Notes under the pieces: generated by a model
The model's database searches: none
What the model saw: the letters and a program-made list of their open reading frames with translations, nothing else
Told to the model about the DNA's origin: nothing
In this document: positions 1 through 64,000 of the stretch, one piece after another
Layout of the letters: each line of letters begins with the position of its first letter
Position numbering within the stretch: the first letter of the stretch is position 1
Program-made: the position numbers and the translations under genes
NCBI RefSeq assembly: GCF_001294205.1
Contig: NZ_LAQT01000009.1
Span: 124,001-188,000, forward strand
Source: Amantichitinum ursilacus
Lineage (GTDB): Bacteria > Pseudomonadota > Gammaproteobacteria > Burkholderiales > Chitinibacteraceae
Direction: 5' to 3'
DNA length: 64,000 nt

Positions 1-323
1 ACGCTGGCGTTGCCATTGATTTGCGGCCAGGCGGCGGCGCTGTCGGTGGCCAGCGTGGCGCGCGCGCTTTCGATATTGGCCCAGGCCTGGTCCAGCGTGG
101 GGCTGTCGGCTTCTGCCGCGGCAATCAATTGGGTCAGCACGCGGTCGCCCGCTTGCTGCCACCACGCCACCAGTTGCTGCGTTTTGCCCGCATGCGGCAG
201 CGTGGCCTGCCAACCGGGCGGCATGGCCGGTTGCGGCGCTTGATAATCGGGGCCGACGGCGCAGCCCGCCAGCGCCAGAGCCAGCAGCGGCGTCATCAGT
301 CCGCAAAAACGACGGTTAAACAT
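1..323 (-). CDS. RND efflux outer-membrane lipoprotein (NodT/TolC-like), 5' part only
   Basis: This is the N-terminal 107 residues of a leftward gene that runs off the left edge. The start ATG is at 321-323. The protein begins with a lipoprotein signal peptide (MFNRRFCGLMTPLLALALAGC), followed by AVGPDYQAPQPAMPPGW. A lipobox cysteine followed by VGPDY is the hallmark of NodT-family outer-membrane factors, the exit ducts of tripartite RND pumps. The visible stretch then has the expected WW..A.D..L..LI..A...S..L..A...IE.AR pattern. The pump's membrane-fusion and inner-membrane genes would lie outside the window. It is divergent from the Cpx-like regulator pair, which plausibly controls it. The family call is firm; the substrate is unknown. 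Confidence 0.85.
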   Translation of the reverse strand, partial: MFNRRFCGLMTPLLALALAGCAVGPDYQAPQPAMPPGWQATLPHAGKTQQLVAWWQQAGDRVLTQLIAAAEADSPTLDQAWANIESARATLATDSAAAWPQINGNAS

Positions 324-384
324 GGCAGGAATAATCCGGTATTTGTCTACGGCAGGATTCTGGCCGCTGCGCGGGTTAACCGCA

Positions 385-410
385 GTAAACCGAATGTAAA
401 AACGCGTAAA
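385..410. promoter_or_regulatory. Three GTAAA repeats resembling CpxR boxes
   Basis: Within the 257-bp divergent intergenic region, GTAAA occurs at 385-389, 396-400 and 406-410. The last two are separated by exactly five bases, matching the published CpxR-box form GTAAA-N5-GTAAA; the first pair has a six-base gap. A CpxR-like response regulator starts at 581, so autoregulation plus control of the efflux lipoprotein is the natural reading. The rest of 324-580 shows no other clear signal. Confidence 0.55.
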
Positions 411-580
411 GATGACGCAGACGCTACAAAACGATACCGGTGCTGGCGCTGCGGCTTTGGGTGTGCGCGCAACAGCGGCGGGGCGGCGCAAGTAAATTCT
501 GGTAAACCGGTTCCGGCGCGTGCGAGCGCGCTTTTATACTCAGTGCCTGGCCCCCTTATTAAGAAAAATCGCAGAACCCC

Positions 581-1279
581 ATGACCCGAGTGCTTTTAAT
601 CGACGACGACACTGCGCTGTCTGCCTTGCTGGGCGAATACCTGGAGCAGGAAGGCTTTGCCGTGGCGTTTGCCGCCGATGGCCAGGGTGGCGCGGCCGCC
701 GCCTTAAGTGGTGCGCACGACATGGTGGTGCTGGATGTGATGTTGCCCGGGCTGAATGGCGTGGAGGTGCTGCGGCAAATCCGCCAGCACAGCCGCATTC
801 CCGTATTGATGCTGACCGCGCGCGGCGATGACATCGACCGCATTCTGGGGCTGGAACTGGGCGCGGATGATTACGTGCCCAAACCGTGCTCGCCGCGCGA
901 ACTGACTGCGCGGTTGCGCGCCATTCTGCGGCGCTTGCAACCCGACGAAACCAGCGGCGCCGTCGCCGCCAGCAAGCTGATCGTGGCCGGTTTGCTCAGC
1001 ATGAATCCGGGCGAGCGCACTGCCACCTGGCGCGGCTTGCCGCTGGAGCTGACCAGCACCGAGTTCAGCCTGCTGGCCGAACTGGCGCGCAACGCCGGGC
1101 GCGTGGTGGGCAAGCAGGCCTTGTCCGAACAGGCGCTGGGCCGCCCGTTAACGCGCTTTGATCGCAATATTGATGTGCATATCAGCAGCATCCGGCAAAA
1201 GCTGGTGCACCCCAATCCGGCCAAAACCATGATCCTGACCGTGCGCGGCGTGGGTTATCAGTTGCTGCGCGAGGATTGA
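581..1279 (+). CDS. cpxR: OmpR-family response regulator, CpxR-like
   Basis: This 232-residue DNA-binding response regulator acts in the cytoplasm. The receiver domain (about 3-115) has the acidic pocket DDD at 8-10, the phospho-acceptor Asp52 (VVLDVMLPG) and the conserved Lys101 (DDYVPKP). The run LTARGDDIDRILGLELGADD is very close to enterobacterial CpxR. A winged-helix domain follows (about 130-230), ending in RQKL...RGVGYQLL. The sensor kinase starts 3 bp after the stop, so the two are co-transcribed and probably translationally coupled. CpxR normally answers envelope stress; the GTAAA repeats upstream support that assignment. One detail is a cysteine after the Lys-Pro (KPC), where most relatives have Phe. 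A generic OmpR/RstA-type label is the alternative. Confidence 0.9.
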   Translation: MTRVLLIDDDTALSALLGEYLEQEGFAVAFAADGQGGAAAALSGAHDMVVLDVMLPGLNGVEVLRQIRQHSRIPVLMLTARGDDIDRILGLELGADDYVPKPCSPRELTARLRAILRRLQPDETSGAVAASKLIVAGLLSMNPGERTATWRGLPLELTSTEFSLLAELARNAGRVVGKQALSEQALGRPLTRFDRNIDVHISSIRQKLVHPNPAKTMILTVRGVGYQLLRED

Positions 1280-1282
1280 ACG

Positions 1283-2719
1283 ATGGGGCGTATTTTCTGG
1301 AAGTTTTTGTTTGCGTTCTGGCTGGCGATGTTTGCGGTGGGGCTGACGCTGGTGGCGGGGTCGGATCTGGTGCGCCGCATGCAGCATATCCCCGAACAGA
1401 ACGCCGAGACCGATGCTTTAGGCGAACGTGTCAAACAGGTGAGTGAGCTGCTGGCGCGCGAGGATATCGCTGGCGCACAGGCCTTGCTGCGGCACTGGCG
1501 CAATCAGCGGCAGGACCCCGAAGTGTTTGTGATTGATGAAGCGGGCGCGGAACTGCTCAACCGGCCGCTCTCGCCCGACGATCTGGCCTTTGCCCGCAAT
1601 GCGGACAAACAAGCCGAGCCGTTTGCGCAATGGCTGAGCACGCCCGATGGCGATCGCTACGCCGTGACCACGCATGTGACGCGCGCCATGTATATGTCGT
1701 ATCACACCGGCATCCGGCTGACGTGGCAGTGGCTGGTGGCGATTGCCTCGCTGGTGGGGCTGTTTTTTAGCGCGTTGCTGGCCTGGCATTGGGCGCGGCC
1801 GCTGCGCGCTTTGCGTTGGGCCTTGCACAATATCGCCAAAGGCCATCTGGACACCCGCGTCATGCCCCGCATGGGCAAACGCCGCGACGAACTGGGCCGG
1901 CTGGGCCAGGATTTCGACAGCATGGCGCAACGGCTGGAATTGCTGGTGGATGCGCAACGGCGGCTGCTGCACGACGTGTCGCACGAACTGCGCTCTCCCT
2001 TGGCCCGGCTGGAAGCTGCCATCGAACTGGCCGAGCGCCGGCGTGGCAATGCCGAAACCGAACCCGAGATGGCGCGTATTACCCGTGAAGCGCAGCGGCT
2101 TAATATGCTGGTGGGCGAATTGCTGTTGCTGGCGCGACTGGAAAACGGCATCGAAACCATCAAACGCGCGCGCGTGGACGTGATGGAGCTGGTGGTGGCC
2201 ATTGCCGACGATGCGCAGTTTGAAGCGCGCAGCAAAGGCCGCGATGTGGTGCTGCAGACCGAGGGCGGGTTTGTCGCCAGCGTGAATGCCGAATTGCTGT
2301 ATCGCGCTTTCGAGAACGTGATCCGCAATGCAGTCAAATACACGCGGCCCGATACGGCGGTGCACGTGTCGGCGGTGGCGACGGTGGCCGAGATGATCGT
2401 CACCGTGGTGGACCATGGCCCCGGCCTGCCCGATGACGTGTTGCAGGCCATTTTCGAGCCGTTCCGCCGCTTTGAAACCGATCCGGAAATCAGCGGCTTT
2501 GGCTTGGGGCTGGCGATTGCGCAACGTGCAATGGAATCGCACGGTGGCGCGATCCATGTGGCGCGTAATGCCGAGGGTGGTTTGACCTTTACGCTGACGC
2601 TGACCCGCGCCGCCCTGGTGCGCAAACATCAGGTATTGGGCCGTCCGCTGGACGCGCCGCGGCCATGGTGGGGCGCATGGGTGGCATGGACACAACGGGC
2701 GGGTGGCAACCCGCCCTGA
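1283..2719 (+). CDS. cpxA: Sensor histidine kinase, CpxA-like
   Basis: This 478-residue inner-membrane kinase is the partner of the preceding regulator. One transmembrane segment lies near 9-28 and a second near 152-172, enclosing a periplasmic sensor domain of about 120 residues. A HAMP linker follows (WARPLRALRWALHNIAKGHL). The dimerisation/phosphoacceptor box is HDVSHELRSPLARLE with His234. The ATP-binding domain shows the N box (FENVIRNAVKYT), the G1 box (DHGPGLP) and the G2 box (FGLGLAIAQRAMESHGG). All motifs needed for kinase activity are present. An inverted repeat of GGGCGGGT at 2697-2716 forms the last codons and may help end transcription before the convergent gene. Architecture and neighbour fit CpxA; the stimulus is inferred. 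Confidence 0.88.
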   Translation: MGRIFWKFLFAFWLAMFAVGLTLVAGSDLVRRMQHIPEQNAETDALGERVKQVSELLAREDIAGAQALLRHWRNQRQDPEVFVIDEAGAELLNRPLSPDDLAFARNADKQAEPFAQWLSTPDGDRYAVTTHVTRAMYMSYHTGIRLTWQWLVAIASLVGLFFSALLAWHWARPLRALRWALHNIAKGHLDTRVMPRMGKRRDELGRLGQDFDSMAQRLELLVDAQRRLLHDVSHELRSPLARLEAAIELAERRRGNAETEPEMARITREAQRLNMLVGELLLLARLENGIETIKRARVDVMELVVAIADDAQFEARSKGRDVVLQTEGGFVASVNAELLYRAFENVIRNAVKYTRPDTAVHVSAVATVAEMIVTVVDHGPGLPDDVLQAIFEPFRRFETDPEISGFGLGLAIAQRAMESHGGAIHVARNAEGGLTFTLTLTRAALVRKHQVLGRPLDAPRPWWGAWVAWTQRAGGNPP

Positions 2720-2724
2720 CGCAA

Positions 2725-3906
2725 TCAGCTTTGCCGAAGCGGCGAAGGCACCGGCGCGGCGGCATCTTTCAGTTCTTCGTGAATTTCCGGCGGCAGATCG
2801 GGCGGCAATTCGGCGGGCAGGGTGGCGCGCGCCAACGCTTCTTCGTCCTTTTTGCGCATGGTTTCCAGCTTGGTCTTTTGCGCGGCGCTGGCGCGAATAA
2901 AGATGATCTTGAGTGCGGCCATTAACGGCACTGACAAGAATATCCCCGCCACGCCCCCCAATTGGTCGCCCGCCAGCAAACCAATAATCACCATCAGCGG
3001 GCTGACTTCCACGCCTTCGCTCATCAAAAACGGATTGAGCACGTAATCCTGGAACATGCGATAGCAGCCAATAAAGATAACCAGCCACCACATATGCGCA
3101 TAACCGCTAAAGCCAGCGACCACAATGGCCAGACCGGCCGCCGCCAAGGGTCCGGCAAACGGAATGAACTCCAGCATGGCCGCAGCGCTGGCCAGCAATA
3201 AGGCATACGGCACGCCCAGCAAAGAATAACCAATGCTGTACGAAATGCAGGTGGCAATGGCCAGCAATAACAAGGCGCGCACGTAGCGGGATAACAGCAC
3301 ATCCAGATCTTCGATAATGCCGGCCCACAGTTTGCGTTGTTTACGGTCCAGCCATAGCAAGACGGTATTGCGGATATCCGGGCCTTCCTTGATCAGCAAA
3401 AAGCTCAGAATCGGCACCAGGATCAGATAAATAAGATTGCTGGCCACATGCATCACGCCAATACCGAATTGCTTGGCGGTGGACACGCCGTTATCACCGC
3501 CTTCCGTAATATGGCTCTGGATAAAGGCAAAAATACGGCCGCGCACGGGTTTGAGAAAATCCGGGAGCGGAATGCGCTCGAAAATATGATTGGAATTAAG
3601 CAGGCCAGGCAATTGCTGGCTTAAATGCACGGCTTCATCCTGGATCTGCGTGCCGAATACGGCGCCTAATACGGCGATCACGCTAATCACGGCGGCAAAT
3701 ACCACCGCAATTGAAACCGTGCGAGGCACGCGATCGGGCCGCACGCGGTCGACCAGGTCGATCAGCGGATAAATCAGATAGCTAAAGAAAATGGCAAACA
3801 CCACCACCAGCAAGGTAGTGGAAACGGCATAGACGATATAGACCAGCAATGCGATCAGCAGGATGGTCCAGACTATGCGGGCGGTGCGTACGTCAAAGCC
3901 AAACAT
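2725..3906 (-). CDS. AI-2E family transporter (PerM/TqsA-like membrane protein)
   Basis: This 393-residue polytopic inner-membrane protein belongs to the AI-2E exporter superfamily (UPF0118). It has hydrophobic segments near residues 10-45, 65-85 and 150-170 and a cluster between about 205 and 330. The region around LASAAAMLEFIPFAGPLAAAGLAI and the later MVIIGLLAGDQLGGVAGIFLSVPLMAALKI match the signature C-terminal half of the family. The C-terminus is a charged and proline-rich cytoplasmic tail. Members export small molecules or act as sodium/proton antiporters; the substrate here cannot be read from sequence. It converges on the kinase gene with 5 bp between stops and appears to be a single-gene transcript. 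Confidence 0.88.
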   Translation of the reverse strand: MFGFDVRTARIVWTILLIALLVYIVYAVSTTLLVVVFAIFFSYLIYPLIDLVDRVRPDRVPRTVSIAVVFAAVISVIAVLGAVFGTQIQDEAVHLSQQLPGLLNSNHIFERIPLPDFLKPVRGRIFAFIQSHITEGGDNGVSTAKQFGIGVMHVASNLIYLILVPILSFLLIKEGPDIRNTVLLWLDRKQRKLWAGIIEDLDVLLSRYVRALLLLAIATCISYSIGYSLLGVPYALLLASAAAMLEFIPFAGPLAAAGLAIVVAGFSGYAHMWWLVIFIGCYRMFQDYVLNPFLMSEGVEVSPLMVIIGLLAGDQLGGVAGIFLSVPLMAALKIIFIRASAAQKTKLETMRKKDEEALARATLPAELPPDLPPEIHEELKDAAAPVPSPLRQS

Positions 3907-4280
3907 GGCGCTGTTTTCCGTGGTTTTTTAAGGCGTGTTGGGCGTTGGCGAAAAGGCGAACCCGTCTGGCGCGGGCCGCACTGTGACAATAACCGTCCAC
4001 CCGCGCCAGCGCTGTGCGGGCACGTCTTGCAAGCACGTAGGATGCCGCCGCAATTTGCCGATACAGCCCCGCGCGCATAGGGTGGGTCTGGACCCACCCC
4101 CCCAAAGCCGCCGAGAAGCACGATGGTGCTGCTTACTCACTTTTTTGGGGCCCGGCCCCGGGTCCAGCGCCCATCATCCTTACAGTCGCCCCAGGAGTTC
4201 TACGCGTAGTTCCCGATCCATCCGGTCAGTATCCTTGCGCCTAATCAAATCAATAAGCGCTTGCGGCGCGGGGCTACACA
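3907..4280. other. Intergenic region with an 18-bp perfect palindrome
   Basis: This is 374 bp between two divergently transcribed genes and must carry both promoters. It contains an exact palindrome, GGTGGGTC-TG-GACCCACC, at 4081-4098 (preceded by TAG), and a second GC palindrome, GGGGCC-C-GGCCCC, at 4147-4159. The first resembles intergenic REP-like hairpins; TAGGGTGGGT recurs once near 7883. No convincing coding region was seen. Confidence 0.4.
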
Positions 4281-7214
4281 ATGGGTGCTCCCCCAACTTA
4301 TTCCACGGTGGTTGATCAAGCGATGGCCGAAGTCATCCGGCTGGCGCGGTTAAACCAGTTGAATGTACTGGATAGCGCCCCGGAGGCGCTGTTTGATACC
4401 GTCACGCGCCTTGCCGCTGAAATCTGTGGCATGCCGATCAGCCTGATCAGTCTGGTGGATAAAGAACGCCAATGGTTCAAATCGACCTATGGCCTTGAAG
4501 GCGTGAGCGAAACCGCGCGCGATATCTCGTTTTGCGCCCATGCCATCGAGCACGGCGGCGTCTTTGAAATCAACGACGCCACGCAAGACCCGCGTTTTGC
4601 GGATAACGAACTGGTTACCGGTCCGCTAGGCTTTCGCTTTTACGCGGGCGCGCCGATTACGCTGCGCGATGGTGCGCGCCCTGGCACCTTGTGCGTGATC
4701 GACCAGACGCCGCGTCAATTAACCGATAGCCAACGCCATATCCTGCAATGCCTGGCGCAGATCGTGAGCGATTGCCTGCAAGAGCGCGAACGTTGCGTGT
4801 CTTTAAGCCGCGATCTGATGGATAGCGAAGACCGCTATCGCGCGATTGTTGATTTCAGCAGCGACGCCATTATCAGCAAATCGCTGGACGGCATTATTCA
4901 TCACTGGAATCTGGCCGCCGAAAAGCTGTTTGGCTATACCGCGCAAGAAGCGGTGGGCCAACATATCTCCATGTTGTTTCCCACTGACGGCGTGCAGGAA
5001 GAATGCATGCTGATCCGCCATGTATTGCAACACGGCTCGATTTCGCAATTTGAAACGGTGCGCCTGCATAAAGACGGCCGGCGGCTGGATGTGGCGATTA
5101 CCTTATCGGCCATCAGGGATGCGCATGGCCGCGTGATTGGCGTTTCCAAAATTGCGCGCGATGTGGGCGAACGCAAACGCCTTGATCAGGAATTGAATCG
5201 CTCGCTGACGCGCCACCAGATGCTGTACCACATTGCCCCGGCGATGATGCACACCATGGATGCCGAGGCGCGGCTGATTACGGTTAGCGATACCTGGCTG
5301 GCGCATATGGGCTATGCGCGCGAAGAAGTGATTGGCCGCCACACCTGGGAATTTCTGACGCCGGCATCGCGCATCAAGGCGCGCGAACAAGTCATCCCCG
5401 GCTTGTTTGAGAACGGCCGTTGCGACGATGTGCATTATCAATATCAGCGCAAAGATGGCGGCGTGATTGATGTGTTGCTAAGCGCGAGGCTGGAACGCGA
5501 TGTGGAAGGCAAAGCCTGGCATTCGCTGGCCATCATGCAGGACGTCACCGAGAAAAAACGGTTTGAGCGCGAGCTGGCCGAGCAGAACGAACGCCTGCGC
5601 GTCACGCTGCAATGCATCGGTGATGGCGTGATTACCACCGATGTTGACGGCAAGATTTGTTATATGAACCCGGTGGCCGAACGCCTGACCGGTTGGAGCA
5701 ATGGCGACGCCATCGGCCAGCATCTGAGCCAGCTATTCAAGCTGACCGCCGAGCACAGCAAACCCTATGCCTTGCCCGGTGTGCCGCGCGAAGGCACGGT
5801 GCTGATTGCGCGCGATGGCGCTGAGTACGACATCGAAGAAAACATGGCACCTTTGCTGAACGACCAGCAAGAATCGATCGGCATGGTGTTGGTGTTCCGC
5901 GATGTAACGCGGCAACGCCAGATGACCAGCGAAATGACCTACCGCGCGGCGCATGATCCGCTGACGGGCCTGTTAAACCGCGGCGAATTTGATATGCGCC
6001 TGCACCGCGCACTGCACGAGGCCAAAGCGGGCGAGGGCGAGCACGTGGCGCTGTATATCGATCTGGATCAGTTCAAGGTGGTTAATGACGCTTGTGGCCA
6101 TAGCGTGGGCGACCAGTTGTTGCGCCAGGTGAGCAGCATGCTGCAAAGCTGCGTGCGCACCACCGATACGCTGGCGCGGTTGGGCGGCGATGAATTTGGT
6201 GTGATTTTGCAATATTGCGCGGTGGATAAAGCCTTGCGCATTGCCGAACAGATGGTGGAGCTGATCGACCAGTTCCGCTTTATGCACGATGAGCAGCGCT
6301 TTCGCATTGGCGCCAGCATCGGTCTGGTGCGGGTAGATGCCAGTTGGGCCAGCGCCGCCGCCGTCATCCATGCCGCCGACACCGCTTGCTATACCGCCAA
6401 AGAGGCCGGCCGCAACCGCGTGCAGATGTGGCTGGAAAGCGATGAAAGCCTGCATAGCCGCCAGGTGGAAACGCATTGGGCCGCGCGGCTGGAACAAGCC
6501 ATCGACGAAGATCATTTTGAGTTGTACGCCCAACGGCTGACGCCGCTGAGCACGCCCACCGGCGCGTTGTATTGCGAAGTGCTGCTGCGCTTGCGCGAGC
6601 CCGATGGCAGCATCGTGCCGCCGGGCGCTTTCCTGCCCGCGGCGGAGCGCTTTCATATGGCTAGCCGTATTGATCGCTGGGTGGTGCGCAAGGTATGCGA
6701 AGCGATGGCCAGCGCTGATTTAAGCCTGGTGGATACGCTGTCGGTGAACTTGTCTGGTCAATCCATTGGTGACCGCGCGTTTCACCGCTTTGTGGTGGAT
6801 TACCTCGACCGCAATCAGGTGGATACCAGCAAGCTGTGCTTTGAGATTACCGAAACCACCGCCATCACCAATATGCGCGAGGCCAATGACTTTATCGCCG
6901 CCATGCAAGCGCGTGGCATCCGCTTTGCGCTGGATGATTTTGGCAGCGGCGCGGCCAGCTTTGGTTATCTGAAATCGCTGGCGGTGGATGTGCTGAAAAT
7001 CGACGGCCAGTTTATTAAAGAGCTGGCCAGCGACGCGGTCGATCAAGCCACCGTGCGCTGTATTCGCGAGATCGCCAGTGCGGTCGGCAAAGCGACGGTC
7101 GCGGAATTTGTTGAAACCGCAGAGACCGCTTCCATGCTGCGCGATATGGGCATCGATTACGCCCAGGGCTATCTGTACCATCGGCCGGAGCCGTTGGGGC
7201 AGCTGCTGCGCTAG
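4281..7214 (+). CDS. Cyclic-di-GMP enzyme with GAF, three PAS, GGDEF and EAL domains
   Basis: This 977-residue cytoplasmic signalling protein has no transmembrane segments. Domains in order are GAF (about 20-165), PAS (about 186-300), PAS (about 305-430), PAS (about 435-555), GGDEF (about 560-715) and EAL (about 730-975). The diguanylate cyclase motif GGDEF is intact at 635-639. An RxxD inhibitory site (RTTD, 626-629) lies five residues before it, so product inhibition by c-di-GMP is expected. In the phosphodiesterase domain the EAL triplet is EVL (Glu766), a tolerated variant, and the metal-binding DDFGSG (885-890) is present, so both activities are possible. A later ATG at 4323 (MAEVIRLARL) is an alternative start just before the GAF domain. 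The gene stands alone. The signal sensed is unknown. Confidence 0.93.
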   Translation: MGAPPTYSTVVDQAMAEVIRLARLNQLNVLDSAPEALFDTVTRLAAEICGMPISLISLVDKERQWFKSTYGLEGVSETARDISFCAHAIEHGGVFEINDATQDPRFADNELVTGPLGFRFYAGAPITLRDGARPGTLCVIDQTPRQLTDSQRHILQCLAQIVSDCLQERERCVSLSRDLMDSEDRYRAIVDFSSDAIISKSLDGIIHHWNLAAEKLFGYTAQEAVGQHISMLFPTDGVQEECMLIRHVLQHGSISQFETVRLHKDGRRLDVAITLSAIRDAHGRVIGVSKIARDVGERKRLDQELNRSLTRHQMLYHIAPAMMHTMDAEARLITVSDTWLAHMGYAREEVIGRHTWEFLTPASRIKAREQVIPGLFENGRCDDVHYQYQRKDGGVIDVLLSARLERDVEGKAWHSLAIMQDVTEKKRFERELAEQNERLRVTLQCIGDGVITTDVDGKICYMNPVAERLTGWSNGDAIGQHLSQLFKLTAEHSKPYALPGVPREGTVLIARDGAEYDIEENMAPLLNDQQESIGMVLVFRDVTRQRQMTSEMTYRAAHDPLTGLLNRGEFDMRLHRALHEAKAGEGEHVALYIDLDQFKVVNDACGHSVGDQLLRQVSSMLQSCVRTTDTLARLGGDEFGVILQYCAVDKALRIAEQMVELIDQFRFMHDEQRFRIGASIGLVRVDASWASAAAVIHAADTACYTAKEAGRNRVQMWLESDESLHSRQVETHWAARLEQAIDEDHFELYAQRLTPLSTPTGALYCEVLLRLREPDGSIVPPGAFLPAAERFHMASRIDRWVVRKVCEAMASADLSLVDTLSVNLSGQSIGDRAFHRFVVDYLDRNQVDTSKLCFEITETTAITNMREANDFIAAMQARGIRFALDDFGSGAASFGYLKSLAVDVLKIDGQFIKELASDAVDQATVRCIREIASAVGKATVAEFVETAETASMLRDMGIDYAQGYLYHRPEPLGQLLR

Positions 7215-7328
7215 CGGTCGCCTCGGCGCCTGTTGCGGCGGCATCGGGCGCGTTGAGAGGTGCATCGCCGCGCGGCGTGCCGTCTTTGCGCCAGGCCAGG
7301 CGGCGCGGAGTGTGGGCGCGCGGCGACA

Positions 7329-7664
7329 TCAGCCGCCCACCGTCATGCTGCGGCAGGCGTCGGCGCACACGATGCAGGCGGCGGCGCATACCTTGCAGTG
7401 GTCAGCGTCGTGCTGGCCGCACACCGCGGCGCAAGCATCGCAAACCGACGCACACAATTCGCACGCTTCCACCGCAAACCCGCTATGACGCGCCAACAGG
7501 GCGGCGGCAAAGCGGCAGGCCTCGGCGCAATCGATATCGTGCCGGATGCATTTAGCCATTATCTTGATGTCCTCTTCATCCAGACACGCTTGTGCGCACT
7601 GATCGCACGCCTGGGCGCAGCCATAACACGCCAGTATGCAGGCGGCGTAACTGGTTTGAGCCAT
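7329..7664 (-). CDS. Four-helix-bundle cysteine-rich copper-storage protein (DUF326, Csp3-like)
   Basis: The chosen start is the ATG at 7662-7664, which has an AGGAGA ribosome site about five bases upstream; the reading frame stays open further 5' but lacks family features. The product is 111 residues with 19 cysteines, mostly in CxxxC/CxxC spacings (CILACYGCAQACDQCAQAC, CELCASVCDACAAVC, CKVCAAACIVCADAC). Cysteines lining a four-helix bundle in this way are characteristic of the DUF326/Csp family, which binds many Cu(I) ions. There is no signal peptide, so it should be cytosolic like Csp3 rather than the exported Csp1. Role inferred: copper buffering or storage. It is a single gene, convergent with the c-di-GMP enzyme gene. 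Confidence 0.85.
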   Translation of the reverse strand: MAQTSYAACILACYGCAQACDQCAQACLDEEDIKIMAKCIRHDIDCAEACRFAAALLARHSGFAVEACELCASVCDACAAVCGQHDADHCKVCAAACIVCADACRSMTVGG

Positions 7665-8084
7665 TGCAGTCTCCTGATTGCCGGAATCGTCGCCGCTATT
7701 CTCGGGTATGCGTTTTGACATCACCGTCACGCCCGCGCTGATAGCCACGTCAGTCATCCGCGCCGTTACCGCACGCCATGCGCTGGCGCGTGGGGGCATG
7801 CCGCTCACGCCCGCCGTAGTCCAACGCGTGCCCTAAGCGGCGCAATCCCGCATATAATACGGCCCCCGCAAAGCGGACCCGGTAGGGTGGGTGTGACCAT
7901 TCAATCACTACATCTAGTGTTCGGCTTTAACACGTCGCACTAGATATGCTATCTTTGCCCCCGTTGTTGGCGATCTGGAAATGCTGCATTGCAAGGCCGC
8001 TTATGGCTGGCGGCAGATGACGAGATGCCAAACCAACGCGGTAACAGCGGGTCGAACCGGGTCGGGCTTAACAGGAACTACACG
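7665..8084. other. Intergenic region carrying promoters of the copper-storage and nrd transcripts
   Basis: This 420-bp gene-free stretch lies between two divergent units. It holds the probable NrdR operator described separately and a GGTAGGGTGGGTGT motif near 7880. No convincing gene was seen on either strand. The ribosome site for the next gene (AGGAA near 8072-8076) lies at its right end. Confidence 0.4.
7905..7952. promoter_or_regulatory. Probable pair of NrdR boxes
   Basis: Box 1, TCACTACATCTAGTGT (7905-7920), contains the palindrome CACTA-CATC-TAGTG and matches 13 of 16 positions of the NrdR consensus ACACwATATaTwGTGT by eye. Box 2, GCACTAGATATGCTAT (7937-7952), matches about 11 of 16. 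The box starts are 32 bp apart, three helical turns, the typical tandem spacing for the ribonucleotide-reductase repressor NrdR. nrdB lies 0.8 kb downstream on the + strand, which supports the call. Confidence 0.6.
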
Positions 8085-8161
8085 ATGTTCAAGCGACGGA
8101 TGGGTGATCTTTTCAGCGTTCTCTGGCGTAAACGCGTTCACAAGGCGCCGCAGCCATCAGC

Positions 8162-8719
8162 TTGCTGGCGCTGGTGACCGCGTGCGGCACCGCGCCGATG
8201 ATGTCCGGCAGCGGCCAGATGACGCCACCCGATGGCAAGGCCTACGCGATTGTGGCGCTGACATTTGATAGCTGGGACAAAGACACCGCCAACGTCAGCT
8301 TTGTGTTGCAAGGCCCCGACGGCACGCACGAATATTTTGCCCAGGCCATGACGGACTTTATCCGCGATGCGGGCGATATCCCGGACGCCATCGGCAAGCT
8401 GCATTTGCTGACGTTAACGCCGGGCCACTATGTGTTGCCGTCGGTGTGGGCGCGCTGGCACGACGGCAGCGACACCATCATCTTCAGCAATCATGTGGTG
8501 AACATTCCGCTGAACCAGCAATTTGATGTGCGCGCGGGCCAGGTGGTGTACCTGGGCGATATCCACGCCAAACTGAATTACCAACCCAGTGTTGCCATCG
8601 TCGATAGCACTGCGCGCGACATGAACCATATCAAGGTGATCTGGAAAGTACCGGACACCAGCAACATCCAGCGGCTGCCGTTGCAACCGCTGCAGGTGCC
8701 CGCCACGGCGGCGCACTAG
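8162..8719 (+). CDS. Unknown lipoprotein; 5' end probably frameshifted
   Basis: The frame encodes about 185 residues from a TTG at 8162, beginning inside a lipoprotein signal ([17 protein letters not shown] is readable just upstream in the same frame, after a stop at 8129). The expected start and positively charged N-region lie in another frame: an ATG at 8085 with an AGGAA ribosome site reads MFKRRMGDLFSVLWRKRVHK. Restoring one base near 8144 would join the two into a normal signal peptide plus lipobox. The gene is therefore either a recent frameshift or a sequencing error. The mature part looks like an all-beta domain ([23 protein letters not shown]) of unknown function. It sits between the NrdR boxes and nrdB and may be co-transcribed with nrdB. 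Confidence 0.6.
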
Positions 8720-8781
8720 ATTCAACGCTTTTCTTTATCGATTACAAACGCGCCCCGCGCGCCCCGAACAGGACAACCACA

Positions 8782-9873
8782 ATGCTGAACTTTGACGACG
8801 ACATCGCCACCCCGCAACACAGCAGCGACGCCGCCCCCGCAGGCGTAAACACCAGCAACCGCGTGCGCGCCGCTGACAAACGCGTGATTAACGGCACGAC
8901 CGACGTCAACCAGCTGGTGCCGTTCAAACACAAATGGGCGTGGGAAAAATATCTGGCGCAATGTGCCAACCACTGGATGCCGCAAGAAGTAAACATGCAG
9001 CGCGACATCGAACTGTGGAAAAGCCCGAACGGCCTGACCGAAGACGAGCGTCGTCTGGTCAAACGCAACCTGGGCTTTTTTGTAACCGCCGATTCGCTGG
9101 CCGCCAACAACATCGTGCTGGGTACGTATCGCCAGATTACTTCGCCGGAATGCCGCCAGTTTCTGCTGCGCCAGGCGTTTGACGAAGCCATTCATACCCA
9201 CGCCTACCAATACATTGTGGAAAGCCTGGGCCTGGACGAAGGCGAAGTGTTCAACGCCTATCAAGAAGTGGCATCGATCCGCGATAAAGACGAATTCCTG
9301 ATTCCGTTTATCGACGTGCTGACCGACCCGAAATTCAAGAGCGGCACGCTGGAAACCGACCAGACCCTGCTGCGCTCGATTATCGTGTTTGCCTGCATCA
9401 TGGAAGGCCTGTTCTTCTACGTCGGCTTTGTGCAAATCCTGGCGCTGGGCCGCCAGAACAAAATGACCGGCGCAGCCGAGCAATATCAATACATCCTGCG
9501 CGACGAATCGATGCACTGCAATTTTGGTATTGATTTGATCAACACCATCAAACAAGAAAACCCGGAATTGTGGACTGAAACCTTCAAGGCCGAGATTACC
9601 GAACTGTTTAAAAAAGCAGTGGATCTGGAATACGCCTACGCCGAAGACACCATGCCGCGCGGCGTGCTGGGTTTGAATGCCAGCCAGTTCAAGGAATACC
9701 TGCGCTTTATTGCCAACCGCCGTATGCAACAGATTGGCCTCGACCAATTGTTCCCGGGCGTGACCAATCCGTTCCCGTGGATGAGCGAAATGATTGACTT
9801 GAAGAAAGAGAAGAATTTCTTTGAGACGCGCGTGACGGAATATCAAACGGGTGGGGCGCTGAGCTGGGATTGA
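8782..9873 (+). CDS. nrdB: Ribonucleoside-diphosphate reductase beta subunit (class Ia R2)
   Basis: This 363-residue radical-generating subunit is needed for making deoxyribonucleotides. Diiron ligands are visible as Asp104 (TADS) and Glu135 with His138 ([10 protein letters not shown]); the later helices contribute EGLFFYVGF and DESMHCNFG. Tyr142 occupies the tyrosyl-radical position, so this is the Tyr-containing type, not the class Ic Phe variant. The C-terminal tail ([10 protein letters not shown]) is the peptide that docks on NrdA. A good AGGA ribosome site precedes the ATG. NrdA is not adjacent on either side, which is unusual because nrdA normally precedes nrdB. Probable NrdR boxes upstream at 7905-7952 and a terminator at 9935-9962 frame the unit. 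Confidence 0.96.
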
Positions 9874-9934
9874 GGGTTGCCCGGTCGGGCGATCAAGTTA
9901 GTCGGTCAATCATGCTTAGCGGACGATTGAACGC

Positions 9935-9962
9935 AAAAGCCCCGAAGATTTTCGGGGCTTTT
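9935..9962 (+). terminator. Rho-independent terminator after nrdB
   Basis: The stem AGCCCCGAA / TTCGGGGCT encloses the short loop GATT, with A-runs before and T-runs after. It lies 62 bp past the nrdB stop and could work on both strands. Confidence 0.85.
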
Positions 9963-10124
9963 CATTTCTGTTGCCGCGTCGGCTCGAGTGGGGCGCGAAG
10001 CGCTTATTCGCACTTTTATTCGCCGCATCCCTTGAAACTGCGCTGAAAGCCACCGGGCGTAGTGCCAAACCTGTTTTATAAGCCAGCTACAGCGTTAGCG
10101 CGTGGATGCAATCCAGCGCCACGG

Positions 10125-10946
10125 TCACCGAGCCTCGCCCACCCCCATCGTTCCGTGCCGCAGGCCTGTCTGGACCAACCCCAGCTCATCCAGCGTCAGC
10201 GTAAATGGCAAGTTGCTCACACGCACGGCGCCGTTGAAAGGGCGGTCTACGGCCAGCACAAAGAAGAACGCCAGGCCCAGGGTTGCGGCCCAGCCGGCAA
10301 TCAAGAAGGTATTGAAGTGCGTGCCGGGCAGGGTATAGAGCACCGCAAAGCTCAGCGCGCTGACCGCCAGCATCACCACCCATAGTGTGACGGGCAAGTG
10401 GGCTTCCAGCGAGAGCAAGCGCTGCTGGCGACATTTGGCCAGTTCGTTCAGGCGCATCAATATTTCGGATAGCAAAGCGGTCTGGCGCGGGGTGGTGGGG
10501 GTAAGGCGGGTGGTCTGGTCAAACAGCACGCCAAACAAGCGCTCGGTGGACGGGTCTGCTCTGGCCTCGTGTTCCATCACCGGCCATTCCGCAGTGGCCA
10601 CGCGCAGCAGGTAGTCATGCAGCGTGCTTGCGGCCAGATCCGCAGGGTTGGCATCAAACGCGGCCAGATCGCGCGCCAGTTCTCCGGCGCAGGCGGCTTC
10701 GGCAGCCACGATGCGCTTGGTGCTGTCGTAGGCGTCCAGCACGTTTACCGCAGCAAAAGCCAATAACAGTGAATTGATGGTGCTGATAATCGACACCATG
10801 GTCAGCGTCATGGCGCGTTGTTCCGCATCGGGGTGCGACAAACGCAGGCGGCGCACCAGGGCAAAGCCCAGCAGCGCGGCCAGCACGGTGGCGCAGACCA
10901 CCAGCAGGCCAGCCAGCACGCCCGACAAGTTGTAAAGAAAGTCCAT
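10125..10946 (-). CDS. Membrane protein, DUF4239-like (bestrophin-like topology)
   Basis: This 273-residue protein has predicted membrane segments near residues 7-29, 47-68, 178-200 and 205-225. The long soluble region between the pairs (about 70-175) contains AEAACAGELARDLAAF. The pattern of an early helix pair, a region with conserved Y/D residues (VLDAYDSTKRIVAAEA), a hydrophilic middle and a late helix pair matches the DUF4239 family. Its start follows the stop of the upstream gene by 3 bp, with the ribosome site (GGAG) inside that gene, so the two are coupled. It is the last gene of the leftward arm of the DUF2589 locus. Function is unknown; an ion-channel-like role would be guesswork. 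Confidence 0.75.
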   Translation of the reverse strand: MDFLYNLSGVLAGLLVVCATVLAALLGFALVRRLRLSHPDAEQRAMTLTMVSIISTINSLLLAFAAVNVLDAYDSTKRIVAAEAACAGELARDLAAFDANPADLAASTLHDYLLRVATAEWPVMEHEARADPSTERLFGVLFDQTTRLTPTTPRQTALLSEILMRLNELAKCRQQRLLSLEAHLPVTLWVVMLAVSALSFAVLYTLPGTHFNTFLIAGWAATLGLAFFFVLAVDRPFNGAVRVSNLPFTLTLDELGLVQTGLRHGTMGVGEAR

Positions 10947-10949
10947 GAT

Positions 10950-11942
10950 TTATTGCTCCGTGCTCGCGGTGGCGTCAGAGGCTGCGGCGTCCGGGGTGCT
11001 TAGCAATGACTGGATCAGCGCGGTCATTTGTTCGCGGATCAGCGCGGGCGGCGTGCCTGCGTCCAGCAGGGTCTGCAAGGCCAGCATGCGGGCGGCCAGA
11101 TCGGCCTGGGTTTGTACGCGTTCGGCGGCGCCCTGCGCACGCTGGGTCCGCAGGCCGGCTTGCAGTTGGGCCGCGCCGTCGCCGCGCACCAGGGTTTCCA
11201 GGGTATCCACCAGTCGTTGCAGCAGGCGCTCCACCGCCGTCGCAGAAAAGCCGCCCAGCATGGCCAGTGCCGGTTTGCCAAAGTTGGCCATGCTGCCGCT
11301 TTCAAACAGCCCGGCCGGTAGCATTTCCACAATAATCAATCCGGCAATCACGCCCAGGATAAGCCGTGCGCCATAAGACGCGTCGTATTTGGGGTCGTAG
11401 CTGCAATCGGCGATATAGCGGTGCGCCTGGAACAACGTGGCAAACGCGGCACCCAGCCCGGCACAGCTCAGCAGGTAGGCCATGTTTACAAACAGCACCC
11501 AGCCCGATGAGCCCAGCAGGCCGGCATCCATGTTGGCTTCGGTTACTTGCGGAAATAACCCGATCAGCACCACACCCAGCAAAAACGCCAGCGCATTCAG
11601 CGTTAACCGGCGTATCAGTGGCACCGGGCCCAACCAGGACCACGGGCTGGCGCGCAGCTTTTCCTGGTCCAGCACGGTAATGCCCTGGGGCGTGGCGGGC
11701 GCCACCGCGCGGGCCAGCTTTTGATGCAAGTGCACCAGCTCGGCATTTTGTTGCGCGGTAAGAACGGGCTGGTCCGTCGTCAGCGCCACCAGCCGCGCCA
11801 CGCCCTCCGGGGCCACGGGCATGCCGTGCTGTAGCAGGTATCGCACCATGGCTTCACATTCCAGTTCAACCTGCTGGGGAAGCGGTCTGCGACTGGCGGC
11901 CACGCGTTGGGCCTGGGCGTTGGCGATAGCGCTGAATAACAT
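10950..11942 (-). CDS. Unknown inner-membrane protein with C-terminal coiled-coil region
   Basis: I chose the ATG at 11940-11942 (MLFSAIANAQ) because a GAGG ribosome site lies nine bases upstream; GTG at 11960 and ATG at 11951 are alternatives. The 330-residue product has a cytoplasmic N-terminal part, then hydrophobic segments near residues 116-137, 150-172 and 205-225. A helical C-terminus rich in Gln/Arg/Ala (AERVQTQADLAARMLALQTL) is probably coiled coil. I do not recognise the family. It lies 33 bp after the upstream gene and is tightly coupled to the DUF4239-like gene downstream, suggesting that the two membrane proteins work together. Confidence 0.7.
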   Translation of the reverse strand: MLFSAIANAQAQRVAASRRPLPQQVELECEAMVRYLLQHGMPVAPEGVARLVALTTDQPVLTAQQNAELVHLHQKLARAVAPATPQGITVLDQEKLRASPWSWLGPVPLIRRLTLNALAFLLGVVLIGLFPQVTEANMDAGLLGSSGWVLFVNMAYLLSCAGLGAAFATLFQAHRYIADCSYDPKYDASYGARLILGVIAGLIIVEMLPAGLFESGSMANFGKPALAMLGGFSATAVERLLQRLVDTLETLVRGDGAAQLQAGLRTQRAQGAAERVQTQADLAARMLALQTLLDAGTPPALIREQMTALIQSLLSTPDAAASDATASTEQ

Positions 11943-11975
11943 GGCGGGCATCCTCGGCACGCTGTGTCGTCGCTA

Positions 11976-12488
11976 TTACGGGGCGGTTAGCTGGACATCG
12001 GCAATCGGCGTGCCGGTCTGGGTCATAAATCGCAGCACACCGGGCCCGCTGGCGGCGGGGATGAGGTCGAATGCGCCCTGCGCCAGCGCTGCGCATGGCT
12101 TGCCGCCGTTGCTGGAGAGCGACCCGTAGTGGCTGGCCGTCACGGTCTTGCCGTCTTTGCCCTGGATAGGGCGCGGCGTGGCAGCTTTAAGCGCATCCAG
12201 CCGGCAATCGCTGCCCGCCGTGATGTTCACCCACGGCAATTTGCCGCTGGCATTGTAGGTCAGCCAGTATTGGGTGCCGTTGTAGAGCAGCTGGCCCTGA
12301 TAAACCGGGCCAGTTTCAGCCGCATGGCTGGTGGTGGCGGCCAGGGCCAGCAGGGCAGCGATCAGCGTGCCCAGGAGCAGCCATAGCCTGAAGCCAGGCT
12401 GTGGGCGGCGTGTTGGCGCGCGGCCAAACAGCTGACGGGCGCGGCTGGCTTCGGCGTGGTCCAGCAAAAACAGATAGCGGTTTTTCAT
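11976..12488 (-). CDS. Unknown protein with an internal signal-anchor segment
   Basis: This 170-residue protein has an unusual N-terminus: about 33 hydrophilic, Arg-rich residues (MKNRYLFLLDHAEASRAR), then one hydrophobic segment (FRLWLLLGTLIAALLALAATT, about 33-53) ending in SHAAE. It could be a signal anchor or a cleaved long signal peptide. The exported part (about 115 residues) contains two cysteines (SDCRLDAL, KPCAALAQ), possibly a disulphide, and ends in a beta-rich stretch. No family is recognised. It lies within the leftward arm of the DUF2589 locus, 74 bp after the Stv-like gene. Confidence 0.65.
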   Translation of the reverse strand: MKNRYLFLLDHAEASRARQLFGRAPTRRPQPGFRLWLLLGTLIAALLALAATTSHAAETGPVYQGQLLYNGTQYWLTYNASGKLPWVNITAGSDCRLDALKAATPRPIQGKDGKTVTASHYGSLSSNGGKPCAALAQGAFDLIPAASGPGVLRFMTQTGTPIADVQLTAP

Positions 12489-12561
12489 GATGTAACCTCA
12501 AGAAGAGCCCTTGCAACGCGGGCGCTGCAAGGGCGTGGGTCAGGCCCAACGCGGTCCAGGC

Positions 12562-13071
12562 TTAGTCGGCGGAAATATGAGCGCGGCTGCCGCTGATCTG
12601 CGCCGCGCACGCGCTCCAGTACAGCTTCAGCTTGCCGCCCTTGGCCACTTGCGCCTTGATGGCGGCCTGGATTGCAGCATTGGTTTTAAGCAGCTCGCTC
12701 AGCGAGATTTGCTGATCCGTCAGCACCACATTGGTACGGCCACCGATGGTCTTTTTGCCCCAGTCGGCCAGATCGCCGAGCGGGTACAAAGTCAGGTCTG
12801 GCGCCAGGCTACCGCCCGGTAACGCGGGCGACGGTTCCCATTCGGTAGCCGGGCCCCATTTTTTGGTGCCTTGTTGCCAATGGCTGAGGTACAGCTTGTC
12901 GATGGCGCGTTGCCCGATCAGCGCCTCGGCCACGCCGGTGGTTAGCGTGTAGCCCACGGGCTGCAGGATGTAGAGATCAACACCGGCGGGCAGGGTGAAG
13001 TTTTTGGCGCCGCCTTCATAAGAACCATGGCCCAGGGCCACGATGTCCTGATTGCTTACTTGAATAGCCAT
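12562..13071 (-). CDS. Putative adhesin Stv-like domain protein
   Basis: This 169-residue protein has no signal peptide. It starts MAIQVSNQDIVALGHGSYEGG and continues with LPAGVDLYILQPVGYTLT and, near the end, KLKLYWSACAAQ. A GHG(S/G) near the N-terminus, an LPAG.....P.G block and a terminal WSAC motif resemble what I recall of the Stv-like 'putative adhesin' domain found in many proteobacterial accessory loci. This is recognition from memory without alignment. GHG and WSAC could together form an active or metal site (inference). It is co-directional with its neighbours in the DUF2589 locus; its ATG has a weak ribosome site (GAGG, about 10 bases upstream). Confidence 0.55.
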   Translation of the reverse strand: MAIQVSNQDIVALGHGSYEGGAKNFTLPAGVDLYILQPVGYTLTTGVAEALIGQRAIDKLYLSHWQQGTKKWGPATEWEPSPALPGGSLAPDLTLYPLGDLADWGKKTIGGRTNVVLTDQQISLSELLKTNAAIQAAIKAQVAKGGKLKLYWSACAAQISGSRAHISAD

Positions 13072-13141
13072 TTCTGTTTACCTCTTGAATGTATGGGACT
13101 GGATGGGATGGGCAGGGCGTTGTGGCTCCACAACCGCCGCA

Positions 13142-13537
13142 TTACCCTCCGGCTTTGCCCAGCGGCCGCCCGGCAATGGTTTTAAGCAGATGGCCGCCGA
13201 TCAATACGTCGGTTTTGAGCGGCTGGCTGCCGTAAAGCCGTATTTCCACGGGCAGGCTGGGCGGGTTGCGCCACCACCGGGTGCGGCGCATTTGCAGGCC
13301 GGTTTTGCCGTTGCGCTGATACAGCTCGCAGTCAAACCGCATCTTCATTTCACTGATGTCGTAGGCGGTGGCGCTGATATGTGACGCCGCGCCAGCCGCT
13401 TGCAAAATGCGACGGGCGCGTTCTACAGCGCGAGGGGCGGGGGCATCGTGAGACTCGGATCGCGGCGTGGCGCGAGCGGCCAGCATGCTGTCGTACAGCG
13501 CGGTCAGCAGGTCTTGCAGGGTGATTACGTTGCGCAT
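13142..13537 (-). CDS. Short DUF2589-like protein
   Basis: This 131-residue protein appears related to the DUF2589 protein encoded at 16287. The N-terminus MRNVITLQDLLTALYDSMLAA parallels MATPLTLKDLLAALSGAVIGA. A later beta segment, ISEMKMRFDCELYQ, parallels IREVEIEFDVELGE. The C-terminal half is basic (MRRTRWWRNPP). It lies between the Stv-like gene and a small gene 11 bp upstream, suggesting an operon. Function is unknown; being a reduced paralogue on the opposite arm, it may assemble with the full-length DUF2589 proteins (inference). Confidence 0.6.
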   Translation of the reverse strand: MRNVITLQDLLTALYDSMLAARATPRSESHDAPAPRAVERARRILQAAGAASHISATAYDISEMKMRFDCELYQRNGKTGLQMRRTRWWRNPPSLPVEIRLYGSQPLKTDVLIGGHLLKTIAGRPLGKAGG

Positions 13538-13548
13538 GCTGTCGCCCC

Positions 13549-13806
13549 TTAATCCACAAGCCAGACGGGCCGACGGCTAAAGCCGACGTGATAAACCAAC
13601 CACTGCAACACCACCTGGTGCTCGTTCACCTGCAGCACGGTAAAGCTCTTTTCCACGGCCAGAATGCTGCCGCGTGGCGAATCGGTGAGGCAGCGGTTCA
13701 GCAAGGTTTCTGCCTCAGCCACTTCGTCACGGGTACGGATACGGGCAGGGTTGTCGCTGCCCACCACAATGCGCTTGACGAATCGCACTTCGGTTAGATC
13801 AAGCAT
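13549..13806 (-). CDS. Small unknown protein of the DUF2589 locus
   Basis: The start is taken as the ATG at 13804-13806 because an AGGGA ribosome site sits eight bases upstream; an earlier in-frame start at 13845 lacks one. The 85-residue product (MLDLTEVRFVKRIVVGSDNP...VVLQWLVYHVGFSRRPVWLVD) is soluble and likely alpha/beta. No family is recognised. It lies 11 bp before the short DUF2589-like gene and is probably co-transcribed with it. Confidence 0.55.
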   Translation of the reverse strand: MLDLTEVRFVKRIVVGSDNPARIRTRDEVAEAETLLNRCLTDSPRGSILAVEKSFTVLQVNEHQVVLQWLVYHVGFSRRPVWLVD

Positions 13807-13998
13807 GACGTGCGTCCCTTTGGGTTCGCGGTTAAAGAGCCGCAAATCAGTGATTGCGGATGAGCGCCGTTGCGGGCTGCCAGGGTTGGGCCACGGCTTG
13901 CGGGTGGTGGCCTTTGCAGCATGGCCTGCGGATTGCGGCGCAGAAATCAGTGTTTTTTGCGCGAGTGCCAGGTGTTTTACCGATGGCCCTGGCGTGGG

Positions 13999-14535
13999 TT
14001 ACCGGTCAGCAAAGCTGTCGGTGCGGCGCAGCCAGCCCTTCAGAAATTGGGCGAGCGCCGGGCGACGCGCGGCCAGGTCCTGGTAGTAGGCTCTGCGGCC
14101 CGCTTTGTAGCGCCGGTACAAATCAACCGGCTCCGCCGCCAGTAAGGCTTTCAGCGTGGCGGCGCCAAACAGGCCGTCGGCATTCAGCATTGCGCCCGTG
14201 GGCTTTTCATTCAGCAGCTTTTGCAGCAGGCGCACGGCGTTGCCACCGGCGTTGACGTAGAAGTCGAACAGGATTTCTGCCAGCGGTTGGTCGGGTATTT
14301 CATCGCCATGCAGCACGTCCCAATAAGCCGCTTTGTAAATCTTGAAGGCCTGCTCGTCGGTCAGTGCTTTCAGGTTGGCCAGATTGGGCGGAATGCCCAG
14401 CAGCGGCTGGGCGTGTATCTGAAAAGTGGCGAGGGTAATGCCCTTGTTGGTGGCGCCGCCGGGGTCGGCGGGGTTGTTAACAAAGCCACCTTCAAATTCC
14501 AGCAAGTGTTTAAAAAACAGATCAAGTTGTGCCAT
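13999..14535 (-). CDS. Lysozyme-like muramidase (glycoside hydrolase family 108 type)
   Basis: The start ATG is at 14533-14535 with a GAGG ribosome site; an earlier in-frame start at 14574 is less likely. The 178-residue product starts MAQLDLFFKHLLEFEGGFVN and continues DPGGATNKGIT, the EGG...PGGxTNxGIT block that carries the catalytic Glu of GH108 (phage N-acetylmuramidase-like). The C-terminal half resembles the peptidoglycan-binding PG_binding_3 domain (NADGLFGAATLKALLA). There is no signal peptide, as in phage endolysins, so it needs a holin, another exporter or assembly into a particle. Its place inside a small-protein locus with membrane proteins recalls a lysis or cell-wall-crossing module, but no phage structural genes are nearby. 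Confidence 0.85.
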   Translation of the reverse strand: MAQLDLFFKHLLEFEGGFVNNPADPGGATNKGITLATFQIHAQPLLGIPPNLANLKALTDEQAFKIYKAAYWDVLHGDEIPDQPLAEILFDFYVNAGGNAVRLLQKLLNEKPTGAMLNADGLFGAATLKALLAAEPVDLYRRYKAGRRAYYQDLAARRPALAQFLKGWLRRTDSFADR

Positions 14536-14729
14536 GACATGCCTCGTGGGGTGAGTGCATCGCGCGGGTCGCAATGCGCTCAGCCCAATCTAGGCAGGGG
14601 CTTGCCGGTGGCGCTCTCAGCCTTTTGGCTAGCTGCTCTCAGCTAATCTCCGGGTGTGCTGAATGCGCCATGAAAGCGGTCGTTCTGACGCCGCAGGCTG
14701 CGGCAATGCACAAGGCGCTGGTCAGGTCG

Positions 14730-15380
14730 CTACAGCTCGATCATTCCCTCGCGGATGGCGTAACGGATCAGGTCGGTGGTGTTGCGCAGGCCCAGGCGGG
14801 CCAGAATCTGCTCGCGGTGGGTGGCTACGGTTTTTACGCTCAGCCCCAAGCCGTAGGCAATTTGCTTGGTGCCTTGGCCCATGGCGTACAAGTGCAGGAT
14901 TTCTCGCTGGCGCGGGGTCAGGCAGGCGGATGTGGCGCCGCCGCTGTGGCCCGAGAACAAGGCATTGGCGATACTGCTTAAATACAGCCGACCGTCTCTG
15001 GCTGCGGTAATGGCCGCCAGAAATTCGTTGGAAGAATCGCGTTGCATGACCAGGCCACTGACACCGGCGCGCACTGCGTGGTTGACCCAGTCATGCGATT
15101 CCTGCCCGCCCACCAGCACCGTGCGTGGGGAAGGGTGCATGTCGCGCAGACGGGTCATCAGCTCTATGCCCGTCATGCCTGGCAACTGTGCGCTGCATAC
15201 CACCACATCGGGCTGGATTTGCTCCACCAGCCGCAGGCAAGCCAGACCGTCTCCGGTTTGGGCCGCCAATGAGATATCGGCCAGCTCGTTAATCAGGCGC
15301 GACAAGCCTTCTCGCACCAGCTCTCGATGATCAACCAGAATCAACGGGTGTTCCAATATTCTTTTTGAAATAGCAAGCAT
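14730..15380 (-). CDS. LuxR/NarL-type regulator with a degenerate receiver
   Basis: I start at the ATG at 15378-15380 (MLAISKRILEHPLILVDHREL); the frame is open upstream to about 15473. The 216-residue product has an N-terminal receiver-like domain and a C-terminal LuxR HTH (LTPRQREILHLYAMGQGTKQIAYGLGLSVKTVATHREQILARLGLRN). The phospho-acceptor position is Ser (VVVCSAQLPGMTG) instead of Asp, and the conserved Lys is replaced (LVMQRD). It is therefore unlikely to be controlled by phosphorylation and may respond to a ligand or to protein contact. It is the first of three clustered LuxR-type genes and may control the flanking DUF2589 genes. Confidence 0.85.
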   Translation of the reverse strand: MLAISKRILEHPLILVDHRELVREGLSRLINELADISLAAQTGDGLACLRLVEQIQPDVVVCSAQLPGMTGIELMTRLRDMHPSPRTVLVGGQESHDWVNHAVRAGVSGLVMQRDSSNEFLAAITAARDGRLYLSSIANALFSGHSGGATSACLTPRQREILHLYAMGQGTKQIAYGLGLSVKTVATHREQILARLGLRNTTDLIRYAIREGMIEL

Positions 15381-15457
15381 GGTGAAATCATCGGTAATGT
15401 AGACGCCGCTTATATTGGGATAGCCCGGATCGCCACAGCAATACCCCTGTTGTCGTA

Positions 15458-15685
15458 TCAGGCGAGGGGCCACTGCGCGACCTTTGCGGCCAATTGGCCC
15501 GCATGATTGACCCCCAGTTTGCGCATCAGGTTTTCACGGTGTTTGCGGGCAGTGCCCACAGAAATACCCAATGCGCGCGCAATGGTTTTGGTGTGGTCGC
15601 CGCGCAGGATATGCAGAGCCACTTGTCGCTCACGCGGCGTTAATGCGGCGAGGGCCGGGTAAAAACAGAGGGCTGCGGCGCCCAC
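15458..15685 (-). CDS. Stand-alone LuxR-type HTH protein overlapping its upstream paralogue
   Basis: This 75-residue frame starts at a GTG (15683-15685) and contains a full LuxR HTH (LTPRERQVALHILRGDHTKTIARALGISVGTARKHRENLMRKLGVNHAGQL). Its 5' 46 bp overlap the 3' end of another LuxR HTH gene in a different frame. Either the two are translationally coupled small regulators, or they are halves of one tandem-HTH protein split by a frameshift near 15640-15685. No sensor domain is visible. The start codon is uncertain. Confidence 0.55.
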   Translation of the reverse strand: MGAAALCFYPALAALTPRERQVALHILRGDHTKTIARALGISVGTARKHRENLMRKLGVNHAGQLAAKVAQWPLA

Positions 15686-15933
15686 ACCTGGCGCAGGCCG
15701 GCCAGGCTGTTTACCCCCAGTTTGCGGTATACGCTGGCGCGCTGTTTGCGCAGCGTTTCAATGCTGGACGCGCTGCCCTGGGCAATCTGCCGCAGGCTGA
15801 GGCCTTCGTACAAGGCGGCCGCCACCTGGCGTTCGCGGGGGCTCAGGCCCGCCAGATTGGCGGCGTGGTCGGGCCCCGGCGTGTCACTTGCTGAGGGCGG
15901 ATGGGGAGAGTGCTTGATGGTGCGTGCAGGCAT
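15640..15933 (-). CDS. Small LuxR-type HTH regulator
   Basis: The frame opens at a TTG (16005), but I prefer the ATG at 15931-15933, giving 97 residues. After a short polar leader comes a LuxR HTH domain (LAGLSPRERQVAAALYEGLSLRQIAQGSASSIETLRKQRASVYRKLGVNSLAGL), then a tail overlapping the next gene. There is no receiver or ligand domain, so it resembles the free-standing GerE-type HTH proteins. It is probably a tandem duplicate of the next HTH. It is divergent from the DUF2589 genes at 16287 and may regulate the shared promoter region. Confidence 0.6.
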   Translation of the reverse strand: MPARTIKHSPHPPSASDTPGPDHAANLAGLSPRERQVAAALYEGLSLRQIAQGSASSIETLRKQRASVYRKLGVNSLAGLRQVWAPQPSVFTRPSPH

Positions 15934-16286
15934 CAGGCGGGCCAGCTCCGGGCGGAGGCAGGCGCGGGGGCAGGCGGGCCGCAACGGTAAGCCACGGCAA
16001 GGCAAGGCATAGTGGGCATGTTAAATAACGGCAATCAAACAAGCGCCGCCGGCACTGGCCAGACACAGTGCATTGCGGGCTTTGGGCCCCGTCCGTCTTA
16101 GGCCTGTTTTTGCCATAAAGCCAGGTCAGACCGCCCTCTGGCACGGCCTGACCAAGCAGACGGGCGAATCGGCATTTCACCTGGCTGCACCATCAAAAAC
16201 ACTGATTTAAATGCCATTGGGGGGCAGCCATGCTGCAAAGGCCATCAGCAACCTGGTGATGGTCCATAACCTTCAGAGGCATCCAC
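15934..16286. other. Divergent promoter region of the DUF2589 locus
   Basis: This 353-bp stretch separates the LuxR-type genes (leftward) from the DUF2589 genes (rightward). I see no convincing gene. The stretch just before 16287 is AT-richer and contains CACTGATTTAAATGCCA, with the ribosome site AGAGG near 16275. It is the natural place for binding by the adjacent regulators. Confidence 0.4.
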
Positions 16287-16823
16287 ATGGCAACTCCCCT
16301 CACCCTTAAAGATCTGCTGGCCGCATTGTCGGGCGCGGTGATTGGTGCGCAAGACCAGATCGAACAACATCAGCTGGCCAACCTGAGCGGCTATTTTGAC
16401 GAAGACAACCGTCCGCGCAGCGTGCAGGTGCGGCTGCCTTCCATGACGCCTGGGGCTGACGAGGGGGAAGAAGATTTTTACCGTGCGCCACTGCTGGCGC
16501 TGGTGCCCGCCAACCCCTTGCAGATTCGTGAAGTGGAAATTGAATTTGACGTGGAGCTGGGAGAACTGGGCAACGAGCCGCAGACCGGCAACGCTGCCGC
16601 ACCAACCAGCGCCGGCACGGGCGACACCGCGTGGAACGACGGCACCCCGCGCAAGACGGTGCAAATCGACGCGCAGCCCGGCAAAAAGCAATCGGTCGGC
16701 AAAGTACATCTGAAGGTGGTGGTGCATAGCACAGAAATATCGGCCGGCATGGCCAAGCTGACCAACCAGCTGGCGCAAACCCAGGGCGTGGTCAAAGCCG
16801 CCGCCCCCCGGCCCGTTGCATAA
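16287..16823 (+). CDS. DUF2589 family protein
   Basis: This 178-residue protein starts MATPLTLKDLLAALSGAVIGAQDQ, with an AGAGG ribosome site before the ATG. The N-terminal amphipathic helix, the beta segment REVEIEFDVELGELG and the sequence VGKVHLKVVVHSTEISAGMAKLTNQLAQ fit the DUF2589 layout, as in its neighbour. There is no signal peptide. It is the first gene of a three-gene rightward operon, 33 bp before the second DUF2589 gene. Function is unknown for the family. In many genomes DUF2589 genes come in small paralogous sets, as here, which suggests a multimeric assembly (inference). Confidence 0.75.
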   Translation: MATPLTLKDLLAALSGAVIGAQDQIEQHQLANLSGYFDEDNRPRSVQVRLPSMTPGADEGEEDFYRAPLLALVPANPLQIREVEIEFDVELGELGNEPQTGNAAAPTSAGTGDTAWNDGTPRKTVQIDAQPGKKQSVGKVHLKVVVHSTEISAGMAKLTNQLAQTQGVVKAAAPRPVA

Positions 16824-16856
16824 CCCTCAATCCCTTTAAAAAGCAGGAGTAACAAA

Positions 16857-17486
16857 ATGGCTGATATCGTCAATATGTCTGCGCAGTTCAAAGGTCTGCC
16901 TATGGCCGACCTGATCGGCGCCCCGCTTACCGCCGCGTGCGATGCCCAGGTCAAACTGGCGCGTGCGACGTCTGACTTCATCCAGTTGATCGGCTTTGCC
17001 CCGGACCCCGCCGCCGCAGCGGGCACCCCCGGCACACCCATCACCCGTACCGCAAGCTTCAGGTTCAAGCGTCCGGTAGACCGCCCCGCCACGGCGCAGC
17101 CCGGCGATTTTTACGAAGAAGAAGTGGAAATGGAGGTGCCGCTGCTGGCGCTGGTTAAAGTGCCCGCGCTGAGCATTACCACCGTGGATGTCAATTTTGA
17201 GATGGAGGTGAAGTCTTCGTTTGCCGAGCACACCTCCGAGGATTCCACGATGTCCGCCTCGCTGGACGCCAGCGTGAACTGGGGGGTGTTCTCAGCCAAG
17301 GTGCATGTGCAAGGGTCGGTTTCCTCGCACAAAGACAACACGCGGACCTCCGACAACTCGGCCAAGTACACCGTGGCCGTGCACGCCGAAGACAAGGGCA
17401 TGCCGGAAGGCTTGTCGCGCGTGCTGGATATCCTGCAAAGCAGCGTGGCACCGCGCAAGGTGGCTGCGCCGGTGCAAGTGCAGTGA
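16857..17486 (+). CDS. DUF2589 family protein (full-length)
   Basis: This 209-residue protein has the complete DUF2589 pattern: an N-terminal helix (LPMADLIGAPLTAACDAQVKLARATSDFIQLIGF), a proline-rich loop, then VEMEVPLLALVKVPALSITTVDVNFEMEVKSS. An NWGVFSAKVHVQGSVSSHKDNTRTSDNSAKYTV-type beta sheet follows, with a C-terminal helix (MPEGLSRVLDILQSSVAP). The long stretch of alternating hydrophobic residues suggests a beta-sandwich able to pack into a larger array (inference). It has an AGGAG ribosome site and lies 21 bp before the third gene. No enzymatic motif is visible. Confidence 0.85.
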   Translation: MADIVNMSAQFKGLPMADLIGAPLTAACDAQVKLARATSDFIQLIGFAPDPAAAAGTPGTPITRTASFRFKRPVDRPATAQPGDFYEEEVEMEVPLLALVKVPALSITTVDVNFEMEVKSSFAEHTSEDSTMSASLDASVNWGVFSAKVHVQGSVSSHKDNTRTSDNSAKYTVAVHAEDKGMPEGLSRVLDILQSSVAPRKVAAPVQVQ

Positions 17487-17507
17487 TGAGCTTGAGGAGA
17501 TAACGCC

Positions 17508-17909
17508 ATGTTTGATCCTGCAAGCATCATCGGCAATTTGCCGTTTCATGACGCATTGCCCAGCGGCCGCCAGATCAAGGATGAAAGCAATGGCGCCATT
17601 TACCTGTCGCTGGATAACGGCTTGCGCCTGATCCCCAACCTGAATGCATGGCATGCGCTGTTTATCAACGACGCCGCGCAGCAACATGCGCCCGTCGTGG
17701 GTGACGTGCACAAAGGGCGGCCTTTGGGCCACGATGCGGCGCTGATCAAGGGTGAGGGCGAAGGCAAAGTGTATTTGCTGGATGACGGCACGCGGCGCTG
17801 GATTGTATCGCCTGAGGTCTTTAACCGGTTTCAGTTTGACTGGGCCAAAATCAGAACCGTGGCCAATCACGAGCTGAATGCAATGCCGGAAGGCAATGAT
17901 ATTGAGTGA
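17508..17909 (+). CDS. Unknown protein with two VYLxDDGxRRWI-like repeats
   Basis: This 133-residue protein starts MFDPASIIGNLPFHDAL. It contains two related units: NGAIYLSLDNGLRLIPNLNAWHALF and GKVYLLDDGTRRWIVSPEVFNRFQFDW. Units of this VYLLDDGxRRWI kind occur as repeats in some surface or envelope proteins, where they form small beta hairpins (from memory, not aligned). There is no signal peptide. It is the last gene of the rightward arm of the DUF2589 locus and is followed by a strong terminator at 17945, so the operon is 16287-17909. Confidence 0.65.
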   Translation: MFDPASIIGNLPFHDALPSGRQIKDESNGAIYLSLDNGLRLIPNLNAWHALFINDAAQQHAPVVGDVHKGRPLGHDAALIKGEGEGKVYLLDDGTRRWIVSPEVFNRFQFDWAKIRTVANHELNAMPEGNDIE

Positions 17910-17944
17910 TCCGGTGGGCCGTGCTGGCGGCCGGTAAGCAGTAA

Positions 17945-17978
17945 CGCAAAAGCCCGTTCGTGAGAGCGGGCTTTTGCG
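17945..17978. terminator. Bidirectional terminator
   Basis: A near-perfect stem, CGCAAAAGCCCG / CGGGCTTTTGCG, carries A-runs on one side and T-runs on the other. It lies between the convergent DUF2589 operon and the CheB-CheR gene and can serve both. Confidence 0.85.
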
Positions 17979-17992
17979 CAGGCTATTACGCC

Positions 17993-20548
17993 TTATTCAT
18001 TGCTCAGCTTGGCTTTTAACTGATGCAACTCAGTGATGTTCATAAACGTAATCACTACGCCATCAATCAGGTTTTCCAGCGTGCGGTAGGGCATGATCCG
18101 CACGCGAAACCAACGGCCATCCACGGTGCTGATCTGTTTTTCCTGAAACACCAGCGAGCGCAGCACTTCTTTGGCATCCGGCTTTAGCTCTGGATATTCC
18201 AGCATGCTGGTCATGTCGGATAAAGGGCGGCCAATGTCGCTCTGGATCAGGTTGAATAAAGAGGAAACATGCGAGGTAAACCGGCGCACGCGCAGTTCAT
18301 TATCCAGAAAAATCGTCGCGATTTCGGTGCTGTTGAGCAGATTGGTCAGATCGTTTTTAACTTCATTAAGATCATCCACGCTGGATTGCATTTCGGCATT
18401 AACCGTTTGCAGTTCTTCATTCATTGACTGCATTTCTTCTTTTGACGTGGTCAGTTCTTCGTTGGTGGATTGCAATTCTTCATTGGCCGACTGCAGTTCT
18501 TCATTGGTGGAGCGCAATTCTTCCAGCGACGATTGCATTTGTTCGCGCAAGTGCTGCAATGCTTCGCGCGCTTGTTGTAGTTCGGTTTGTAGTTCTTCCT
18601 GGCCTGCAGCGGCGGCAAGGTCCTGTTTTTTGCCGCGCCGGGCAGCGGGCACCTCGCGAAACACGATAATCAATTGGCCACGCAAAGCCGCGGGTTTTTC
18701 AATGGCGCTGACGGTGATGTCGACAACCACGCTGCGGCGTTCCGAAGCAATCTTTACGCCTTTCAGCAGGATAGGCCCCACGGCTTGTTGTGCGCGCGGC
18801 AGTACGCCGATCAGCGCTTCACGCAGGCCTTCGCGCGCCATGGCGTGGATATTGATGCTGACCTTGCCGGCGGCGGGCTCCAGATAAGCGCCGGTGCGCC
18901 CGCTGATATACAGAATGTCGCCATCCGCGTTAACCAGCACGGCAGGCGGCGCATAGGTTTGCTGGATCAGTTGATCGGTCAGGGCGCCCAGATTTTCAGT
19001 GGCCATATGCTCGTTCGAATGGGTGGAAGGCGGGTGCACGGGCGAGAACTCCGGTTTTCTGTCCGGAAAAACCAGTTCAGAAAAAGAAAGCGGTTGGTCT
19101 TGCCGCCAGAAAATGCGCAGGCGGCTGCGCACAGGCGCAAATAGATGGGCTGCATTGCCCGATGTCTCGGCGCTGCCTAATACCAGCAAACCGCCGGTAT
19201 TCAACGCGTAATGAAACAGCGGGAACAGTTTTTTCTGCAATTGGGGATTGAAGTAAATCAGCAGATTGCGGCAACTAAGCACATCAAGCCGGGTAAACGG
19301 CGGATCGGAAATCAGGTTTTGCGTGGCAAAGACAATGCAATCACGGATGTCTTTTTTAATTCGATAGCCATCGGGCTGTTCGACAAAATAGCGGGATAGA
19401 TATTCGGCCGAAACCTCACTGGTAATTGATCGCGCAAACACGCCTTTGCGCGCACGGTTGACCGCGTCGATATCGAGATCGGTGGCGTAGATTTGCAAAG
19501 TGAATTTCGCGGCAGGCCGGGATTTGCGCAGCGCCTCGGCAAACAGGATGGCCATCGAATAGGCCTCTTCGCCGCTGGAGCACGCCGCCACCCAGATGCG
19601 GATGCATTTACCTTGCGGAGAGCGCGCAAACAAAGCGGGAAAGCCTTCGTCGAGCAGATATTCCCAGATTTCCGGGTCACGAAAAAAATGCGTCACCCCA
19701 ATCAGCAGCTCTTTGTATAGCAATTCCACTTCATGCGGATTGGTGCCCAGCCAGCGCGCGTATTCGGTGATGCTCTCAAAACGATGCAGAGCCACCCGGC
19801 GTTCGACACGGCGTTCCAGCGTGTTGGGTTTGTACAGCGAGAAATCGTTGTGGCAATGCCGTTGCAGCAACTCAATAATCTGCGCCATTGCTGACGGGCT
19901 GGCGTCGCTAACGGGCTCGGCCTCTGCCGCTGCGACAGGGGCGCTGGCGGCGTGGCCAAGCAGTTGTGCGGGCAAGGCCTCGGGCGCGGCCACCGTATCG
20001 ACCACGCCAGCGGCAATGGCGCTAAGCGGCATGCTACTGGCGCTGGCGGTCGCGGGGTCTTGCGATAGACAGCGGCCTTGCTGATTCTTGATTGCGACCA
20101 GGCCCGCGGTGCCATCGCTGCCCATGCCGGACAGCACGATGCCAATGGCGTCTTTCTGCCGCGCCTGCGCCAGCGATTTAAAAAAGCGATCGATGGGCAA
20201 GCGCAGTCCAGCGCGTTCGACCGGTGCGCTTAAATGCAGATGTTCATCGACGATCTCCAGATCCTGCACCGGCGGAATCACGTAAATGTGATTGGCTTCG
20301 ACCCGCGTGTTGTGCCTGACTTCCTGCACCGGCATGCGGGTGTAGCGCTGCAGGATTTCAGGCAGGGCACTGACGTGGTCGGGCGCGAGATGCTGCACGA
20401 TTACGCAGGCCATGCCGGTATCCACCGGCATATGCGACAGAAATTTGATCAGGGCATCCAGGCCGCCCGCGGAGCAACCCAGCGCGGCAATGCGGACCCG
20501 ATGCGTTAAATTAGCGGCAGTGCGGCGTTGCGCAATCCGGTCAGACAT
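17993..20548 (-). CDS. CheB-CheR-PAS fusion protein without kinase domain
   Basis: The product is 851 residues from the ATG at 20546-20548 (a TTG at 20563 is an alternative). The first domain is a CheB-type methylesterase: ALGCSAGGLDAL with the catalytic Ser, VQHLAPDH with His and LSGMGSDGTAGL with Asp. Next is a CheR-type methyltransferase (ELLIGVTHFFRDPEIW, then VAACSSGEEAYSMAI for S-adenosylmethionine). A long coiled coil built from repeated STNEELQ/SMNEELQ units follows, and a final PAS domain (LNSTEIATIFLDNELRVRRF) ends near LKAKLSNE. Relatives usually continue into a histidine kinase; here the protein stops after PAS. It is the last gene of a leftward operon with a PAS protein and a Crp-like regulator. 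No chemoreceptor genes lie nearby. Confidence 0.92.
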   Translation of the reverse strand: MSDRIAQRRTAANLTHRVRIAALGCSAGGLDALIKFLSHMPVDTGMACVIVQHLAPDHVSALPEILQRYTRMPVQEVRHNTRVEANHIYVIPPVQDLEIVDEHLHLSAPVERAGLRLPIDRFFKSLAQARQKDAIGIVLSGMGSDGTAGLVAIKNQQGRCLSQDPATASASSMPLSAIAAGVVDTVAAPEALPAQLLGHAASAPVAAAEAEPVSDASPSAMAQIIELLQRHCHNDFSLYKPNTLERRVERRVALHRFESITEYARWLGTNPHEVELLYKELLIGVTHFFRDPEIWEYLLDEGFPALFARSPQGKCIRIWVAACSSGEEAYSMAILFAEALRKSRPAAKFTLQIYATDLDIDAVNRARKGVFARSITSEVSAEYLSRYFVEQPDGYRIKKDIRDCIVFATQNLISDPPFTRLDVLSCRNLLIYFNPQLQKKLFPLFHYALNTGGLLVLGSAETSGNAAHLFAPVRSRLRIFWRQDQPLSFSELVFPDRKPEFSPVHPPSTHSNEHMATENLGALTDQLIQQTYAPPAVLVNADGDILYISGRTGAYLEPAAGKVSINIHAMAREGLREALIGVLPRAQQAVGPILLKGVKIASERRSVVVDITVSAIEKPAALRGQLIIVFREVPAARRGKKQDLAAAAGQEELQTELQQAREALQHLREQMQSSLEELRSTNEELQSANEELQSTNEELTTSKEEMQSMNEELQTVNAEMQSSVDDLNEVKNDLTNLLNSTEIATIFLDNELRVRRFTSHVSSLFNLIQSDIGRPLSDMTSMLEYPELKPDAKEVLRSLVFQEKQISTVDGRWFRVRIMPYRTLENLIDGVVITFMNITELHQLKAKLSNE

Positions 20549-20572
20549 AGGCGAACTTTGCAAAGCGCATCA

Positions 20573-21178
20573 TTAATCCGATGTAGAGCGAAACATCTCT
20601 GCCTCGGCCTGTTTGATTGCATTAACGTCGGTCAAAGACAAACGCAAAGCGTCGGTACGAAACGCATGGCAAGCGCGACGGCAACTGATATAAACAATGC
20701 GCGGCACACTATCGCCCTGATGCAGTGGCAATACGATATCCGCGTTTTCTGTGGTTTTCGATTCCTTCATTTGCTGCAAAAAACGCAGCCAACGATCCGC
20801 CTGCGCTTCCAGCACCAGCGCCACAAAATTGGTTTGCGTGAGCGTATCAATCGGCTTGCCCAATAGCGCGGCCGCGTTGCGATTGCCTTCGAGGATGGCA
20901 CCGCGCGTATCCAGCGTAATGTAGCCATACGGCGCGTCATCATAGAGCTCTTGATAACGATCGCATGCGACTTCAATCGCGGAATTAGCTTGCTGTAATT
21001 CGGCAATCTGCATTTCCAGTTCGATTTTATGTACCAGCAATTCGTGCGCCAGCACCGCGCTGGGCTGGTCGACGTCGATCTGGGGAGAAAGGCTGGCCAC
21101 CATCGCCTCCGCCTCGTGCCGTTGGCCTTGCCTGCGTGCGTCCCAATCAATATGAGGTGCCATTTTCAGGGTCTCCAT
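20573..21178 (-). CDS. PAS-domain protein with N-terminal coiled coil
   Basis: This 201-residue soluble protein is taken from the ATG METLKMAPHIDWDARR. A helical stretch (VLAHELLVHKIELEMQIAELQQANSAIEVA) is followed by YQELYDDAPYGYITLDTRGAILEGNRNAAALLG, a clear PAS domain, and a PAC-like end (RLSLTDVNAIKQAEAEMF). It has no output domain. It lies 24 bp before the CheB-CheR gene and 33 bp after the Crp-like gene, so all three are probably one operon. A PAS-only protein here may act as a sensory partner for the CheB-CheR-PAS fusion through its coiled coil (inference). Confidence 0.88.
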   Translation of the reverse strand: METLKMAPHIDWDARRQGQRHEAEAMVASLSPQIDVDQPSAVLAHELLVHKIELEMQIAELQQANSAIEVACDRYQELYDDAPYGYITLDTRGAILEGNRNAAALLGKPIDTLTQTNFVALVLEAQADRWLRFLQQMKESKTTENADIVLPLHQGDSVPRIVYISCRRACHAFRTDALRLSLTDVNAIKQAEAEMFRSTSD

Positions 21179-21211
21179 AAAACACATCAGAAACGGTGTG
21201 AGATATTCAGC

Positions 21212-21922
21212 TCAATCAGTTTTGCCATCCACTAGCAGGCGTTGATATTCCTTGCGCACCACCCAATAGCATTCGCAGGTATTTCGTTCAAGGCCGGCGC
21301 GATTCAATACCGTAATATGACCGCGCGAATAACTGATGTATCCAGCTTCCTGCAATTTAAGCGCCGCGGCGGTAATGCCTTCACGCCGCACGCCCAGCAT
21401 TTTGCTGATCAATTCTTGCGTCATCGAAAACTGGTTGCCCGGCAAACGATCCAGGCTGGCCAACAGCCAGCGGCACAATTGCTGATCGACCGAATGATGC
21501 CGGTTGCACACCGCAGTTTGTGCCATTTGCGCAATCAATGCTTGCGTGTAACGCAGCAGCGGCTGCATCACGGCCGGTCGTCCAAAAGCTGCTTTAACAA
21601 ATGCCGATTTTACGCGATACGCCATGCCCGAATTTCTGACCAACGCACGCGCCGGCGTGTTGTCGCCGCCCATAATGACCGACACGCCGATCATGCCTTC
21701 GCGCCCCACCATGGCAATCTCGGCGGAAGCGCCGTTTTCCATGGCGTACAGCAACGACACCACACAGGTGGCCGGAAAATAAACATAAGCCGGCGATTCG
21801 CCCGATTCGCACAACATGGTGCCCGCCAGCATATCCATCGGTTCGATGTGCGCGCGCCATGCTTCCCGTTCCACCGGACCCAGCATGTTTAATAAATCGT
21901 TTTTTTCAGCGCCCACATGCAT
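21212..21922 (-). CDS. Crp/Fnr family transcriptional regulator
   Basis: This 236-residue protein has an N-terminal cyclic-nucleotide-binding-like beta-roll. Its ligand pocket is not canonical: the usual cAMP phosphate-binding RxS motif is absent around YFPATCVVSLLYAMENGASAEIAMVGREGMIG. The C-terminal winged helix (FSMTQELISKMLGVRREGITAAALKLQEAGYISYSRGHITVLNRAGL) is complete. This subtype, with YFP...S......G...E.A..GREG, is common in proteobacteria and its ligand is mostly unknown. No Fnr-type N-terminal cysteine cluster is seen. A GGAG ribosome site precedes the ATG. It heads the operon with the PAS and CheB-CheR genes and may autoregulate it. Confidence 0.9.
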   Translation of the reverse strand: MHVGAEKNDLLNMLGPVEREAWRAHIEPMDMLAGTMLCESGESPAYVYFPATCVVSLLYAMENGASAEIAMVGREGMIGVSVIMGGDNTPARALVRNSGMAYRVKSAFVKAAFGRPAVMQPLLRYTQALIAQMAQTAVCNRHHSVDQQLCRWLLASLDRLPGNQFSMTQELISKMLGVRREGITAAALKLQEAGYISYSRGHITVLNRAGLERNTCECYWVVRKEYQRLLVDGKTD

Positions 21923-22191
21923 TTTTCTCTCCGCCCCTCCGTGAACGCGTGGCCGCCCTTGCCAAGGTTTGATCCTTGCGCCCGGCGTGCCTCGGTGGGC
22001 AACTCCCGCCGCTCGGCGTGGCCGTGATCGCGGCAGTAGTACCCATCAATCAATTGCGTGGCGCATTGCTTCGCCCACACGGCAGATGGCAAAGAAATCA
22101 AGGCTATGTTCGGTAGCGCACAGACCGGGGTAATCAATGCGAATACTAATGGGTTCACCAGGCTGCTGCCCAAACACCCCCGGAGCCCCTC

Positions 22192-22518
22192 ATGTCCTCA
22201 ATGCCGCAGGCCGAACAATTGATTGAAGAGCCCATAGACCTTGACCGGGTTAGCCGGGCTTTGCAGGCAATGGCACATCCATTGCGATTGAAGATCTTGT
22301 GCATGTTGGGCGAGGCCGAAGAGATTCATGTGCAAGGCATCGTTAATCTGGTCGGCTCTACTCAATCCAATATATCGCAACATCTTTCCAGCATGCGCGA
22401 GAAGGGCGTTTTAATTTCCCGGCGTGAGGCAAACCATATCTATTACCGCATCAGTGACCGCAGAACGGTGGATCTGATTGCGATGTTTCGGGATGTGTTT
22501 TGCGGCTTTGCGGATTAA
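22192..22518 (+). CDS. ArsR-family HTH regulator
   Basis: This 108-residue winged-helix repressor-type protein contains RVSRALQAMAHPLRLKILCMLGEAEEIHVQGIVNLVGSTQSNISQHLSSMREKGVLISRREANHIYYRIS, the classic ArsR/SmtB fold. The metal-site signature ELCVCDL of ArsR is absent (EEIHVQGIV) and the only cysteines are isolated, so metal sensing is not supported; redox or other control is possible. Upstream it is divergent from the Crp-like gene across 269 bp. A GGAG ribosome site precedes the ATG. Targets are unknown. Confidence 0.88.
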   Translation: MSSMPQAEQLIEEPIDLDRVSRALQAMAHPLRLKILCMLGEAEEIHVQGIVNLVGSTQSNISQHLSSMREKGVLISRREANHIYYRISDRRTVDLIAMFRDVFCGFAD

Positions 22519-22662
22519 TGATGCGCCTGGTTGCACCTAACGCCGCGCCGTCAGATTCGCACCCCAAATCCACTGCGCCAGATGCAGTTGCCACTACCTC
22601 AGCCGCTCCCTTTAGGAAGCACTTCAACCTGTTCGCCACGATCGCTGTGCAGGAGAAAACCC

Positions 22663-22974
22663 ATGCTGGAAATGATTAACCTTGGCCGCCCGCAACTGGA
22701 ATACATACTGAAATCGGTGCGACAGCGGCAAGCGACCATCTCGCCGGACGAATCAGACCAACGCGCGGAATTGCGCGAATATGCCGCCTTGCTGACCGCG
22801 CTGGGCGGCATAGCAGGGAAAGAATTTGTGCTGCTGTGCGTGGACGCTGTTGATGGACCGGCGCTGGATGAAATTGTGACCCGGTATCGCAAGACGGAAC
22901 CAATGGTCCGTGGACATGCGCGATCGTTTGTGCCGTTTATTTATGGTCGGGAGTTTGTTCCGCCTGCGGGGTGA
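22663..22974 (+). CDS. Small unknown protein
   Basis: The start is the ATG at 22663, preceded by a strong AGGAGA ribosome site. The 103-residue product (MLEMINLGRPQLEYILKSVRQRQATIS...) looks soluble and helical, with a short hydrophobic patch (KEFVLLCVDAVDGPALDEI). No family is recognised. It lies 144 bp after the ArsR-type gene, possibly in the same transcript, and its stop overlaps a doubtful leftward frame. Confidence 0.55.
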   Translation: MLEMINLGRPQLEYILKSVRQRQATISPDESDQRAELREYAALLTALGGIAGKEFVLLCVDAVDGPALDEIVTRYRKTEPMVRGHARSFVPFIYGREFVPPAG

Positions 22975-23243
22975 GAGGTTGGGGGGCTGCGGTAAAGCGA
23001 AATGGGGATTTCCATGATTGGCGTCCCCGTTGTTGTATTTATCAATCGGACTTTAAACTGCGCGTCCGCCATGGCAATTCCATAAAATGGAATGAGCAAA
23101 ATCGAATTGTTGCCAAATTGCAATTTGATTGAACGTCTGGCTGTATCGAATGCAACGATGTTTGAATGCCTCTGTGGTTCTTGTAGGCCCAAGGCGAGCG
23201 ACCGAAGAGTTGCCTTGGCTAAAGTGGCCGCTGGCGCGGCCAC
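22941..23243 (-). CDS. Doubtful small gene (possible DUF2442-like remnant)
   Basis: This is a 100-residue frame from a GTG at 23241-23243. Its middle (NIVAFDTARRSIKLQFGNNSILLIPFYGIAMADAQFKVRL) has the alternating beta pattern of DUF2442-type antitoxin-associated proteins, but the flanks do not look like coding sequence and no good ribosome site is seen. It lies 24 bp downstream of the SymE-like gene on the same strand. Treat it as a possible remnant. Confidence 0.25.
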   Translation of the reverse strand: MAAPAATLAKATLRSLALGLQEPQRHSNIVAFDTARRSIKLQFGNNSILLIPFYGIAMADAQFKVRLINTTTGTPIMEIPISLYRSPPTSHPAGGTNSRP

Positions 23244-23267
23244 TTACTCAATGGTGGGGGACGGAAA

Positions 23268-23522
23268 TCAGACCGCGAAAGGGCCTTTGAATACATCGGC
23301 CACATTTTTTTGATTTGCCGCCTCTTTACGCGGCATCAAAACAATCGACCCATTCAAAACGCAAACCTGAATCAAATCTCCTACCGCAAATCCAGCGCGC
23401 AGTAATGGACCGCCTTTAATTTCGAGTTTGGGATAAAGCGTTGCAGGGTGTTCGGCCTCGACGGTGACCAGAATCATATTTTGAGTCGAGCGGGTGGGTG
23501 ACTTATACTCGTCCTTAGCCAT
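23268..23522 (-). CDS. SymE-like type I toxin family protein
   Basis: This 84-residue protein starts MAKDEYKSPTRSTQNMILVTV with an AAGGAGCAAGTAACT ribosome region upstream. The C-terminal half, YPKLEIKGGPLLRAGFAVGDLIQVCVLNGSIVLMP, matches the SymE pattern (P.L.IKG.WL..AGF..G..V.V.V..G.IVL), an AbrB-like fold. SymE in E. coli is an SOS-induced toxin that condenses nucleic acids, held down by an antisense RNA, SymR. No LexA box (CTGT-N8-ACAG) is evident here and no antisense RNA can be confirmed. It sits in an AT-richer patch that suggests acquisition by transfer. Confidence 0.8.
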   Translation of the reverse strand: MAKDEYKSPTRSTQNMILVTVEAEHPATLYPKLEIKGGPLLRAGFAVGDLIQVCVLNGSIVLMPRKEAANQKNVADVFKGPFAV

Positions 23523-24085
23523 AGTTACTTGCTCCTTAAGTGATTGTGGTTAGCGGGTCAAAAGTGCTAGGAACACGTTTGGCTCGCGCTACTCTTCATG
23601 CGGTATTGCATTGGGCAATACGGTTGGGCGCACGAAAATATCAATCCGGGTTTGCCTTCAAGCGAATTGATAAATCACTCTAACAGAACGAACGTTCAAT
23701 TCAAATGGATTTTTGGGTAAACATTCAATCTCATATCTATTTAATTCGATAGCGTTTTTTTTTGTTTTTAAATGACAAAAGCACAAAAGGGGTTTCATTG
23801 CATGAAATCCCTTTTTTGTATTTATGATTACGCTTTAAACCGCGCTTCCATCTCAGTAAATCCATAAACCGTGCATTACGCGATCCGATGGGTTTTCCTG
23901 CGCGCAATATCGGATTGCAAAAACTGTTGAGCCAGCTACCGGCGGCGGCCCGCAACGCCGTGCCGCCGAAAGCGGCCGCCACGCGACGGCCGTGGCGCGG
24001 CGATGCGGCGCAGTATCTGAGAACGGCGTTGGCGGTATCATTGACGCCTTTGCGCCTGCGCGCAGGCACCCTCAGGAAAACCGCA
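23523..24085. other. AT-rich intergenic region upstream of symE-like gene
   Basis: This 563-bp region has no convincing gene. Roughly 23650-23850 is markedly AT-rich compared with the surroundings. It contains a strong hairpin at 23785-23817 and the palindromic GAACGTTC near 23693. The right part (23880-24085) is GC-rich and carries the ribosome site (AGGA) of the next gene. Confidence 0.45.
23785..23817. terminator. Orphan bidirectional terminator-like hairpin
   Basis: The stem AAAAGGGGTTTCA / TGAAATCCCTTTTT has flanking A- and T-runs, the form of a Rho-independent terminator on either strand. No protein gene ends close to it, so it may end an unannotated small RNA. Confidence 0.6.
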
Positions 24086-24490
24086 ATGACCGCCCAGTTC
24101 ATCCCCGACGTCAGCTACGCCGATGTTTTATTTGGCGAAAACGCCGCCAACCTCAAAGCCAAAGGCTTTATCGAAAACCCCGAACGCTATCTGCCGGAAG
24201 TGGGCCTGGTGGTGCTGGAACGCGATTCGCTATCGGTGTACCTGCGCGATGACGCCGTGGAAAGCATCTCGTCCGACGCCGAATTCTGGTATCGCGACGT
24301 CAACCTGGTCGGCGCGGATCTGGCCACCGCTACCAAAGTACTCGGCAAAGCCGACGGCGCGCCGTACAAGGTGGTGGTGGATGAAGACCAGCCGGCGCAA
24401 CAGGTTTATGACTATGAAGATGACGGCGTGCAGCTTTGGTTTGCCGGCGAGCGCGTGGTGACGGTGTTTGCGATGGGCGTGGCGTTGTAA
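24086..24490 (+). CDS. Conserved-looking hypothetical protein
   Basis: This 134-residue protein starts MTAQFIPDVSYADVLFGENAANL, with AGGA ahead of the ATG at 24086; the frame stays open further 5', but codon use there looks non-coding. It is acidic and soluble (about 20 % Asp/Glu) with an alpha/beta pattern and ends AGERVVTVFAMGVAL. The DYEDDGVQLWFAGERVVTV segment suggests a small beta domain. I do not recognise the family. It is followed after 59 bp by the esterase gene on the same strand. Confidence 0.65.
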   Translation: MTAQFIPDVSYADVLFGENAANLKAKGFIENPERYLPEVGLVVLERDSLSVYLRDDAVESISSDAEFWYRDVNLVGADLATATKVLGKADGAPYKVVVDEDQPAQQVYDYEDDGVQLWFAGERVVTVFAMGVAL

Positions 24491-24549
24491 ATCGACGCAT
24501 GCCTTTACGCTAGCCGTCATCGCTCTCTCTCAAAACGGAGTGGCTTTCC

Positions 24550-25176
24550 ATGCAAGACGCCCTGATTGTGCACCAACCCGCCGCTGGCAACGCGGCATCC
24601 AAGCTTTTGTTGATGTTCCATGGCGTCGGCAGTAGCGCCGAAGATCTGGTGCCGCTGGGTCAGGCCCTGGCGCCGGGCCATCGCGATGCATGGATGATCA
24701 GCATCCGTTCTCCCCACAAATCCGACTTCGGCCAGGGCTGGCAGTGGTTTTCGGTGCAAGGCGTGGATGAGGCCTCGCGGCCCGCGCGCATTGCTGCGGC
24801 GATGCCGGATTTTGTGAAGGTCGTGCAGCACTGGCAGCAACACACTGGCGTTTCGGCCGCTAACACCACGCTGCTGGGGTTCTCGCAAGGCGCCATCATG
24901 GCGTTGGAGTCCACGCAGGTGGCCGACGGGTTGGCGGCGCGGGTGGTGTCGATGGCGGGGCGGTTTGCGCAATTGCCGCAACATGCGCCCGCACACACTG
25001 CTATCCATTTTCTGCATGGCGACAACGATCCCGTAATCCCGGCGCAGTTTGCGCGCGATGCGGATGCGCAATTACGCAAGCTGGGCGCGGTGTCGACGCT
25101 GGATGTATTTGGCGGGCTGGGCCACGGCATTGATGGCCGCGTGTTGCAGCGTTTGCTGGAAATTCTGGCCGGTTAA
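24550..25176 (+). CDS. Alpha/beta-hydrolase esterase, YpfH-like
   Basis: This 208-residue carboxylesterase of the phospholipase/carboxylesterase family is cytosolic. The nucleophile is in GFSQG (about residues 116-120), the acid in HGDNDPVIP and the histidine in GLGHGIDG, completing a Ser-Asp-His triad. The oxyanion region LLLMFHGVGSSAEDL is typical of YpfH/EstB-type enzymes acting on short-chain esters. The natural substrate is unknown. Its 3' end overlaps the 3' end of the convergent AraC-type gene by 4 bp. Confidence 0.9.
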   Translation: MQDALIVHQPAAGNAASKLLLMFHGVGSSAEDLVPLGQALAPGHRDAWMISIRSPHKSDFGQGWQWFSVQGVDEASRPARIAAAMPDFVKVVQHWQQHTGVSAANTTLLGFSQGAIMALESTQVADGLAARVVSMAGRFAQLPQHAPAHTAIHFLHGDNDPVIPAQFARDADAQLRKLGAVSTLDVFGGLGHGIDGRVLQRLLEILAG

Positions 25177-26129
25177 TGCGTTGTTAGCGGCAGCGTGGCA
25201 TCCCATTCGGCAACGTCAGCAGGGGTGCCACGCGCCGGTTGCCCGCGCGCAAACCGCATCGGCGGCAATCCCACGTGCCGCGCAAACGCCACGCTAAACG
25301 TGCTGGCCGAGCTGTAACCCACCCGTTCGGCCACTTCCGCGATCGCCAGTGTGTGTTTACGCAGCAAATCCTTGGCCAGCGCCATGCGCCACGACAGCAG
25401 ATATTCCATCGGTGCAACGCCGACCGCGCGACTAAAGCGTTCAAAGAAGGTGGAGCGCGACAGCGCGGCCACTTTGGCCAGTTGCGCCACGGTCCATGCT
25501 TGCGCCGGATGTTGATGCATGGCGCGCAAGGCCGCGCCAAGGCGCGCGTCGGCCAGGCCGCTGACCAGGCCCGGTTGCATGGCGGTGGGCGTGGCGCGTA
25601 GCGCTTCAATAAACAGCACTTCCAGCAGTCGCGCCAGGATCACCTCACGCGCGGCGCGGTCCTGGCGTGATTCTTCGCCCACCAGTTGCACCAGCGTGGC
25701 CAGACGTTTTTCGGCGCGCACGTGGATGAGTTGCGGCAGCAGCGACACCAGCAAGGCGGCGTCGGGCGAGCCCAGTTGGCAATGGCCGATCAACATTACG
25801 GCGTCGGGCTGGTCGGTCTCGGGGCCGATGCGGAATTTGCCGTCGCCCGTCGCGATCGGCACGGTGGCGGGCGCATCGGTGGGCAGGGGTTCGACGCTGC
25901 CATTGCTGAAGCCGTGCGCGGCTGGGATCAGCACAAAGTCGTCGGCTTGCAAGGTTACCGGCGCGTGGCCGTCCACCTGCAACAAGCAACTGCCTGCCAG
26001 CACCAAGCAATAAAACGGTTGGCCGCTTTCTTCGCGCCTTACCCGCCAGGGTCCGCTGGCGCTGACCATTTTTGAGAAAGTGGCGTTGGGCTGTAATAGC
26101 GCCACAACATCAGATAGCGGATCGCTCAT
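25173..26129 (-). CDS. AraC-family transcriptional regulator with cupin domain
   Basis: This 318-residue protein has an N-terminal cupin (about 20-180: FYCLVLAGSCLLQVDGHAPVTLQADDFVLIP) and two C-terminal HTH motifs (WTVAQLAKVAALSRSTFFERFSRAVG and IAEVAERVGYSSASTFSVAFARHVGLPP). This cupin_6 subtype commonly sits next to an oxidoreductase gene and controls it. That is the arrangement here, with a divergent short-chain dehydrogenase 100 bp away. The inducer is unknown. Confidence 0.92.
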   Translation of the reverse strand: MSDPLSDVVALLQPNATFSKMVSASGPWRVRREESGQPFYCLVLAGSCLLQVDGHAPVTLQADDFVLIPAAHGFSNGSVEPLPTDAPATVPIATGDGKFRIGPETDQPDAVMLIGHCQLGSPDAALLVSLLPQLIHVRAEKRLATLVQLVGEESRQDRAAREVILARLLEVLFIEALRATPTAMQPGLVSGLADARLGAALRAMHQHPAQAWTVAQLAKVAALSRSTFFERFSRAVGVAPMEYLLSWRMALAKDLLRKHTLAIAEVAERVGYSSASTFSVAFARHVGLPPMRFARGQPARGTPADVAEWDATLPLTTH

Positions 26130-26229
26130 TGTCGGACTCTGGCTAAAGAATGGTGGATTCCTGATTGTAGTTAATCCGGCCAGTGGGGGCTATTGTTACG
26201 TCATTGCCTAACCCACTGGAGTATCCGCA

Positions 26230-26976
26230 ATGAAAACCGTTTTGATTACTGGCTGCTCGTCCGGCTTTGGCCTGGACACCGCGCGTTATTTTCTGGAGCG
26301 CGACTGGAATGTGATCGCCACCATGCGCACACCCAACGCCGACGTGCTGCCCCAATCCGAGCGTCTGCGCGTATTGGCGCTGGATGTAACGGATGCCGCC
26401 AGCATCGCCGCCGCGGTGCAAGCCGCTGGCCCGATTGATGTGTTGGTCAATAACGCCGGCGTTGGCATGCTGGGTGCGCTGGAAGGCCAGCACATCGACC
26501 ATGTGCGTGACATTTTTGAGACCAACACCATCGGCACCATCGCCATGACGCAGGCCGTACTGCCGCAATTTCGCGAACGTCAGTCGGGCGTGGTGATTAA
26601 TGTAACCTCCAGCGTCACGCTTAAATCGCTGCCTTTGCTGGCGGTGTACACGGGCAGCAAAGCGGCGGTGAATGCCTTTACCGAATCGCTGGCGCTGGAA
26701 TTAAAGCCCTTCAACATCCGTGCGCATCTCGTGCTGCCGGGCCGCGCGCCGGAAACCAGTTTTGGCCAGAACGCACAGCGGCGCATGTCGAGTTCGATTC
26801 CAGAAGCGTATGCGCCGTTAGCACAATCGATCTTTGCCGAATGGGCCAAGGCGGAAGGCCCGGTGACCTACGCCAAAGACGTGGCGGAAGCAGTCTGGCG
26901 TGCCGCCACTGATGCCGGCAGCCCAATGCGCATCGCCGGTGGCGCGGATGCGCAGGCGCTGTTGCCTGCTGCCTGA
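26230..26976 (+). CDS. Short-chain dehydrogenase/reductase (SDR)
   Basis: This 248-residue NAD(P)-dependent oxidoreductase has a Rossmann fold. The cofactor motif is TGCSSGFG (8-15), the structural motif is NNAG ([11 protein letters not shown]), and the catalytic Ser and Tyr-x-x-x-Lys lie in [23 protein letters not shown]. The C-terminal half ([15 protein letters not shown]) resembles the SDR type often paired with cupin-AraC regulators. A GGAG ribosome site precedes the ATG. It is divergent from the AraC gene and probably its target. Confidence 0.93.
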
Positions 26977-27125
26977 CCCGCCGTGGCAATGCCGCGGTCA
27001 CCATCAGATTGCTGAGTCCCACTCATCAGTCTGTGCGGCGGCCGCGGGATTGTTGCGCCAGTGCGTGCCTTCTAGACTGCATGTCGAACCCGCAATCTAT
27101 TCGACATCGCAAAAGGACACGCAGC

Positions 27126-27872
27126 ATGAGCAGCAATATCGCAGGCAAAGTGGTGGTATTAACCGGCGCCAGCGCAGGCCTGGGCCAGGCGACCGCGCGA
27201 CATCTCAGCGCCCTGGGGGCGACCGTGGTGCTGGGCGCACGCCGCGCTGATCGCATCAATGCGCTGGCCGCAGAGATCAATGCCCAGGGTGGCAAAGCGC
27301 TGGCCATCGTCACCGATGTCACGCAATTTGCCCAGGTGCAAAACCTGGTCGATACGGCCGTCAAAACCTATGGCCGCATCGACGTAATGCTTAACAACGC
27401 GGGCTTGATGCCGCATTCGCCGCTGGAACGGCAAAAAGTGGCGGATTGGGACCAGATGGTCGACGTCAATATCAAGGGTGTGCTGTACGGCATCGGCGCA
27501 GCGCTGCCGCATATGAAGGCGCAAATGGCGGGGCACATCATCAATGTGTCGTCGGTGGCAGGCCACAAAGTGCGACCGGGCAGCGCCGTGTATGCGGCCA
27601 CCAAGGCGGCGGTGCTCATGTTCTCGGAAGGGCTGCGGCAGGAAGTCAAACCGTACAACATCCGCACCACGGTTATTTCGCCGGGTGCCATCGATACCGA
27701 CCTGCCTACCAGCATCAGCGAAGCCGATGTGGCCGAGAACATCAAAAAGTTTTACGACGAATACGCCATTCCGGCCGGGTCGTTTGCGCGCGTGGTGGAA
27801 TTTGCGATGAGCCAGCCGCCCGAGGTGGATATCAACGAAGTGCTGTTCCGGCCGACGCGGCAGGAGCTGTAA
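27126..27872 (+). CDS. Short-chain dehydrogenase/reductase (SDR)
   Basis: This 248-residue SDR starts at the ATG at 27126 ([21 protein letters not shown]), with AAGGAC upstream; the frame continues 5' without features. Motifs are TGASAGLG for the cofactor, NNAGLMP for structure, and [23 protein letters not shown] with the catalytic Ser and Tyr-Lys pair. GARRADRI at the end of beta-2 suggests an Arg that selects NADP(H) (inference). It follows the previous SDR by 149 bp and may share its regulation. The substrate is not evident. Confidence 0.93.
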
Positions 27873-28007
27873 TCGCGTACCGATAAGGGGGTGGGCTTTC
27901 GTAGTGCTGACTTGAAAATTTGTACTATCTTATGTGGACAAGCAGAAGTTGTTTTCGGATCGGCGTCCCGCGGGCCGGTCCCTTCCAACCTTTTAGTGAG
28001 TCCAGAA

Positions 28008-28733
28008 ATGAAATCCACTTTGCACCACAGACTTGCCATTCTTGCAGGCGCATTGCTGTTGGCCGGCGCTGCCCAAGCCACTACCTATCCGTTTAGCGCC
28101 AGCGTTGCGGTCGACTGGTCATTAACCGGTGCTGCCGCAGTTACGTCCACCAGCTACAGCACATCCGCGCTGTGGGATTTCGATGTTTATCCCGAAAATA
28201 TTTACTTTGGGAGCACGGATCACTTTGATCAAACCATTGCCAACGTTGGCGAGTTTTCGGTCACGACCACGGGGCAGCATGTCGTTGCTTCTGCGGGCAC
28301 GCTGGCCAACCATTCGGGTCAGGCCGATATCCAGGTGGTGCAGAACGTGACCGTGGGCGCAGGCGGCGCTACCTTTGCGCTGGATTACGATGCAGAGGCG
28401 GTCGCAGGTGCGGTGCCTGCCACCGGTATCGATGGCATTAACGTCTCCAGCGTTGTGCGCCTGGCCAACGGTAATCACATTCCGTTCGCGGGCCCGGGCG
28501 TTACGGTGTTGGATCCCGATTCGGCACAGTCGAAGTCGGGTCAGATTTTATGGAATCTAAGCGAGGGTACTTACGCGGTGACGTGGTATCTGGACGCAGC
28601 ATCGGCTGATCATCACTACAATCTGGACCCCGGTACGGGCTTGCCGCTGCCGGTGCCGGAGCCCGAAACCTGGGCGCTGATGGGCTTGGGCGTGGTGGGA
28701 CTGGTGACGCGTTCGCGTCGACGCAAGGCTTAA
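28008..28733 (+). CDS. PEP-CTERM sorted exported protein
   Basis: This 241-residue secreted protein has an N-terminal signal peptide (MKSTLHHRLAILAGALLLAGAAQA) and a C-terminal sorting tag. The tag consists of PVPEPETWALMGLGVVGLV followed by the basic TRSRRRKA. This PEP-CTERM tail is recognised by an exosortase (EpsH/XrtA type) in bacteria that make exopolysaccharide; no exosortase gene is in the window. The body is a beta-rich domain low in cysteine (SVAVDWSLTGAAAV...). Function is probably surface- or matrix-associated. It has its own terminator at 28758. Confidence 0.9.
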   Translation: MKSTLHHRLAILAGALLLAGAAQATTYPFSASVAVDWSLTGAAAVTSTSYSTSALWDFDVYPENIYFGSTDHFDQTIANVGEFSVTTTGQHVVASAGTLANHSGQADIQVVQNVTVGAGGATFALDYDAEAVAGAVPATGIDGINVSSVVRLANGNHIPFAGPGVTVLDPDSAQSKSGQILWNLSEGTYAVTWYLDAASADHHYNLDPGTGLPLPVPEPETWALMGLGVVGLVTRSRRRKA

Positions 28734-28757
28734 GGCACGGCTGAAGGCGACCAAAAC

Positions 28758-28784
28758 AAAACCGGGCTTGCGGCCCGGTTTTTT
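28758..28784 (+). terminator. Rho-independent terminator after PEP-CTERM gene
   Basis: The stem ACCGGGC / GGCCCGGT is followed by a run of six T; it lies about 25 bp past the stop. Confidence 0.88.
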
Positions 28785-28811
28785 AACGTCCCGATTCAGC
28801 CTGCAAACGAC

Positions 28812-29429
28812 CTACGCCGCCACGGATGCTGTCTGCAAATACGGCTCGATATTCTTCAACATACGCGCCACGTATTCGTCTTTCTCGCCCACCGGCGCAA
28901 CGTAATGCGTGGCGCTGATTGCTTCGTCCACGCCGTGCAAGCGCGCAATCATCCATGCCGCCAGATATTGCGACGCCATGCAGCCGCCCGCCGTCGCCAC
29001 ATTGCCATGCGCCACAAACGGTTGGTTCAACACCTGCACGCCCGCTTCTTGCACCCACGGTTTGGTGGTCAGATCAGTACAGGCGGGCACGTCGTTAAGC
29101 AAGCCGAGCTTGGCCAGGATCAGCGCGCCGGAGCATTGCGCGCCCAGCAATTGCCGCGTTGGGTCTAGTTGCAATTGCGCCATCAACGCCGGGTCGGCCA
29201 CCACGTGGCGCGTCTGCATGCCGCTGCCCACCAGCACCGCGTCGGCGTGCACGGCATCGGCCAGCGTGGCTTGCGCTTGCAGCGTTACGCCATTCATCGA
29301 ACGCACATGCGAAGTTGGACTGGCAATCGACACGCGCCAGTTTGGCTTTTTGACGCGGTTGAGAATGCCCAGCGCAATCAGCGAATCGAGTTCGTTAAAG
29401 CCTTCAAAGGTGAGGATGGCAACGTGCAT
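28812..29429 (-). CDS. DJ-1/PfpI family protein
   Basis: This 205-residue protein has a glutamine-amidotransferase-like fold. The start is MHVAILTFEGFNELDSL, with the family Glu in NELDS. The nucleophile elbow is LLGAQCSGALILAKLG, with Cys in the DJ-1 position. There is no fused AraC domain. Relatives include isocyanide hydratases, chaperone/deglycase-like proteins and transcriptional partners; the exact activity cannot be read. It is a leftward unit 62 bp upstream of nothing obvious and is followed by the PEP-CTERM terminator on the opposite strand. Confidence 0.85.
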   Translation of the reverse strand: MHVAILTFEGFNELDSLIALGILNRVKKPNWRVSIASPTSHVRSMNGVTLQAQATLADAVHADAVLVGSGMQTRHVVADPALMAQLQLDPTRQLLGAQCSGALILAKLGLLNDVPACTDLTTKPWVQEAGVQVLNQPFVAHGNVATAGGCMASQYLAAWMIARLHGVDEAISATHYVAPVGEKDEYVARMLKNIEPYLQTASVAA

Positions 29430-29491
29430 GGCATTTGCTCGGCAGGGAGGGAGTGGCCAGCGTAGCGGGGCGGCCGCAGCTAAGCAATGTC

Positions 29492-30010
29492 TTAATGCGC
29501 CGCGGCGGGCGGGTAAACGTGGAGGCCATCAAACTGCGCTTTACCCAGCGCCACGCCCTGACTACGCAAAATCAGATAAGCCGTGCTGAAGTGAAAGATG
29601 AAATTGGGCAATGCGTATTGCAGCAGAAAATCCGCAGCAGGCAATTCCACCCACGCCTGGCCTGCCTGATCCCGGATGATTCGGTCCGCCAGAAAGTCTT
29701 GCGGGTCGAGCTGGTCGAGCAGCGCGCTGGCCAAGGCAACGTGCTGCCTTAATCCCGCAAAGCTGCGCGCACACTGCGGATGCGGCGGCACCGCCCGGCC
29801 CGCCAACGGCAAGCAAGTGCGCGCGACAAAATTACAGGCGATTTCGATCTGCGTGGCCCACGGCAACATATCGGGCGCGATGCGGGCATCGAGCACATCG
29901 AGGCCGGGATGGGCGTCGGCATGCTGCTGGGCCAGCGCAATCAATTGGTCCAGTTGGGTTAGATAGCGGCGGAAGGTGGGGATGGCGAGGGTGTACAGGT
30001 GGGGCAGCAT
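29492..30010 (-). CDS. DUF1993 family protein
   Basis: The start is the ATG at 30008-30010 (MLPHLYTLAIPTFRRYLTQLDQLIALAQQHADAH). The 172-residue product has the DUF1993 pattern: a first helix with FRRYL..L...L..A, then LDARIAPDMLPWATQIEIACNFVAR, then YALPNFIFHFSTAYLILRSQGVALGK near the end. This DinB-like helical-bundle family includes many stand-alone enzymes or metal-binding proteins of unknown role. It lies 62 bp before the DJ-1 gene in the same direction and may form an operon with it. Confidence 0.85.
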   Translation of the reverse strand: MLPHLYTLAIPTFRRYLTQLDQLIALAQQHADAHPGLDVLDARIAPDMLPWATQIEIACNFVARTCLPLAGRAVPPHPQCARSFAGLRQHVALASALLDQLDPQDFLADRIIRDQAGQAWVELPAADFLLQYALPNFIFHFSTAYLILRSQGVALGKAQFDGLHVYPPAAAH

Positions 30011-30364
30011 CGTCGCGGTCTCAGGCGTGTAAGAGGTTGCCAGCGCCGATGTGGCGTGGGCGCTTATTCTTGGTGTGGACGCTTGCTGGAGGCAAATCTG
30101 CGCAGCGCACCGTTGTAAATCCATGCAGTTCAGGCGGCAGTGAGTGCATGGTTTGGAGAGCGGGCCGCAGCCGCTTACAACGCTCCATGTTGGATTGCGA
30201 GCAATACGTTCATCAGTTCGACCTGCCATCCACCCCGTAACATCTTCATTTTGCTGAATTTGTTTCTATTCTGGTCAGAACTGCATCAGCGTGTAGTTTT
30301 TACATCGATGGCTTCGTGCAAGGCGAGGTTGCGATGCACGCAGCGCAGTGGGAGGGGGCCAGCC
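30011..30364. other. Divergent promoter region upstream of the lipoprotein/protease operon
   Basis: This 354-bp region lies between a leftward DUF1993 gene and the rightward lipoprotein gene. It contains an AT-richer stretch near 30236-30300 (ACATCTTCATTTTGCTGAAT) and the strong ribosome site GGGAGGGGG at 30349-30357. No convincing gene was seen. Confidence 0.4.
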
Positions 30365-32338
30365 ATGACACAACGCTCGGGCAGCTGCAAAGCAGTAGCG
30401 GCGCTGGTGTGTCTGACGTTGGCGCTGGCGGGTTGCACCACGCTGCGCCCGCAAATCATCCAGAAAGATCTGGTGCTTAACCAACCACCCACCGACCCCG
30501 CCTGCGATGTCCCCGCCAGCACTCAAAGCGAGCTGGGCTTGCAAATTTGCCAATCCAGTTTGTTGCGTTTGCGCTATCTGGAAGCGGCGGCGGACGAAAC
30601 CACATTGCACAACACCATCGGCGCGGGGCTGATCGCGCTATCGGCGGCAGGCATCTACAAGGGCATTACTTCCAATAGCGATCATCTGGCGCGCGAGTTG
30701 GCGGCGATGGGGCTGACCGGCGCGGCGGCGTATGCATATGGGCAGAATTTTATTTCGCCCACGCGCCAACATTTGTATATGGCGGGTGCGGGCGCCTTAT
30801 TGTGCGCCATTCAGGCCTCGCGGCCCTGGTTGTACACGCAGGACGAAGAAGACGCGCTGGATACCGCGCTCGACCACTATCTGCGCGACCAGCGCGCCTT
30901 GCAGCAGGCGGTGGATGTGGCGACGACGATTGCGCAGGCGCACGCCTCCAGCGGCGCAAGCGGCGCCACGCGCTGTGTGCGCACGCCGGTGGCGGGCGTG
31001 CCGTCGGACTGGCAGGCGGATATCGCGGCCTTGCAGGACAAGGTGTGCAGCAACCAAAGCAGCAGTCGTAGCGCCAACGCGGCGCGTGGCCAGGGCGTGG
31101 CGGCCAACAGTCGCAATCTGCTCGAAACCGCGGCGGGGCTGGGCCAGCAGAATGTGGATGCGGGCAGTGTGCTGACCGACCGCGCCCTGCAGATCCAGGC
31201 CAATATCGCGGGCGCCGCCACGGCCTTGAATGGCCGCACCAACCTGATTCAGGATCAGGTGAATATCGAAGTGTTAAACACCGTGCCGGATCTGACCCGC
31301 TTGCTGAGTGTGGGCAACGATTTGCGCAGCAGCGGGCTGGCGCTGACCAATAGCGCCTTACTGGCGCCGACGGCGGTGAAGTCGCAATCCGCCACCAGCA
31401 CGGCGGGCGTGGACGCCACCACACAGCGCGCGATCCAGGCCTTATCTGATGCGACTGATGCGCTCAGCGTCAGCCAGGCGGCCTTGCAACGCCAGGTGGA
31501 ACTGGCCGAGCGCAAAGCGCGGGCGGCGGGCACGGTGACGGCTTGCCGTTTTAATCCGAGCACGGGCTTTGGCACGGTTACGCTGGTGCCTGATCTGGAC
31601 GAGATTGCCCTGAATGGTGCGCAATCATTTACCTGGTCGGTCTATGGCGTGCCTGGCGTGCCGGTAGCGCAATTGTCGGGCTCCAGCGAGATGGCTGATG
31701 TGGCGGTCAGCGGCAATGGCGGCGTGGCGCAAGTCAAAGTGACGCTGAAGCAGACGTTGGCGCAAGGGCAGTGGTTGATGGTGACGATTTCGGATGCCAA
31801 CCATCTGGCATCGCGTGATGTGCGGATTGTGGGGACGACGGCCACGTCCGCGGTGGACGGGGTTGCCGCCACTCCTGCGCTGATGCCGAATCGCAAGATT
31901 GCGGTGCCACCGCTGGCGCAGTCGGCGGGCACGGGGTCGGCCGCAAATGCAGCCGTCAAGCCAGCGAAGCCGTCCGCCAGGCCGCAAAGCGCCAGGGCTT
32001 CTGCCGCGACAACGTCGCCCGCCGCGATCAAGGCATCGGCAGCCGTCGCCCTCATTCCTGCGCCCACGCCCACGCCCACGCCCACGCCCAAGTCCGCGCC
32101 GGCCGCAGCAACCGCTACCCCCGTCCCCACGCGCATTCCCACTATCAGCAAAACCGAACTTGACCAGATTTGCCGCGCCAACCAACTGGGCAGCAACGAA
32201 GCTTGCTATGACCAGATCGAAAGCCTGAAAGACCGTTGCGCGCAAACGCTCGGCATTGCCAATAGCGCCGACACGCAAGGCGCCTTGCAAAGTGCGATCC
32301 GCCCCGGTGGTCGCTGTTATCCGCAGGGGGCGCGATGA
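30365..32338 (+). CDS. Large lipoprotein of unknown function
   Basis: The start is the ATG at 30365 with a strong GGGAGGGGG ribosome site. The 657-residue product has a lipoprotein signal (AVAALVCLTLALAGCTTL, Cys about residue 24) and a helical membrane-proximal part with glycine-rich hydrophobic stretches (IGAGLIALSAAGIYKGI, AAAYAYGQN). A long coiled-coil-like region is rich in Ala, Asn and Gln (ISVLNT..., QALSDATDALSVSQAALQRQVELAERKARAA). An Ig-like beta segment (FTWSVYGVPGVPVAQLSGSS) follows, then a Pro-Thr-Pro-Thr linker and a terminal Cys-containing helix (LDQICRANQLGSNEACYDQIESLKDRC). It overlaps the next gene by ATGA. No known family is recognised. It may anchor the protease-hydrolase partner at the outer membrane. 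Confidence 0.75.
   Translation: MTQRSGSCKAVAALVCLTLALAGCTTLRPQIIQKDLVLNQPPTDPACDVPASTQSELGLQICQSSLLRLRYLEAAADETTLHNTIGAGLIALSAAGIYKGITSNSDHLARELAAMGLTGAAAYAYGQNFISPTRQHLYMAGAGALLCAIQASRPWLYTQDEEDALDTALDHYLRDQRALQQAVDVATTIAQAHASSGASGATRCVRTPVAGVPSDWQADIAALQDKVCSNQSSSRSANAARGQGVAANSRNLLETAAGLGQQNVDAGSVLTDRALQIQANIAGAATALNGRTNLIQDQVNIEVLNTVPDLTRLLSVGNDLRSSGLALTNSALLAPTAVKSQSATSTAGVDATTQRAIQALSDATDALSVSQAALQRQVELAERKARAAGTVTACRFNPSTGFGTVTLVPDLDEIALNGAQSFTWSVYGVPGVPVAQLSGSSEMADVAVSGNGGVAQVKVTLKQTLAQGQWLMVTISDANHLASRDVRIVGTTATSAVDGVAATPALMPNRKIAVPPLAQSAGTGSAANAAVKPAKPSARPQSARASAATTSPAAIKASAAVALIPAPTPTPTPTPKSAPAAATATPVPTRIPTISKTELDQICRANQLGSNEACYDQIESLKDRCAQTLGIANSADTQGALQSAIRPGGRCYPQGAR
32062..32090 (+). 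repeat. Hexamer tandem repeat GCCCAC inside the lipoprotein gene
   Basis: There are just under five tandem copies of GCCCAC, encoding the PTPTPTPTP linker. Copy-number changes by slippage would stay in frame and only alter linker length. Confidence 0.85.
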
Positions 32339-33741
32339 GAGCGGCGTTGATCCACGCCCTGGCGCGACGCTTGGGGGCCATCCAGCGCCTGGGCATAACG
32401 CCGTGGCAGCGGGCGCTGTACCCGTTGGCGGACAGCCCCTTGCAATGGGCGCATTACCGCCTCGAACACGGCCGTTTGCGCTGGACGCTGGCCTTTGCCG
32501 ACGATATGCCGGGCCGCGCCTTGCCGCGCTGGCTGAGCCTTGATCCGGATGGCACAAGCTGGCCGGTGCACGCCATCCGCGCGCCGCGTGCGCACACACA
32601 ACTGCGGCTGAATAACAGCAGCCAGGGCGGCGGGCAGGGCATGTTGGCGGCGGTACTGCAAAACAGCGGCGGCAATGGCACGTGGTATGCGCTGACGGCG
32701 GCGCATGTGCTGGCGGGTACGGCGCACGCGCAAGTCGATGATCGCGTTGAAATCCAGTACGACAACGGCCAGACCTGCATCGGCGCGCTGGAAAACTGGG
32801 CCCCCGTCATCGGCAGCCATCTCACGCTGACCGAAATCGACGCCGCCATCGCGCGTCTACCGACAGCGGATGCACAGCGCTTGATGGCAGCCAATCCACG
32901 CCTGGCGCCAGCGGCCACCGGCGCGCTGGATGCGATCGATACGCCGTTGCTGATCGAAGGCCAGAATGGTTCGGTGCCAGCGTTGTTTCGCGGCTACTTT
33001 GCCGGCTGGGTGGACGCCGAAACCACCGCATCGCCGCAGGATTATTACTTGAGTCAGGGCATTACCTATCAAGCCAGTCCGGCGACACAGCCCGGCGACA
33101 GCGGCGCGGCGTTGCTCGATGCAGCGGGCAATGCGTTGTTGGGCCTGCATAGCGCAGGCGTGGCCGATTCGGGTGAAGACTGGAATGGCGTCGGTTGCGC
33201 CATTGCGCCGGTACTGACCACGCTGGGCTTGCAGCTGGCCACGTCCGCGCCCATCGCCTTGCCACCGCCCGAAGAAAAACGCGTGCGCGCCGCGTTGCCT
33301 CGGCAAGCACCCTCGTTAACTGGCGCTAACGCCGATGCGCAAGATGTGCTGGCGCGCACGGTGTGGGGTGAAGCGCGCGGCGGCAATGGCGCCGAAGCGG
33401 GCATGACCGCCGTGGCGCATGTGGTGCTCAATCGCGTGGCCGCCAGAAGCTGGTGGGGCCGCACCGTGGTCGAAGTCTGTCGCAAGCCATGGCAGTTTTC
33501 CTGCTGGAATCTGAACGACCCCAATCTGCCCAAAATGCGCGCGGTGACGTCCAGTGACGCGCAATTTGCGCTGGCCCTGCAGATTGCCGGGCGCGCGGTG
33601 GCGGGCACGCTGGGCGACGACATCACGCACGGCGCCACGCATTACTACGCCACCAGCATGCACACGCCACCGCAATGGGCGGTGGGCCGCCAGCCGTGCG
33701 CGCAAGTGGGCGCGCATCTGTTCTTTAAAGACGTCGGATAG
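32335..33741 (+). CDS. Trypsin-like protease fused to a SleB-type cell-wall hydrolase
   Basis: This 468-residue protein has no clear signal peptide. Residues about 80-310 form a trypsin-like domain: His in ALTAAHVLAG, Asp in TEIDAAIARLP and Ser in QPGDSGAALLD, so the triad is complete. Residues about 335-468 match the SleB/hydrolase_2 fold (LARTVWGEARGGNGAEAGMTAVAHVVLNRV, with the catalytic Glu in WGEARG). A CW.F SCWNLNDPN and HGATHYYA block is also typical of that fold, which cuts peptidoglycan in spore-cortex and T6SS-like settings. The join of a protease and a cell-wall hydrolase in one chain is unusual. It overlaps the lipoprotein gene by 4 bp and is followed after 8 bp by a membrane protein. 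Confidence 0.85.
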   Translation: MRAALIHALARRLGAIQRLGITPWQRALYPLADSPLQWAHYRLEHGRLRWTLAFADDMPGRALPRWLSLDPDGTSWPVHAIRAPRAHTQLRLNNSSQGGGQGMLAAVLQNSGGNGTWYALTAAHVLAGTAHAQVDDRVEIQYDNGQTCIGALENWAPVIGSHLTLTEIDAAIARLPTADAQRLMAANPRLAPAATGALDAIDTPLLIEGQNGSVPALFRGYFAGWVDAETTASPQDYYLSQGITYQASPATQPGDSGAALLDAAGNALLGLHSAGVADSGEDWNGVGCAIAPVLTTLGLQLATSAPIALPPPEEKRVRAALPRQAPSLTGANADAQDVLARTVWGEARGGNGAEAGMTAVAHVVLNRVAARSWWGRTVVEVCRKPWQFSCWNLNDPNLPKMRAVTSSDAQFALALQIAGRAVAGTLGDDITHGATHYYATSMHTPPQWAVGRQPCAQVGAHLFFKDVG

Positions 33742-33749
33742 GGGCCGCC

Positions 33750-35891
33750 ATGGATAACCGCCTGCTGGACGTCTCGATCGGCCTGGTGCTGGTGTTTGCG
33801 CTGACCAGTTTGCTGGCGTCCATCCTGCTGGGGCTGTTGCAAAACGTGCTGAAATCGCGCGGCAAAGTGCTGACCCAGGCGGTGTCGTCGATGTTTGGCG
33901 ATGACGACAAACTGGCGCAAATGTTCTATTGCCTGCCGCTGATACGCACGCTGTATCGCAATGACCGGCATCCATCCTATCTGGAGCCCGATCTGTTTTG
34001 CAGCGCCTTGTTTGATCTGCTGGGACGACACGTGCCCGAAGCCAACCTGGTGCGCGGTAACGGGACGCCACAAGACTTTGTGGTGCGACTGAGTACGGTG
34101 CTGGCGCAGAAGTTTCCCGAGCAAGCCAGCGGTCTGGGCGCGGCCACCGGCCTGGTGGCGCTGGGGGGTACGTTGCAGACGCTGGCGGCGGGCGCGGCTG
34201 ACTGGCCAGCCTTTGAAACCCGCATCACGCAGTGGTTTACCGCCACCACCGACCGCGCCAGTGGCTGGTTTACCCGGCAATCACAAATCTGGTTGTTTGG
34301 CATTGGCTTTGTGCTGGCGCTGGCGATGAATATCAACCCGATCCGCATCGGCGAAGCGCTGTGGCGCGATCCGGTATTGCGTGCGGCGATGGTGGAATCG
34401 GCGCGTTCCATCACGCAGGAAAACACGGCGCTGGTGCAAGCAGCAGCGGTGGCCTCAGCCGCTGCGGCGGCAGAAAAGCTGAACGAGAAGCCAGCCCCGC
34501 AGGCTGCGAGCAAACCGGCTGATGGCAGCGCGTTTTCAGACAAGCAATTCAACGCCTTGCGCGCGCTGTTGCGCCAGGATGATGGCAGCAGCGGCGTGGC
34601 CTTGCAGTTGATGATCGGCGCGGCGCATTTAAAAGCGGCGGTCGACGCCGAGCGTGATGCGCGCAAGATGCCTGTGCATGCGGACGGCATGCTGGAGCAA
34701 CTGGCCGCCATCACCGACCGGCAACTGGCCGACCTGGGCAACCGCGCCAAAGCCGCCGCGCAACATAAAGGCACCGGCACCGCTGCAGATATCGGCATTG
34801 CCGCGGCCGACCAACTGGCGCTGATCGAACAAGGCATTGCCAACGAACGCTATCTGGATGGTCTGACGCGTGCGCCCAAGGCGGTGGCCAGCGCGCCGGT
34901 CACTGCGCCATCCAGTGCGCCCGCTGTGGATTGCAGTGGCGTGGTGGCCGCTGCGGCGTATGTGGGCGACAAGGTTTATCACGCCGATGCCGCCAGCGAC
35001 GTGGCGCGCGCCAATCCGCAGACCGAAGATTTGAGCTGGGCTGCGGGCAAATTGTGCGCGCTGGGCATTCCGATGGGCTGGCAAACCAATCCGCCCGCGC
35101 CACCCTGGACGCCGCAACCCACGCAAGCGTTGTTCTATTGGGTGGCGATGATTGCGGGGTTTTTGATTGCCGCGGCGGCCTGCACGTTGGGTGCGCAGTT
35201 CTGGTTTGATCTGCTGACCAAACTGGTGAATATGCGCGGTTCGGGCAACAAGCCTGTGGAAGGCGCGGACGCGAGCAAACCGGTGACCACGGCCAGTAGT
35301 GGCCAGGTGGGCGGCGTGTACGCCAGTCCCGCTCCGGCCGCGCGCGCCGCGGGGCAGCAGGGGGGTGAACAACTGGGGCAACATGTGGGCGAAGTGTTGG
35401 GGCGTGCGGTCGCCGGGGCGGTGTTGACGCCTGCGCCAACGCCCGTCGAAACGCCCGCGCCCGCACCTGCGGTGGTCCCGGTCGGCGTGCCCGTCGCGGG
35501 CGGCGACGTGGTCAGCTATGCGCCACCGGCCGCCGAGCCCGATGCCGCGCTCGACCCCACGCCGTCATTGCCGTCCGACCCCGCACCCAAGCCTTCGCCC
35601 ACACCCGCGTTGCTGTTGCCACCCGCAGCCGCTGTCATCGCCGCGATCACGTCACTGACCCCTGCGCCGTCGCAGCTGTGGCTGAACGTAGTGGAGGAAA
35701 CGCTGACCGCCGATTCGGTGAAAGTGGAGGCAGTGCAACTGGCGCTGGGCATGGCCAAGGGCGCGGCCAGCGGCATCCTCGACGGCGCAACCCGCGAAGC
35801 GATCCGCGCCTGGCATCTGGCCAACAACCGTGGCAGTTCCACCGAGCTATCGGTGCTGGATCTGGTCACCTTGCTGGGGCGCTGGCCCTGA
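33750..35891 (+). CDS. Membrane protein with Pro-rich tail and peptidoglycan-binding-like C-terminus
   Basis: This 713-residue protein has membrane segments near residues 8-30, about 178-195 and about 465-490 (FYWVAMIAGFLIAAAACTLGAQFWFDLL). Residues 35-170 are cytoplasmic-looking (VLKSRGKVLTQAVSSMFGDD). A long Ala/Lys-rich region follows, and after the last helix a Pro-rich stretch (PAPTPVETPAPAPAVVPVG) leads to a domain near residues 645-700. That domain (VKVEAVQLALGMAKGAASGILDGATREAIRAWHLANN) resembles PG_binding_1, the domain that binds peptidoglycan. I do not recognise the whole protein. Together with the lipoprotein and the hydrolase it suggests an envelope-spanning module. Confidence 0.72.
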   Translation: MDNRLLDVSIGLVLVFALTSLLASILLGLLQNVLKSRGKVLTQAVSSMFGDDDKLAQMFYCLPLIRTLYRNDRHPSYLEPDLFCSALFDLLGRHVPEANLVRGNGTPQDFVVRLSTVLAQKFPEQASGLGAATGLVALGGTLQTLAAGAADWPAFETRITQWFTATTDRASGWFTRQSQIWLFGIGFVLALAMNINPIRIGEALWRDPVLRAAMVESARSITQENTALVQAAAVASAAAAAEKLNEKPAPQAASKPADGSAFSDKQFNALRALLRQDDGSSGVALQLMIGAAHLKAAVDAERDARKMPVHADGMLEQLAAITDRQLADLGNRAKAAAQHKGTGTAADIGIAAADQLALIEQGIANERYLDGLTRAPKAVASAPVTAPSSAPAVDCSGVVAAAAYVGDKVYHADAASDVARANPQTEDLSWAAGKLCALGIPMGWQTNPPAPPWTPQPTQALFYWVAMIAGFLIAAAACTLGAQFWFDLLTKLVNMRGSGNKPVEGADASKPVTTASSGQVGGVYASPAPAARAAGQQGGEQLGQHVGEVLGRAVAGAVLTPAPTPVETPAPAPAVVPVGVPVAGGDVVSYAPPAAEPDAALDPTPSLPSDPAPKPSPTPALLLPPAAAVIAAITSLTPAPSQLWLNVVEETLTADSVKVEAVQLALGMAKGAASGILDGATREAIRAWHLANNRGSSTELSVLDLVTLLGRWP

Positions 35892-36272
35892 TGTTGGGGT
35901 GAGGTGCTGATGATGCGACGGTGGGCGAGTGTGTCTGGATGGTCGCAGGGACGGCTGCGGCTGGAGGGCGCCATTGCTTTGTGGGTGTCAATTTCTATAT
36001 GCAATTCATCGCTTAATGAACCTTTATGCTAATTAAGATAATATGCAATTGGCATTGGGCGGTGTTGTCTGTCTTTTTGATATTTTATTTAGATGATTTC
36101 GATTTTTAAGATCGATCAACTTATCGCGGGTATTCAATTGTCAGCCTGAAAAAACCAGGGCATATTTGCGCGGATCAATCGCTGGAATAATTAATGCCGG
36201 ATAATTATCAATTATCCATATTAATTGTTTTGGCTTTCCGAAAATAAATCGCGCGTGGGCACGGGTTGGATC
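35892..36272. other. AT-rich promoter region upstream of vgrG
   Basis: This 381-bp region turns strongly AT-rich from about 35990 to 36240 (for example ATATTTTATTTAGATGATTT) between G+C-rich neighbours. No gene was seen. It is the likely promoter and silencing region for the VgrG/effector operon. Confidence 0.5.
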
Positions 36273-38744
36273 ATGGCAATTCAGGCGTATCACCTTCGCA
36301 TTCCTGGGCTTGCAAGCGCTAGCCCGCTGTCGGTTAGTACGGTTCTGATCAAGGAACAGATCGGCAAGCCGTATGAGGCGGAGCTAACCGTGACCACCTC
36401 CGGCGCGCTTGACCTGCTGGCGGCATTGGACCAGACCGCTATTTTCGCAGTAACGCCGGTGCCAGAGAACGGCCTGTCCGCCTTGCGCAGCGCGCCTTCC
36501 ACCATTGCCCAGCCCGTCCGCCAATGGGCGGGTGTGGTACGCAATATCAAGCGGCTGGGCAGCTCGCGCGACGAATTTAGCTATCAAATCCGCATTGCTC
36601 CGCGCGTGGCACGACTGCAGCAATGTGTGGATACCCGGCTGTACCAGAATCTGGATATTCCTGGCGTTATCGAAGCCGTATTGCGCAATGATCTTGGCTT
36701 TAAAGGTGATGACTTTGTCATTAAAACCACCCGGCCGTATCCGGTGCTGGAACATATCACCCGCTGGCAGGAAGACGGCTTGAGGTTTATTTCGAGATTA
36801 TGCGAAACGTGCGGCTTGTCGTTTTATTTCCAACAGACGCAAGACAAGGAAGTGATCGTTTTTATTGACGATCAATCCAGCTATCTGCAACCGCTGGGCG
36901 TGCAGTTATACCGGCCCGAAGCCGGGCTGGAAAGTGGCTGGAATGAAGCGGTGCTGGAATTGACCGTGAGCGCTATCCCGATCATCGGCCAGCATCAATT
37001 GCACGATTACAATTATCGCAATTCAACCGGTGCGGATTTGCAGGGCAGTAAATCCAGCGCCAGCCAGGTGGGTCAAATCGGCCACGCTTATCGCTACGGC
37101 GCGGCGCATCACAAGGACGCTGCGCAAGGCAAAGCGGCCGCGCAGCTCGATTATGAGATTGCGCTAGCCGGGCAGATCATCGCTGAGGGCGTTAGCACCG
37201 TACTGGCGTTTGCCCCGGCGCAGATCTTTCGCACTGACCCGCCCGACCCGCAGGCCGAATGGGGCTGGGTGATTACCGCGGTCACACACCAGGCCAGCCG
37301 CAACGCGGCATGGAGCAACCGCTTTAATGCGATTCCGGCCGAGCGCATCATCCGGCTGCCGCGCGACACCGCCAAGCCCACCATCAGCGGCACCATCCCC
37401 GCACGCATTACCAGTCCCAGCAAATACAGCAATGCGTACTTGAGCGAAGACGGGCTGTATCGCGTCGCGTATTTATTCGACGCCGATTACCGCAACGGCC
37501 ACTGGCCGCCTGCGGGCAGTAGCCGCTTGATGCGGTTGGCGCGGCCCTATGCGGGCGATACCTACGGCTTTCATATGCCACTGATTGATGGCACGGAAGT
37601 GCAAGTGGCCTTTCAGAATGGCGATATCGACCGGCCCTATATCGCCTACGCTATGCACGATCAGAGCAAGCCGGACCACGTTACCCAGCGTAACCACACG
37701 CGCAACGTCATCCGCACGCCCAGTAATAACAAAATCCGCCTGGAAGACAAAGACGCCGCGCAGCACATCAAGATCGCCAGCGAATACGGCAAAAGCCAGT
37801 TGAATCTCGGGCACCTGGTCGATGCGCAACGCGAGCAACGTGGGGACGGGTTTGAACTGCGCAGCGATGGTTGGGGTGCACTGCGGGCGGGGAAAGGGGT
37901 GTTGGTCAGTGCATACGCTCAGAGCCGGGCCAAAGGTAAGCAGCTGGAGATGGACGCGCTGGTGAGCGAGTTGCAGCAGGCGCTGCAATTGGCCGAAGCG
38001 CTGCGCGATGCCGCGAGCACCGCGACCGCCGATGCCGCTGAGACCGAAACCCAGCGACAGTTGCTGCACGAGTCGCTCAAGGGACTGCAGCAGCCTGGCG
38101 TATTGATCGGTGCGCCTGCTGGTGTCGCCATTGCCACACCCCAATCGGTGCAACTGAGCGCGGGCGAAAACCTGATGCTGACGGCCGCTCGGCATGCCGA
38201 CTTGAGTGTAATCAAGAAGTTGACGGTCGCCGCAGGCGACGCCATCAGCCTGTTTGCGCAAAAGAGCGGCATCAAGCTGTTTGCCAGCCAGGGCAAGGTT
38301 GATATCCAGGCGCAACACGGCGCGATGAATCTGCAGGCCCAACAGAACCTGAACCTCACCAGCACTAGCGGCAAGGTGGTGATCACCGGCAAAGAAGAAA
38401 TTCTGCTCAATGCAGGCGGGGCTTATATCCGGATCAAGGACGGCAACATCGAACTGGGCGGCCCCGGCGATCTGCTGATCAAGACTTTCAGTGTTAACAA
38501 GCAGGGCGCGAACAGTTTGAGCCAGAGCTTTAACAGCTTGCCTTTGGCTACCTACGACCAGGAAATTGCCATCCTCAACCCCAGCGGCAAGCCCGTGCCC
38601 CACCAAGCCTTCGAGCTGGTGCGCGAAGATGGCACGCGGATTACGGGCGTCACCGATGCGCTGGGCAATACCGGCATTCAGAAAACAGATGCGGGCGTTG
38701 GCCGATACCGGCTGAACGTGCTGGATGGAGGCCAGAATGGCTGA
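36273..38744 (+). CDS. tssI: Type VI secretion tip protein VgrG with C-terminal Ig/transthyretin-like domain
   Basis: This 823-residue spike forms the trimeric tip of the T6SS needle. I start at the ATG at 36273 (MAIQAYHLRIPGLASASPLSV). The gp27-like part carries ARLQQCVDTRLYQNLDIPGVIEAVL and WQEDGLRFISRLCETCGLSFYF, then the OB-fold/gp5 segment (YRVAYLFDADYRNGHWPPAGSSRLMRLARPYAG). Next is a DUF2345-type beta-helix (LSAGENLMLTAARHADLS...LQAQQNLNLTSTSGKVVITG) and finally a separate beta domain (KPVPHQAFELVREDGTRITGVTDALGNTGIQK). That last domain is a transthyretin/Ig-like fold of the kind used in enteroaggregative E. coli VgrG to bind the Tle1 effector. The stop overlaps the lipase gene by 8 bp, implying co-translation with the cargo. 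Confidence 0.95.
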   Translation: MAIQAYHLRIPGLASASPLSVSTVLIKEQIGKPYEAELTVTTSGALDLLAALDQTAIFAVTPVPENGLSALRSAPSTIAQPVRQWAGVVRNIKRLGSSRDEFSYQIRIAPRVARLQQCVDTRLYQNLDIPGVIEAVLRNDLGFKGDDFVIKTTRPYPVLEHITRWQEDGLRFISRLCETCGLSFYFQQTQDKEVIVFIDDQSSYLQPLGVQLYRPEAGLESGWNEAVLELTVSAIPIIGQHQLHDYNYRNSTGADLQGSKSSASQVGQIGHAYRYGAAHHKDAAQGKAAAQLDYEIALAGQIIAEGVSTVLAFAPAQIFRTDPPDPQAEWGWVITAVTHQASRNAAWSNRFNAIPAERIIRLPRDTAKPTISGTIPARITSPSKYSNAYLSEDGLYRVAYLFDADYRNGHWPPAGSSRLMRLARPYAGDTYGFHMPLIDGTEVQVAFQNGDIDRPYIAYAMHDQSKPDHVTQRNHTRNVIRTPSNNKIRLEDKDAAQHIKIASEYGKSQLNLGHLVDAQREQRGDGFELRSDGWGALRAGKGVLVSAYAQSRAKGKQLEMDALVSELQQALQLAEALRDAASTATADAAETETQRQLLHESLKGLQQPGVLIGAPAGVAIATPQSVQLSAGENLMLTAARHADLSVIKKLTVAAGDAISLFAQKSGIKLFASQGKVDIQAQHGAMNLQAQQNLNLTSTSGKVVITGKEEILLNAGGAYIRIKDGNIELGGPGDLLIKTFSVNKQGANSLSQSFNSLPLATYDQEIAILNPSGKPVPHQAFELVREDGTRITGVTDALGNTGIQKTDAGVGRYRLNVLDGGQNG

Positions 38745-40530
38745 GGTCAAATCGATTGCCGAGCAATACCATGTGCTGGAAACGCGTTACAACGAGGATG
38801 GACAGCCCACTGTCACAGCCACCTTTACCCCGACCGCAGATACTAAACGCTGCGCAATGGTGGTTAAAACCAGCGTGATTCCCGTGCTGTTTGTGCCCGG
38901 CATCATGGGCAGCAATCTCAACTACGTCGACAAGGACGGCAATACGCAAGAGGCTTGGGGGCCACCCAATAACATCGTCAGCGGCTTCGGGCAGGTGCTC
39001 AATTTCTGGGCCGCGCTAAGCGCGGCGGATCGGGCCGAGCGACTTAACCCCTACAGCACCAGCGTTAAATGGGACGGGCCCGTGGAGGCCGTGCCGAATA
39101 CCTTCGGTGATGTCGACGACGCGCAGGGCGGCTACACGCTGAACGGAAAAAAGCTGGCGCTAAAGCGTGGCTGGGGGTCGGTACATAAGGACAGCTACGG
39201 CGCTTTTCTGGTGAAGCTGCAATCCCTGCTCGACCAGATGTGTTTTGAGACATCCGAAGAGCCGTGGAAGTCTTTGCTGGCATTGCGCCCCGAACGATCC
39301 GCGAAGGCCGGGCAGGCCGAATCCGCGGATATCAGCCCGGTGACGCCCGCGGAGCTGGACCATGCGCGTGATTTTCACTATCCGGTTTATGCGTGTGGGT
39401 ACAACTGGATTCATAGCAATCGAAACTCCGCCAACGGCTATGAAACTGGGCCTGATGCCGGGGTTAGTGCGCTCTCGGATCAAGTCGACAGAATCCTGGC
39501 TGATGTCCGCACTCACCGGGATAAGGAGTGCAAACAGGTAATTCTGGTTACTCATTCAATGGGCGGCCTGGTCGCGCGAGCGTACGCCAAGGCGCATCCC
39601 GACAAGATTCTTGGCATCGTGCACGGCGTCATGCCCGCCACCGGGGCACCCGCAACCTACAAACGAGTGCGTGCCGGTTTCGGCGGCGAAGGCGGCGGCA
39701 TCGAGGGGTGGGGCACTTCGAAAATCCTGGGCCCCGACGCCGACCGGGCGGCACCGCCCATTTTGAATTCGGAAGGGGCGTTGCAACTGCTGCCATGGCC
39801 GGACTATGGCGCGGGCATCGACGCTGAACACATCGGGAGCAACCCGCCATTAGCACAATGGTTACAGGTGCGCCGCAAGGGCCAGACCACGCCCATCTTT
39901 GCACCTGGTCGCGACGAAGTGCTGATGGGCGCCAACTGGTTCAGCCTGCTGCCATCCGACATCCGAAACGAATACGTCGGCCGGGATAGCGGAGTGATTC
40001 GCAACAAGCGCGTGACTCCATCGGATGAACGGGAAATGGCCTTGCGTAGGGCGCGAGGGATCACTGAGAAGCCAGAGGACGATCGGGTGGCGCTGCGAGG
40101 TCGCCTAAAGCGCGTGACGTTGTTTCAGTCGAAATACGCAGCTTTCTATCTGGAGGGCAAAACCTACTCGTTTTATGGCAGCGACCCCGCACAGCGCTCT
40201 TGGTGGGCCCACATCTGGGAAGGTGATTTCCCCGTTGGGGTTACAGCGGCCGATGTAAGCGCCGCCGTGCTCAAAAACGACGACGGTGAGGGCAAGGTGA
40301 CAATCACGTTGGCAAACGGCCAGGACGTTTTGCTACAAATCGGCGCGGCGACTGAGCCGGGTGATGGAACTGTGCCTGCTCCGTCGGGCATGGGGCCATT
40401 TATTGCGGGCGTTCCCAGCTTCACCCACAGCGGTTATGACCACCAAAACGCCTACATCGCAGTAAATCAATTTGGATTGCAAAGTGCTTTGTTCGGCATC
40501 GTCAAATTTGCCCAACTGAGGAAGGGCTGA
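38737..40530 (+). CDS. T6SS phospholipase effector (Tle family, alpha/beta hydrolase)
   Basis: This 597-residue effector starts at the ATG at 38737, inside the end of vgrG. The hydrolase core has PVLFVPGIMGSNL (oxyanion side), the nucleophile elbow THSMGGLVARAY with Ser274, Asp543 in GDGTVPAP, and a late His (His564 or His569 in FTHSGYDHQNAY). This layout matches the T6SS Tle lipases, and from memory it is closest to Tle4. Target phospholipids are expected in the periplasm of rival cells. There is no signal peptide, as expected for VgrG-loaded cargo. It is followed at once by two immunity paralogues. Which Tle family it belongs to would need alignment. Confidence 0.85.
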   Translation: MAEVKSIAEQYHVLETRYNEDGQPTVTATFTPTADTKRCAMVVKTSVIPVLFVPGIMGSNLNYVDKDGNTQEAWGPPNNIVSGFGQVLNFWAALSAADRAERLNPYSTSVKWDGPVEAVPNTFGDVDDAQGGYTLNGKKLALKRGWGSVHKDSYGAFLVKLQSLLDQMCFETSEEPWKSLLALRPERSAKAGQAESADISPVTPAELDHARDFHYPVYACGYNWIHSNRNSANGYETGPDAGVSALSDQVDRILADVRTHRDKECKQVILVTHSMGGLVARAYAKAHPDKILGIVHGVMPATGAPATYKRVRAGFGGEGGGIEGWGTSKILGPDADRAAPPILNSEGALQLLPWPDYGAGIDAEHIGSNPPLAQWLQVRRKGQTTPIFAPGRDEVLMGANWFSLLPSDIRNEYVGRDSGVIRNKRVTPSDEREMALRRARGITEKPEDDRVALRGRLKRVTLFQSKYAAFYLEGKTYSFYGSDPAQRSWWAHIWEGDFPVGVTAADVSAAVLKNDDGEGKVTITLANGQDVLLQIGAATEPGDGTVPAPSGMGPFIAGVPSFTHSGYDHQNAYIAVNQFGLQSALFGIVKFAQLRKG

Positions 40531-40532
40531 TC

Positions 40533-41639
40533 GTGCGCTACCGCTTCGCACTGACTTTTTTTGCTTCTGTACTACATGTTTGTAGTTTTGCCGATGTGCC
40601 TCCCGGAAAACCTCCCATGCTTATCTTTGATCGCGCTTTTTGCTTCGGCTATCACCAGATTGCGGTGTCAGCTGATGCGACCTTGAATGTTGGTCAGCCC
40701 GTAACGTACGATAACTTTGTAATTTCGACGCACCCCAATGCGGGGAGGCCGGGTTACCAAAGGCTGATCAAGGAAAAAGAGAATTTTTATGCAGCGCCGG
40801 GTGTAGATGGGCAACTCACTCGCGACTCGCGGGAGCTTTTCGCGGGGGCCCATTCAGTCGTCATCGGACAGGCCCCCATTCCTGAAGACAAGATATACGA
40901 CACGCCTCGCGCGATACGTAAGGAAATGGGCGGCGACGACTACTACAGCACGATGTTTCTATATCCCGGTCCAGCCTCCACTCCTGACCAGTATCGTAAT
41001 CAATTTGTAGTCTGGCGGATTGATGACAGCATGTTCCTGCTCAAGTTTGGTGAGGATGAAACCACCCGACTGAACACGCTGTACCAGAACCAGACCGCAC
41101 TGCTCAAACGCTTCCGCCCGCGTGGTGACTTTGAGGTCCCGGGTCCCGATCAGCACGGCGTATGTATCGACGACGGATTCATCGCTGATGCCAATGACGG
41201 CAAAGGCGAGCATTTCTTCAAAACGCCATTCGCGTCGGCGACCTTTCCAACGCTGCCGGGTGTGCGACTGCATGTCTCGGTCAATGTCGGTTCGGTCCGG
41301 GAAGGCGATTATCTGTTTGATCGAAAGCCGCCCGGTTTTGTGGTGGCGCTGTTCGATGCATTCAAGCTTCGTACGCTGCGCAAGGCAGAACGCAATATCA
41401 ATGGCGTGGCGGGCCAGGAGTTGTTAACCGCGTGGAAAAGCGAGGTCGGTGAACAGTTCCTGTTTGTCTGGGAGTCCACCGAAAATCCGCGGTTGGCCGT
41501 GCGCATGGAGTGGGGCAAGCAACAAGGTGCCCCAGAAAGGCAGACCGCTTCGCCGCTCAACGAGAAAGACGCGCTCGCAGTCTGGGATGCATTGTTGCCG
41601 ACCTTGAAACGGCGTCCTGTACAGGGGGCAGCCTTGTGA
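40533..41639 (+). CDS. T6SS lipase immunity protein (Tli4-like), copy 1
   Basis: This 368-residue exported protein starts with a GTG and a signal peptide (MRYRFALTFFASVLHVCSFA), so it should protect the periplasm, where the lipase acts. Characteristic sequence includes FDRAFCFGYHQIAVSADAT and YQNQTALLKRFRPRGDFEVPG. Cys-Phe-Gly-Tyr-His near the start is shared with its paralogue. It starts 2 bp after the effector stop. The 3' two-thirds are nearly identical in DNA to copy 2, while the 5' third is clearly diverged. The Tli4 family label is from memory; the immunity role follows from position and export. Confidence 0.8.
   Translation: MRYRFALTFFASVLHVCSFADVPPGKPPMLIFDRAFCFGYHQIAVSADATLNVGQPVTYDNFVISTHPNAGRPGYQRLIKEKENFYAAPGVDGQLTRDSRELFAGAHSVVIGQAPIPEDKIYDTPRAIRKEMGGDDYYSTMFLYPGPASTPDQYRNQFVVWRIDDSMFLLKFGEDETTRLNTLYQNQTALLKRFRPRGDFEVPGPDQHGVCIDDGFIADANDGKGEHFFKTPFASATFPTLPGVRLHVSVNVGSVREGDYLFDRKPPGFVVALFDAFKLRTLRKAERNINGVAGQELLTAWKSEVGEQFLFVWESTENPRLAVRMEWGKQQGAPERQTASPLNEKDALAVWDALLPTLKRRPVQGAAL
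41051..41639 (+). repeat. Direct repeat of immunity-gene 3' part (unit 1; unit 2 at 42142-42730)
   Basis: These 589 bp recur at 42142-42730 with roughly 95 % identity by eye, both ending at the stop codon. Differences are mostly silent third-position changes. Upstream of the units the two genes diverge strongly, the pattern expected from duplication followed by gene conversion of the 3' part. Confidence 0.88.
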
Positions 41640-42730
41640 ACATTCGTTCGCTTCCCTTCGGCCTTCTGACTTTGATCATGCTGGTGGGTGGGCATCACGT
41701 ATGCGCAAACCCCGCTGTGCAAGACCTGAATCGTACTTTCTGCTTCGGCTATCACCAGATGGCGGTGCCCTCAGGTTCGACATCGAAAGTGGGTCAGCCG
41801 GTTACATATGACAGCTTCGCAGTCACTACCCATCCGTTTGCAGGACAGTCAGGCTATCGGCGGTTGATAAAAAAAGAGGAGCAGTTTTACGCTCCGCCGG
41901 GTAAATCCGGCCAAGTCACTAGAGACTCGCGTGAGCTGTTTACCGGAGCTCATTCCGTGGTAGTTGCGCAATCCATCAGTCCTGGGAACACCTTGGGTTT
42001 AAAAATCCGTGAACAAATGGGCGGCGATAATTACTACAGCACCATGTTCTTGTACCCCGGACCAGCCGCCACGCCTGACCAATATCGCAACCAGTTCGTG
42101 GTGTGGCAGATCGAGGGCAGCAGGTTCCTGGTCAAAATCGGTGAGGATGAAGCCACCCGACTGAACACGCTGTACCAGAACCAGACCGCACTGCTCAAAC
42201 GCTTTCGCCCGCGTGGTGACTTTGAGGTCCCGGGTCCCGATCAGCACGGCGTATGCATCGACGACGGATTCATCGCCGATGCCAATGACGGCAAAGGCGA
42301 ACATTTCTTCAAAACGCCATTCGCGTCGGCGACCTTTCCAACGCTGCCGGGCGTGCGACTGCATGTCTCGGTCAATGTCGGTTCGGTCCGGGAAGGCGAT
42401 TATCTGTTTGATCGAAAGCCGCCCGGTTTTGTAGTGGCGCTGTTCGATGCATTCAAGCCTCGTACGCTGCGCAAGGCTGAACGCAATATCAATGGCGTGG
42501 CGGGCCAGGAGTTGTTAACCGCGTGGAAAAGCGAGGTCGGCGAGCAGTTCCTGTTTGTCTGGGAGTCCACTGAAAACCCGCGGTTGGCGGTGCGTATGGA
42601 ATGGGGCAAGCAACAAGGTGCCCCAGAGACACAGACTGCTTCGCCGCTCAAAGAGGAAGACGCGCTCGCAGTCTGGGATGCATTGTTGCCGACTCTAAAA
42701 CGTCGACCCGTGCAGGGAGCCGTCCTGTGA
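41636..42730 (+). CDS. T6SS lipase immunity protein (Tli4-like), copy 2
   Basis: This 364-residue paralogue of the preceding gene starts at a GTG (41636) that overlaps the upstream stop (GTGA). The signal peptide is MNIRSLPFGLLTLIMLVGGHHVCA; the mature part begins NPAVQDLNRTFCFGYHQMAV. The C-terminal two-thirds align almost residue for residue with copy 1; the N-terminal third shares the pattern but many residues differ. Two adapted immunity proteins for one effector may widen protection against related lipases of other strains. It is followed at once by the PAAR gene. Confidence 0.8.
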   Translation: MNIRSLPFGLLTLIMLVGGHHVCANPAVQDLNRTFCFGYHQMAVPSGSTSKVGQPVTYDSFAVTTHPFAGQSGYRRLIKKEEQFYAPPGKSGQVTRDSRELFTGAHSVVVAQSISPGNTLGLKIREQMGGDNYYSTMFLYPGPAATPDQYRNQFVVWQIEGSRFLVKIGEDEATRLNTLYQNQTALLKRFRPRGDFEVPGPDQHGVCIDDGFIADANDGKGEHFFKTPFASATFPTLPGVRLHVSVNVGSVREGDYLFDRKPPGFVVALFDAFKPRTLRKAERNINGVAGQELLTAWKSEVGEQFLFVWESTENPRLAVRMEWGKQQGAPETQTASPLKEEDALAVWDALLPTLKRRPVQGAVL

Positions 42731-42786
42731 ACCCGAAGGCCATTCGCTACCCCATTTCCAGCTTTAACCCGCGCACGAGGGATGCA

Positions 42787-43047
42787 ATGCGTGGCGTAAT
42801 TCGTTTACACGACAAAACCGATCACGGCGGTGAGGTCATTTCTGCCAGTTCTACTATGGTCGTCGATAACCAGCCTGTCGCCCTGGTGGGTGATCAGGTC
42901 AGTTGCCCTAAAAAAGGCCATGGCGTGACTCAAATTCTGCCCGGGATGGGCACCATGATGTCGGATGGGCAACAAGTGGCGCTGGATGGCTTTAAAGCCG
43001 GGTGCGGTTGTAGTTTGTTATCCAGCACAAGCGGTTGGGGGGAATAA
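42787..43047 (+). CDS. PAAR-domain protein, VgrG tip
   Basis: The 86-residue product starts at the ATG at 42787 (MRGVIRLHDKTDHGGEVISA), with GAGGG just upstream; the frame extends 5' to a GTG at 42727 that overlaps the immunity stop. PAAR-type features are GGxVISASSTMVVDNQPVALVGDQVSCPKKGHG and the end VALDGFKAGCGCSLLSS. PAAR proteins cap the VgrG trimer with a zinc-bound cone and carry effectors. Position after the immunity genes is typical for VgrG-effector-PAAR islands. A short extra N-terminus is possible if the GTG is used. Confidence 0.85.
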   Translation: MRGVIRLHDKTDHGGEVISASSTMVVDNQPVALVGDQVSCPKKGHGVTQILPGMGTMMSDGQQVALDGFKAGCGCSLLSSTSGWGE

Positions 43048-43051
43048 CGCG

Positions 43052-44215
43052 ATGTCCTGGTACATCCCGCCCTTGACCGCGCAAGCATTGCCCGAGCCCC
43101 CCGGAGGGCGGCACTGGGCGATCGGGCTGGTCGCGGTGCTAGGCACCGCTACTATGCTGACCTTGCTGTTCTGGCCGGGTGGCGCCTCCCGTCGCGTTCC
43201 GCTGTTCTGGGTGTGTGCAGTTGCCATTCCCGCGCTGGTGTGGGCATTGGTTTTTCTGACGCGGGTTGCGGTTTATATGTTGAACCGGTCGTGGGTTTTG
43301 GCCGCCAACGACGGCATGCACGCAGAACTCACGCGATGGCACGGTTGGGCGCGCAGCCGGATGGCTGTTCTGGCTTGCTGCAGTGTGACGCCCGAGCCGG
43401 ATTTAATCGCGCGCCTGACGGGCCGTATGGGTTCAGCGCCCTTCAATCCGGGCAGGGCGCTTCGGCTGCAACAGCTCACAGACGATGATCGCCAGGCGCA
43501 ATTGGTCGGCATGTTAATTGAGCAAATCTTGCCCGCACTCAAGCAATTGCAGGGGCCTGTTGCGGTACTTGTGTTGCCGACTGAGCACGGTGCGTTGCCC
43601 GATGTGGCACATGCAATCAATGCCGCATGGCACAACGCTCGCATCGCGGCGGCGGCAGAAATAACGCTGTTAACTGAGTGGCCTGGGCCACCCGAAACCT
43701 GGCCGCCAGCTACTAAAACCACACCGTATTTGCTGCTGGGGCTTCAGCTCGCGGCACCGCGAAAATCTACCGCTCTGACCGAGTCAGGCTTTGCCTTGTT
43801 GCTGGGGTCCGCTCAGGCCGCGCAGGCGCAAGGCCTCCTGCCCGCAGCGTGGCTGTACCGGGCCATGCCTCTGGAGTGCGCCAGTGTCGAAGGCGATCTG
43901 GCTGAATTACTGCATATCCAGCGGCCGTCGCAACCGGTGCAAGCGCTGTGGAGCAGCAACCTGCCGCAGGCATTGCACAACTCGCTGATGGTGGCGGCGC
44001 AGGCACACGCGCTTGATCTGCAGCCGCGCGCGGGTTTCGCCAGCGTGTGCGTGCTCGAAAAGGTGTTGGGTCCGTGCGGCGATGCAGGCCCTTGGCTGGC
44101 GCTGGTATTGGCCGTTGAGGCGTTGCGGGCGGCTAATCAGTCGGGCTTGCTGGCGACGGCCCGCGCCACCGGCGACGCATTTCTCCAATTAATCGAACCC
44201 ACACATCACGCGTAA
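43052..44215 (+). CDS. Unknown T6SS-linked inner-membrane protein
   Basis: The start is the ATG at 43052 (MSWYIPPLTAQALPEPPGGRHWAIGLV), 4 bp after the PAAR gene, with GGGGG as ribosome site. The 387-residue product has two hydrophobic segments (about 22-42 and 50-72) and a long cytoplasmic or periplasmic part without known motifs. It lies between PAAR and tssM, 20 bp before tssM, in one operon with the core genes. It could act as a T6SS assembly factor (inference). Sequence such as ALRLQQLTDDDRQAQLVGMLIEQILPALKQL is helical. Confidence 0.7.
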   Translation: MSWYIPPLTAQALPEPPGGRHWAIGLVAVLGTATMLTLLFWPGGASRRVPLFWVCAVAIPALVWALVFLTRVAVYMLNRSWVLAANDGMHAELTRWHGWARSRMAVLACCSVTPEPDLIARLTGRMGSAPFNPGRALRLQQLTDDDRQAQLVGMLIEQILPALKQLQGPVAVLVLPTEHGALPDVAHAINAAWHNARIAAAAEITLLTEWPGPPETWPPATKTTPYLLLGLQLAAPRKSTALTESGFALLLGSAQAAQAQGLLPAAWLYRAMPLECASVEGDLAELLHIQRPSQPVQALWSSNLPQALHNSLMVAAQAHALDLQPRAGFASVCVLEKVLGPCGDAGPWLALVLAVEALRAANQSGLLATARATGDAFLQLIEPTHHA

Positions 44216-44235
44216 CGGCTGCCCGGAAAAATCAT

Positions 44236-47200
44236 ATGGTCCTACTTATCACCTTGGTGTTGCTCGTCGGGATCTGCATCCTCGGCGTGCTGCTTTACGT
44301 CTTCCTGTGGCCGCTCCTGATCAACTGGCTGCCTGCGGCGCAGGATTACGGGGTCTGGATGGTCGTTGGCGCGGCAGCGACGGTGGTGGTTGTGGGACTT
44401 GCGGTCTGGTTTCTCACCAAACGGTCACAGCGACGCGTAATCGCGCATGCGCTTAAAACCGCGCACGCAGCAGCGCCCAAGCCTGACGGTAAGACCGGTG
44501 TCGCCACGGATGGCGGACCGCAAAATCCACGCTCCACCGACCCTGTGGCTGATCTGCGCAAATATCTGAAAGGGCATTACTCGTGGAGACAGCGCCGCAG
44601 CAAGCCTTGGTTCTGGGTTACCGGATCTGGCGCACAGGTCAGCGCCCATTTTCCATATCTGCTTGAGCAGCAATGGTTGGATACACCGCAAGCCGTCTTG
44701 CTGTGGGTGGGTGAGGGTGCGCTGGAGCCAGGCGGGGGATGGGGCCAGTCGCGCGGCAAATGGCGTCGGCCCGCTGACGGGATCATCCTGGTGTCTGCTG
44801 CGGACGCGCCACATGGGCAAATGCTTTCCAATCTGGCGGCCCGAAGCGGTTATGCCTTGCCCGTACAGCTGTTGCTGTCCCCCGCAATTGCCGGCGCACG
44901 TGATGAGCCCGCAGCCCCCATCCTTGTGCAGCTGCCTGTATCAACATTGCGCGACGCCGATCAAACCGGCCAGGCATTCCGCCATCTGATTGATCCGCTC
45001 GCGCATATTGGCTTGGCCGCAATCGTCAAGCAGAGACGCCGATATTTCGATGCTGCGCTGTCGCGGTTTCTGGATCGAAACAGCAAGTCGCTGGGCGAGT
45101 GGCTGAGCCAGCTTGCGCATAATCTGCAGCGGCAACAAAGGCTGGCGGGGATATGGTTCGCTCCGCAGCTCAAGCTCGTTGCGCCCCGTAACCGTCTGGG
45201 TGCTGTCGATGCCGCGACGCTGCATCAACTGGCGCAGACCAGCGCCAATGCGCTCGCCTTCCCCAAACCTATCCTGCAAAGCTTCCGCCGCCAGCGCAAA
45301 CCCAAACTGCGGTTCACCGCCTTCGACGCATGTTGCACCGCCCTGGCCATTTGCGTCGCGTTGTGGGGCTGCGGGATGGCCGAGTCCTATCGGCAGAATC
45401 GCGCGCTAGCCGACCAGATCAACGCCGATCTCGCCGCACTGCAAGCTGCGCCCAATCTGCAGACCGCTTTCCCCAGTCTGTTGGCCTTGCAGGACCAGAT
45501 TGCCCTGCTGGAGGCGCGCATTGAGCATGGCGCGCCGTGGCTGTCGCGCTTCGGTCTTAACCATGATCGGGATTTGCTGGCCGTCACATGGCAGCCATAT
45601 GGCGCGGCAGCTCACAAATGGCTGTTGCGGCCCATGCAGACGCAGCTGGCGGCGCAACTACAGACGTTGGATGCCTTGCCACTGGATGGCCGCGATACCA
45701 GCACCGAGCACGCATTGGAGGGAGCGGGCCAGCAAGGCTACGACACCCTCAAAACCTGGCTGATGTTGTCGCAAGCTAAACATGCGGATGCCGGCTTTCT
45801 GGCGCCGCGTCTGCTGCAAACCGGCAAAGTGGTCTGGCCAACCCTCAGCGTGGATGGGCTGGATCGCATTACGAAATTTTATGCGGCGCATCTCACGGCG
45901 CATCCGGAGTGGCAGTTGCCGGGCGATCAGCAAACGCTGTTTGCCGCGCGACAAACCCTGTCCGGCTTGATCACCTTGAAGCAGGCCGACGACACGCTGT
46001 ATCAGCAACTGTTGGCCGATACCAAGGCGCGCTATCCCGATCCCACCATGGGCAGTCTGATTGGCGGGCGTGACGCGCGGGGATTGTGGTCGGTGAAAGG
46101 GCGTTTGCCCGGCACGTTTACACGCCAGGCCTACGAAGGGTATGTGCGCGATGCCATCAAGCAACGGGTTGGCCAGGCGGCGACGCGCGGCGATTGGGTG
46201 CTGGGCCAGCAACTGGATCAGGAAGCGATCAAACCTGCTGACCTTGAGGCCGCACTTAACAAACGCTATTTCGCTGATTTTGGCTATGCCTGGCAAAGCT
46301 TTCTTAACCGGCTTGACTGGATGCCGGAGGCGAACCTGTCCGGCACCTCCGAGCAGTTGCGGGTGTATGCCGATGCGCAGCAGTCGCCACTGGCGGCGTT
46401 GATGAAAACCATCGTCTGGCAGGCGCAAACCGGTGCGCAGCAAACCAGTCTGGCTGATACCCTGGTGGCCAAGGCGCAGAACGTGTTCAAGGGCAAGCAG
46501 CCCCCCGCGGACGCTGGCACGAGCGCAATGCAGCGGCCAGCCGCGCCGTTGGCCGAAACGTTTGGCCCGTTGTTGCGGCTGGTGGGCAGCACCGAAGAAA
46601 GTAGCGCGGGCGGGGCGATGGCAGATAACGGCCTTAGCCTGCAACGTTATCTGGATCGCGTTAGCGCCACCCGCCTGAAGCTGGATCAGGTGAACGCGGC
46701 GGCGGACCCCGATGCGTTTGCACGGCAGCAGGCGCAGAACCTGTTTCAGGGGCGTGCCAATGACTTGCTGGATGCGCGCAGTTATGCCGAATTGGTTGCC
46801 GCCAGTCTGGGTAGTGGCTACGCTGCGATGGGGCAGAACCTGTTTCTGCGTCCGCTGGATCAATCGTGGCGCACCTTGATGCAGCCGGCCTCCGCCAGCC
46901 TGAAAAGTTTGTGGCAAAGCAGCGTTTATCTGCCGTTTAACAGCGCGTTTAGCGGACGTTTTCCGTTTAACGATACCGAGCACGAAGCCAGTCTGCCGGA
47001 GCTGGCGCGCTTTCTGGCGCCCCAAGGCGTGCTGGCACAATTTGCCCAGACGCAACTGGGCGGCATTCTGGAGCAGCAAGGTGATCAGTGGGTACCTAAC
47101 CCGCTGTATACGCAGGCGCTACGGTTTGATCCGGATTTCCTGAATGCGCTGAACCGACTTTCGCGGCTGTCCAGTCATTTGTATGCGGAGGGCCAAAGCC

Positions 47201-47658
47201 GCTATCGCTTTGATCTATTGGCGATGGGGCATCCGCAGCTTACCGACAGCAAGCTGACTATCGATGGGCAAGTGCTGGATTACTTTAATCAAAAGCAGAA
47301 ATGGGCGCATTTCAACTGGCCCGGCGAGCCTGAAAGCGCAGGCAGCAGTCTGACGTGGACGGCGCTGCAAACCGGCCTGCAGCAAAAAGATGATTTCAAT
47401 AGCACGTGGGGCTTTGTGCGGCTGTTGTCCAAAGCGCGCATTGAGCCGATCGACAAAGCCAGTTATCGCATCGAGTGGACGCTGGATGACAACCTGCGTC
47501 TGCGCTATGCGCTGCGCACCCAGGTTGGGGCGGGGCCGCTGGAGCTGCTGCAACTCAAAGGCTTCAAGCTGCCGCAACGCGTGTTTATCACGGGCCGCGA
47601 ACCTGCACCTGCCAGCGCGTCGCGCCCGGCTAAAACCCCGATGGTGAGCAAGTCGTGA
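44236..47658 (+). CDS. tssM: T6SS inner-membrane scaffold TssM (IcmF-like), without Walker A
   Basis: This 1140-residue protein is the large subunit of the TssJLM membrane complex. Hydrophobic segments lie at about 1-30, 38-60 and 365-387. The cytoplasmic domain starts YSWRQRRSKPWFWVTGSGAQVSAHFPYLLEQQW at the place where TssM normally has the Walker A motif (GxxGxGKT), which is missing here. The periplasmic part ends with the beta domain LIDGQVLDYFNQKQKWAHFNWPG...LTWTALQTGLQ typical of IcmF C-termini. Its length fits the family. The gene starts 20 bp after the unknown membrane protein. Confidence 0.88.
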   Translation: MVLLITLVLLVGICILGVLLYVFLWPLLINWLPAAQDYGVWMVVGAAATVVVVGLAVWFLTKRSQRRVIAHALKTAHAAAPKPDGKTGVATDGGPQNPRSTDPVADLRKYLKGHYSWRQRRSKPWFWVTGSGAQVSAHFPYLLEQQWLDTPQAVLLWVGEGALEPGGGWGQSRGKWRRPADGIILVSAADAPHGQMLSNLAARSGYALPVQLLLSPAIAGARDEPAAPILVQLPVSTLRDADQTGQAFRHLIDPLAHIGLAAIVKQRRRYFDAALSRFLDRNSKSLGEWLSQLAHNLQRQQRLAGIWFAPQLKLVAPRNRLGAVDAATLHQLAQTSANALAFPKPILQSFRRQRKPKLRFTAFDACCTALAICVALWGCGMAESYRQNRALADQINADLAALQAAPNLQTAFPSLLALQDQIALLEARIEHGAPWLSRFGLNHDRDLLAVTWQPYGAAAHKWLLRPMQTQLAAQLQTLDALPLDGRDTSTEHALEGAGQQGYDTLKTWLMLSQAKHADAGFLAPRLLQTGKVVWPTLSVDGLDRITKFYAAHLTAHPEWQLPGDQQTLFAARQTLSGLITLKQADDTLYQQLLADTKARYPDPTMGSLIGGRDARGLWSVKGRLPGTFTRQAYEGYVRDAIKQRVGQAATRGDWVLGQQLDQEAIKPADLEAALNKRYFADFGYAWQSFLNRLDWMPEANLSGTSEQLRVYADAQQSPLAALMKTIVWQAQTGAQQTSLADTLVAKAQNVFKGKQPPADAGTSAMQRPAAPLAETFGPLLRLVGSTEESSAGGAMADNGLSLQRYLDRVSATRLKLDQVNAAADPDAFARQQAQNLFQGRANDLLDARSYAELVAASLGSGYAAMGQNLFLRPLDQSWRTLMQPASASLKSLWQSSVYLPFNSAFSGRFPFNDTEHEASLPELARFLAPQGVLAQFAQTQLGGILEQQGDQWVPNPLYTQALRFDPDFLNALNRLSRLSSHLYAEGQSRYRFDLLAMGHPQLTDSKLTIDGQVLDYFNQKQKWAHFNWPGEPESAGSSLTWTALQTGLQQKDDFNSTWGFVRLLSKARIEPIDKASYRIEWTLDDNLRLRYALRTQVGAGPLELLQLKGFKLPQRVFITGREPAPASASRPAKTPMVSKS

Positions 47659-47724
47659 TCCGATCTGGCCATCATTTCCCTTGCATCTACATATTGCGCG
47701 CCACGTGGGCGCAGGTTGATTGAT

Positions 47725-49320
47725 ATGGCACTGCCCACCTTTCTTAAAACACTGTTCGGGCAAACCGAACCGGCGGATCTGGCGCGCTCGCGACTGGCGG
47801 CGTGGCAAGACTGGCTGACCCCCATTACGGGCGCTAGCGCTGTCGGGGCGGACCCGGCCTATGACGATGACTTTCAATTGCTGCGCGAAGAAGTCGGCAA
47901 GCTGGGCGGGCTGGATGACGCGCTGATTCTGGCCACCAGCGAGCGGCTGTTGCGCGAGGTCTGCAAGGATATTCGCCCCGCGTGCTACTACGCATTTGCC
48001 CGCTTGCGCACCGAGGGCGCGGCGGGTCTGGCGGATGGCTTGTCGCTGGTGGCCGCGTTACTGGCGCGCTATCCCGATACGGTGTTGCCGCAGCGCCCGG
48101 AAAGCCGCAAGGCGGCGCTGGAATGGTTAAACGGTGAACGCTTCCAGCTGTTTCTGGAACGCGACACGGGTCTGCGTGCTGATCTGGAACGCGCATGTTC
48201 AGCGTTAGCCTTGATCGAACAGCTGGTCAGCACGTGGGATGAGCCGTTCCGGCCCTCGGTGCAACCGCTGATGCAGCGGTTCGAAGCGTTGTTGGACCGG
48301 GCGGATGCGGGTGGGGCGGCAGGCAACGCCGCTGTGACTAGCGCTGCTGCCAGCGCCGGCAGTGGCGCTTTCGCCAGCAGCCCGGCGCAGATTGCATCCG
48401 CGCGCGACTTGCTCGATCGCGCGCGTGAAATGGCGGTCTTCCTGCGTCGCCAGGCCTCGGGCTATCTACCTGCCTATCGCTTGTTGCGCTGCATTCGCTG
48501 GGACACCATGAGCAGCGCGCCGCCGCATGATACCGCGCACCAAACGCGCTTGCCGCCGCCGCGCCAGGAACTGCATCAACAGCTCAAACGTCTGGCCTTG
48601 CAGCAGCAATGGCTGGAGTTGCTGGAGCGGGTGGAACTGGCGTTTGCCGAGGGCGCCAACCATGTCTGGCTGGATCTGCAGTACTACGCCTGGCTAGCGC
48701 AAGGCCAGGCGGGACCGGAGTACGCGGCCTGCCAGGATTTGCTACTGACCGACTTTGCGCAGATGCGTGATCGGCTGGCGGGTATCGAACGTCTGCACTT
48801 TAGCGACGGCACCCCGTTTGCCGATGACACGACGCTGGAATGGATTGCGCGCCACGCCGTCATCCGCGATCTGGACGCAGGCGAAACCGTGCAGATGCCG
48901 CCGTTGCGGGGTAACGAGGGTGACTGGCCCGAGACCGAGCGCCAGGCGATGGAACTGGCTGCCCAAGCCGGGCTGGAGGCCGCGTTTCAGTGGGTGCGTG
49001 ATCTGCCTGCGGTGACGGGAGAGCGCAACCGGCTATTGCGACAATGGCTGATGGCGCGGCTGGCTGAAAGCCATGGCCGCGCCGATATGGCCTTGCATTT
49101 GCTGTCCACGCTGGAGGCCGACATCGCGGCTTTCCACCTTGACCGCTGGGAACCCGCGCTGACCTTCGAGATCCGCGCACAACAGCTGCGTTTGCTGCGT
49201 CAGCGCGCGCAACGCAAAGACGTGGACAAAGCGCTCTTGGGTGCGCGTATGGATCAGCTGATCGGCGCGATGATCACGCTCGACCCAGTACGCACACTGG
49301 CTTTAAGCCAACCCGCCTGA
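47725..49320 (+). CDS. tssA: T6SS sheath-capping protein TssA (ImpA-like)
   Basis: This 531-residue protein starts at the ATG at 47725. The N-terminal ImpA_N domain (about 1-120) includes DDDFQLLREEVGKLGGLDDALILATSERLLREVCKDIRPACYYAFARLRTEG. The long helical C-terminus ends QRKDVDKALLGARMDQLIGAMI. TssA starts assembly on the membrane complex and holds the growing sheath. It lies between tssM and tssF with 66 and 43 bp gaps. TssA variants differ in the C-terminal domain; this form looks like the longer TssA2 type (inference). Confidence 0.88.
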   Translation: MALPTFLKTLFGQTEPADLARSRLAAWQDWLTPITGASAVGADPAYDDDFQLLREEVGKLGGLDDALILATSERLLREVCKDIRPACYYAFARLRTEGAAGLADGLSLVAALLARYPDTVLPQRPESRKAALEWLNGERFQLFLERDTGLRADLERACSALALIEQLVSTWDEPFRPSVQPLMQRFEALLDRADAGGAAGNAAVTSAAASAGSGAFASSPAQIASARDLLDRAREMAVFLRRQASGYLPAYRLLRCIRWDTMSSAPPHDTAHQTRLPPPRQELHQQLKRLALQQQWLELLERVELAFAEGANHVWLDLQYYAWLAQGQAGPEYAACQDLLLTDFAQMRDRLAGIERLHFSDGTPFADDTTLEWIARHAVIRDLDAGETVQMPPLRGNEGDWPETERQAMELAAQAGLEAAFQWVRDLPAVTGERNRLLRQWLMARLAESHGRADMALHLLSTLEADIAAFHLDRWEPALTFEIRAQQLRLLRQRAQRKDVDKALLGARMDQLIGAMITLDPVRTLALSQPA

Positions 49321-49363
49321 TGCTGTTTTGTGACCCTACGCACCCGCCCGCACAAGAGACCCC

Positions 49364-51145
49364 ATGGACGATTTGACCCTGCGTTACTACGAAGCCGAGA
49401 TGCGCTATCTGCGCGAAGCGGGCAAAGAATTTGCCCACGCGCACCCCGACCGCGCGGCGCTGCTGAATATGGATGGTATCGGCGATCGCGATCCCTATGT
49501 GGAGCGTCTGTTTGAAGGCTTTGCCTTTCTCACCGGCCGTTTGCGGCAGAAGCTGGACGATGATTTGCCAGAGCTGACCGAAGGCTTGATGAGCCTGCTT
49601 TGGCCGCACTATCTGCGCATGATTCCTTCGCTGACCATCGTCGAGCTGACGCCGCAGATGCAGGCGCTGCAACATAGCGAAGCGGTGCCACCGGGACTGG
49701 TGTTGCGCAGCACGCCGGTGGGTCCGCAACAAACGCAGTGCCTGTATCGCACCACGCAAGCCGTAGCGCTGTTGCCCTTGCGCTTACTGGCGGCCAGTGC
49801 ACCGATCCGCAACGATGGCCGTTCCGTAATTCGCTTGCGCTTTAGCCTGGAAAGTCAGGGGCGGCGGGATCAACTGGATTTCTCGCGCATCCGGCTGTTT
49901 TTAAGCGCCGACGTGCCGGTGGCCTCTGCCTTGCACCTGGCGCTTACCCGGCACGCGCGGCAGATCGAAGTACGCGCGCCACTGTCCGCTGGCTTGCCAG
50001 CTGCTTTGCTCGATGCCGGTGCGGTGCGCTTCGAACAGGTGGGTTTTGCTACGGACGACCGGCTCTGGCCCAAAGCCGACAACGCGTTTGGCGGCTACCA
50101 GTTGTTGCTGGAATATTTTACGTTTCGCGACAAATTCATGTTTGTCGATCTGTGCGGCCTGGATTTGCAAGCGTTGCCCGAAACCTCGTCCTGGTTTGAA
50201 CTGGACGTGGTGCTGGACCAGCGTTATCCGGCCGATATGCCGTTTGACGCCAGCCATATCCGCTTGCATTGCACGCCAGCCATCAACCTGTTCGAGATGG
50301 AAGCGGAACCGGTACGCGTGGACCATACCGAGCCGGAGTACCGGGTGGTCCCCATGTTGCAAGAGGGCGGGCAGGTGGAGACCTGGTCGGTGGATGCGGT
50401 ACAAGGCTTTGAGCACGGCAACAGCAGTCGGCATGACTATGTGCCGTTTGCCAGCTTCCGCCATCGCGGCGGCATGTTGCGGCACGAAGCGCCCGAGCGC
50501 TATTACCACACGCGCGTGCGCCAAGGCGCTTCGGGCCGATTTGAGACGTGGCTGGTGCTGGGCGGGCATGACTGGCAAGCGCGCACTGATCTACCTTTGG
50601 AAACGCTGTCTTTGCGCGTCACCGGCACACATGGCCAGTTGCCGCGCAAGGCGGTTCGGGAGTCGCAGATTCTGGCCATGGTGGTGGGCTATCCCTGCGT
50701 TGACAGCGTCAAGAATGTGACCGCACCCACCTTGCCCGTCTATCCGCCGCTGGAGGATCGCTTTCACTGGCGCGTGTTGTCGCATCTGGCGCCCAACTAT
50801 CTCTCCTTGCTGGATGCCGAGGTGTTGCGGGGCACGCTGGCGCTGTACGACTGGACCGATGACGAGCTCAATCGAAGACGGCTGCAGGGCATTCTGCAGG
50901 TTGCCCAGCGTCCGTTAACACGCATGGAGCAGGGCTGCGTGCTGCGCGGCGTGGAGATCACCATCACGCTGGATAGCCAGCGTTTTGCCGGCGAAGGTGA
51001 TCTGATGCTGTTTGGCGAATTGTTAAATCGTTTTTTTGCGGCCTATGCCGACATGAATCTGTACACGCAACTGGTATTGCGTCTGCAGCCCAGCGACCAA
51101 TTGCTGGCGTGGCCGCCGAGCAAAACCGGGCGGCCCAGCTTATGA
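49364..51145 (+). CDS. tssF: T6SS baseplate subunit TssF
   Basis: This 593-residue baseplate protein starts MDDLTLRYYEAEMRYLREAGKEFAHAHPDRAALLNMDGIGDRDPYVERLFEGFAFLTGRL, the hallmark TssF N-terminus. It continues with LRMIPSLTIVELTP and the late LMLFGELLNRFFAAYADMNLYTQLVLR, typical for the family. It forms the baseplate wedge with TssG and TssK. The stop overlaps the tssG start as ATGA. Confidence 0.95.
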   Translation: MDDLTLRYYEAEMRYLREAGKEFAHAHPDRAALLNMDGIGDRDPYVERLFEGFAFLTGRLRQKLDDDLPELTEGLMSLLWPHYLRMIPSLTIVELTPQMQALQHSEAVPPGLVLRSTPVGPQQTQCLYRTTQAVALLPLRLLAASAPIRNDGRSVIRLRFSLESQGRRDQLDFSRIRLFLSADVPVASALHLALTRHARQIEVRAPLSAGLPAALLDAGAVRFEQVGFATDDRLWPKADNAFGGYQLLLEYFTFRDKFMFVDLCGLDLQALPETSSWFELDVVLDQRYPADMPFDASHIRLHCTPAINLFEMEAEPVRVDHTEPEYRVVPMLQEGGQVETWSVDAVQGFEHGNSSRHDYVPFASFRHRGGMLRHEAPERYYHTRVRQGASGRFETWLVLGGHDWQARTDLPLETLSLRVTGTHGQLPRKAVRESQILAMVVGYPCVDSVKNVTAPTLPVYPPLEDRFHWRVLSHLAPNYLSLLDAEVLRGTLALYDWTDDELNRRRLQGILQVAQRPLTRMEQGCVLRGVEITITLDSQRFAGEGDLMLFGELLNRFFAAYADMNLYTQLVLRLQPSDQLLAWPPSKTGRPSL

Positions 51146-52257
51146 ACGTGACCTTACCTGTGCCGCCTTCGTTTGACGGGCGTGATTTGACCGAGCTGCC
51201 CAGCGCCAGAGCCCGGCCTTTCAGTACGGACCAGACCGTGCCGGGCGAAGGGCTGGTGCCGGCCATTTTGCGTCGCGCGCCGCTATTTAACTTTTATCAA
51301 TTGTGCGAGTTGCTTGATTCTGCACAAGCGCAGCGGCCCGCGCTGGGCACGCAAGATACGCCCGCGCATGAGCCGGTGCGTTTCCGGCCGCACACCGCTT
51401 TGGGATTTCCGGCGGCGGAGCTCGGTCGCGCCGAAGCCGATCCGGATAATCTGGCCGCGCCGCCCACCGTGCGCACCCGGTTTCTGGGGCTGTATGGCGT
51501 GGATGCGCGCATGCCATTTCATGTGCTCGACGACATTGCCACGCGGCGCGAAGGGCATGAAGCGCTGGCCGCATTTCTGGATCTGTTTAATCACCGCATC
51601 ATCACGCTGTATTACCGCATCTGGCGCAAATATCGCTATCCGGTGGGCTTCGTGGCTGGCGCGGCAGACCCCACCTCGCAGGCGCTACTCAGTCTGGTGG
51701 GTTTGGGCATGGGCCAATCGCAGCATCGGCCTGATCTGCCGGTGGCGCGCTTTATGGGCTTGCTGGGGCTGGGCGGGCAGCGCACCCGCACCGCCGAAGG
51801 TCTGGCGGCGGTGGTGCGTCTGCTGCGGCCCGATGCACGCGTGATGGTCGACGAGTTTTTTGCGGTGGCGCGCGTGCTGGAGCAGCCCGCCACGTTGGGC
51901 CAGGCGCCGGTGGCACTGCGTACGGGGGCATTGGTGCTGGGCAGGTCGGTCATCGATCGAAACAGCACGGTGCGCGTGGTCATCCGGCTGGACGCCGCCG
52001 CCGATATCGCCACGCTGTTGCCGGGCGGCCAGCAACATACCGATCTGCTGCAGATGCTCAAGGTTTATCTCGGCTACAAGCTGGATGCCGAAATCATTTT
52101 GCGGATCGACGTCGCCGCGTTGCCACCCATGCGTCTCGGGTGCGCCCCGCTGCGGCTGGGGCTGACCACGATGGCGGGACGACCCGCTCAAGGCACATTG
52201 GTCGATATCCGGCTCGGTCGGTATTGCGGTTTTGCGACCAGCCGGGCCCATCACTGA
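51142..52257 (+). CDS. tssG: T6SS baseplate subunit TssG
   Basis: The ATG at 51142 overlaps the tssF stop (ATGA). The 371-residue product matches TssG with FNFYQLCELLDSA, RFRPHTALGFPAAEL and PFHVLDDIATRREGHEALAAFLDLFNHRIITLYYRIWRKYRYPVGF; the last is the signature of the family. The usual length is about 330-350, and the extra residues lie at the N-terminus (VPPSFDGRDLTELPSARARPFS). It binds two TssF copies in the baseplate wedge. Confidence 0.95.
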   Translation: MNVTLPVPPSFDGRDLTELPSARARPFSTDQTVPGEGLVPAILRRAPLFNFYQLCELLDSAQAQRPALGTQDTPAHEPVRFRPHTALGFPAAELGRAEADPDNLAAPPTVRTRFLGLYGVDARMPFHVLDDIATRREGHEALAAFLDLFNHRIITLYYRIWRKYRYPVGFVAGAADPTSQALLSLVGLGMGQSQHRPDLPVARFMGLLGLGGQRTRTAEGLAAVVRLLRPDARVMVDEFFAVARVLEQPATLGQAPVALRTGALVLGRSVIDRNSTVRVVIRLDAAADIATLLPGGQQHTDLLQMLKVYLGYKLDAEIILRIDVAALPPMRLGCAPLRLGLTTMAGRPAQGTLVDIRLGRYCGFATSRAHH

Positions 52258-52300
52258 ATTGCGACCAACATTGGACGCCAGGACTACAAGGAAATTGACC

Positions 52301-52849
52301 ATGAAATACCTCGCGCACCACGCGCCCACCAGTTGCTGGGGCAAGCTGTTCGGCGGATTGGCGCTGACGGGTTTGCTGGCTGGCTGCGGTGCGTGGCAAA
52401 CCGCCAAGGTGGCCACCGTCAACACCACCAAAGCGATCTTTGTGGCTGACACGCTGACGCTGAAGCTCGATCTGGTTGGCCGCGCTGGCATGAATGGCGA
52501 CGACAAGGAGCAGCCGATGTCGGTGGCGGTACGGGTCTATCAGCTCGACGACGGCAAGGGCTTCGAGGCCGCCCACTACGACATGTTGCTCGCGGATGAC
52601 ACCAGCGTCTTGAAAAGCAACTTGCTGGCGCGCAAGGAATTCATCCTGCGGCCCGGCGCCACGATCAGTCTGAATGAACCGCTGGACAAGGCCACGCAAA
52701 GCGTCGGCGTCGCGGCGTTTTTCAGGCAAAACGGCAAGGACATGAGCTGGCGGCTGAGCATTCCGCGGGCCGATCTGTCGGATAAGCAGCCATTGCGTCT
52801 GGAAGCGATCGGTTTCGCACTGGTCCGACCTGCGCCGACGCAGCGCTGA
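52301..52849 (+). CDS. tssJ: T6SS outer-membrane lipoprotein TssJ
   Basis: This 182-residue lipoprotein has a signal peptide ending in LTGLLAGCG (lipobox Cys). The mature part has the TssJ transthyretin-like beta-sandwich (LKLDLVGRAGMNGDDKEQPMSVAVRVYQL, ATQSVGVAAFFRQ), including the loop that contacts TssM. An AAGGA ribosome site precedes the ATG. It lies 43 bp after tssG and 2 bp before tssE. Confidence 0.93.
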   Translation: MKYLAHHAPTSCWGKLFGGLALTGLLAGCGAWQTAKVATVNTTKAIFVADTLTLKLDLVGRAGMNGDDKEQPMSVAVRVYQLDDGKGFEAAHYDMLLADDTSVLKSNLLARKEFILRPGATISLNEPLDKATQSVGVAAFFRQNGKDMSWRLSIPRADLSDKQPLRLEAIGFALVRPAPTQR

Positions 52850-52851
52850 CC

Positions 52852-53265
52852 ATGGCCGGCCCCGCTCTGTATGAACTGCTGACCGGCCATTTCGCCGACG
52901 GCGTCGCGATCGATGCCGTGGACCCGAACACGCAAACGATCCTCAGCGTAATGGATAGCATCCAGCGCATTCTTAACGCGCGCGCGGGCAGTCTGGCGCA
53001 TCTGCCGGAATATGGTCTGCCTGATTTGACCACGCTTTATCGTGAATTGCCCGCCAGCGCGCATCAGCTTAAACGCACCATGGAGGCCACGCTGAAGTTG
53101 TTCGAGCCGCGGCTGCTGTCCGTTGAGATCGAACTGCAGCCCGCGGTGGACGAAGCCATACTCAGTTATACCTTGGTGTGCCATCTGAAACAGGCCGGTC
53201 TGGTGCGTTTCGGCACGTACTTTATGCCGGAGGGGAGGGTGTGGCTAAACCGCGTGCACACCTGA
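52852..53265 (+). CDS. tssE: T6SS baseplate subunit TssE (gp25-like)
   Basis: This 137-residue protein contains SVMDSIQRILNARAGSLAHLPEYGLPDLTTLY, the gpW/gp25 pattern with the conserved (S/A)LxHLPEYGLPD, and VEIELQPAVDEAILSYTLVCHL. TssE initiates sheath polymerisation at the baseplate. It is the last gene of the rightward operon that begins at vgrG; a terminator follows at 53278. Confidence 0.95.
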   Translation: MAGPALYELLTGHFADGVAIDAVDPNTQTILSVMDSIQRILNARAGSLAHLPEYGLPDLTTLYRELPASAHQLKRTMEATLKLFEPRLLSVEIELQPAVDEAILSYTLVCHLKQAGLVRFGTYFMPEGRVWLNRVHT

Positions 53266-53277
53266 CCCAGCGCGCAT

Positions 53278-53315
53278 AAAAACACCCCCGCGCCCGATGG
53301 CTGCGGGGGGTGTTT
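53278..53315. terminator. Terminator between convergent tssE and tssC
   Basis: The stem AACACCCCCGC / GCGGGGGGTGTT has flanking A- and T-runs and can end both transcripts. Confidence 0.85.
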
Positions 53316-53332
53316 ACGCCAGGACAGCGGCT

Positions 53333-54874
53333 TTAGTTTTTCGCTTTTGGCATTTGCGAGACGAGCGACAGATTGATATCCATGCCCTCAATCTGGAAGT
53401 GCGGAATCACAAACAATTTGACGCGGAAAAAGCCCGGGTTGTCCTCGATATCCTCCACAGTAACGCGCGCCTCGCGCAACGGATGCGACGCTTGCAGCTC
53501 ATCGCCGGGGTCCGTCATTTCTGTCACCAGCGTCTTGATCCAACTATTCAGTTCCAGCTCCAGCACGCGACGATCTTTGGTGGTGCCGATATTTTCGCGC
53601 TGGATCAGCTTTAGATAGTGCGCCAGCCGTGACAGCAAAAAGATATACGGCATGCGCGCATTGATGCGGCTGTTGGCGGTTGCTTCACGCGTCTCGTAAA
53701 GCGCAGGCTTCTGGGCCGAATTGGCGGAGAAGAAGCAGGCGTAATCACGATTCTTGTAAAACGACAGCGGCACAAAGCCCAGATTGGCGAACTCGAACTC
53801 GCGCGTTTCAGGAATCAACACTTCGGTTGGAATCTTGACCTGGTTGCCAGTGCCCAGGTCATACAAATGGATGGGCAAATCCTTGACCGCGCCACCGGCT
53901 TGCGGCCCGCGAATCTGCACGCACCAGCCATTCTTGATAAAGCTCTGCACCATGTTGGCGGCAAAGGCGAACGCGGCATTGGCCCACAGATAGCGTTCGT
54001 GATCCGCACCTTTGACTTGCTCGGTGTAGTTAAACGCGCGTACTGGCGTGGTGTCAGGGCCATAGGGCAAGCGCGCGAGGAAACGCGGCAACGTCAGGCC
54101 GATATAGCGCGCATCATCGGTGTCGCGAAAGCTTTTCCATTTGATGTATTCCGCGCGATCAAAATAGTTGGCGATATCCTGAATGGCCGCCACTTCTTCC
54201 ATCGATTCCTTGCCGAAGAACGCGGCGCCCACCGCGCCCACGAACGGCATGTGTGCTGCCGCCGACACCTTGGAGATATTGCGCAGCAAGGCGATATCTT
54301 GCGGGCTGCGATCAAACTCGTAATTGGAGATGATGGAGCCGATCGGCTCACCGCCTGGCGTGTCGTATTCCTGAATATAGGTGTGTCGGTACAGGCCGCT
54401 CTGGATCACTTCCGGCGTGTCTTCAAAATCCTGGCGCAGCGCGTCTTTGGATACATCCAGCAGCTCAATCTTGACGTTTTTGCGGAAGTCGGTGCGGTCC
54501 ACCAGAAATTTAAGTCCCCGCCACGCGCCCTCGATGGCCTGAAAAGTGGGGTGGTGCATCACGGCATCGAGCTGGCGGCTGATCTTTTCATCGATGGCCG
54601 CAATGTGGAAATCCAGCAGGCTTTTATCCAGCCGGTCCACGGTGCGCGACGACGCTTCAATCATTTTCAGAAACACATTGACCGCGACCGCCACGCGTTC
54701 GTCGATTGACGATTCCGACAGGGCGTCGTTGTTCTGGAACGTTTCAAATGGCTGCGTGTGGGTGACCGGCGTCAGATTGATCCGGGCGCACAGCGCTTCA
54801 TAAATATTGGGTGCGCCCAGCGTGGTGCCGTTGGGTTGCGCGCTGCTCAGGACATGGGATTCTTGTGTCGACAT
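53333..54874 (-). CDS. tssC: T6SS contractile sheath large subunit TssC (VipB)
   Basis: This 513-residue protein starts at the ATG MSTQESHVLSSAQP (54872-54874). Family signatures include EDTPEVIQSGLYRHTYIQEYDTPGGEPIGSIISNYEF, the SPQDIALLRNISKVSAAAHMPFVGAVG block and FLARLPYGPDTTPVRAFNYTE. TssC with TssB forms the tail sheath that contracts to fire the Hcp tube. It follows tssB by 19 bp on the same strand. The N-terminal extension before LTPVTHTQPF is short. Confidence 0.96.
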   Translation of the reverse strand: MSTQESHVLSSAQPNGTTLGAPNIYEALCARINLTPVTHTQPFETFQNNDALSESSIDERVAVAVNVFLKMIEASSRTVDRLDKSLLDFHIAAIDEKISRQLDAVMHHPTFQAIEGAWRGLKFLVDRTDFRKNVKIELLDVSKDALRQDFEDTPEVIQSGLYRHTYIQEYDTPGGEPIGSIISNYEFDRSPQDIALLRNISKVSAAAHMPFVGAVGAAFFGKESMEEVAAIQDIANYFDRAEYIKWKSFRDTDDARYIGLTLPRFLARLPYGPDTTPVRAFNYTEQVKGADHERYLWANAAFAFAANMVQSFIKNGWCVQIRGPQAGGAVKDLPIHLYDLGTGNQVKIPTEVLIPETREFEFANLGFVPLSFYKNRDYACFFSANSAQKPALYETREATANSRINARMPYIFLLSRLAHYLKLIQRENIGTTKDRRVLELELNSWIKTLVTEMTDPGDELQASHPLREARVTVEDIEDNPGFFRVKLFVIPHFQIEGMDINLSLVSQMPKAKN

Positions 54875-54893
54875 AACAGGGTTACTCCAGGTT

Positions 54894-55400
54894 TCAGACG
54901 ACGTCGGTATCAACAGGGGCCACTTTTTCCAGCTCGGCACGCAAGTTGGCCGAGAGCGACGGGTCTTTCAGGATTTTTTCGAGTTCGCGCCGGAACGACG
55001 CGTTGTCCAGCAGATTGGATTTGAGATCGCGCAGCAGATTGCGCATGGCCAGCAGCGCGCGCAGTTGCGGAATGTTGCGAGCCACTTGCTCCGGGTGGAA
55101 ATCCTTCATGGCTTTGAAGTCGAGGTCGACCATGACTTCGTCGTTGCCGCCACCCAGCGTGTTGGCCACTGCGATGCGGGCCTTGGGGTTCAGGTCGGCC
55201 AGCACGGCATCAAAATTGTTTTTGTTGACCGACACCTTGGGGCGATCGGCCACCGGGCGCGTGTCTTGCCCGTTGCTGTAGTCGCCCATCGCAAGCAGCT
55301 TCAGCGGCAGCTCGATTTTCTTCTGCGCGCCACCGGTATGCAGGTCGAGTTTGATGTTGATCCGTGCTGCGGGGACTTCGTTCTGGAAACTATCTGCCAC
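54894..55400 (-). CDS. tssB: T6SS contractile sheath small subunit TssB (VipA)
   Basis: This 168-residue protein contains AARINIKLDLHTGGAQKKIELPLKLLAMGDYSNGQDTRPVADRPKVSVNKNNFDAVLADLNPKARIAV and MVDLDFKAMKDFHPEQVARNIPQLRALLAMRNLLRDLKSNLLDN, the VipA signature. It partners TssC. It is transcribed leftward from the AT-rich region at 55401-55746, divergent from tssK. Confidence 0.96.
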   Translation of the reverse strand: MADSFQNEVPAARINIKLDLHTGGAQKKIELPLKLLAMGDYSNGQDTRPVADRPKVSVNKNNFDAVLADLNPKARIAVANTLGGGNDEVMVDLDFKAMKDFHPEQVARNIPQLRALLAMRNLLRDLKSNLLDNASFRRELEKILKDPSLSANLRAELEKVAPVDTDVV

Positions 55401-55746
55401 GTTAAGCTACTCCCTGTGAGAAAAGCGAAATACCAAATGCGGCTTTATCAAAAAAGCATAAGTCGACTTGAATGAATTAAAGCCGTAGTTGGGCTGTGTG
55501 AATTGAGAATTATCAAAATAAAATATGAGAATCTATCTGCTGGATTCAGAAAAAATAAATGCGCGGTTTTGCTTTGAGTTGTTCGATATACTAATGTAAG
55601 CTGTTTAAAACGTGCAATAACAAAGCCGCAACATTTATAAAACACGTTGCGCGCGTTTTCGTAATTATCAAATAGCTCTGCTTGTTTCTTTCAAAGTACT
55701 TGTGCTGCCGATTGAAACGGGCGGATTAACCCGGTCCACGTGTCAC
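55401..55746. other. AT-rich divergent promoter region of tssBC and tssK
   Basis: This 346-bp region is distinctly AT-rich (about 55430-55640, for example ATCAAAATAAAATATGAG) between G+C-rich genes. No gene was seen. It must hold both promoters of the core T6SS operons and is the likely control point. Confidence 0.5.
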
Positions 55747-57093
55747 ATGAAGATCTTCAAGCCTTTATGGTCCGAGGGCGCATTGCTGCTGCCCCAGCAT
55801 TTCCAGCAACAGAGCCTGTTTCACGCCGCCCAGACCGCAGCGGTGGCGCGCTTGGCGACCGCGCATGATTGGGGTGTGCGCCGTATCGCCTGGGATGAGT
55901 CAGCGCTCGAATTAAATAAAATAAGAATTCAATCCGTTGAGATTCGTCTCATTGATGGATTGATGATTAATAGTTATTTGGGCGATTTGTTGCCGCCGGG
56001 GCGTGATTTGTCCGATGTGCCAATAGAACGTCAGGCTGTGATTGTTTCTATTGCATTGCCATTGCACGATCCGCAAGGCAGTAATTGCGTCGATGCGACT
56101 CAGCAAAGCGCCCGCGCCCGGCGTTTTCGCAATGAATATCTGCAAGTCAATGATCTGTTTAGTGAGGCTGTTGGCGAGGTCAATGTCGAACGGCTTAATC
56201 TGGCGTTGATATTTGATTTTGAAGTGCATGCGGACTGGGTCAGTTGCCCCGTGGCGCGGCTGGTGCGTGATGCCAGCGGTCGCTTTCAGCTGGACGCGGA
56301 CTGGATTGCGCCCTGCGTGGTGTTGAGTGCCAATGCGGCGTTAACCGGGCTGACGGAACGACTGGTTGACATCTTGCGCGCACGGAGTGCCCAACTGGCT
56401 GCACGCCGAGGTGAACGCAACCAGAATGTGGCCGACTATTCGGTGTCGGATGTCTCGCTGTTCTGGCTACTTAATTGCATCAATACGGCGTGGCCTGAGC
56501 TGATGCATCTGCGCACGCACCCCAACCAGCATCCCGAGCGCTTGTGGCTGGCGATGGCGCGCCTGGCGGGCTCGCTCAGCTCGTTTGCGCTGGCGCACAG
56601 TCTGGACCAGATTCCGGCCTATCAGCACGACCAGTTGCAGGCGGTATTTGCACAACTGGAGCGGCTGATCCGCGATCTACTCGATACGGTGATTCCGTCG
56701 CCGGTTATTCCGATCGCGCTGGAAAATATCCGGCCCACCTTGTGGCGGGCGCATTTTAACGACCCGCGCTTGCTGGAAAATGCCGATTTCTTCTTGTCCG
56801 TGCATGCTGCGATGCCCGCGCAGCAACTGCAGGCGCAACTGCCCATGGTCTGCAAGCTCGGCGCGCCAGAAGAAGTCGAACGTATCCTCAATTCTGCCGT
56901 GGCCGGTGTGCCGCTGAGCGCGCTGCAGCGGGTGCCTTCCGCAGTGCCATTGCGGCTGGAGAACCAGTATTTCGCACTGGATCACCACGCCCCGGCGTTT
57001 GCCCGCATGTTGCAGACGCGCTCGTGCAGCATCTATATCCCGGCTTCGCTACCTGAAGTCACGCTCGAACTGTTTGCGGTGCTGCGCACATGA
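55747..57093 (+). CDS. tssK: T6SS baseplate-membrane connector TssK
   Basis: This 448-residue protein starts at the ATG MKIFKPLWSEGALLLPQHFQQQSLFHAAQ, the signature TssK start. It continues AWDESALELNKIRIQSVEIRLIDGLMI and ends PASLPEVTLELFAVLRT, typical of the family. TssK links the TssFG wedge to the TssL/TssM membrane complex. The 5' codons are AT-richer than the rest of the gene. The stop overlaps tssL (ATGA). Confidence 0.95.
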   Translation: MKIFKPLWSEGALLLPQHFQQQSLFHAAQTAAVARLATAHDWGVRRIAWDESALELNKIRIQSVEIRLIDGLMINSYLGDLLPPGRDLSDVPIERQAVIVSIALPLHDPQGSNCVDATQQSARARRFRNEYLQVNDLFSEAVGEVNVERLNLALIFDFEVHADWVSCPVARLVRDASGRFQLDADWIAPCVVLSANAALTGLTERLVDILRARSAQLAARRGERNQNVADYSVSDVSLFWLLNCINTAWPELMHLRTHPNQHPERLWLAMARLAGSLSSFALAHSLDQIPAYQHDQLQAVFAQLERLIRDLLDTVIPSPVIPIALENIRPTLWRAHFNDPRLLENADFFLSVHAAMPAQQLQAQLPMVCKLGAPEEVERILNSAVAGVPLSALQRVPSAVPLRLENQYFALDHHAPAFARMLQTRSCSIYIPASLPEVTLELFAVLRT

Positions 57094-57761
57094 CGGCCGC
57101 CACTTCCAACTCGCCTTTGTCCATGCATGTTTTGTTGCGCGATACCGCCCTGCAGGTGGCTTTGCTGGCAGACCAGCCTGTGATCGCCGACCCTGCAACA
57201 TGGCGTGCTCATTGTGTTGAACTGGTCGAAACCTTGCAGGCGCGCTTGAAAGACGCCGGATTTGCGCCCGCGGTGCTGCAGGAAATCAGTTATGCGCAGT
57301 GTGCGATGCTGGATGAGTGCGCCTTGACTGCGCTGCCGCCTGAGCAGCGTGATGCCTGGGCGGCCGAGCCATTGCAGGTGCGCTTTTTTCAAAGCTATAA
57401 CGCGGGCGATACAGTGTTCGAGCAGATCGCCGCGTTGCTGCGCCAGAGCGCCCCTGAGCCCGCGTTGGTCGAGACCTATCGTTTGCTGTTGGGCCTGGGA
57501 TTTTTAGGGCGGTATGCGCATGAAGCAGATCCGGAACGCCAACGCACGATAGACGCACTGCAACGGCTTGCGCCGCCGCTGACCTCAACGCCGGAGTTGT
57601 GGATCAAGGCGGGCCGTACTGACTGGTTTGCGATATTGCGCGGTTGGTCGCCGTGGCTGTGGTTAGTGCTGATCAGCGCCGGCGTCGCGCTGTTGGGCAT
57701 TGTCCTGCAGCACCGCCTGGATGCGCTGCTCGCGCAAATCCTCGTCGCGACGCAAGGCTGA
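57090..57761 (+). CDS. tssL: T6SS inner-membrane protein TssL (DotU), short form
   Basis: This 223-residue protein is a DotU-family cytoplasmic domain (EISYAQCAMLDECALTAL, FFQSYNAGDTVFEQIAALLRQ, YRLLLGLGFLGRYAHE) with one C-terminal membrane segment (LWLVLISAGVALLGIVLQHRL). There is no fused OmpA domain; the next gene supplies it. It overlaps tssK by 4 bp and is followed after 2 bp by the OmpA-like gene. Confidence 0.94.
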   Translation: MTAATSNSPLSMHVLLRDTALQVALLADQPVIADPATWRAHCVELVETLQARLKDAGFAPAVLQEISYAQCAMLDECALTALPPEQRDAWAAEPLQVRFFQSYNAGDTVFEQIAALLRQSAPEPALVETYRLLLGLGFLGRYAHEADPERQRTIDALQRLAPPLTSTPELWIKAGRTDWFAILRGWSPWLWLVLISAGVALLGIVLQHRLDALLAQILVATQG

Positions 57762-57763
57762 CG

Positions 57764-59407
57764 ATGGTGTCGCAACGCTATCCCTATAGGGCGGTGACGG
57801 TCTGGGCGGGCTATGTGCTGCTTGCGCTGTGTCTGTTTTGCCTGCCGTTGTCGGCAGTAGGGCGGTGGCTGGCGGCCGCATGGATTGTATGTGCGGTCGC
57901 GAGTGTTCTCATCTGGCGCGGTAGGTACACGCGGCGCACGCTGGCAGCGGAATCGGATTCACCTCTGGCCCATGCGCTGACGGCATTGCCTGATGATTTG
58001 CGGGCTGATACACCGGTGCTGCTGGTGTGTCATGTCTGCGGCTGTGCAAAACCGGCGGTGCTGCATGACGGCAATGCGGTCTGGGTCGATGTGGCTGAGC
58101 CCGGCTTGTTGCTGCCCGCGCGACGACAGATCCAGCGACAATGTGGTCGCGCGCCCAACGCCGTAGTGTTGAGCGTTGCGCCCGAGCGCTATACCGATCT
58201 CGCGGCGCTGCATGGCGATCTGGTGAGCTGGCGTTATGCCATCGCCAACCTTCAGCACTGGTTTGATCTGCGCGTTCCGGTCTACCTGACCGTGCTGGCG
58301 CGGTTGGATGCCATTGCGGCGCACGGTGCTACGACCTGGCATGGCGTGGTGTTGAGCGGCACGGATGCGGCGGGCGATGTGCGCAAGCTGGCGCGCGCGG
58401 CACTGGCGCGTCTGGAGGCTGGCTTGCCCACAGCGACGCGCCTCAGCAGCGGCTTGCGTGGCAGCGTGCGTGCCCAAGCGTTGCTGGCGTGGGTGGCCGA
58501 CGCCTTGGCGCCGGCGCTTGATACAACCGCCAATGGCCTGGCTGTGTTGCGGCTGCAAGGCCTGTTACTGGCTGATTCGGCCGCCGCATCGCTGCAGTCC
58601 AATCTGTGGCAGATGTGGCTGCAGAATCAGGCTTCGCTGGCACCAATGTCTCGGCCCGGCGGCCGCATGCCCGATCCTTTGCCGCTGCCTGTCGTGCCGC
58701 ATTTGCCGCGGCATTGGCGCTGCTCCGGCAGTTTGTCGGGCCTGTTGCACGCCGGGGTGATGACCGGGCTTGCGATCGCGGTCGCACTGTTTTTCTCCTG
58801 GCGTGCCAACACCGAACTCATCCTCCGCGTGGGAGATGACATCGTCCGTTATCGCCAGACGCCATCCGTAGAAATCGAGCTGAAGCGGTCTACGCTCGAC
58901 CAGTTGCGCGCTGATCGCACTTTGTTAAAAACCTATGCGCGGCGCGGCGTGCCTTGGCGTCTGGGCTGGGGCATGTATCGTGCGGATAGGTTGGTGCCGC
59001 TGCTGGAGCGCGAAATCAGCCGCTATGTGCCACCGCCGCCGCCGCCCACCGTTCTCAGCCTGGACAGCCTGTCTTTGTTTGCCAGCGGCAGCGCGGTGCT
59101 CAAGCCCGATGCCAATCGGGCGCTGATTAGCGCGCTGAGCGTGATCACGGCCAATCCTGACAAACAGGTGCTGATCGCCGGGCATACCGATCAGAGTGGC
59201 AACGCGCAGCTGAATCAGAAACTGTCTGAAGCCCGCGCCGTGGCCGTGCGCGACTGGTTTGTCAGCATGTCCAGCTTGCCGAGCTGGCATTTCGCCACGC
59301 AAGGATATGGCGATAGCCGCCCCGTGGCCTCGAACGAAGATGCCGCCGGCAAGGCGCGTAACCGTCGTGTCGATATCACGCTGGTGCCCGCGCTACCGCC
59401 GCATTGA
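57764..59407 (+). CDS. T6SS-linked membrane protein with OmpA-like peptidoglycan-binding domain
   Basis: This 547-residue protein starts at the ATG at 57764 (MVSQRYPYRAVTVWAGYVLLALCLFCLPLS). It has two N-terminal membrane segments (about 13-50), a cytoplasmic-looking middle, a third segment (MTGLAIAVALFFSWRAN, about 330-346) and a C-terminal OmpA domain. The OmpA motifs are LFASGSAVLKPDANRAL, VLIAGHTDQSGNAQLNQKLSEARA and RNRRVDITLVP. OmpA domains hold peptidoglycan, so it probably anchors TssL to the wall, the job done by TagL in other systems. The middle part is not recognised. Confidence 0.85.
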   Translation: MVSQRYPYRAVTVWAGYVLLALCLFCLPLSAVGRWLAAAWIVCAVASVLIWRGRYTRRTLAAESDSPLAHALTALPDDLRADTPVLLVCHVCGCAKPAVLHDGNAVWVDVAEPGLLLPARRQIQRQCGRAPNAVVLSVAPERYTDLAALHGDLVSWRYAIANLQHWFDLRVPVYLTVLARLDAIAAHGATTWHGVVLSGTDAAGDVRKLARAALARLEAGLPTATRLSSGLRGSVRAQALLAWVADALAPALDTTANGLAVLRLQGLLLADSAAASLQSNLWQMWLQNQASLAPMSRPGGRMPDPLPLPVVPHLPRHWRCSGSLSGLLHAGVMTGLAIAVALFFSWRANTELILRVGDDIVRYRQTPSVEIELKRSTLDQLRADRTLLKTYARRGVPWRLGWGMYRADRLVPLLEREISRYVPPPPPPTVLSLDSLSLFASGSAVLKPDANRALISALSVITANPDKQVLIAGHTDQSGNAQLNQKLSEARAVAVRDWFVSMSSLPSWHFATQGYGDSRPVASNEDAAGKARNRRVDITLVPALPPH

Positions 59408-59461
59408 AACCCAACGGGGCCGCGCTGGGTGGCCCTGATCATCCCTTCAAGGAGAACTGTT

Positions 59462-59947
59462 ATGGCAATTCCTGCGTATATGTGGCTGAAAGATGATGGC
59501 GGCGCCGACATCAAAGGCTCCGTCACCGTACAAGGCCGCGAAGGCAGTGTTGAAGTGGTGGAATTTGCGCACGGCGTGCGCATCCCCACCGATGGCAATA
59601 CCGGCAAGCTGACCGGTACGCGCGTGCATGAGCCACTGGTGTTCTTTAAAGAAACCGATGCGTCCACGCCGTATCTGTACAAGGCGGTCACCAGTGGCCA
59701 GACGCTGAAGAGCGTCGAAATCAAGTGGTACAAGATCGACGATGCCGGTAATGAAGTGGAGTACTTCAACACCAAACTGGACAACGTCAAAGTGGTGGGC
59801 GTGTCGCCGGTGATGCACAACATCAAAGAGCCGGGCAAAGAGAAATACAACCATCTGGAAAAGATTGAGCTGCGCTACGAAAAGATCACCTGGTCGTACA
59901 AGGACGGCAACATCATCCATGCCGATAGCTGGACCGAAGGCCGTTAA
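59462..59947 (+). CDS. hcp: T6SS inner-tube protein Hcp (TssD)
   Basis: This 161-residue protein starts MAIPAYMWLKDDGGADIKGSVTVQGREGSVEVVEFAHGVRIPTD, with AAGGAG upstream. It continues RVHEPLVFFKETDASTPYLYKAVTSGQTLKSVEIKWYKID, the classic Hcp1-type sequence. Hexamers stack into the tube pushed by the sheath. The gene has its own hairpin downstream. Confidence 0.97.
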   Translation: MAIPAYMWLKDDGGADIKGSVTVQGREGSVEVVEFAHGVRIPTDGNTGKLTGTRVHEPLVFFKETDASTPYLYKAVTSGQTLKSVEIKWYKIDDAGNEVEYFNTKLDNVKVVGVSPVMHNIKEPGKEKYNHLEKIELRYEKITWSYKDGNIIHADSWTEGR

Positions 59948-59973
59948 GCCGAGGCGATGGGTGGTTGATTGAT

Positions 59974-59996
59974 CGGCCCGTTTTTGCGACGGGCCG
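59974..59996 (+). promoter_or_regulatory. Hairpin between hcp and clpV
   Basis: The stem CGGCCCGT / ACGGGCCG has a loop of about seven bases and no following T-run, so it is not a simple terminator. It could protect the abundant hcp message or lower clpV expression. Confidence 0.5.
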
Positions 59997-60045
59997 TACC
60001 CGTTGTTGTCTTGATCCACTTCTTCTCTCTTCAGGTGATTGCGCC

Positions 60046-62685
60046 ATGTCCGTTCGTGACCCCGCCCAACTGCTTCGTCGTCTTAATGCGCATTGCGCCC
60101 AAGCGCTGGAAGCGGCCGCCACTCTGGCGCAAACACGCGCCCACGCCGAGATCACGCCCGAGCATTGGTTGATCAAACTACTGGAGCAGGGCGATGGCGA
60201 TATTCCAGCGATTGCGCGGCGCTACAAACTGGATATGGATGCCGTCTGGCAGGGCTTGCTGGGCGCACTGGACCAATATCCGCATGCCTTGCGTGGCAAG
60301 CCGGGCCTGTCGCGGCCGTTGCAGGAATGGCTGCAGGCGGCATGGCTGATCGCCTCGCTGGAACAGGATTGCGAGCAGATCCGCTCGGCGCATTTGCTGC
60401 ATGCATTACAAGATAACCCGCACTGGCTGCGCGCCAGGGATGCCTGGCCTTTGCTGAGCGTGTCCGCCGCGCAGATTGCGCGCCTGGTGCCGGAACTGAA
60501 CCGTATTTCGCTGGAAACACCGCAGTCGCAGGGGGCTGCGCCTAACGTTGTGGCGCGTGCGCAAGATGCGGCTGGATTGAATACTTTGCCCGGTAAGGTG
60601 CAGCCGGAGGCGTTGCAACGCTACACCATCGATCTCACAGAAAAAGCACGCGCCGGGCAGATTGACCCGGTGTTTGGCCGCGATGTCGAAATCCGCCAGA
60701 TGATCGATATCCTGGCGCGGCGCCGCAAAAACAATCCCATTCTGGTGGGCGACCCTGGCGTGGGCAAGACGGCGCTGGTGGAAGGGCTCGCCCTCAAAAT
60801 TGCCGAAGGCGACGTGCCCATCAGTCTGCAATCAGTGGTGGTACTGGTGCTTGATCTGGGGCTGCTACAAGCGGGCGCGGGCGTAAAAGGCGAATTTGAG
60901 CAACGCCTCAAAAATGTGATCGACGCGGTGCAGGCGTCGCCTGCGCCGATCCTGCTGTTTATCGATGAAGCGCATACGCTGATCGGTGCAGGCAATAGCG
61001 CGGGTGGCGCAGACGCGGCCAATCTGTTGAAGCCCGCCTTGGCCCGCGGTGAATTGCGCACTATCGCCGCCACCACGTGGTCGGAATACAAACAATATTT
61101 TGAGCGCGATGTGGCGCTGGAGCGGCGCTTTCAAATGGTAAAGGTGGATGAGCCCGACGATGCCGCCGCGTGCCTGATGTTGCGCGGCCTGCAGTCGCGC
61201 TATGCCGCGCATCATGGTGTACATATCCGCGATGAAGCGATTGTGGCCGCCGTGCAACTGTCGCGTCGCTATTTAACCGGGCGGCAATTGCCGGACAAGG
61301 CGGTGGACCTGATCGACACCGCAGCCGCGCGCGTGCGCATGAGCCTTGATGCCACGCCAGCGCAAATCGAACACTGCGTCGCACAATTACGGGCCGCGCA
61401 AACCGAACACGCGGCGTTGTGCAATGACTTGCGCGCGGGCGGCAATAACAACGCGGCCCGCTTGGCGCAACTGGATGGCGATATCGCGGCAGCCTCCGCA
61501 AACCTGGCTCGCCTGCAAGGCCAGCACCAACAAGAGCTGACTGCGGCGAAGACGTTGCAAGAGATGCTGATCAAGGTATCGCACCCGCACGCAGACAGCC
61601 CGGACATCGCAGCCATGACCGAATTACGCGAGCAATTGGCTGAAGCGCAGCGGGGCGAACCGTTGGTGTTGGTGGACGTGGATGCCGCAGTCATCGCGGC
61701 AGTCATTGCCGACTGGACCGGCGTGCCGCTCAGTAGCCTGCTTAAAAACGAGCAAGCCAGCCTGCTGGAACTGGAGGCCCAGCTGCAACAACGGGTGGTA
61801 GGGCAGGATGATGCGTTGATCAGTATCGCTAGTAGTTTGCGTGCTGCGAGAACGGGTTTGCGTACCAGCGATGGCCCGCTGGGCGTGTTTCTGCTCGCGG
61901 GCACTTCGGGTGTGGGCAAGACCGAAACCGCGCTGGCTCTGGCCGATGCCCTGTTCGGTGGCGAGCGCGCCGTAGTCACCATCAACCTGTCGGAATATCA
62001 GGAAGCGCACACCGTATCGCAACTGAAAGGGTCGCCGCCCGGTTATGTCGGCTATGGCCAGGGCGGTATGCTGACCGAAGCGGTGCGGCACCGGCCGTAC
62101 TCCATCGTCCTGCTCGACGAAGTGGAAAAAGCCCATCGCGATGTGCTGAATCTGTTTTATCAGGTGTTTGATCGCGGTTTTATGCGCGATGGCGAGGGCC
62201 GCGAGATTGATTTTCGCAATACTGTGATTCTGATGACCTCCAATCTGGGCAGCGCCGAGCTAATGGCGTTGCATGAGCAAGATCCGCTGTGCGATATCGC
62301 CCTGTTGCACGAAGCAATCCGCCCGCAATTAATCGAACACTTTCAGCCCGCCCTGTTGGCGCGCTTTCAGACAGTCATCTATCGGCCATTGGCTCTGGCG
62401 CCCATCCGCGACATTGTGCAAATGAAGCTGGCCAAAGTCAGCGCCCGAATGGCGCAGCACTACGCCACCACGCTGACGTTTGCGCCCTCTCTACCGGATT
62501 TCATCGCTGCCAGTTGCCTGTTGCCCGACACCGGCGCGCGCAATATTGATCACCTGCTTAATCAACAGATTCTGCCGACCGTGTCGCAAGCGTTGCTGCA
62601 ATGGCAGGTGGAGACCGGCGCCGCGCCCGTTAACGTTGATCTGGCGTGGGAAGAGGTGGCGGGCTTGACGTTGGCGATGCGCTAA
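60046..62685 (+). CDS. clpV: T6SS sheath-disassembly ATPase ClpV (TssH)
   Basis: This 879-residue AAA+ unfoldase starts MSVRDPAQLLRRLNAHCAQALEAAATLAQTRAH. The N-domain (about 1-160) binds the sheath. AAA1 has GDPGVGKTAL and the Walker B LLFIDEAHTLIGAG; a middle coiled-coil domain lies near 420-520. AAA2 has LAGTSGVGKTETAL and VLLDEVEKAHRDVLN. ClpV pulls contracted TssBC sheath apart for re-use. It is the last gene of the rightward operon. Confidence 0.96.
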   Translation: MSVRDPAQLLRRLNAHCAQALEAAATLAQTRAHAEITPEHWLIKLLEQGDGDIPAIARRYKLDMDAVWQGLLGALDQYPHALRGKPGLSRPLQEWLQAAWLIASLEQDCEQIRSAHLLHALQDNPHWLRARDAWPLLSVSAAQIARLVPELNRISLETPQSQGAAPNVVARAQDAAGLNTLPGKVQPEALQRYTIDLTEKARAGQIDPVFGRDVEIRQMIDILARRRKNNPILVGDPGVGKTALVEGLALKIAEGDVPISLQSVVVLVLDLGLLQAGAGVKGEFEQRLKNVIDAVQASPAPILLFIDEAHTLIGAGNSAGGADAANLLKPALARGELRTIAATTWSEYKQYFERDVALERRFQMVKVDEPDDAAACLMLRGLQSRYAAHHGVHIRDEAIVAAVQLSRRYLTGRQLPDKAVDLIDTAAARVRMSLDATPAQIEHCVAQLRAAQTEHAALCNDLRAGGNNNAARLAQLDGDIAAASANLARLQGQHQQELTAAKTLQEMLIKVSHPHADSPDIAAMTELREQLAEAQRGEPLVLVDVDAAVIAAVIADWTGVPLSSLLKNEQASLLELEAQLQQRVVGQDDALISIASSLRAARTGLRTSDGPLGVFLLAGTSGVGKTETALALADALFGGERAVVTINLSEYQEAHTVSQLKGSPPGYVGYGQGGMLTEAVRHRPYSIVLLDEVEKAHRDVLNLFYQVFDRGFMRDGEGREIDFRNTVILMTSNLGSAELMALHEQDPLCDIALLHEAIRPQLIEHFQPALLARFQTVIYRPLALAPIRDIVQMKLAKVSARMAQHYATTLTFAPSLPDFIAASCLLPDTGARNIDHLLNQQILPTVSQALLQWQVETGAAPVNVDLAWEEVAGLTLAMR

Positions 62686-62726
62686 ACAGCGCTGCACAAG
62701 GCTGTGAAAAGCGGCGGGCTGACGAA

Positions 62727-62860
62727 AATCGATGGCACCGCATCGATTTGTATAAAAAACAGGCAAAATAGCGCTGCTTTTCGGCAAAATCGATGCGTTC
62801 GCATCGATTGTATTGTTTTGACCCACCGACATTGCCATAATCGATGCCATCGCATCGATT
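62727..62860. promoter_or_regulatory. Three 22-bp palindromes upstream of hipB (probable HipB operators)
   Basis: Three palindromes of the form AATCGATG-N6-CATCGATT lie at 62727-62748, 62788-62809 and 62839-62860. The middle copy is almost perfect around its centre (AATCGATGCG-TT-CGCATCGATT). Starts are 61 and 51 bp apart, about six and five helical turns, so all face the same side. They precede the hipB start at 62876. E. coli HipB similarly binds several TATCC-N8-GGATA operators; here the half-site is AATCGATG. Confidence 0.8.
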
Positions 62861-62875
62861 TCTGGATTTCAGCTC

Positions 62876-63190
62876 ATGCTGCATCACGTCCGCACCGTTG
62901 AAGAACTTGGCCTGTTAGTCCGTGCAGCGCGCAAACATCAAAGCCTGCGCATGGATGACGTCGCTGGCATGGCGGGGGTTGGGCCGGTGTTCGTGCGCGA
63001 GCTGGAACGCGGCAAGCAAACCGTGCAATTGGGGCGCGTACTGCAATTGCTGGCCGAACTCGGCATCGAACTGAAAGCCGATCTGCCCGACGACTTTGCC
63101 GCCACGGTGGCCAAGGTGCGGGCCACAGGCGTTAAGCCGTTGGCGCCCAGGCGCAAGGCTAAGGCTACGAAGGGCGGACAGCCGCAATGA
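62876..63190 (+). CDS. hipB: HipB-type antitoxin, XRE-family HTH
   Basis: This 104-residue protein contains VEELGLLVRAARKHQSLRMDDVAGMAGVGPVFVRELERGKQTVQLGRVLQLLAELGIEL, a typical XRE/HipB helix-turn-helix. A basic tail (APRRKAKATKGGQ) follows. It should bind the three upstream palindromes and hold the HipA kinase inactive. The stop overlaps the hipA start (ATGA). No strong ribosome site is seen before the ATG. Confidence 0.9.
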   Translation: MLHHVRTVEELGLLVRAARKHQSLRMDDVAGMAGVGPVFVRELERGKQTVQLGRVLQLLAELGIELKADLPDDFAATVAKVRATGVKPLAPRRKAKATKGGQPQ

Positions 63191-64000
63191 CGCTGCGCCA
63201 TTTAAGTGTCTTGATCAACGGGCGGCACGTAGGCGATCTGATTGATCGTGACGATTCATGGGCGTTCCAGTATTCCAAAGACTGGACCGATGCGGTCGAC
63301 GGTTTTGATTTATCGCCTGCGCTCAGCCGCCACGATGGCCACGCCGATGGTGGCAGCAAGCGGCCTGTACAGTGGTATTTCGATAACCTGCTACCCGAAG
63401 AATTATTGCGGCAGGTGATTGCGCGCGAAGCAAAGCTCGATGCGAACGACGCGTTCGGCATGTTGGCCTGGTTGGGCGCTGAATCCGCAGGTTCGCTGAT
63501 TCTGCAGGCTGCGGATGCGCCGCCGCTGCAGCAGGGGCTTAAAACGCTGACCCTGTCCGAGCTGGAAACACGTATTCAGCAACTGCCCACACAATCGCTG
63601 ACCCACGATGCGCCCAAGCGCATGTCGCTGGCGGGCGCGCAACACAAGATGTTGCTGGTGCTTAAAGAGGGGCAGATTTATGAGCCGCTGCCCGGCACAC
63701 CGTCCACGCATATTCTTAAGCCCGAGCATCAGAGCGGCGACTACCAGGGCTCGGTTATCAACGAAGTGTTCAGCATGCGTCTGGCCGCGCAAATGGGTCT
63801 GGAAGTGCCGCCCGCGCAATGGTGGTATACGCCGACGCCGGTTTACGTGGTGCAGCGGTTTGACAGGGTGCTACAGGGTGATGAAATCCAGCGCCGCCAT
63901 GTGATCGATACCTGCCAGTTGCTCAACCAGGCGCGCAGCTTCAAATACGCGTCGGCGAATGTCGATGCCTTGGTGAGCACGCTGGACTATTGCCGCTTGA
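63187..64000 (+). CDS. hipA: HipA-type serine/threonine-kinase toxin, 5' part
   Basis: The first 271 residues are in the window and the gene runs off the right edge. The N-terminal domain (MTLRHLSVLINGRHVGDLIDRDDSWAFQYSKDW...KRPVQWYFDNLLPEELLRQVI) and the next block (RMSLAGAQHKMLLVLKEGQIYEPLPGTPSTHILKPE) are typical of HipA. The block contains the Ala-Gly-x-Gln-x-Lys loop that binds ATP. HipA phosphorylates GltX in E. coli, causing growth arrest and persistence. The C-terminal kinase lobe is outside the window. Confidence 0.93.
   Translation, partial: MTLRHLSVLINGRHVGDLIDRDDSWAFQYSKDWTDAVDGFDLSPALSRHDGHADGGSKRPVQWYFDNLLPEELLRQVIAREAKLDANDAFGMLAWLGAESAGSLILQAADAPPLQQGLKTLTLSELETRIQQLPTQSLTHDAPKRMSLAGAQHKMLLVLKEGQIYEPLPGTPSTHILKPEHQSGDYQGSVINEVFSMRLAAQMGLEVPPAQWWYTPTPVYVVQRFDRVLQGDEIQRRHVIDTCQLLNQARSFKYASANVDALVSTLDYCRL

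What the first reader, a model, noticed from the sequence alone, without database searches (positions are those of the whole stretch)
10125..17909. Candidate undescribed system: DUF2589 proteins with lysozyme, Stv-like protein and LuxR regulators
A compact two-arm locus contains a short DUF2589-like protein, two DUF2589 proteins, a VYLxDDG-repeat protein, a signal-less GH108 lysozyme, an Stv-like protein, three unknown membrane or exported proteins and three LuxR-type regulators. Almost none has an assigned role, gene spacing is tight, and the regulators sit between the arms. I infer a coordinated envelope or particle-like assembly; the lysozyme could open the wall for it.
Basis: partly seen in the sequence, partly recalled or inferred. 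Interest (0 to 1): 0.65.

Follow-up and report, generated by a model that had tools for sequence, protein, structure and literature searches.

The report
Paired DUF2589 proteins with cell-wall-cutting enzymes
A small group of uncharacterised bacterial genes, built around two related DUF2589 proteins and a borrowed virus-type enzyme that cuts the cell wall, recurs in unrelated bacteria with different kinds of wall-cutting enzyme and also sits beside the lysis genes of uncultivated viruses, so it is probably an undescribed machine for opening the cell envelope on command.

Summary
The genes are real and mostly as described. The 13 genes are not one unit. The recurring core is a DUF2589 pair (K 16287-16823, L 16857-17486), a small conserved partner F (13549-13806), and a signal-less phage-type peptidoglycan hydrolase (here GH108, related to the typhoid-toxin secretion muramidase TtsA). 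LuxR regulators and membrane proteins A and B recur less often; Stv, C and M look accessory. Fifteen of 22 bacterial or plasmid DUF2589 loci have a peptidoglycan hydrolase nearby, from about eight non-homologous families. In 15 DUF2589 genomes, 6 of 21 GH108/GH24/GH19 genes lie within 3 kb of DUF2589 (expected about 0.05). The lysozyme start overlaps K in two genomes. The pair also occurs in about 50 uncultivated phage contigs; in one phage group 29 of 30 contigs carry it within six genes of the endolysin. I think it is a regulated, phage-lysis-related envelope-opening or protein-release module that works like a Type 10 secretion system. It is not filed as one: no holin was found and nothing identifies a cargo. 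DUF2589's biochemical role is unshown (low-confidence AlphaFold models, no fold match). The prophage-remnant reading is unlikely.

The parts
16287..16823 (+). K: short DUF2589 protein, 178 aa; core
   Evidence: PF11655 E 5e-27; 77% identical K in UBA1310; K partners in phages
16857..17486 (+). L: long DUF2589 protein, 209 aa; helix, beta sandwich with extra hairpin, helix; core
   Evidence: PF11655 E 2e-43; 80% identical in UBA1310; AF2 pLDDT 60
13549..13806 (-). F: 85-aa conserved partner, no known family; core of one subtype
   Evidence: 39-82% identical homologues beside K/L in UBA1310, L020, L022, L023, L024, three plasmids, UViG locus L030 and one 194-kb viral contig; independent F search in plasmids hits the same three plasmids as L
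13142..13537 (-). E: 131-aa protein, remote DUF2589-like; homologue in UBA1310, positional counterparts elsewhere
   Evidence: 54% in L019; weak alignment with other positional counterparts
13999..14535 (-). G: GH108 muramidase + PG_binding_3, signal-less, EGG...DPGGATNKGIT motif intact; core (interchangeable enzyme)
   Evidence: PDB relatives 2nr7, TtsA 6v40, Sen1395 6v3z; the only GH108 found in 15 DUF2589 genomes
14730..15473 (-). H: LuxR/NarL-type regulator with receiver domain; the usual phospho-acceptor Asp looks replaced (VVVCSAQLPGM)
   Evidence: Pfam; 50% homologue in UBA1310 beside GH108; Asp loss read from sequence
15458..15685 (-). I: small LuxR-type HTH protein
   Evidence: 59% homologue in UBA1310; 43% in Smac51 directly before K
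15640..16005 (-). J: LuxR-type HTH protein (start uncertain)
   Evidence: 39-43% matches in UBA1310
10950..11960 (-). B: 3-TM membrane protein, rare, no known family; recurring accessory
   Evidence: 58% homologue beside A, LuxR, L, K and GH24 in Burkholderia stagnalis; only the own genome plus one marginal hit in 200 genomes of the order
10125..10946 (-). A: Bestrophin-like (PF14023) membrane protein, 4 TM; recurring accessory
   Evidence: 52% homologue next to B in B. stagnalis
12562..13071 (-). D: Stv-domain protein; invariant GHG and [SA]AC-type motif, candidate His/Cys pair; accessory
   Evidence: 54% in UBA1310 at the same position; motif alignment
11976..12488 (-). C: protein with one TM segment near the N-terminus; positional counterpart in UBA1310 only
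   Evidence: TM; BLASTP to the UBA1310 counterpart not significant
17508..17909 (+). M: YLxDDG/EccB-like repeat protein; no counterpart found, accessory
12507..12534 (-). terminator-like hairpin (12-bp stem) between D and C
   Evidence: consensus match only

Best explanation
The locus carries a phage-lysis-related envelope-opening module. Shown by sequence: a DUF2589 pair (K, L), with F in one subtype, is repeatedly encoded next to a phage-type peptidoglycan hydrolase of interchangeable family, often near LuxR-type regulators. Inferred mechanism: a LuxR-type regulator switches the locus on. The muramidase is made in the cytoplasm without a secretion signal. The DUF2589 proteins, helped by F and E and in this lineage by membrane proteins A and B, assemble at the membrane and let the enzyme, and possibly a passenger protein, reach the peptidoglycan. 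The wall is then opened locally or the cell lyses, releasing material. It works like a Type 10 secretion system or a phage lysis cassette, with DUF2589 proteins where holins normally act. The holin-like role is the least certain step.
For: Linkage: 15 of 22 loci with a nearby peptidoglycan hydrolase, of 8 unrelated kinds. In 15 DUF2589 genomes 6 of 21 GH108/GH24/GH19 genes lie within 3 kb of DUF2589; expected 0.04-0.06, Poisson P about 1e-10 to 1e-11. K and GH24 overlap by 8 nt (L104) and 17 nt (B. stagnalis). The twelve signal-less lysins tested have no N-terminal hydrophobic segment. K-L pairs occur in about 50 viral contigs with RecE/RecT, primase, helicase, RNR and endolysin genes; in one phage group 29 of 30 have the endolysin within six genes. 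LuxR-type genes are close in window, UBA1310, Smac51 plasmid, B. stagnalis, L104 and L023. A-B-LuxR-L-K-lysozyme recurs in B. stagnalis with a different lysozyme and DUF2589 subtype. G is related to TtsA (PMC6996933).
Against: No recognisable holin, spanin or proven cargo. K, E and F have no TM segment and L only a marginal one. AlphaFold models are weak and match no solved fold. Seven of 22 loci show no peptidoglycan hydrolase. A second phage group (nrdA/nrdB neighbourhood) has DUF2589 pairs away from lysins. In phages the pair lies between tail-region and lysis genes, so a virion role is equally possible there. The two Vibrio plasmid enzymes are MltF-like with an N-terminal membrane anchor, so they need no holin.
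Confidence: 0.42

Rival explanations
1. K, L, F and E form a multi-subunit assembly (toxin-like complex or virion-derived particle) that is itself the cargo, and the lysozyme serves only to release it.
For: Three or four related small proteins encoded together suggest a hetero-oligomer; K and L distances correlate (Pearson 0.65 over 19 genomes, not corrected for relatedness); in phages the pair lies between tail-region genes and the endolysin.
Against: No match to tail, capsid, injection-system or toxin folds was found, though the models are low-confidence; no assembly evidence.
Confidence: 0.25
2. A programmed suicide or altruistic-lysis device (for example against phage infection), with LuxR proteins sensing the trigger and Stv as an effector enzyme.
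For: Sporadic distribution, an integrase next to the L104 module, a lytic enzyme, and Stv with conserved GHG...[SA]AC.
Against: No PADLOC match; no sensor or nuclease; Stv mostly absent from other modules; no evidence of defence-island context gathered.
Confidence: 0.14
3. DUF2589 proteins act on peptidoglycan hydrolases in the cytoplasm, as chaperone, inhibitor or localiser, rather than as a membrane passage.
For: K-lysozyme gene overlaps; K, E and F have no TM segment.
Against: One binder for at least eight unrelated folds is unlikely; pairs exist without lysins.
Confidence: 0.12
4. Decayed prophage remnant or chance neighbourhood.
For: Lysozyme and DUF2589 pairs both occur in phages; in L030 the module abuts a prophage with a P2-type double-jelly-roll coat and GPA-type replication gene.
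Against: No PHROG matches besides the lysozyme and M among the ten proteins scanned, no tRNA in window 1-30000, flanking nrdB and CheB/CheR-like genes, open frames with 50-82% conservation in UBA1310, linkage far above chance.
Confidence: 0.05

Closest known systems
Type 10 secretion systems (Salmonella TtsA/typhoid toxin, Serratia ChiWXYZ, Yersinia entomophaga lysis cassette)
   Same: Signal-less phage-type peptidoglycan hydrolase under dedicated transcriptional control, derived from phage lysis genes (PMC13284979, PMC10847048, PMC9527704); G is a sequence relative of TtsA
   Different: No holin or spanin recognised; DUF2589 pair and F present instead; cargo unknown; the hydrolase family varies from locus to locus
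Canonical phage lysis cassette (holin, endolysin, spanins)
   Same: DUF2589 pair sits within six genes of the endolysin in one phage group
   Different: That group also has its own small TM proteins that could be holins; K and L lack clear TM helices
Pfam DUF2589 (PF11655)
   Same: K and L are members above the cut-off
   Different: The family has no described function; the only paper found mentions up-regulated AF0414-AF0417 in Archaeoglobus (PMC3949148)

Membership tests
DUF2589 (PF11655) | profile match above curated cut-off over the full domain | tested here: met
   K 95.7 and L 149 bits against cut-off 23; E not detected
Type 10 secretion system | phage-type peptidoglycan hydrolase without Sec signal | tested here: met
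   G: GH108, no N-terminal hydrophobic segment
Type 10 secretion system | holin or holin-like membrane protein in the cassette | tested here: inconclusive
   No holin family match in Pfam, PHROGs or NCBIfam; A and B are membrane proteins of other kinds; a new holin cannot be excluded
Type 10 secretion system | spanin-like outer membrane component | tested here: inconclusive
   None recognised; C has one TM segment but no family
Type 10 secretion system | a cargo protein released in a lysin-dependent way | not testable with these tools
   Needs an experiment; neighbours such as a barnase-like exported RNase in L104 are only candidates
Prophage remnant | integrase, terminase, portal, capsid or tail genes, or attachment sites nearby | tested here: not met
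   The ten main proteins of the locus show only the lysozyme and M as PHROG matches; flanks read as nrdB and CheB/CheR; the rest of the 64 kb was not scanned
GH108 muramidase (TtsA type) | GH108 catalytic domain with EGG motif plus PG_binding_3 domain | tested here: met
   PDB relatives incl. TtsA 6v40
Known anti-phage defence systems | match to a PADLOC component | tested here: not met
   no match for ten proteins

The most novel reading that the evidence does not exclude
DUF2589 proteins are a new class of lysin-delivery or membrane-permeabilising proteins, unrelated to known holins, shared by uncultivated phages and bacteria. The bacterial loci are a new kind of secretion or lysis system that pairs them with whatever peptidoglycan hydrolase is to hand.
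Probability: 0.3. Interest if true: 0.85.

Novelty: new variant of a known kind. Interest (0 to 1): 0.6.

Why it matters
It ties a domain of unknown function to peptidoglycan hydrolases by linkage that holds across unrelated enzyme families, which makes a function testable. If DUF2589 proteins carry lysins across the membrane, they would add a non-holin route for endolysin delivery and a new set of regulated release systems, with homologues in phages not yet cultivated.

Tried and rejected
AlphaFold of L and K: pLDDT 60 and 62.5. Foldseek and VIA found no usable PDB match; one BFVD hit (A0A516MP19, 36% identity) is probably a family member without annotation. Sequence searches of the PDB with L, K, F and D: nothing usable. 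Idea that the L hairpin is a pore-forming insertion: its strands alternate hydrophobic and polar residues, but the ordinary strands do too, so it is not evidence. C in UBA1310 as a homologue: BLASTP not significant; positional only. E across loci: significant only in UBA1310. The genome-contig scan with a three-sequence alignment was too narrow (1 locus). E. coli has no such module. The LuxR of L104 resembles E. coli yhjB, so it may be a resident gene.
Full report
What is there. Between an nrdB-like gene and a CheB/CheR-like gene the window holds, on the minus strand, G-F-E-D and C-B-A, then the regulators H, I and J, and on the plus strand K-L-M. Pfam identifies K and L as DUF2589, D as Stv, G as GH108 with PG_binding_3, and A as PF14023. 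B, C, E and F have no family. Gene gaps are short, but a 12-bp hairpin with a T-rich tail between D and C suggests that C-B-A may be a separate unit.

Distribution. The own genome has only this DUF2589 pair. None of the 42 other genomes of its family that were examined has one; 3 of 100 relatives, 9 of 398 genomes of the phylum, 3 of 369 of the class and 4 of 399 of the order do, own or repeated genomes included. DUF2589 is nearly always found as a pair of one L-type and one K-type gene. Stv is as rare (4 of 299), so its presence beside DUF2589 in two genomes is notable, but it is absent from the other DUF2589 loci by tblastn.

Closest relative. Rhodocyclaceae bacterium UBA1310 (L019) carries small LuxR genes, then H, G, K, L, F, E, D and a C-like gene in one direction. 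L is 80% identical, F 82%, K 77%, G 72%, E and D 54%, H 50%. In the window K-L lies on the opposite side of the regulators. C is only a positional counterpart. This is conservation of a gene set, not a decaying remnant.

Core. F was found beside DUF2589 in UBA1310, L020, L022, L023, L024, the Smac51 plasmid, two Vibrio plasmids, the UViG locus L030 and a 194-kb viral contig. An independent F search of 72,556 plasmids returned exactly the three plasmids found with L.

Peptidoglycan hydrolases. In 22 bacterial or plasmid DUF2589 loci (window, L019-L028, L030, L087-L091, L102-L104, L106, L107), 15 have one close by: GH108 (window, L019, L030), GH24 (L023, L104, L106), GH19 (L020, L026, L103), Amidase_3 (L024), PF11860 muramidase (L090), Pesticin (L027), MltF-like SBP_bac_3+SLT (L089, L091; the L089 assignment rests on the family counts and annotation), and an M15-like endolysin read by eye without a Pfam match (L028). 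None was seen in L021, L022 (partly masked), L025, L087, L088 (4.1-kb contig), L102 and L107. Order can be striking: K-L-F-E-GH24 in L023; L-K-GH24 with K and GH24 overlapping by 8 nt in L104 and by 17 nt in B. stagnalis. The non-MltF enzymes have no N-terminal hydrophobic stretch (L028 not tested).

Null model. Three families were searched in all 15 genomes with DUF2589 (59.5 Mb). GH108: one hit, in this locus. GH19: five hits, three in DUF2589 loci. GH24: fifteen hits, two in DUF2589 loci. Six of 21 within 3 kb against 0.04-0.06 expected gives P about 1e-10 to 1e-11. Caveat: the families were chosen after seeing some loci, but too few families were tried for this to explain the excess.

Regulators and membrane proteins. 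B. stagnalis YJ-2 (L106) has B (58%) and A (52%) side by side, a LuxR-type gene, then L, K and GH24, with a different DUF2589 subtype and a different lysozyme. B was otherwise found only as one marginal hit in 200 genomes of the order and in two Paracoccus plasmids; in the one inspected it precedes a lipoprotein-like gene and an Amidase_2/GH19 enzyme. LuxR-type genes flank the module in window, UBA1310, Smac51, B. stagnalis, L104 and, fused to an M20 peptidase, L023. In L104 the gene may be a resident yhjB-like gene.

Phages. Fifty-three IMG/VR contigs encode L-type relatives and none of the INPHARED phages matches the window protein. Eleven L clusters at 90% identity remain after dereplication, so the count overstates independence. 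Forty-five of 50 have K within six genes. Group V1 has RecE/RecT, primase and helicase genes, and 29 of 30 contigs carry an endolysin-like PG_binding protein within six genes of L. Group V2 carries the pair next to nrdA/nrdB and no lysin. A tree needs three changes of the virus label, though its well-supported branches do not rule out fewer. Direction of transfer is not settled.

Mechanism. Shown: gene content, linkage, overlaps, signal-less enzymes. Inferred: LuxR-type control; DUF2589 acting with the enzyme at the envelope; release of cell contents or passengers. G is related to TtsA, a muramidase that lets typhoid toxin pass peptidoglycan (PMC6996933), and Type 10 systems derive from phage lysis genes (PMC13284979). 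Candidate passengers exist at single loci: a barnase-like exported protein in L104, a Tle1-like phospholipase in L024 and an M35 peptidase in L027. These were not tested for enrichment.

Known or new. Only one paper in the library mentions DUF2589, as up-regulated genes in Archaeoglobus. No Pfam, PHROG, NCBIfam or PADLOC model gives the pair a function. I therefore rate the module as an undescribed variant of lysin-based release systems. It is not placed inside T10SS because the holin and cargo criteria are open.

Noticed in passing
L104:7880-8350 (-): Exported barnase/binase-like protein (phmmer to PDB E 4e-8) directly after GH24 in the L-K-GH24 operon: candidate passenger or toxin.
   Followed up: partly
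L113:7121-9979 (-): Stv domain is the N-terminus of a VgrG-type spike protein (Phage_GPD + Gp5_trimer_C), next to a ClpV-like gene, hinting that Stv is an effector-type enzyme rather than an adhesin.
   Followed up: partly
window 12562-13071, L019:11387-11875, L112:8375-8863: Invariant GHG and [SA]AC motifs in Stv resemble the His/Cys layout of clan CD cysteine peptidases; not tested by structure.
   Followed up: partly
L030:1845-6570 and 8794-10977: GH108-K-L-F beside a prophage with a P2-type double-jelly-roll coat protein and a GPA-type replication protein.
   Followed up: partly
L110:7962-12576: Paracoccus plasmid: B-like protein, lipoprotein-like gene and an Amidase_2 + GH19 enzyme in one overlapping operon, without DUF2589.
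   Followed up: partly
L023:11249-12703: M20-family peptidase with a C-terminal LuxR-type HTH, upstream of K and divergent: unusual fusion.
   Followed up: no
window 14730-15473; L019:7538-8197: Receiver domains of both H regulators seem to lack the usual phospho-acceptor aspartate.
   Followed up: no
L061-L077: Second phage group has the DUF2589 pair next to nrdA/nrdB and a glycosyltransferase, with no lysin; the window also has nrdB 6 kb away, probably by coincidence.
   Followed up: no
window 7329-7808 (-): Cys-rich protein that looks like a four-helix copper-storage (Csp-like) protein.
   Followed up: no
L107:4938-6738: DUF2589 pair, possibly frame-disrupted, on a Streptomyces plasmid: the family reaches Gram-positive bacteria.
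   Followed up: no
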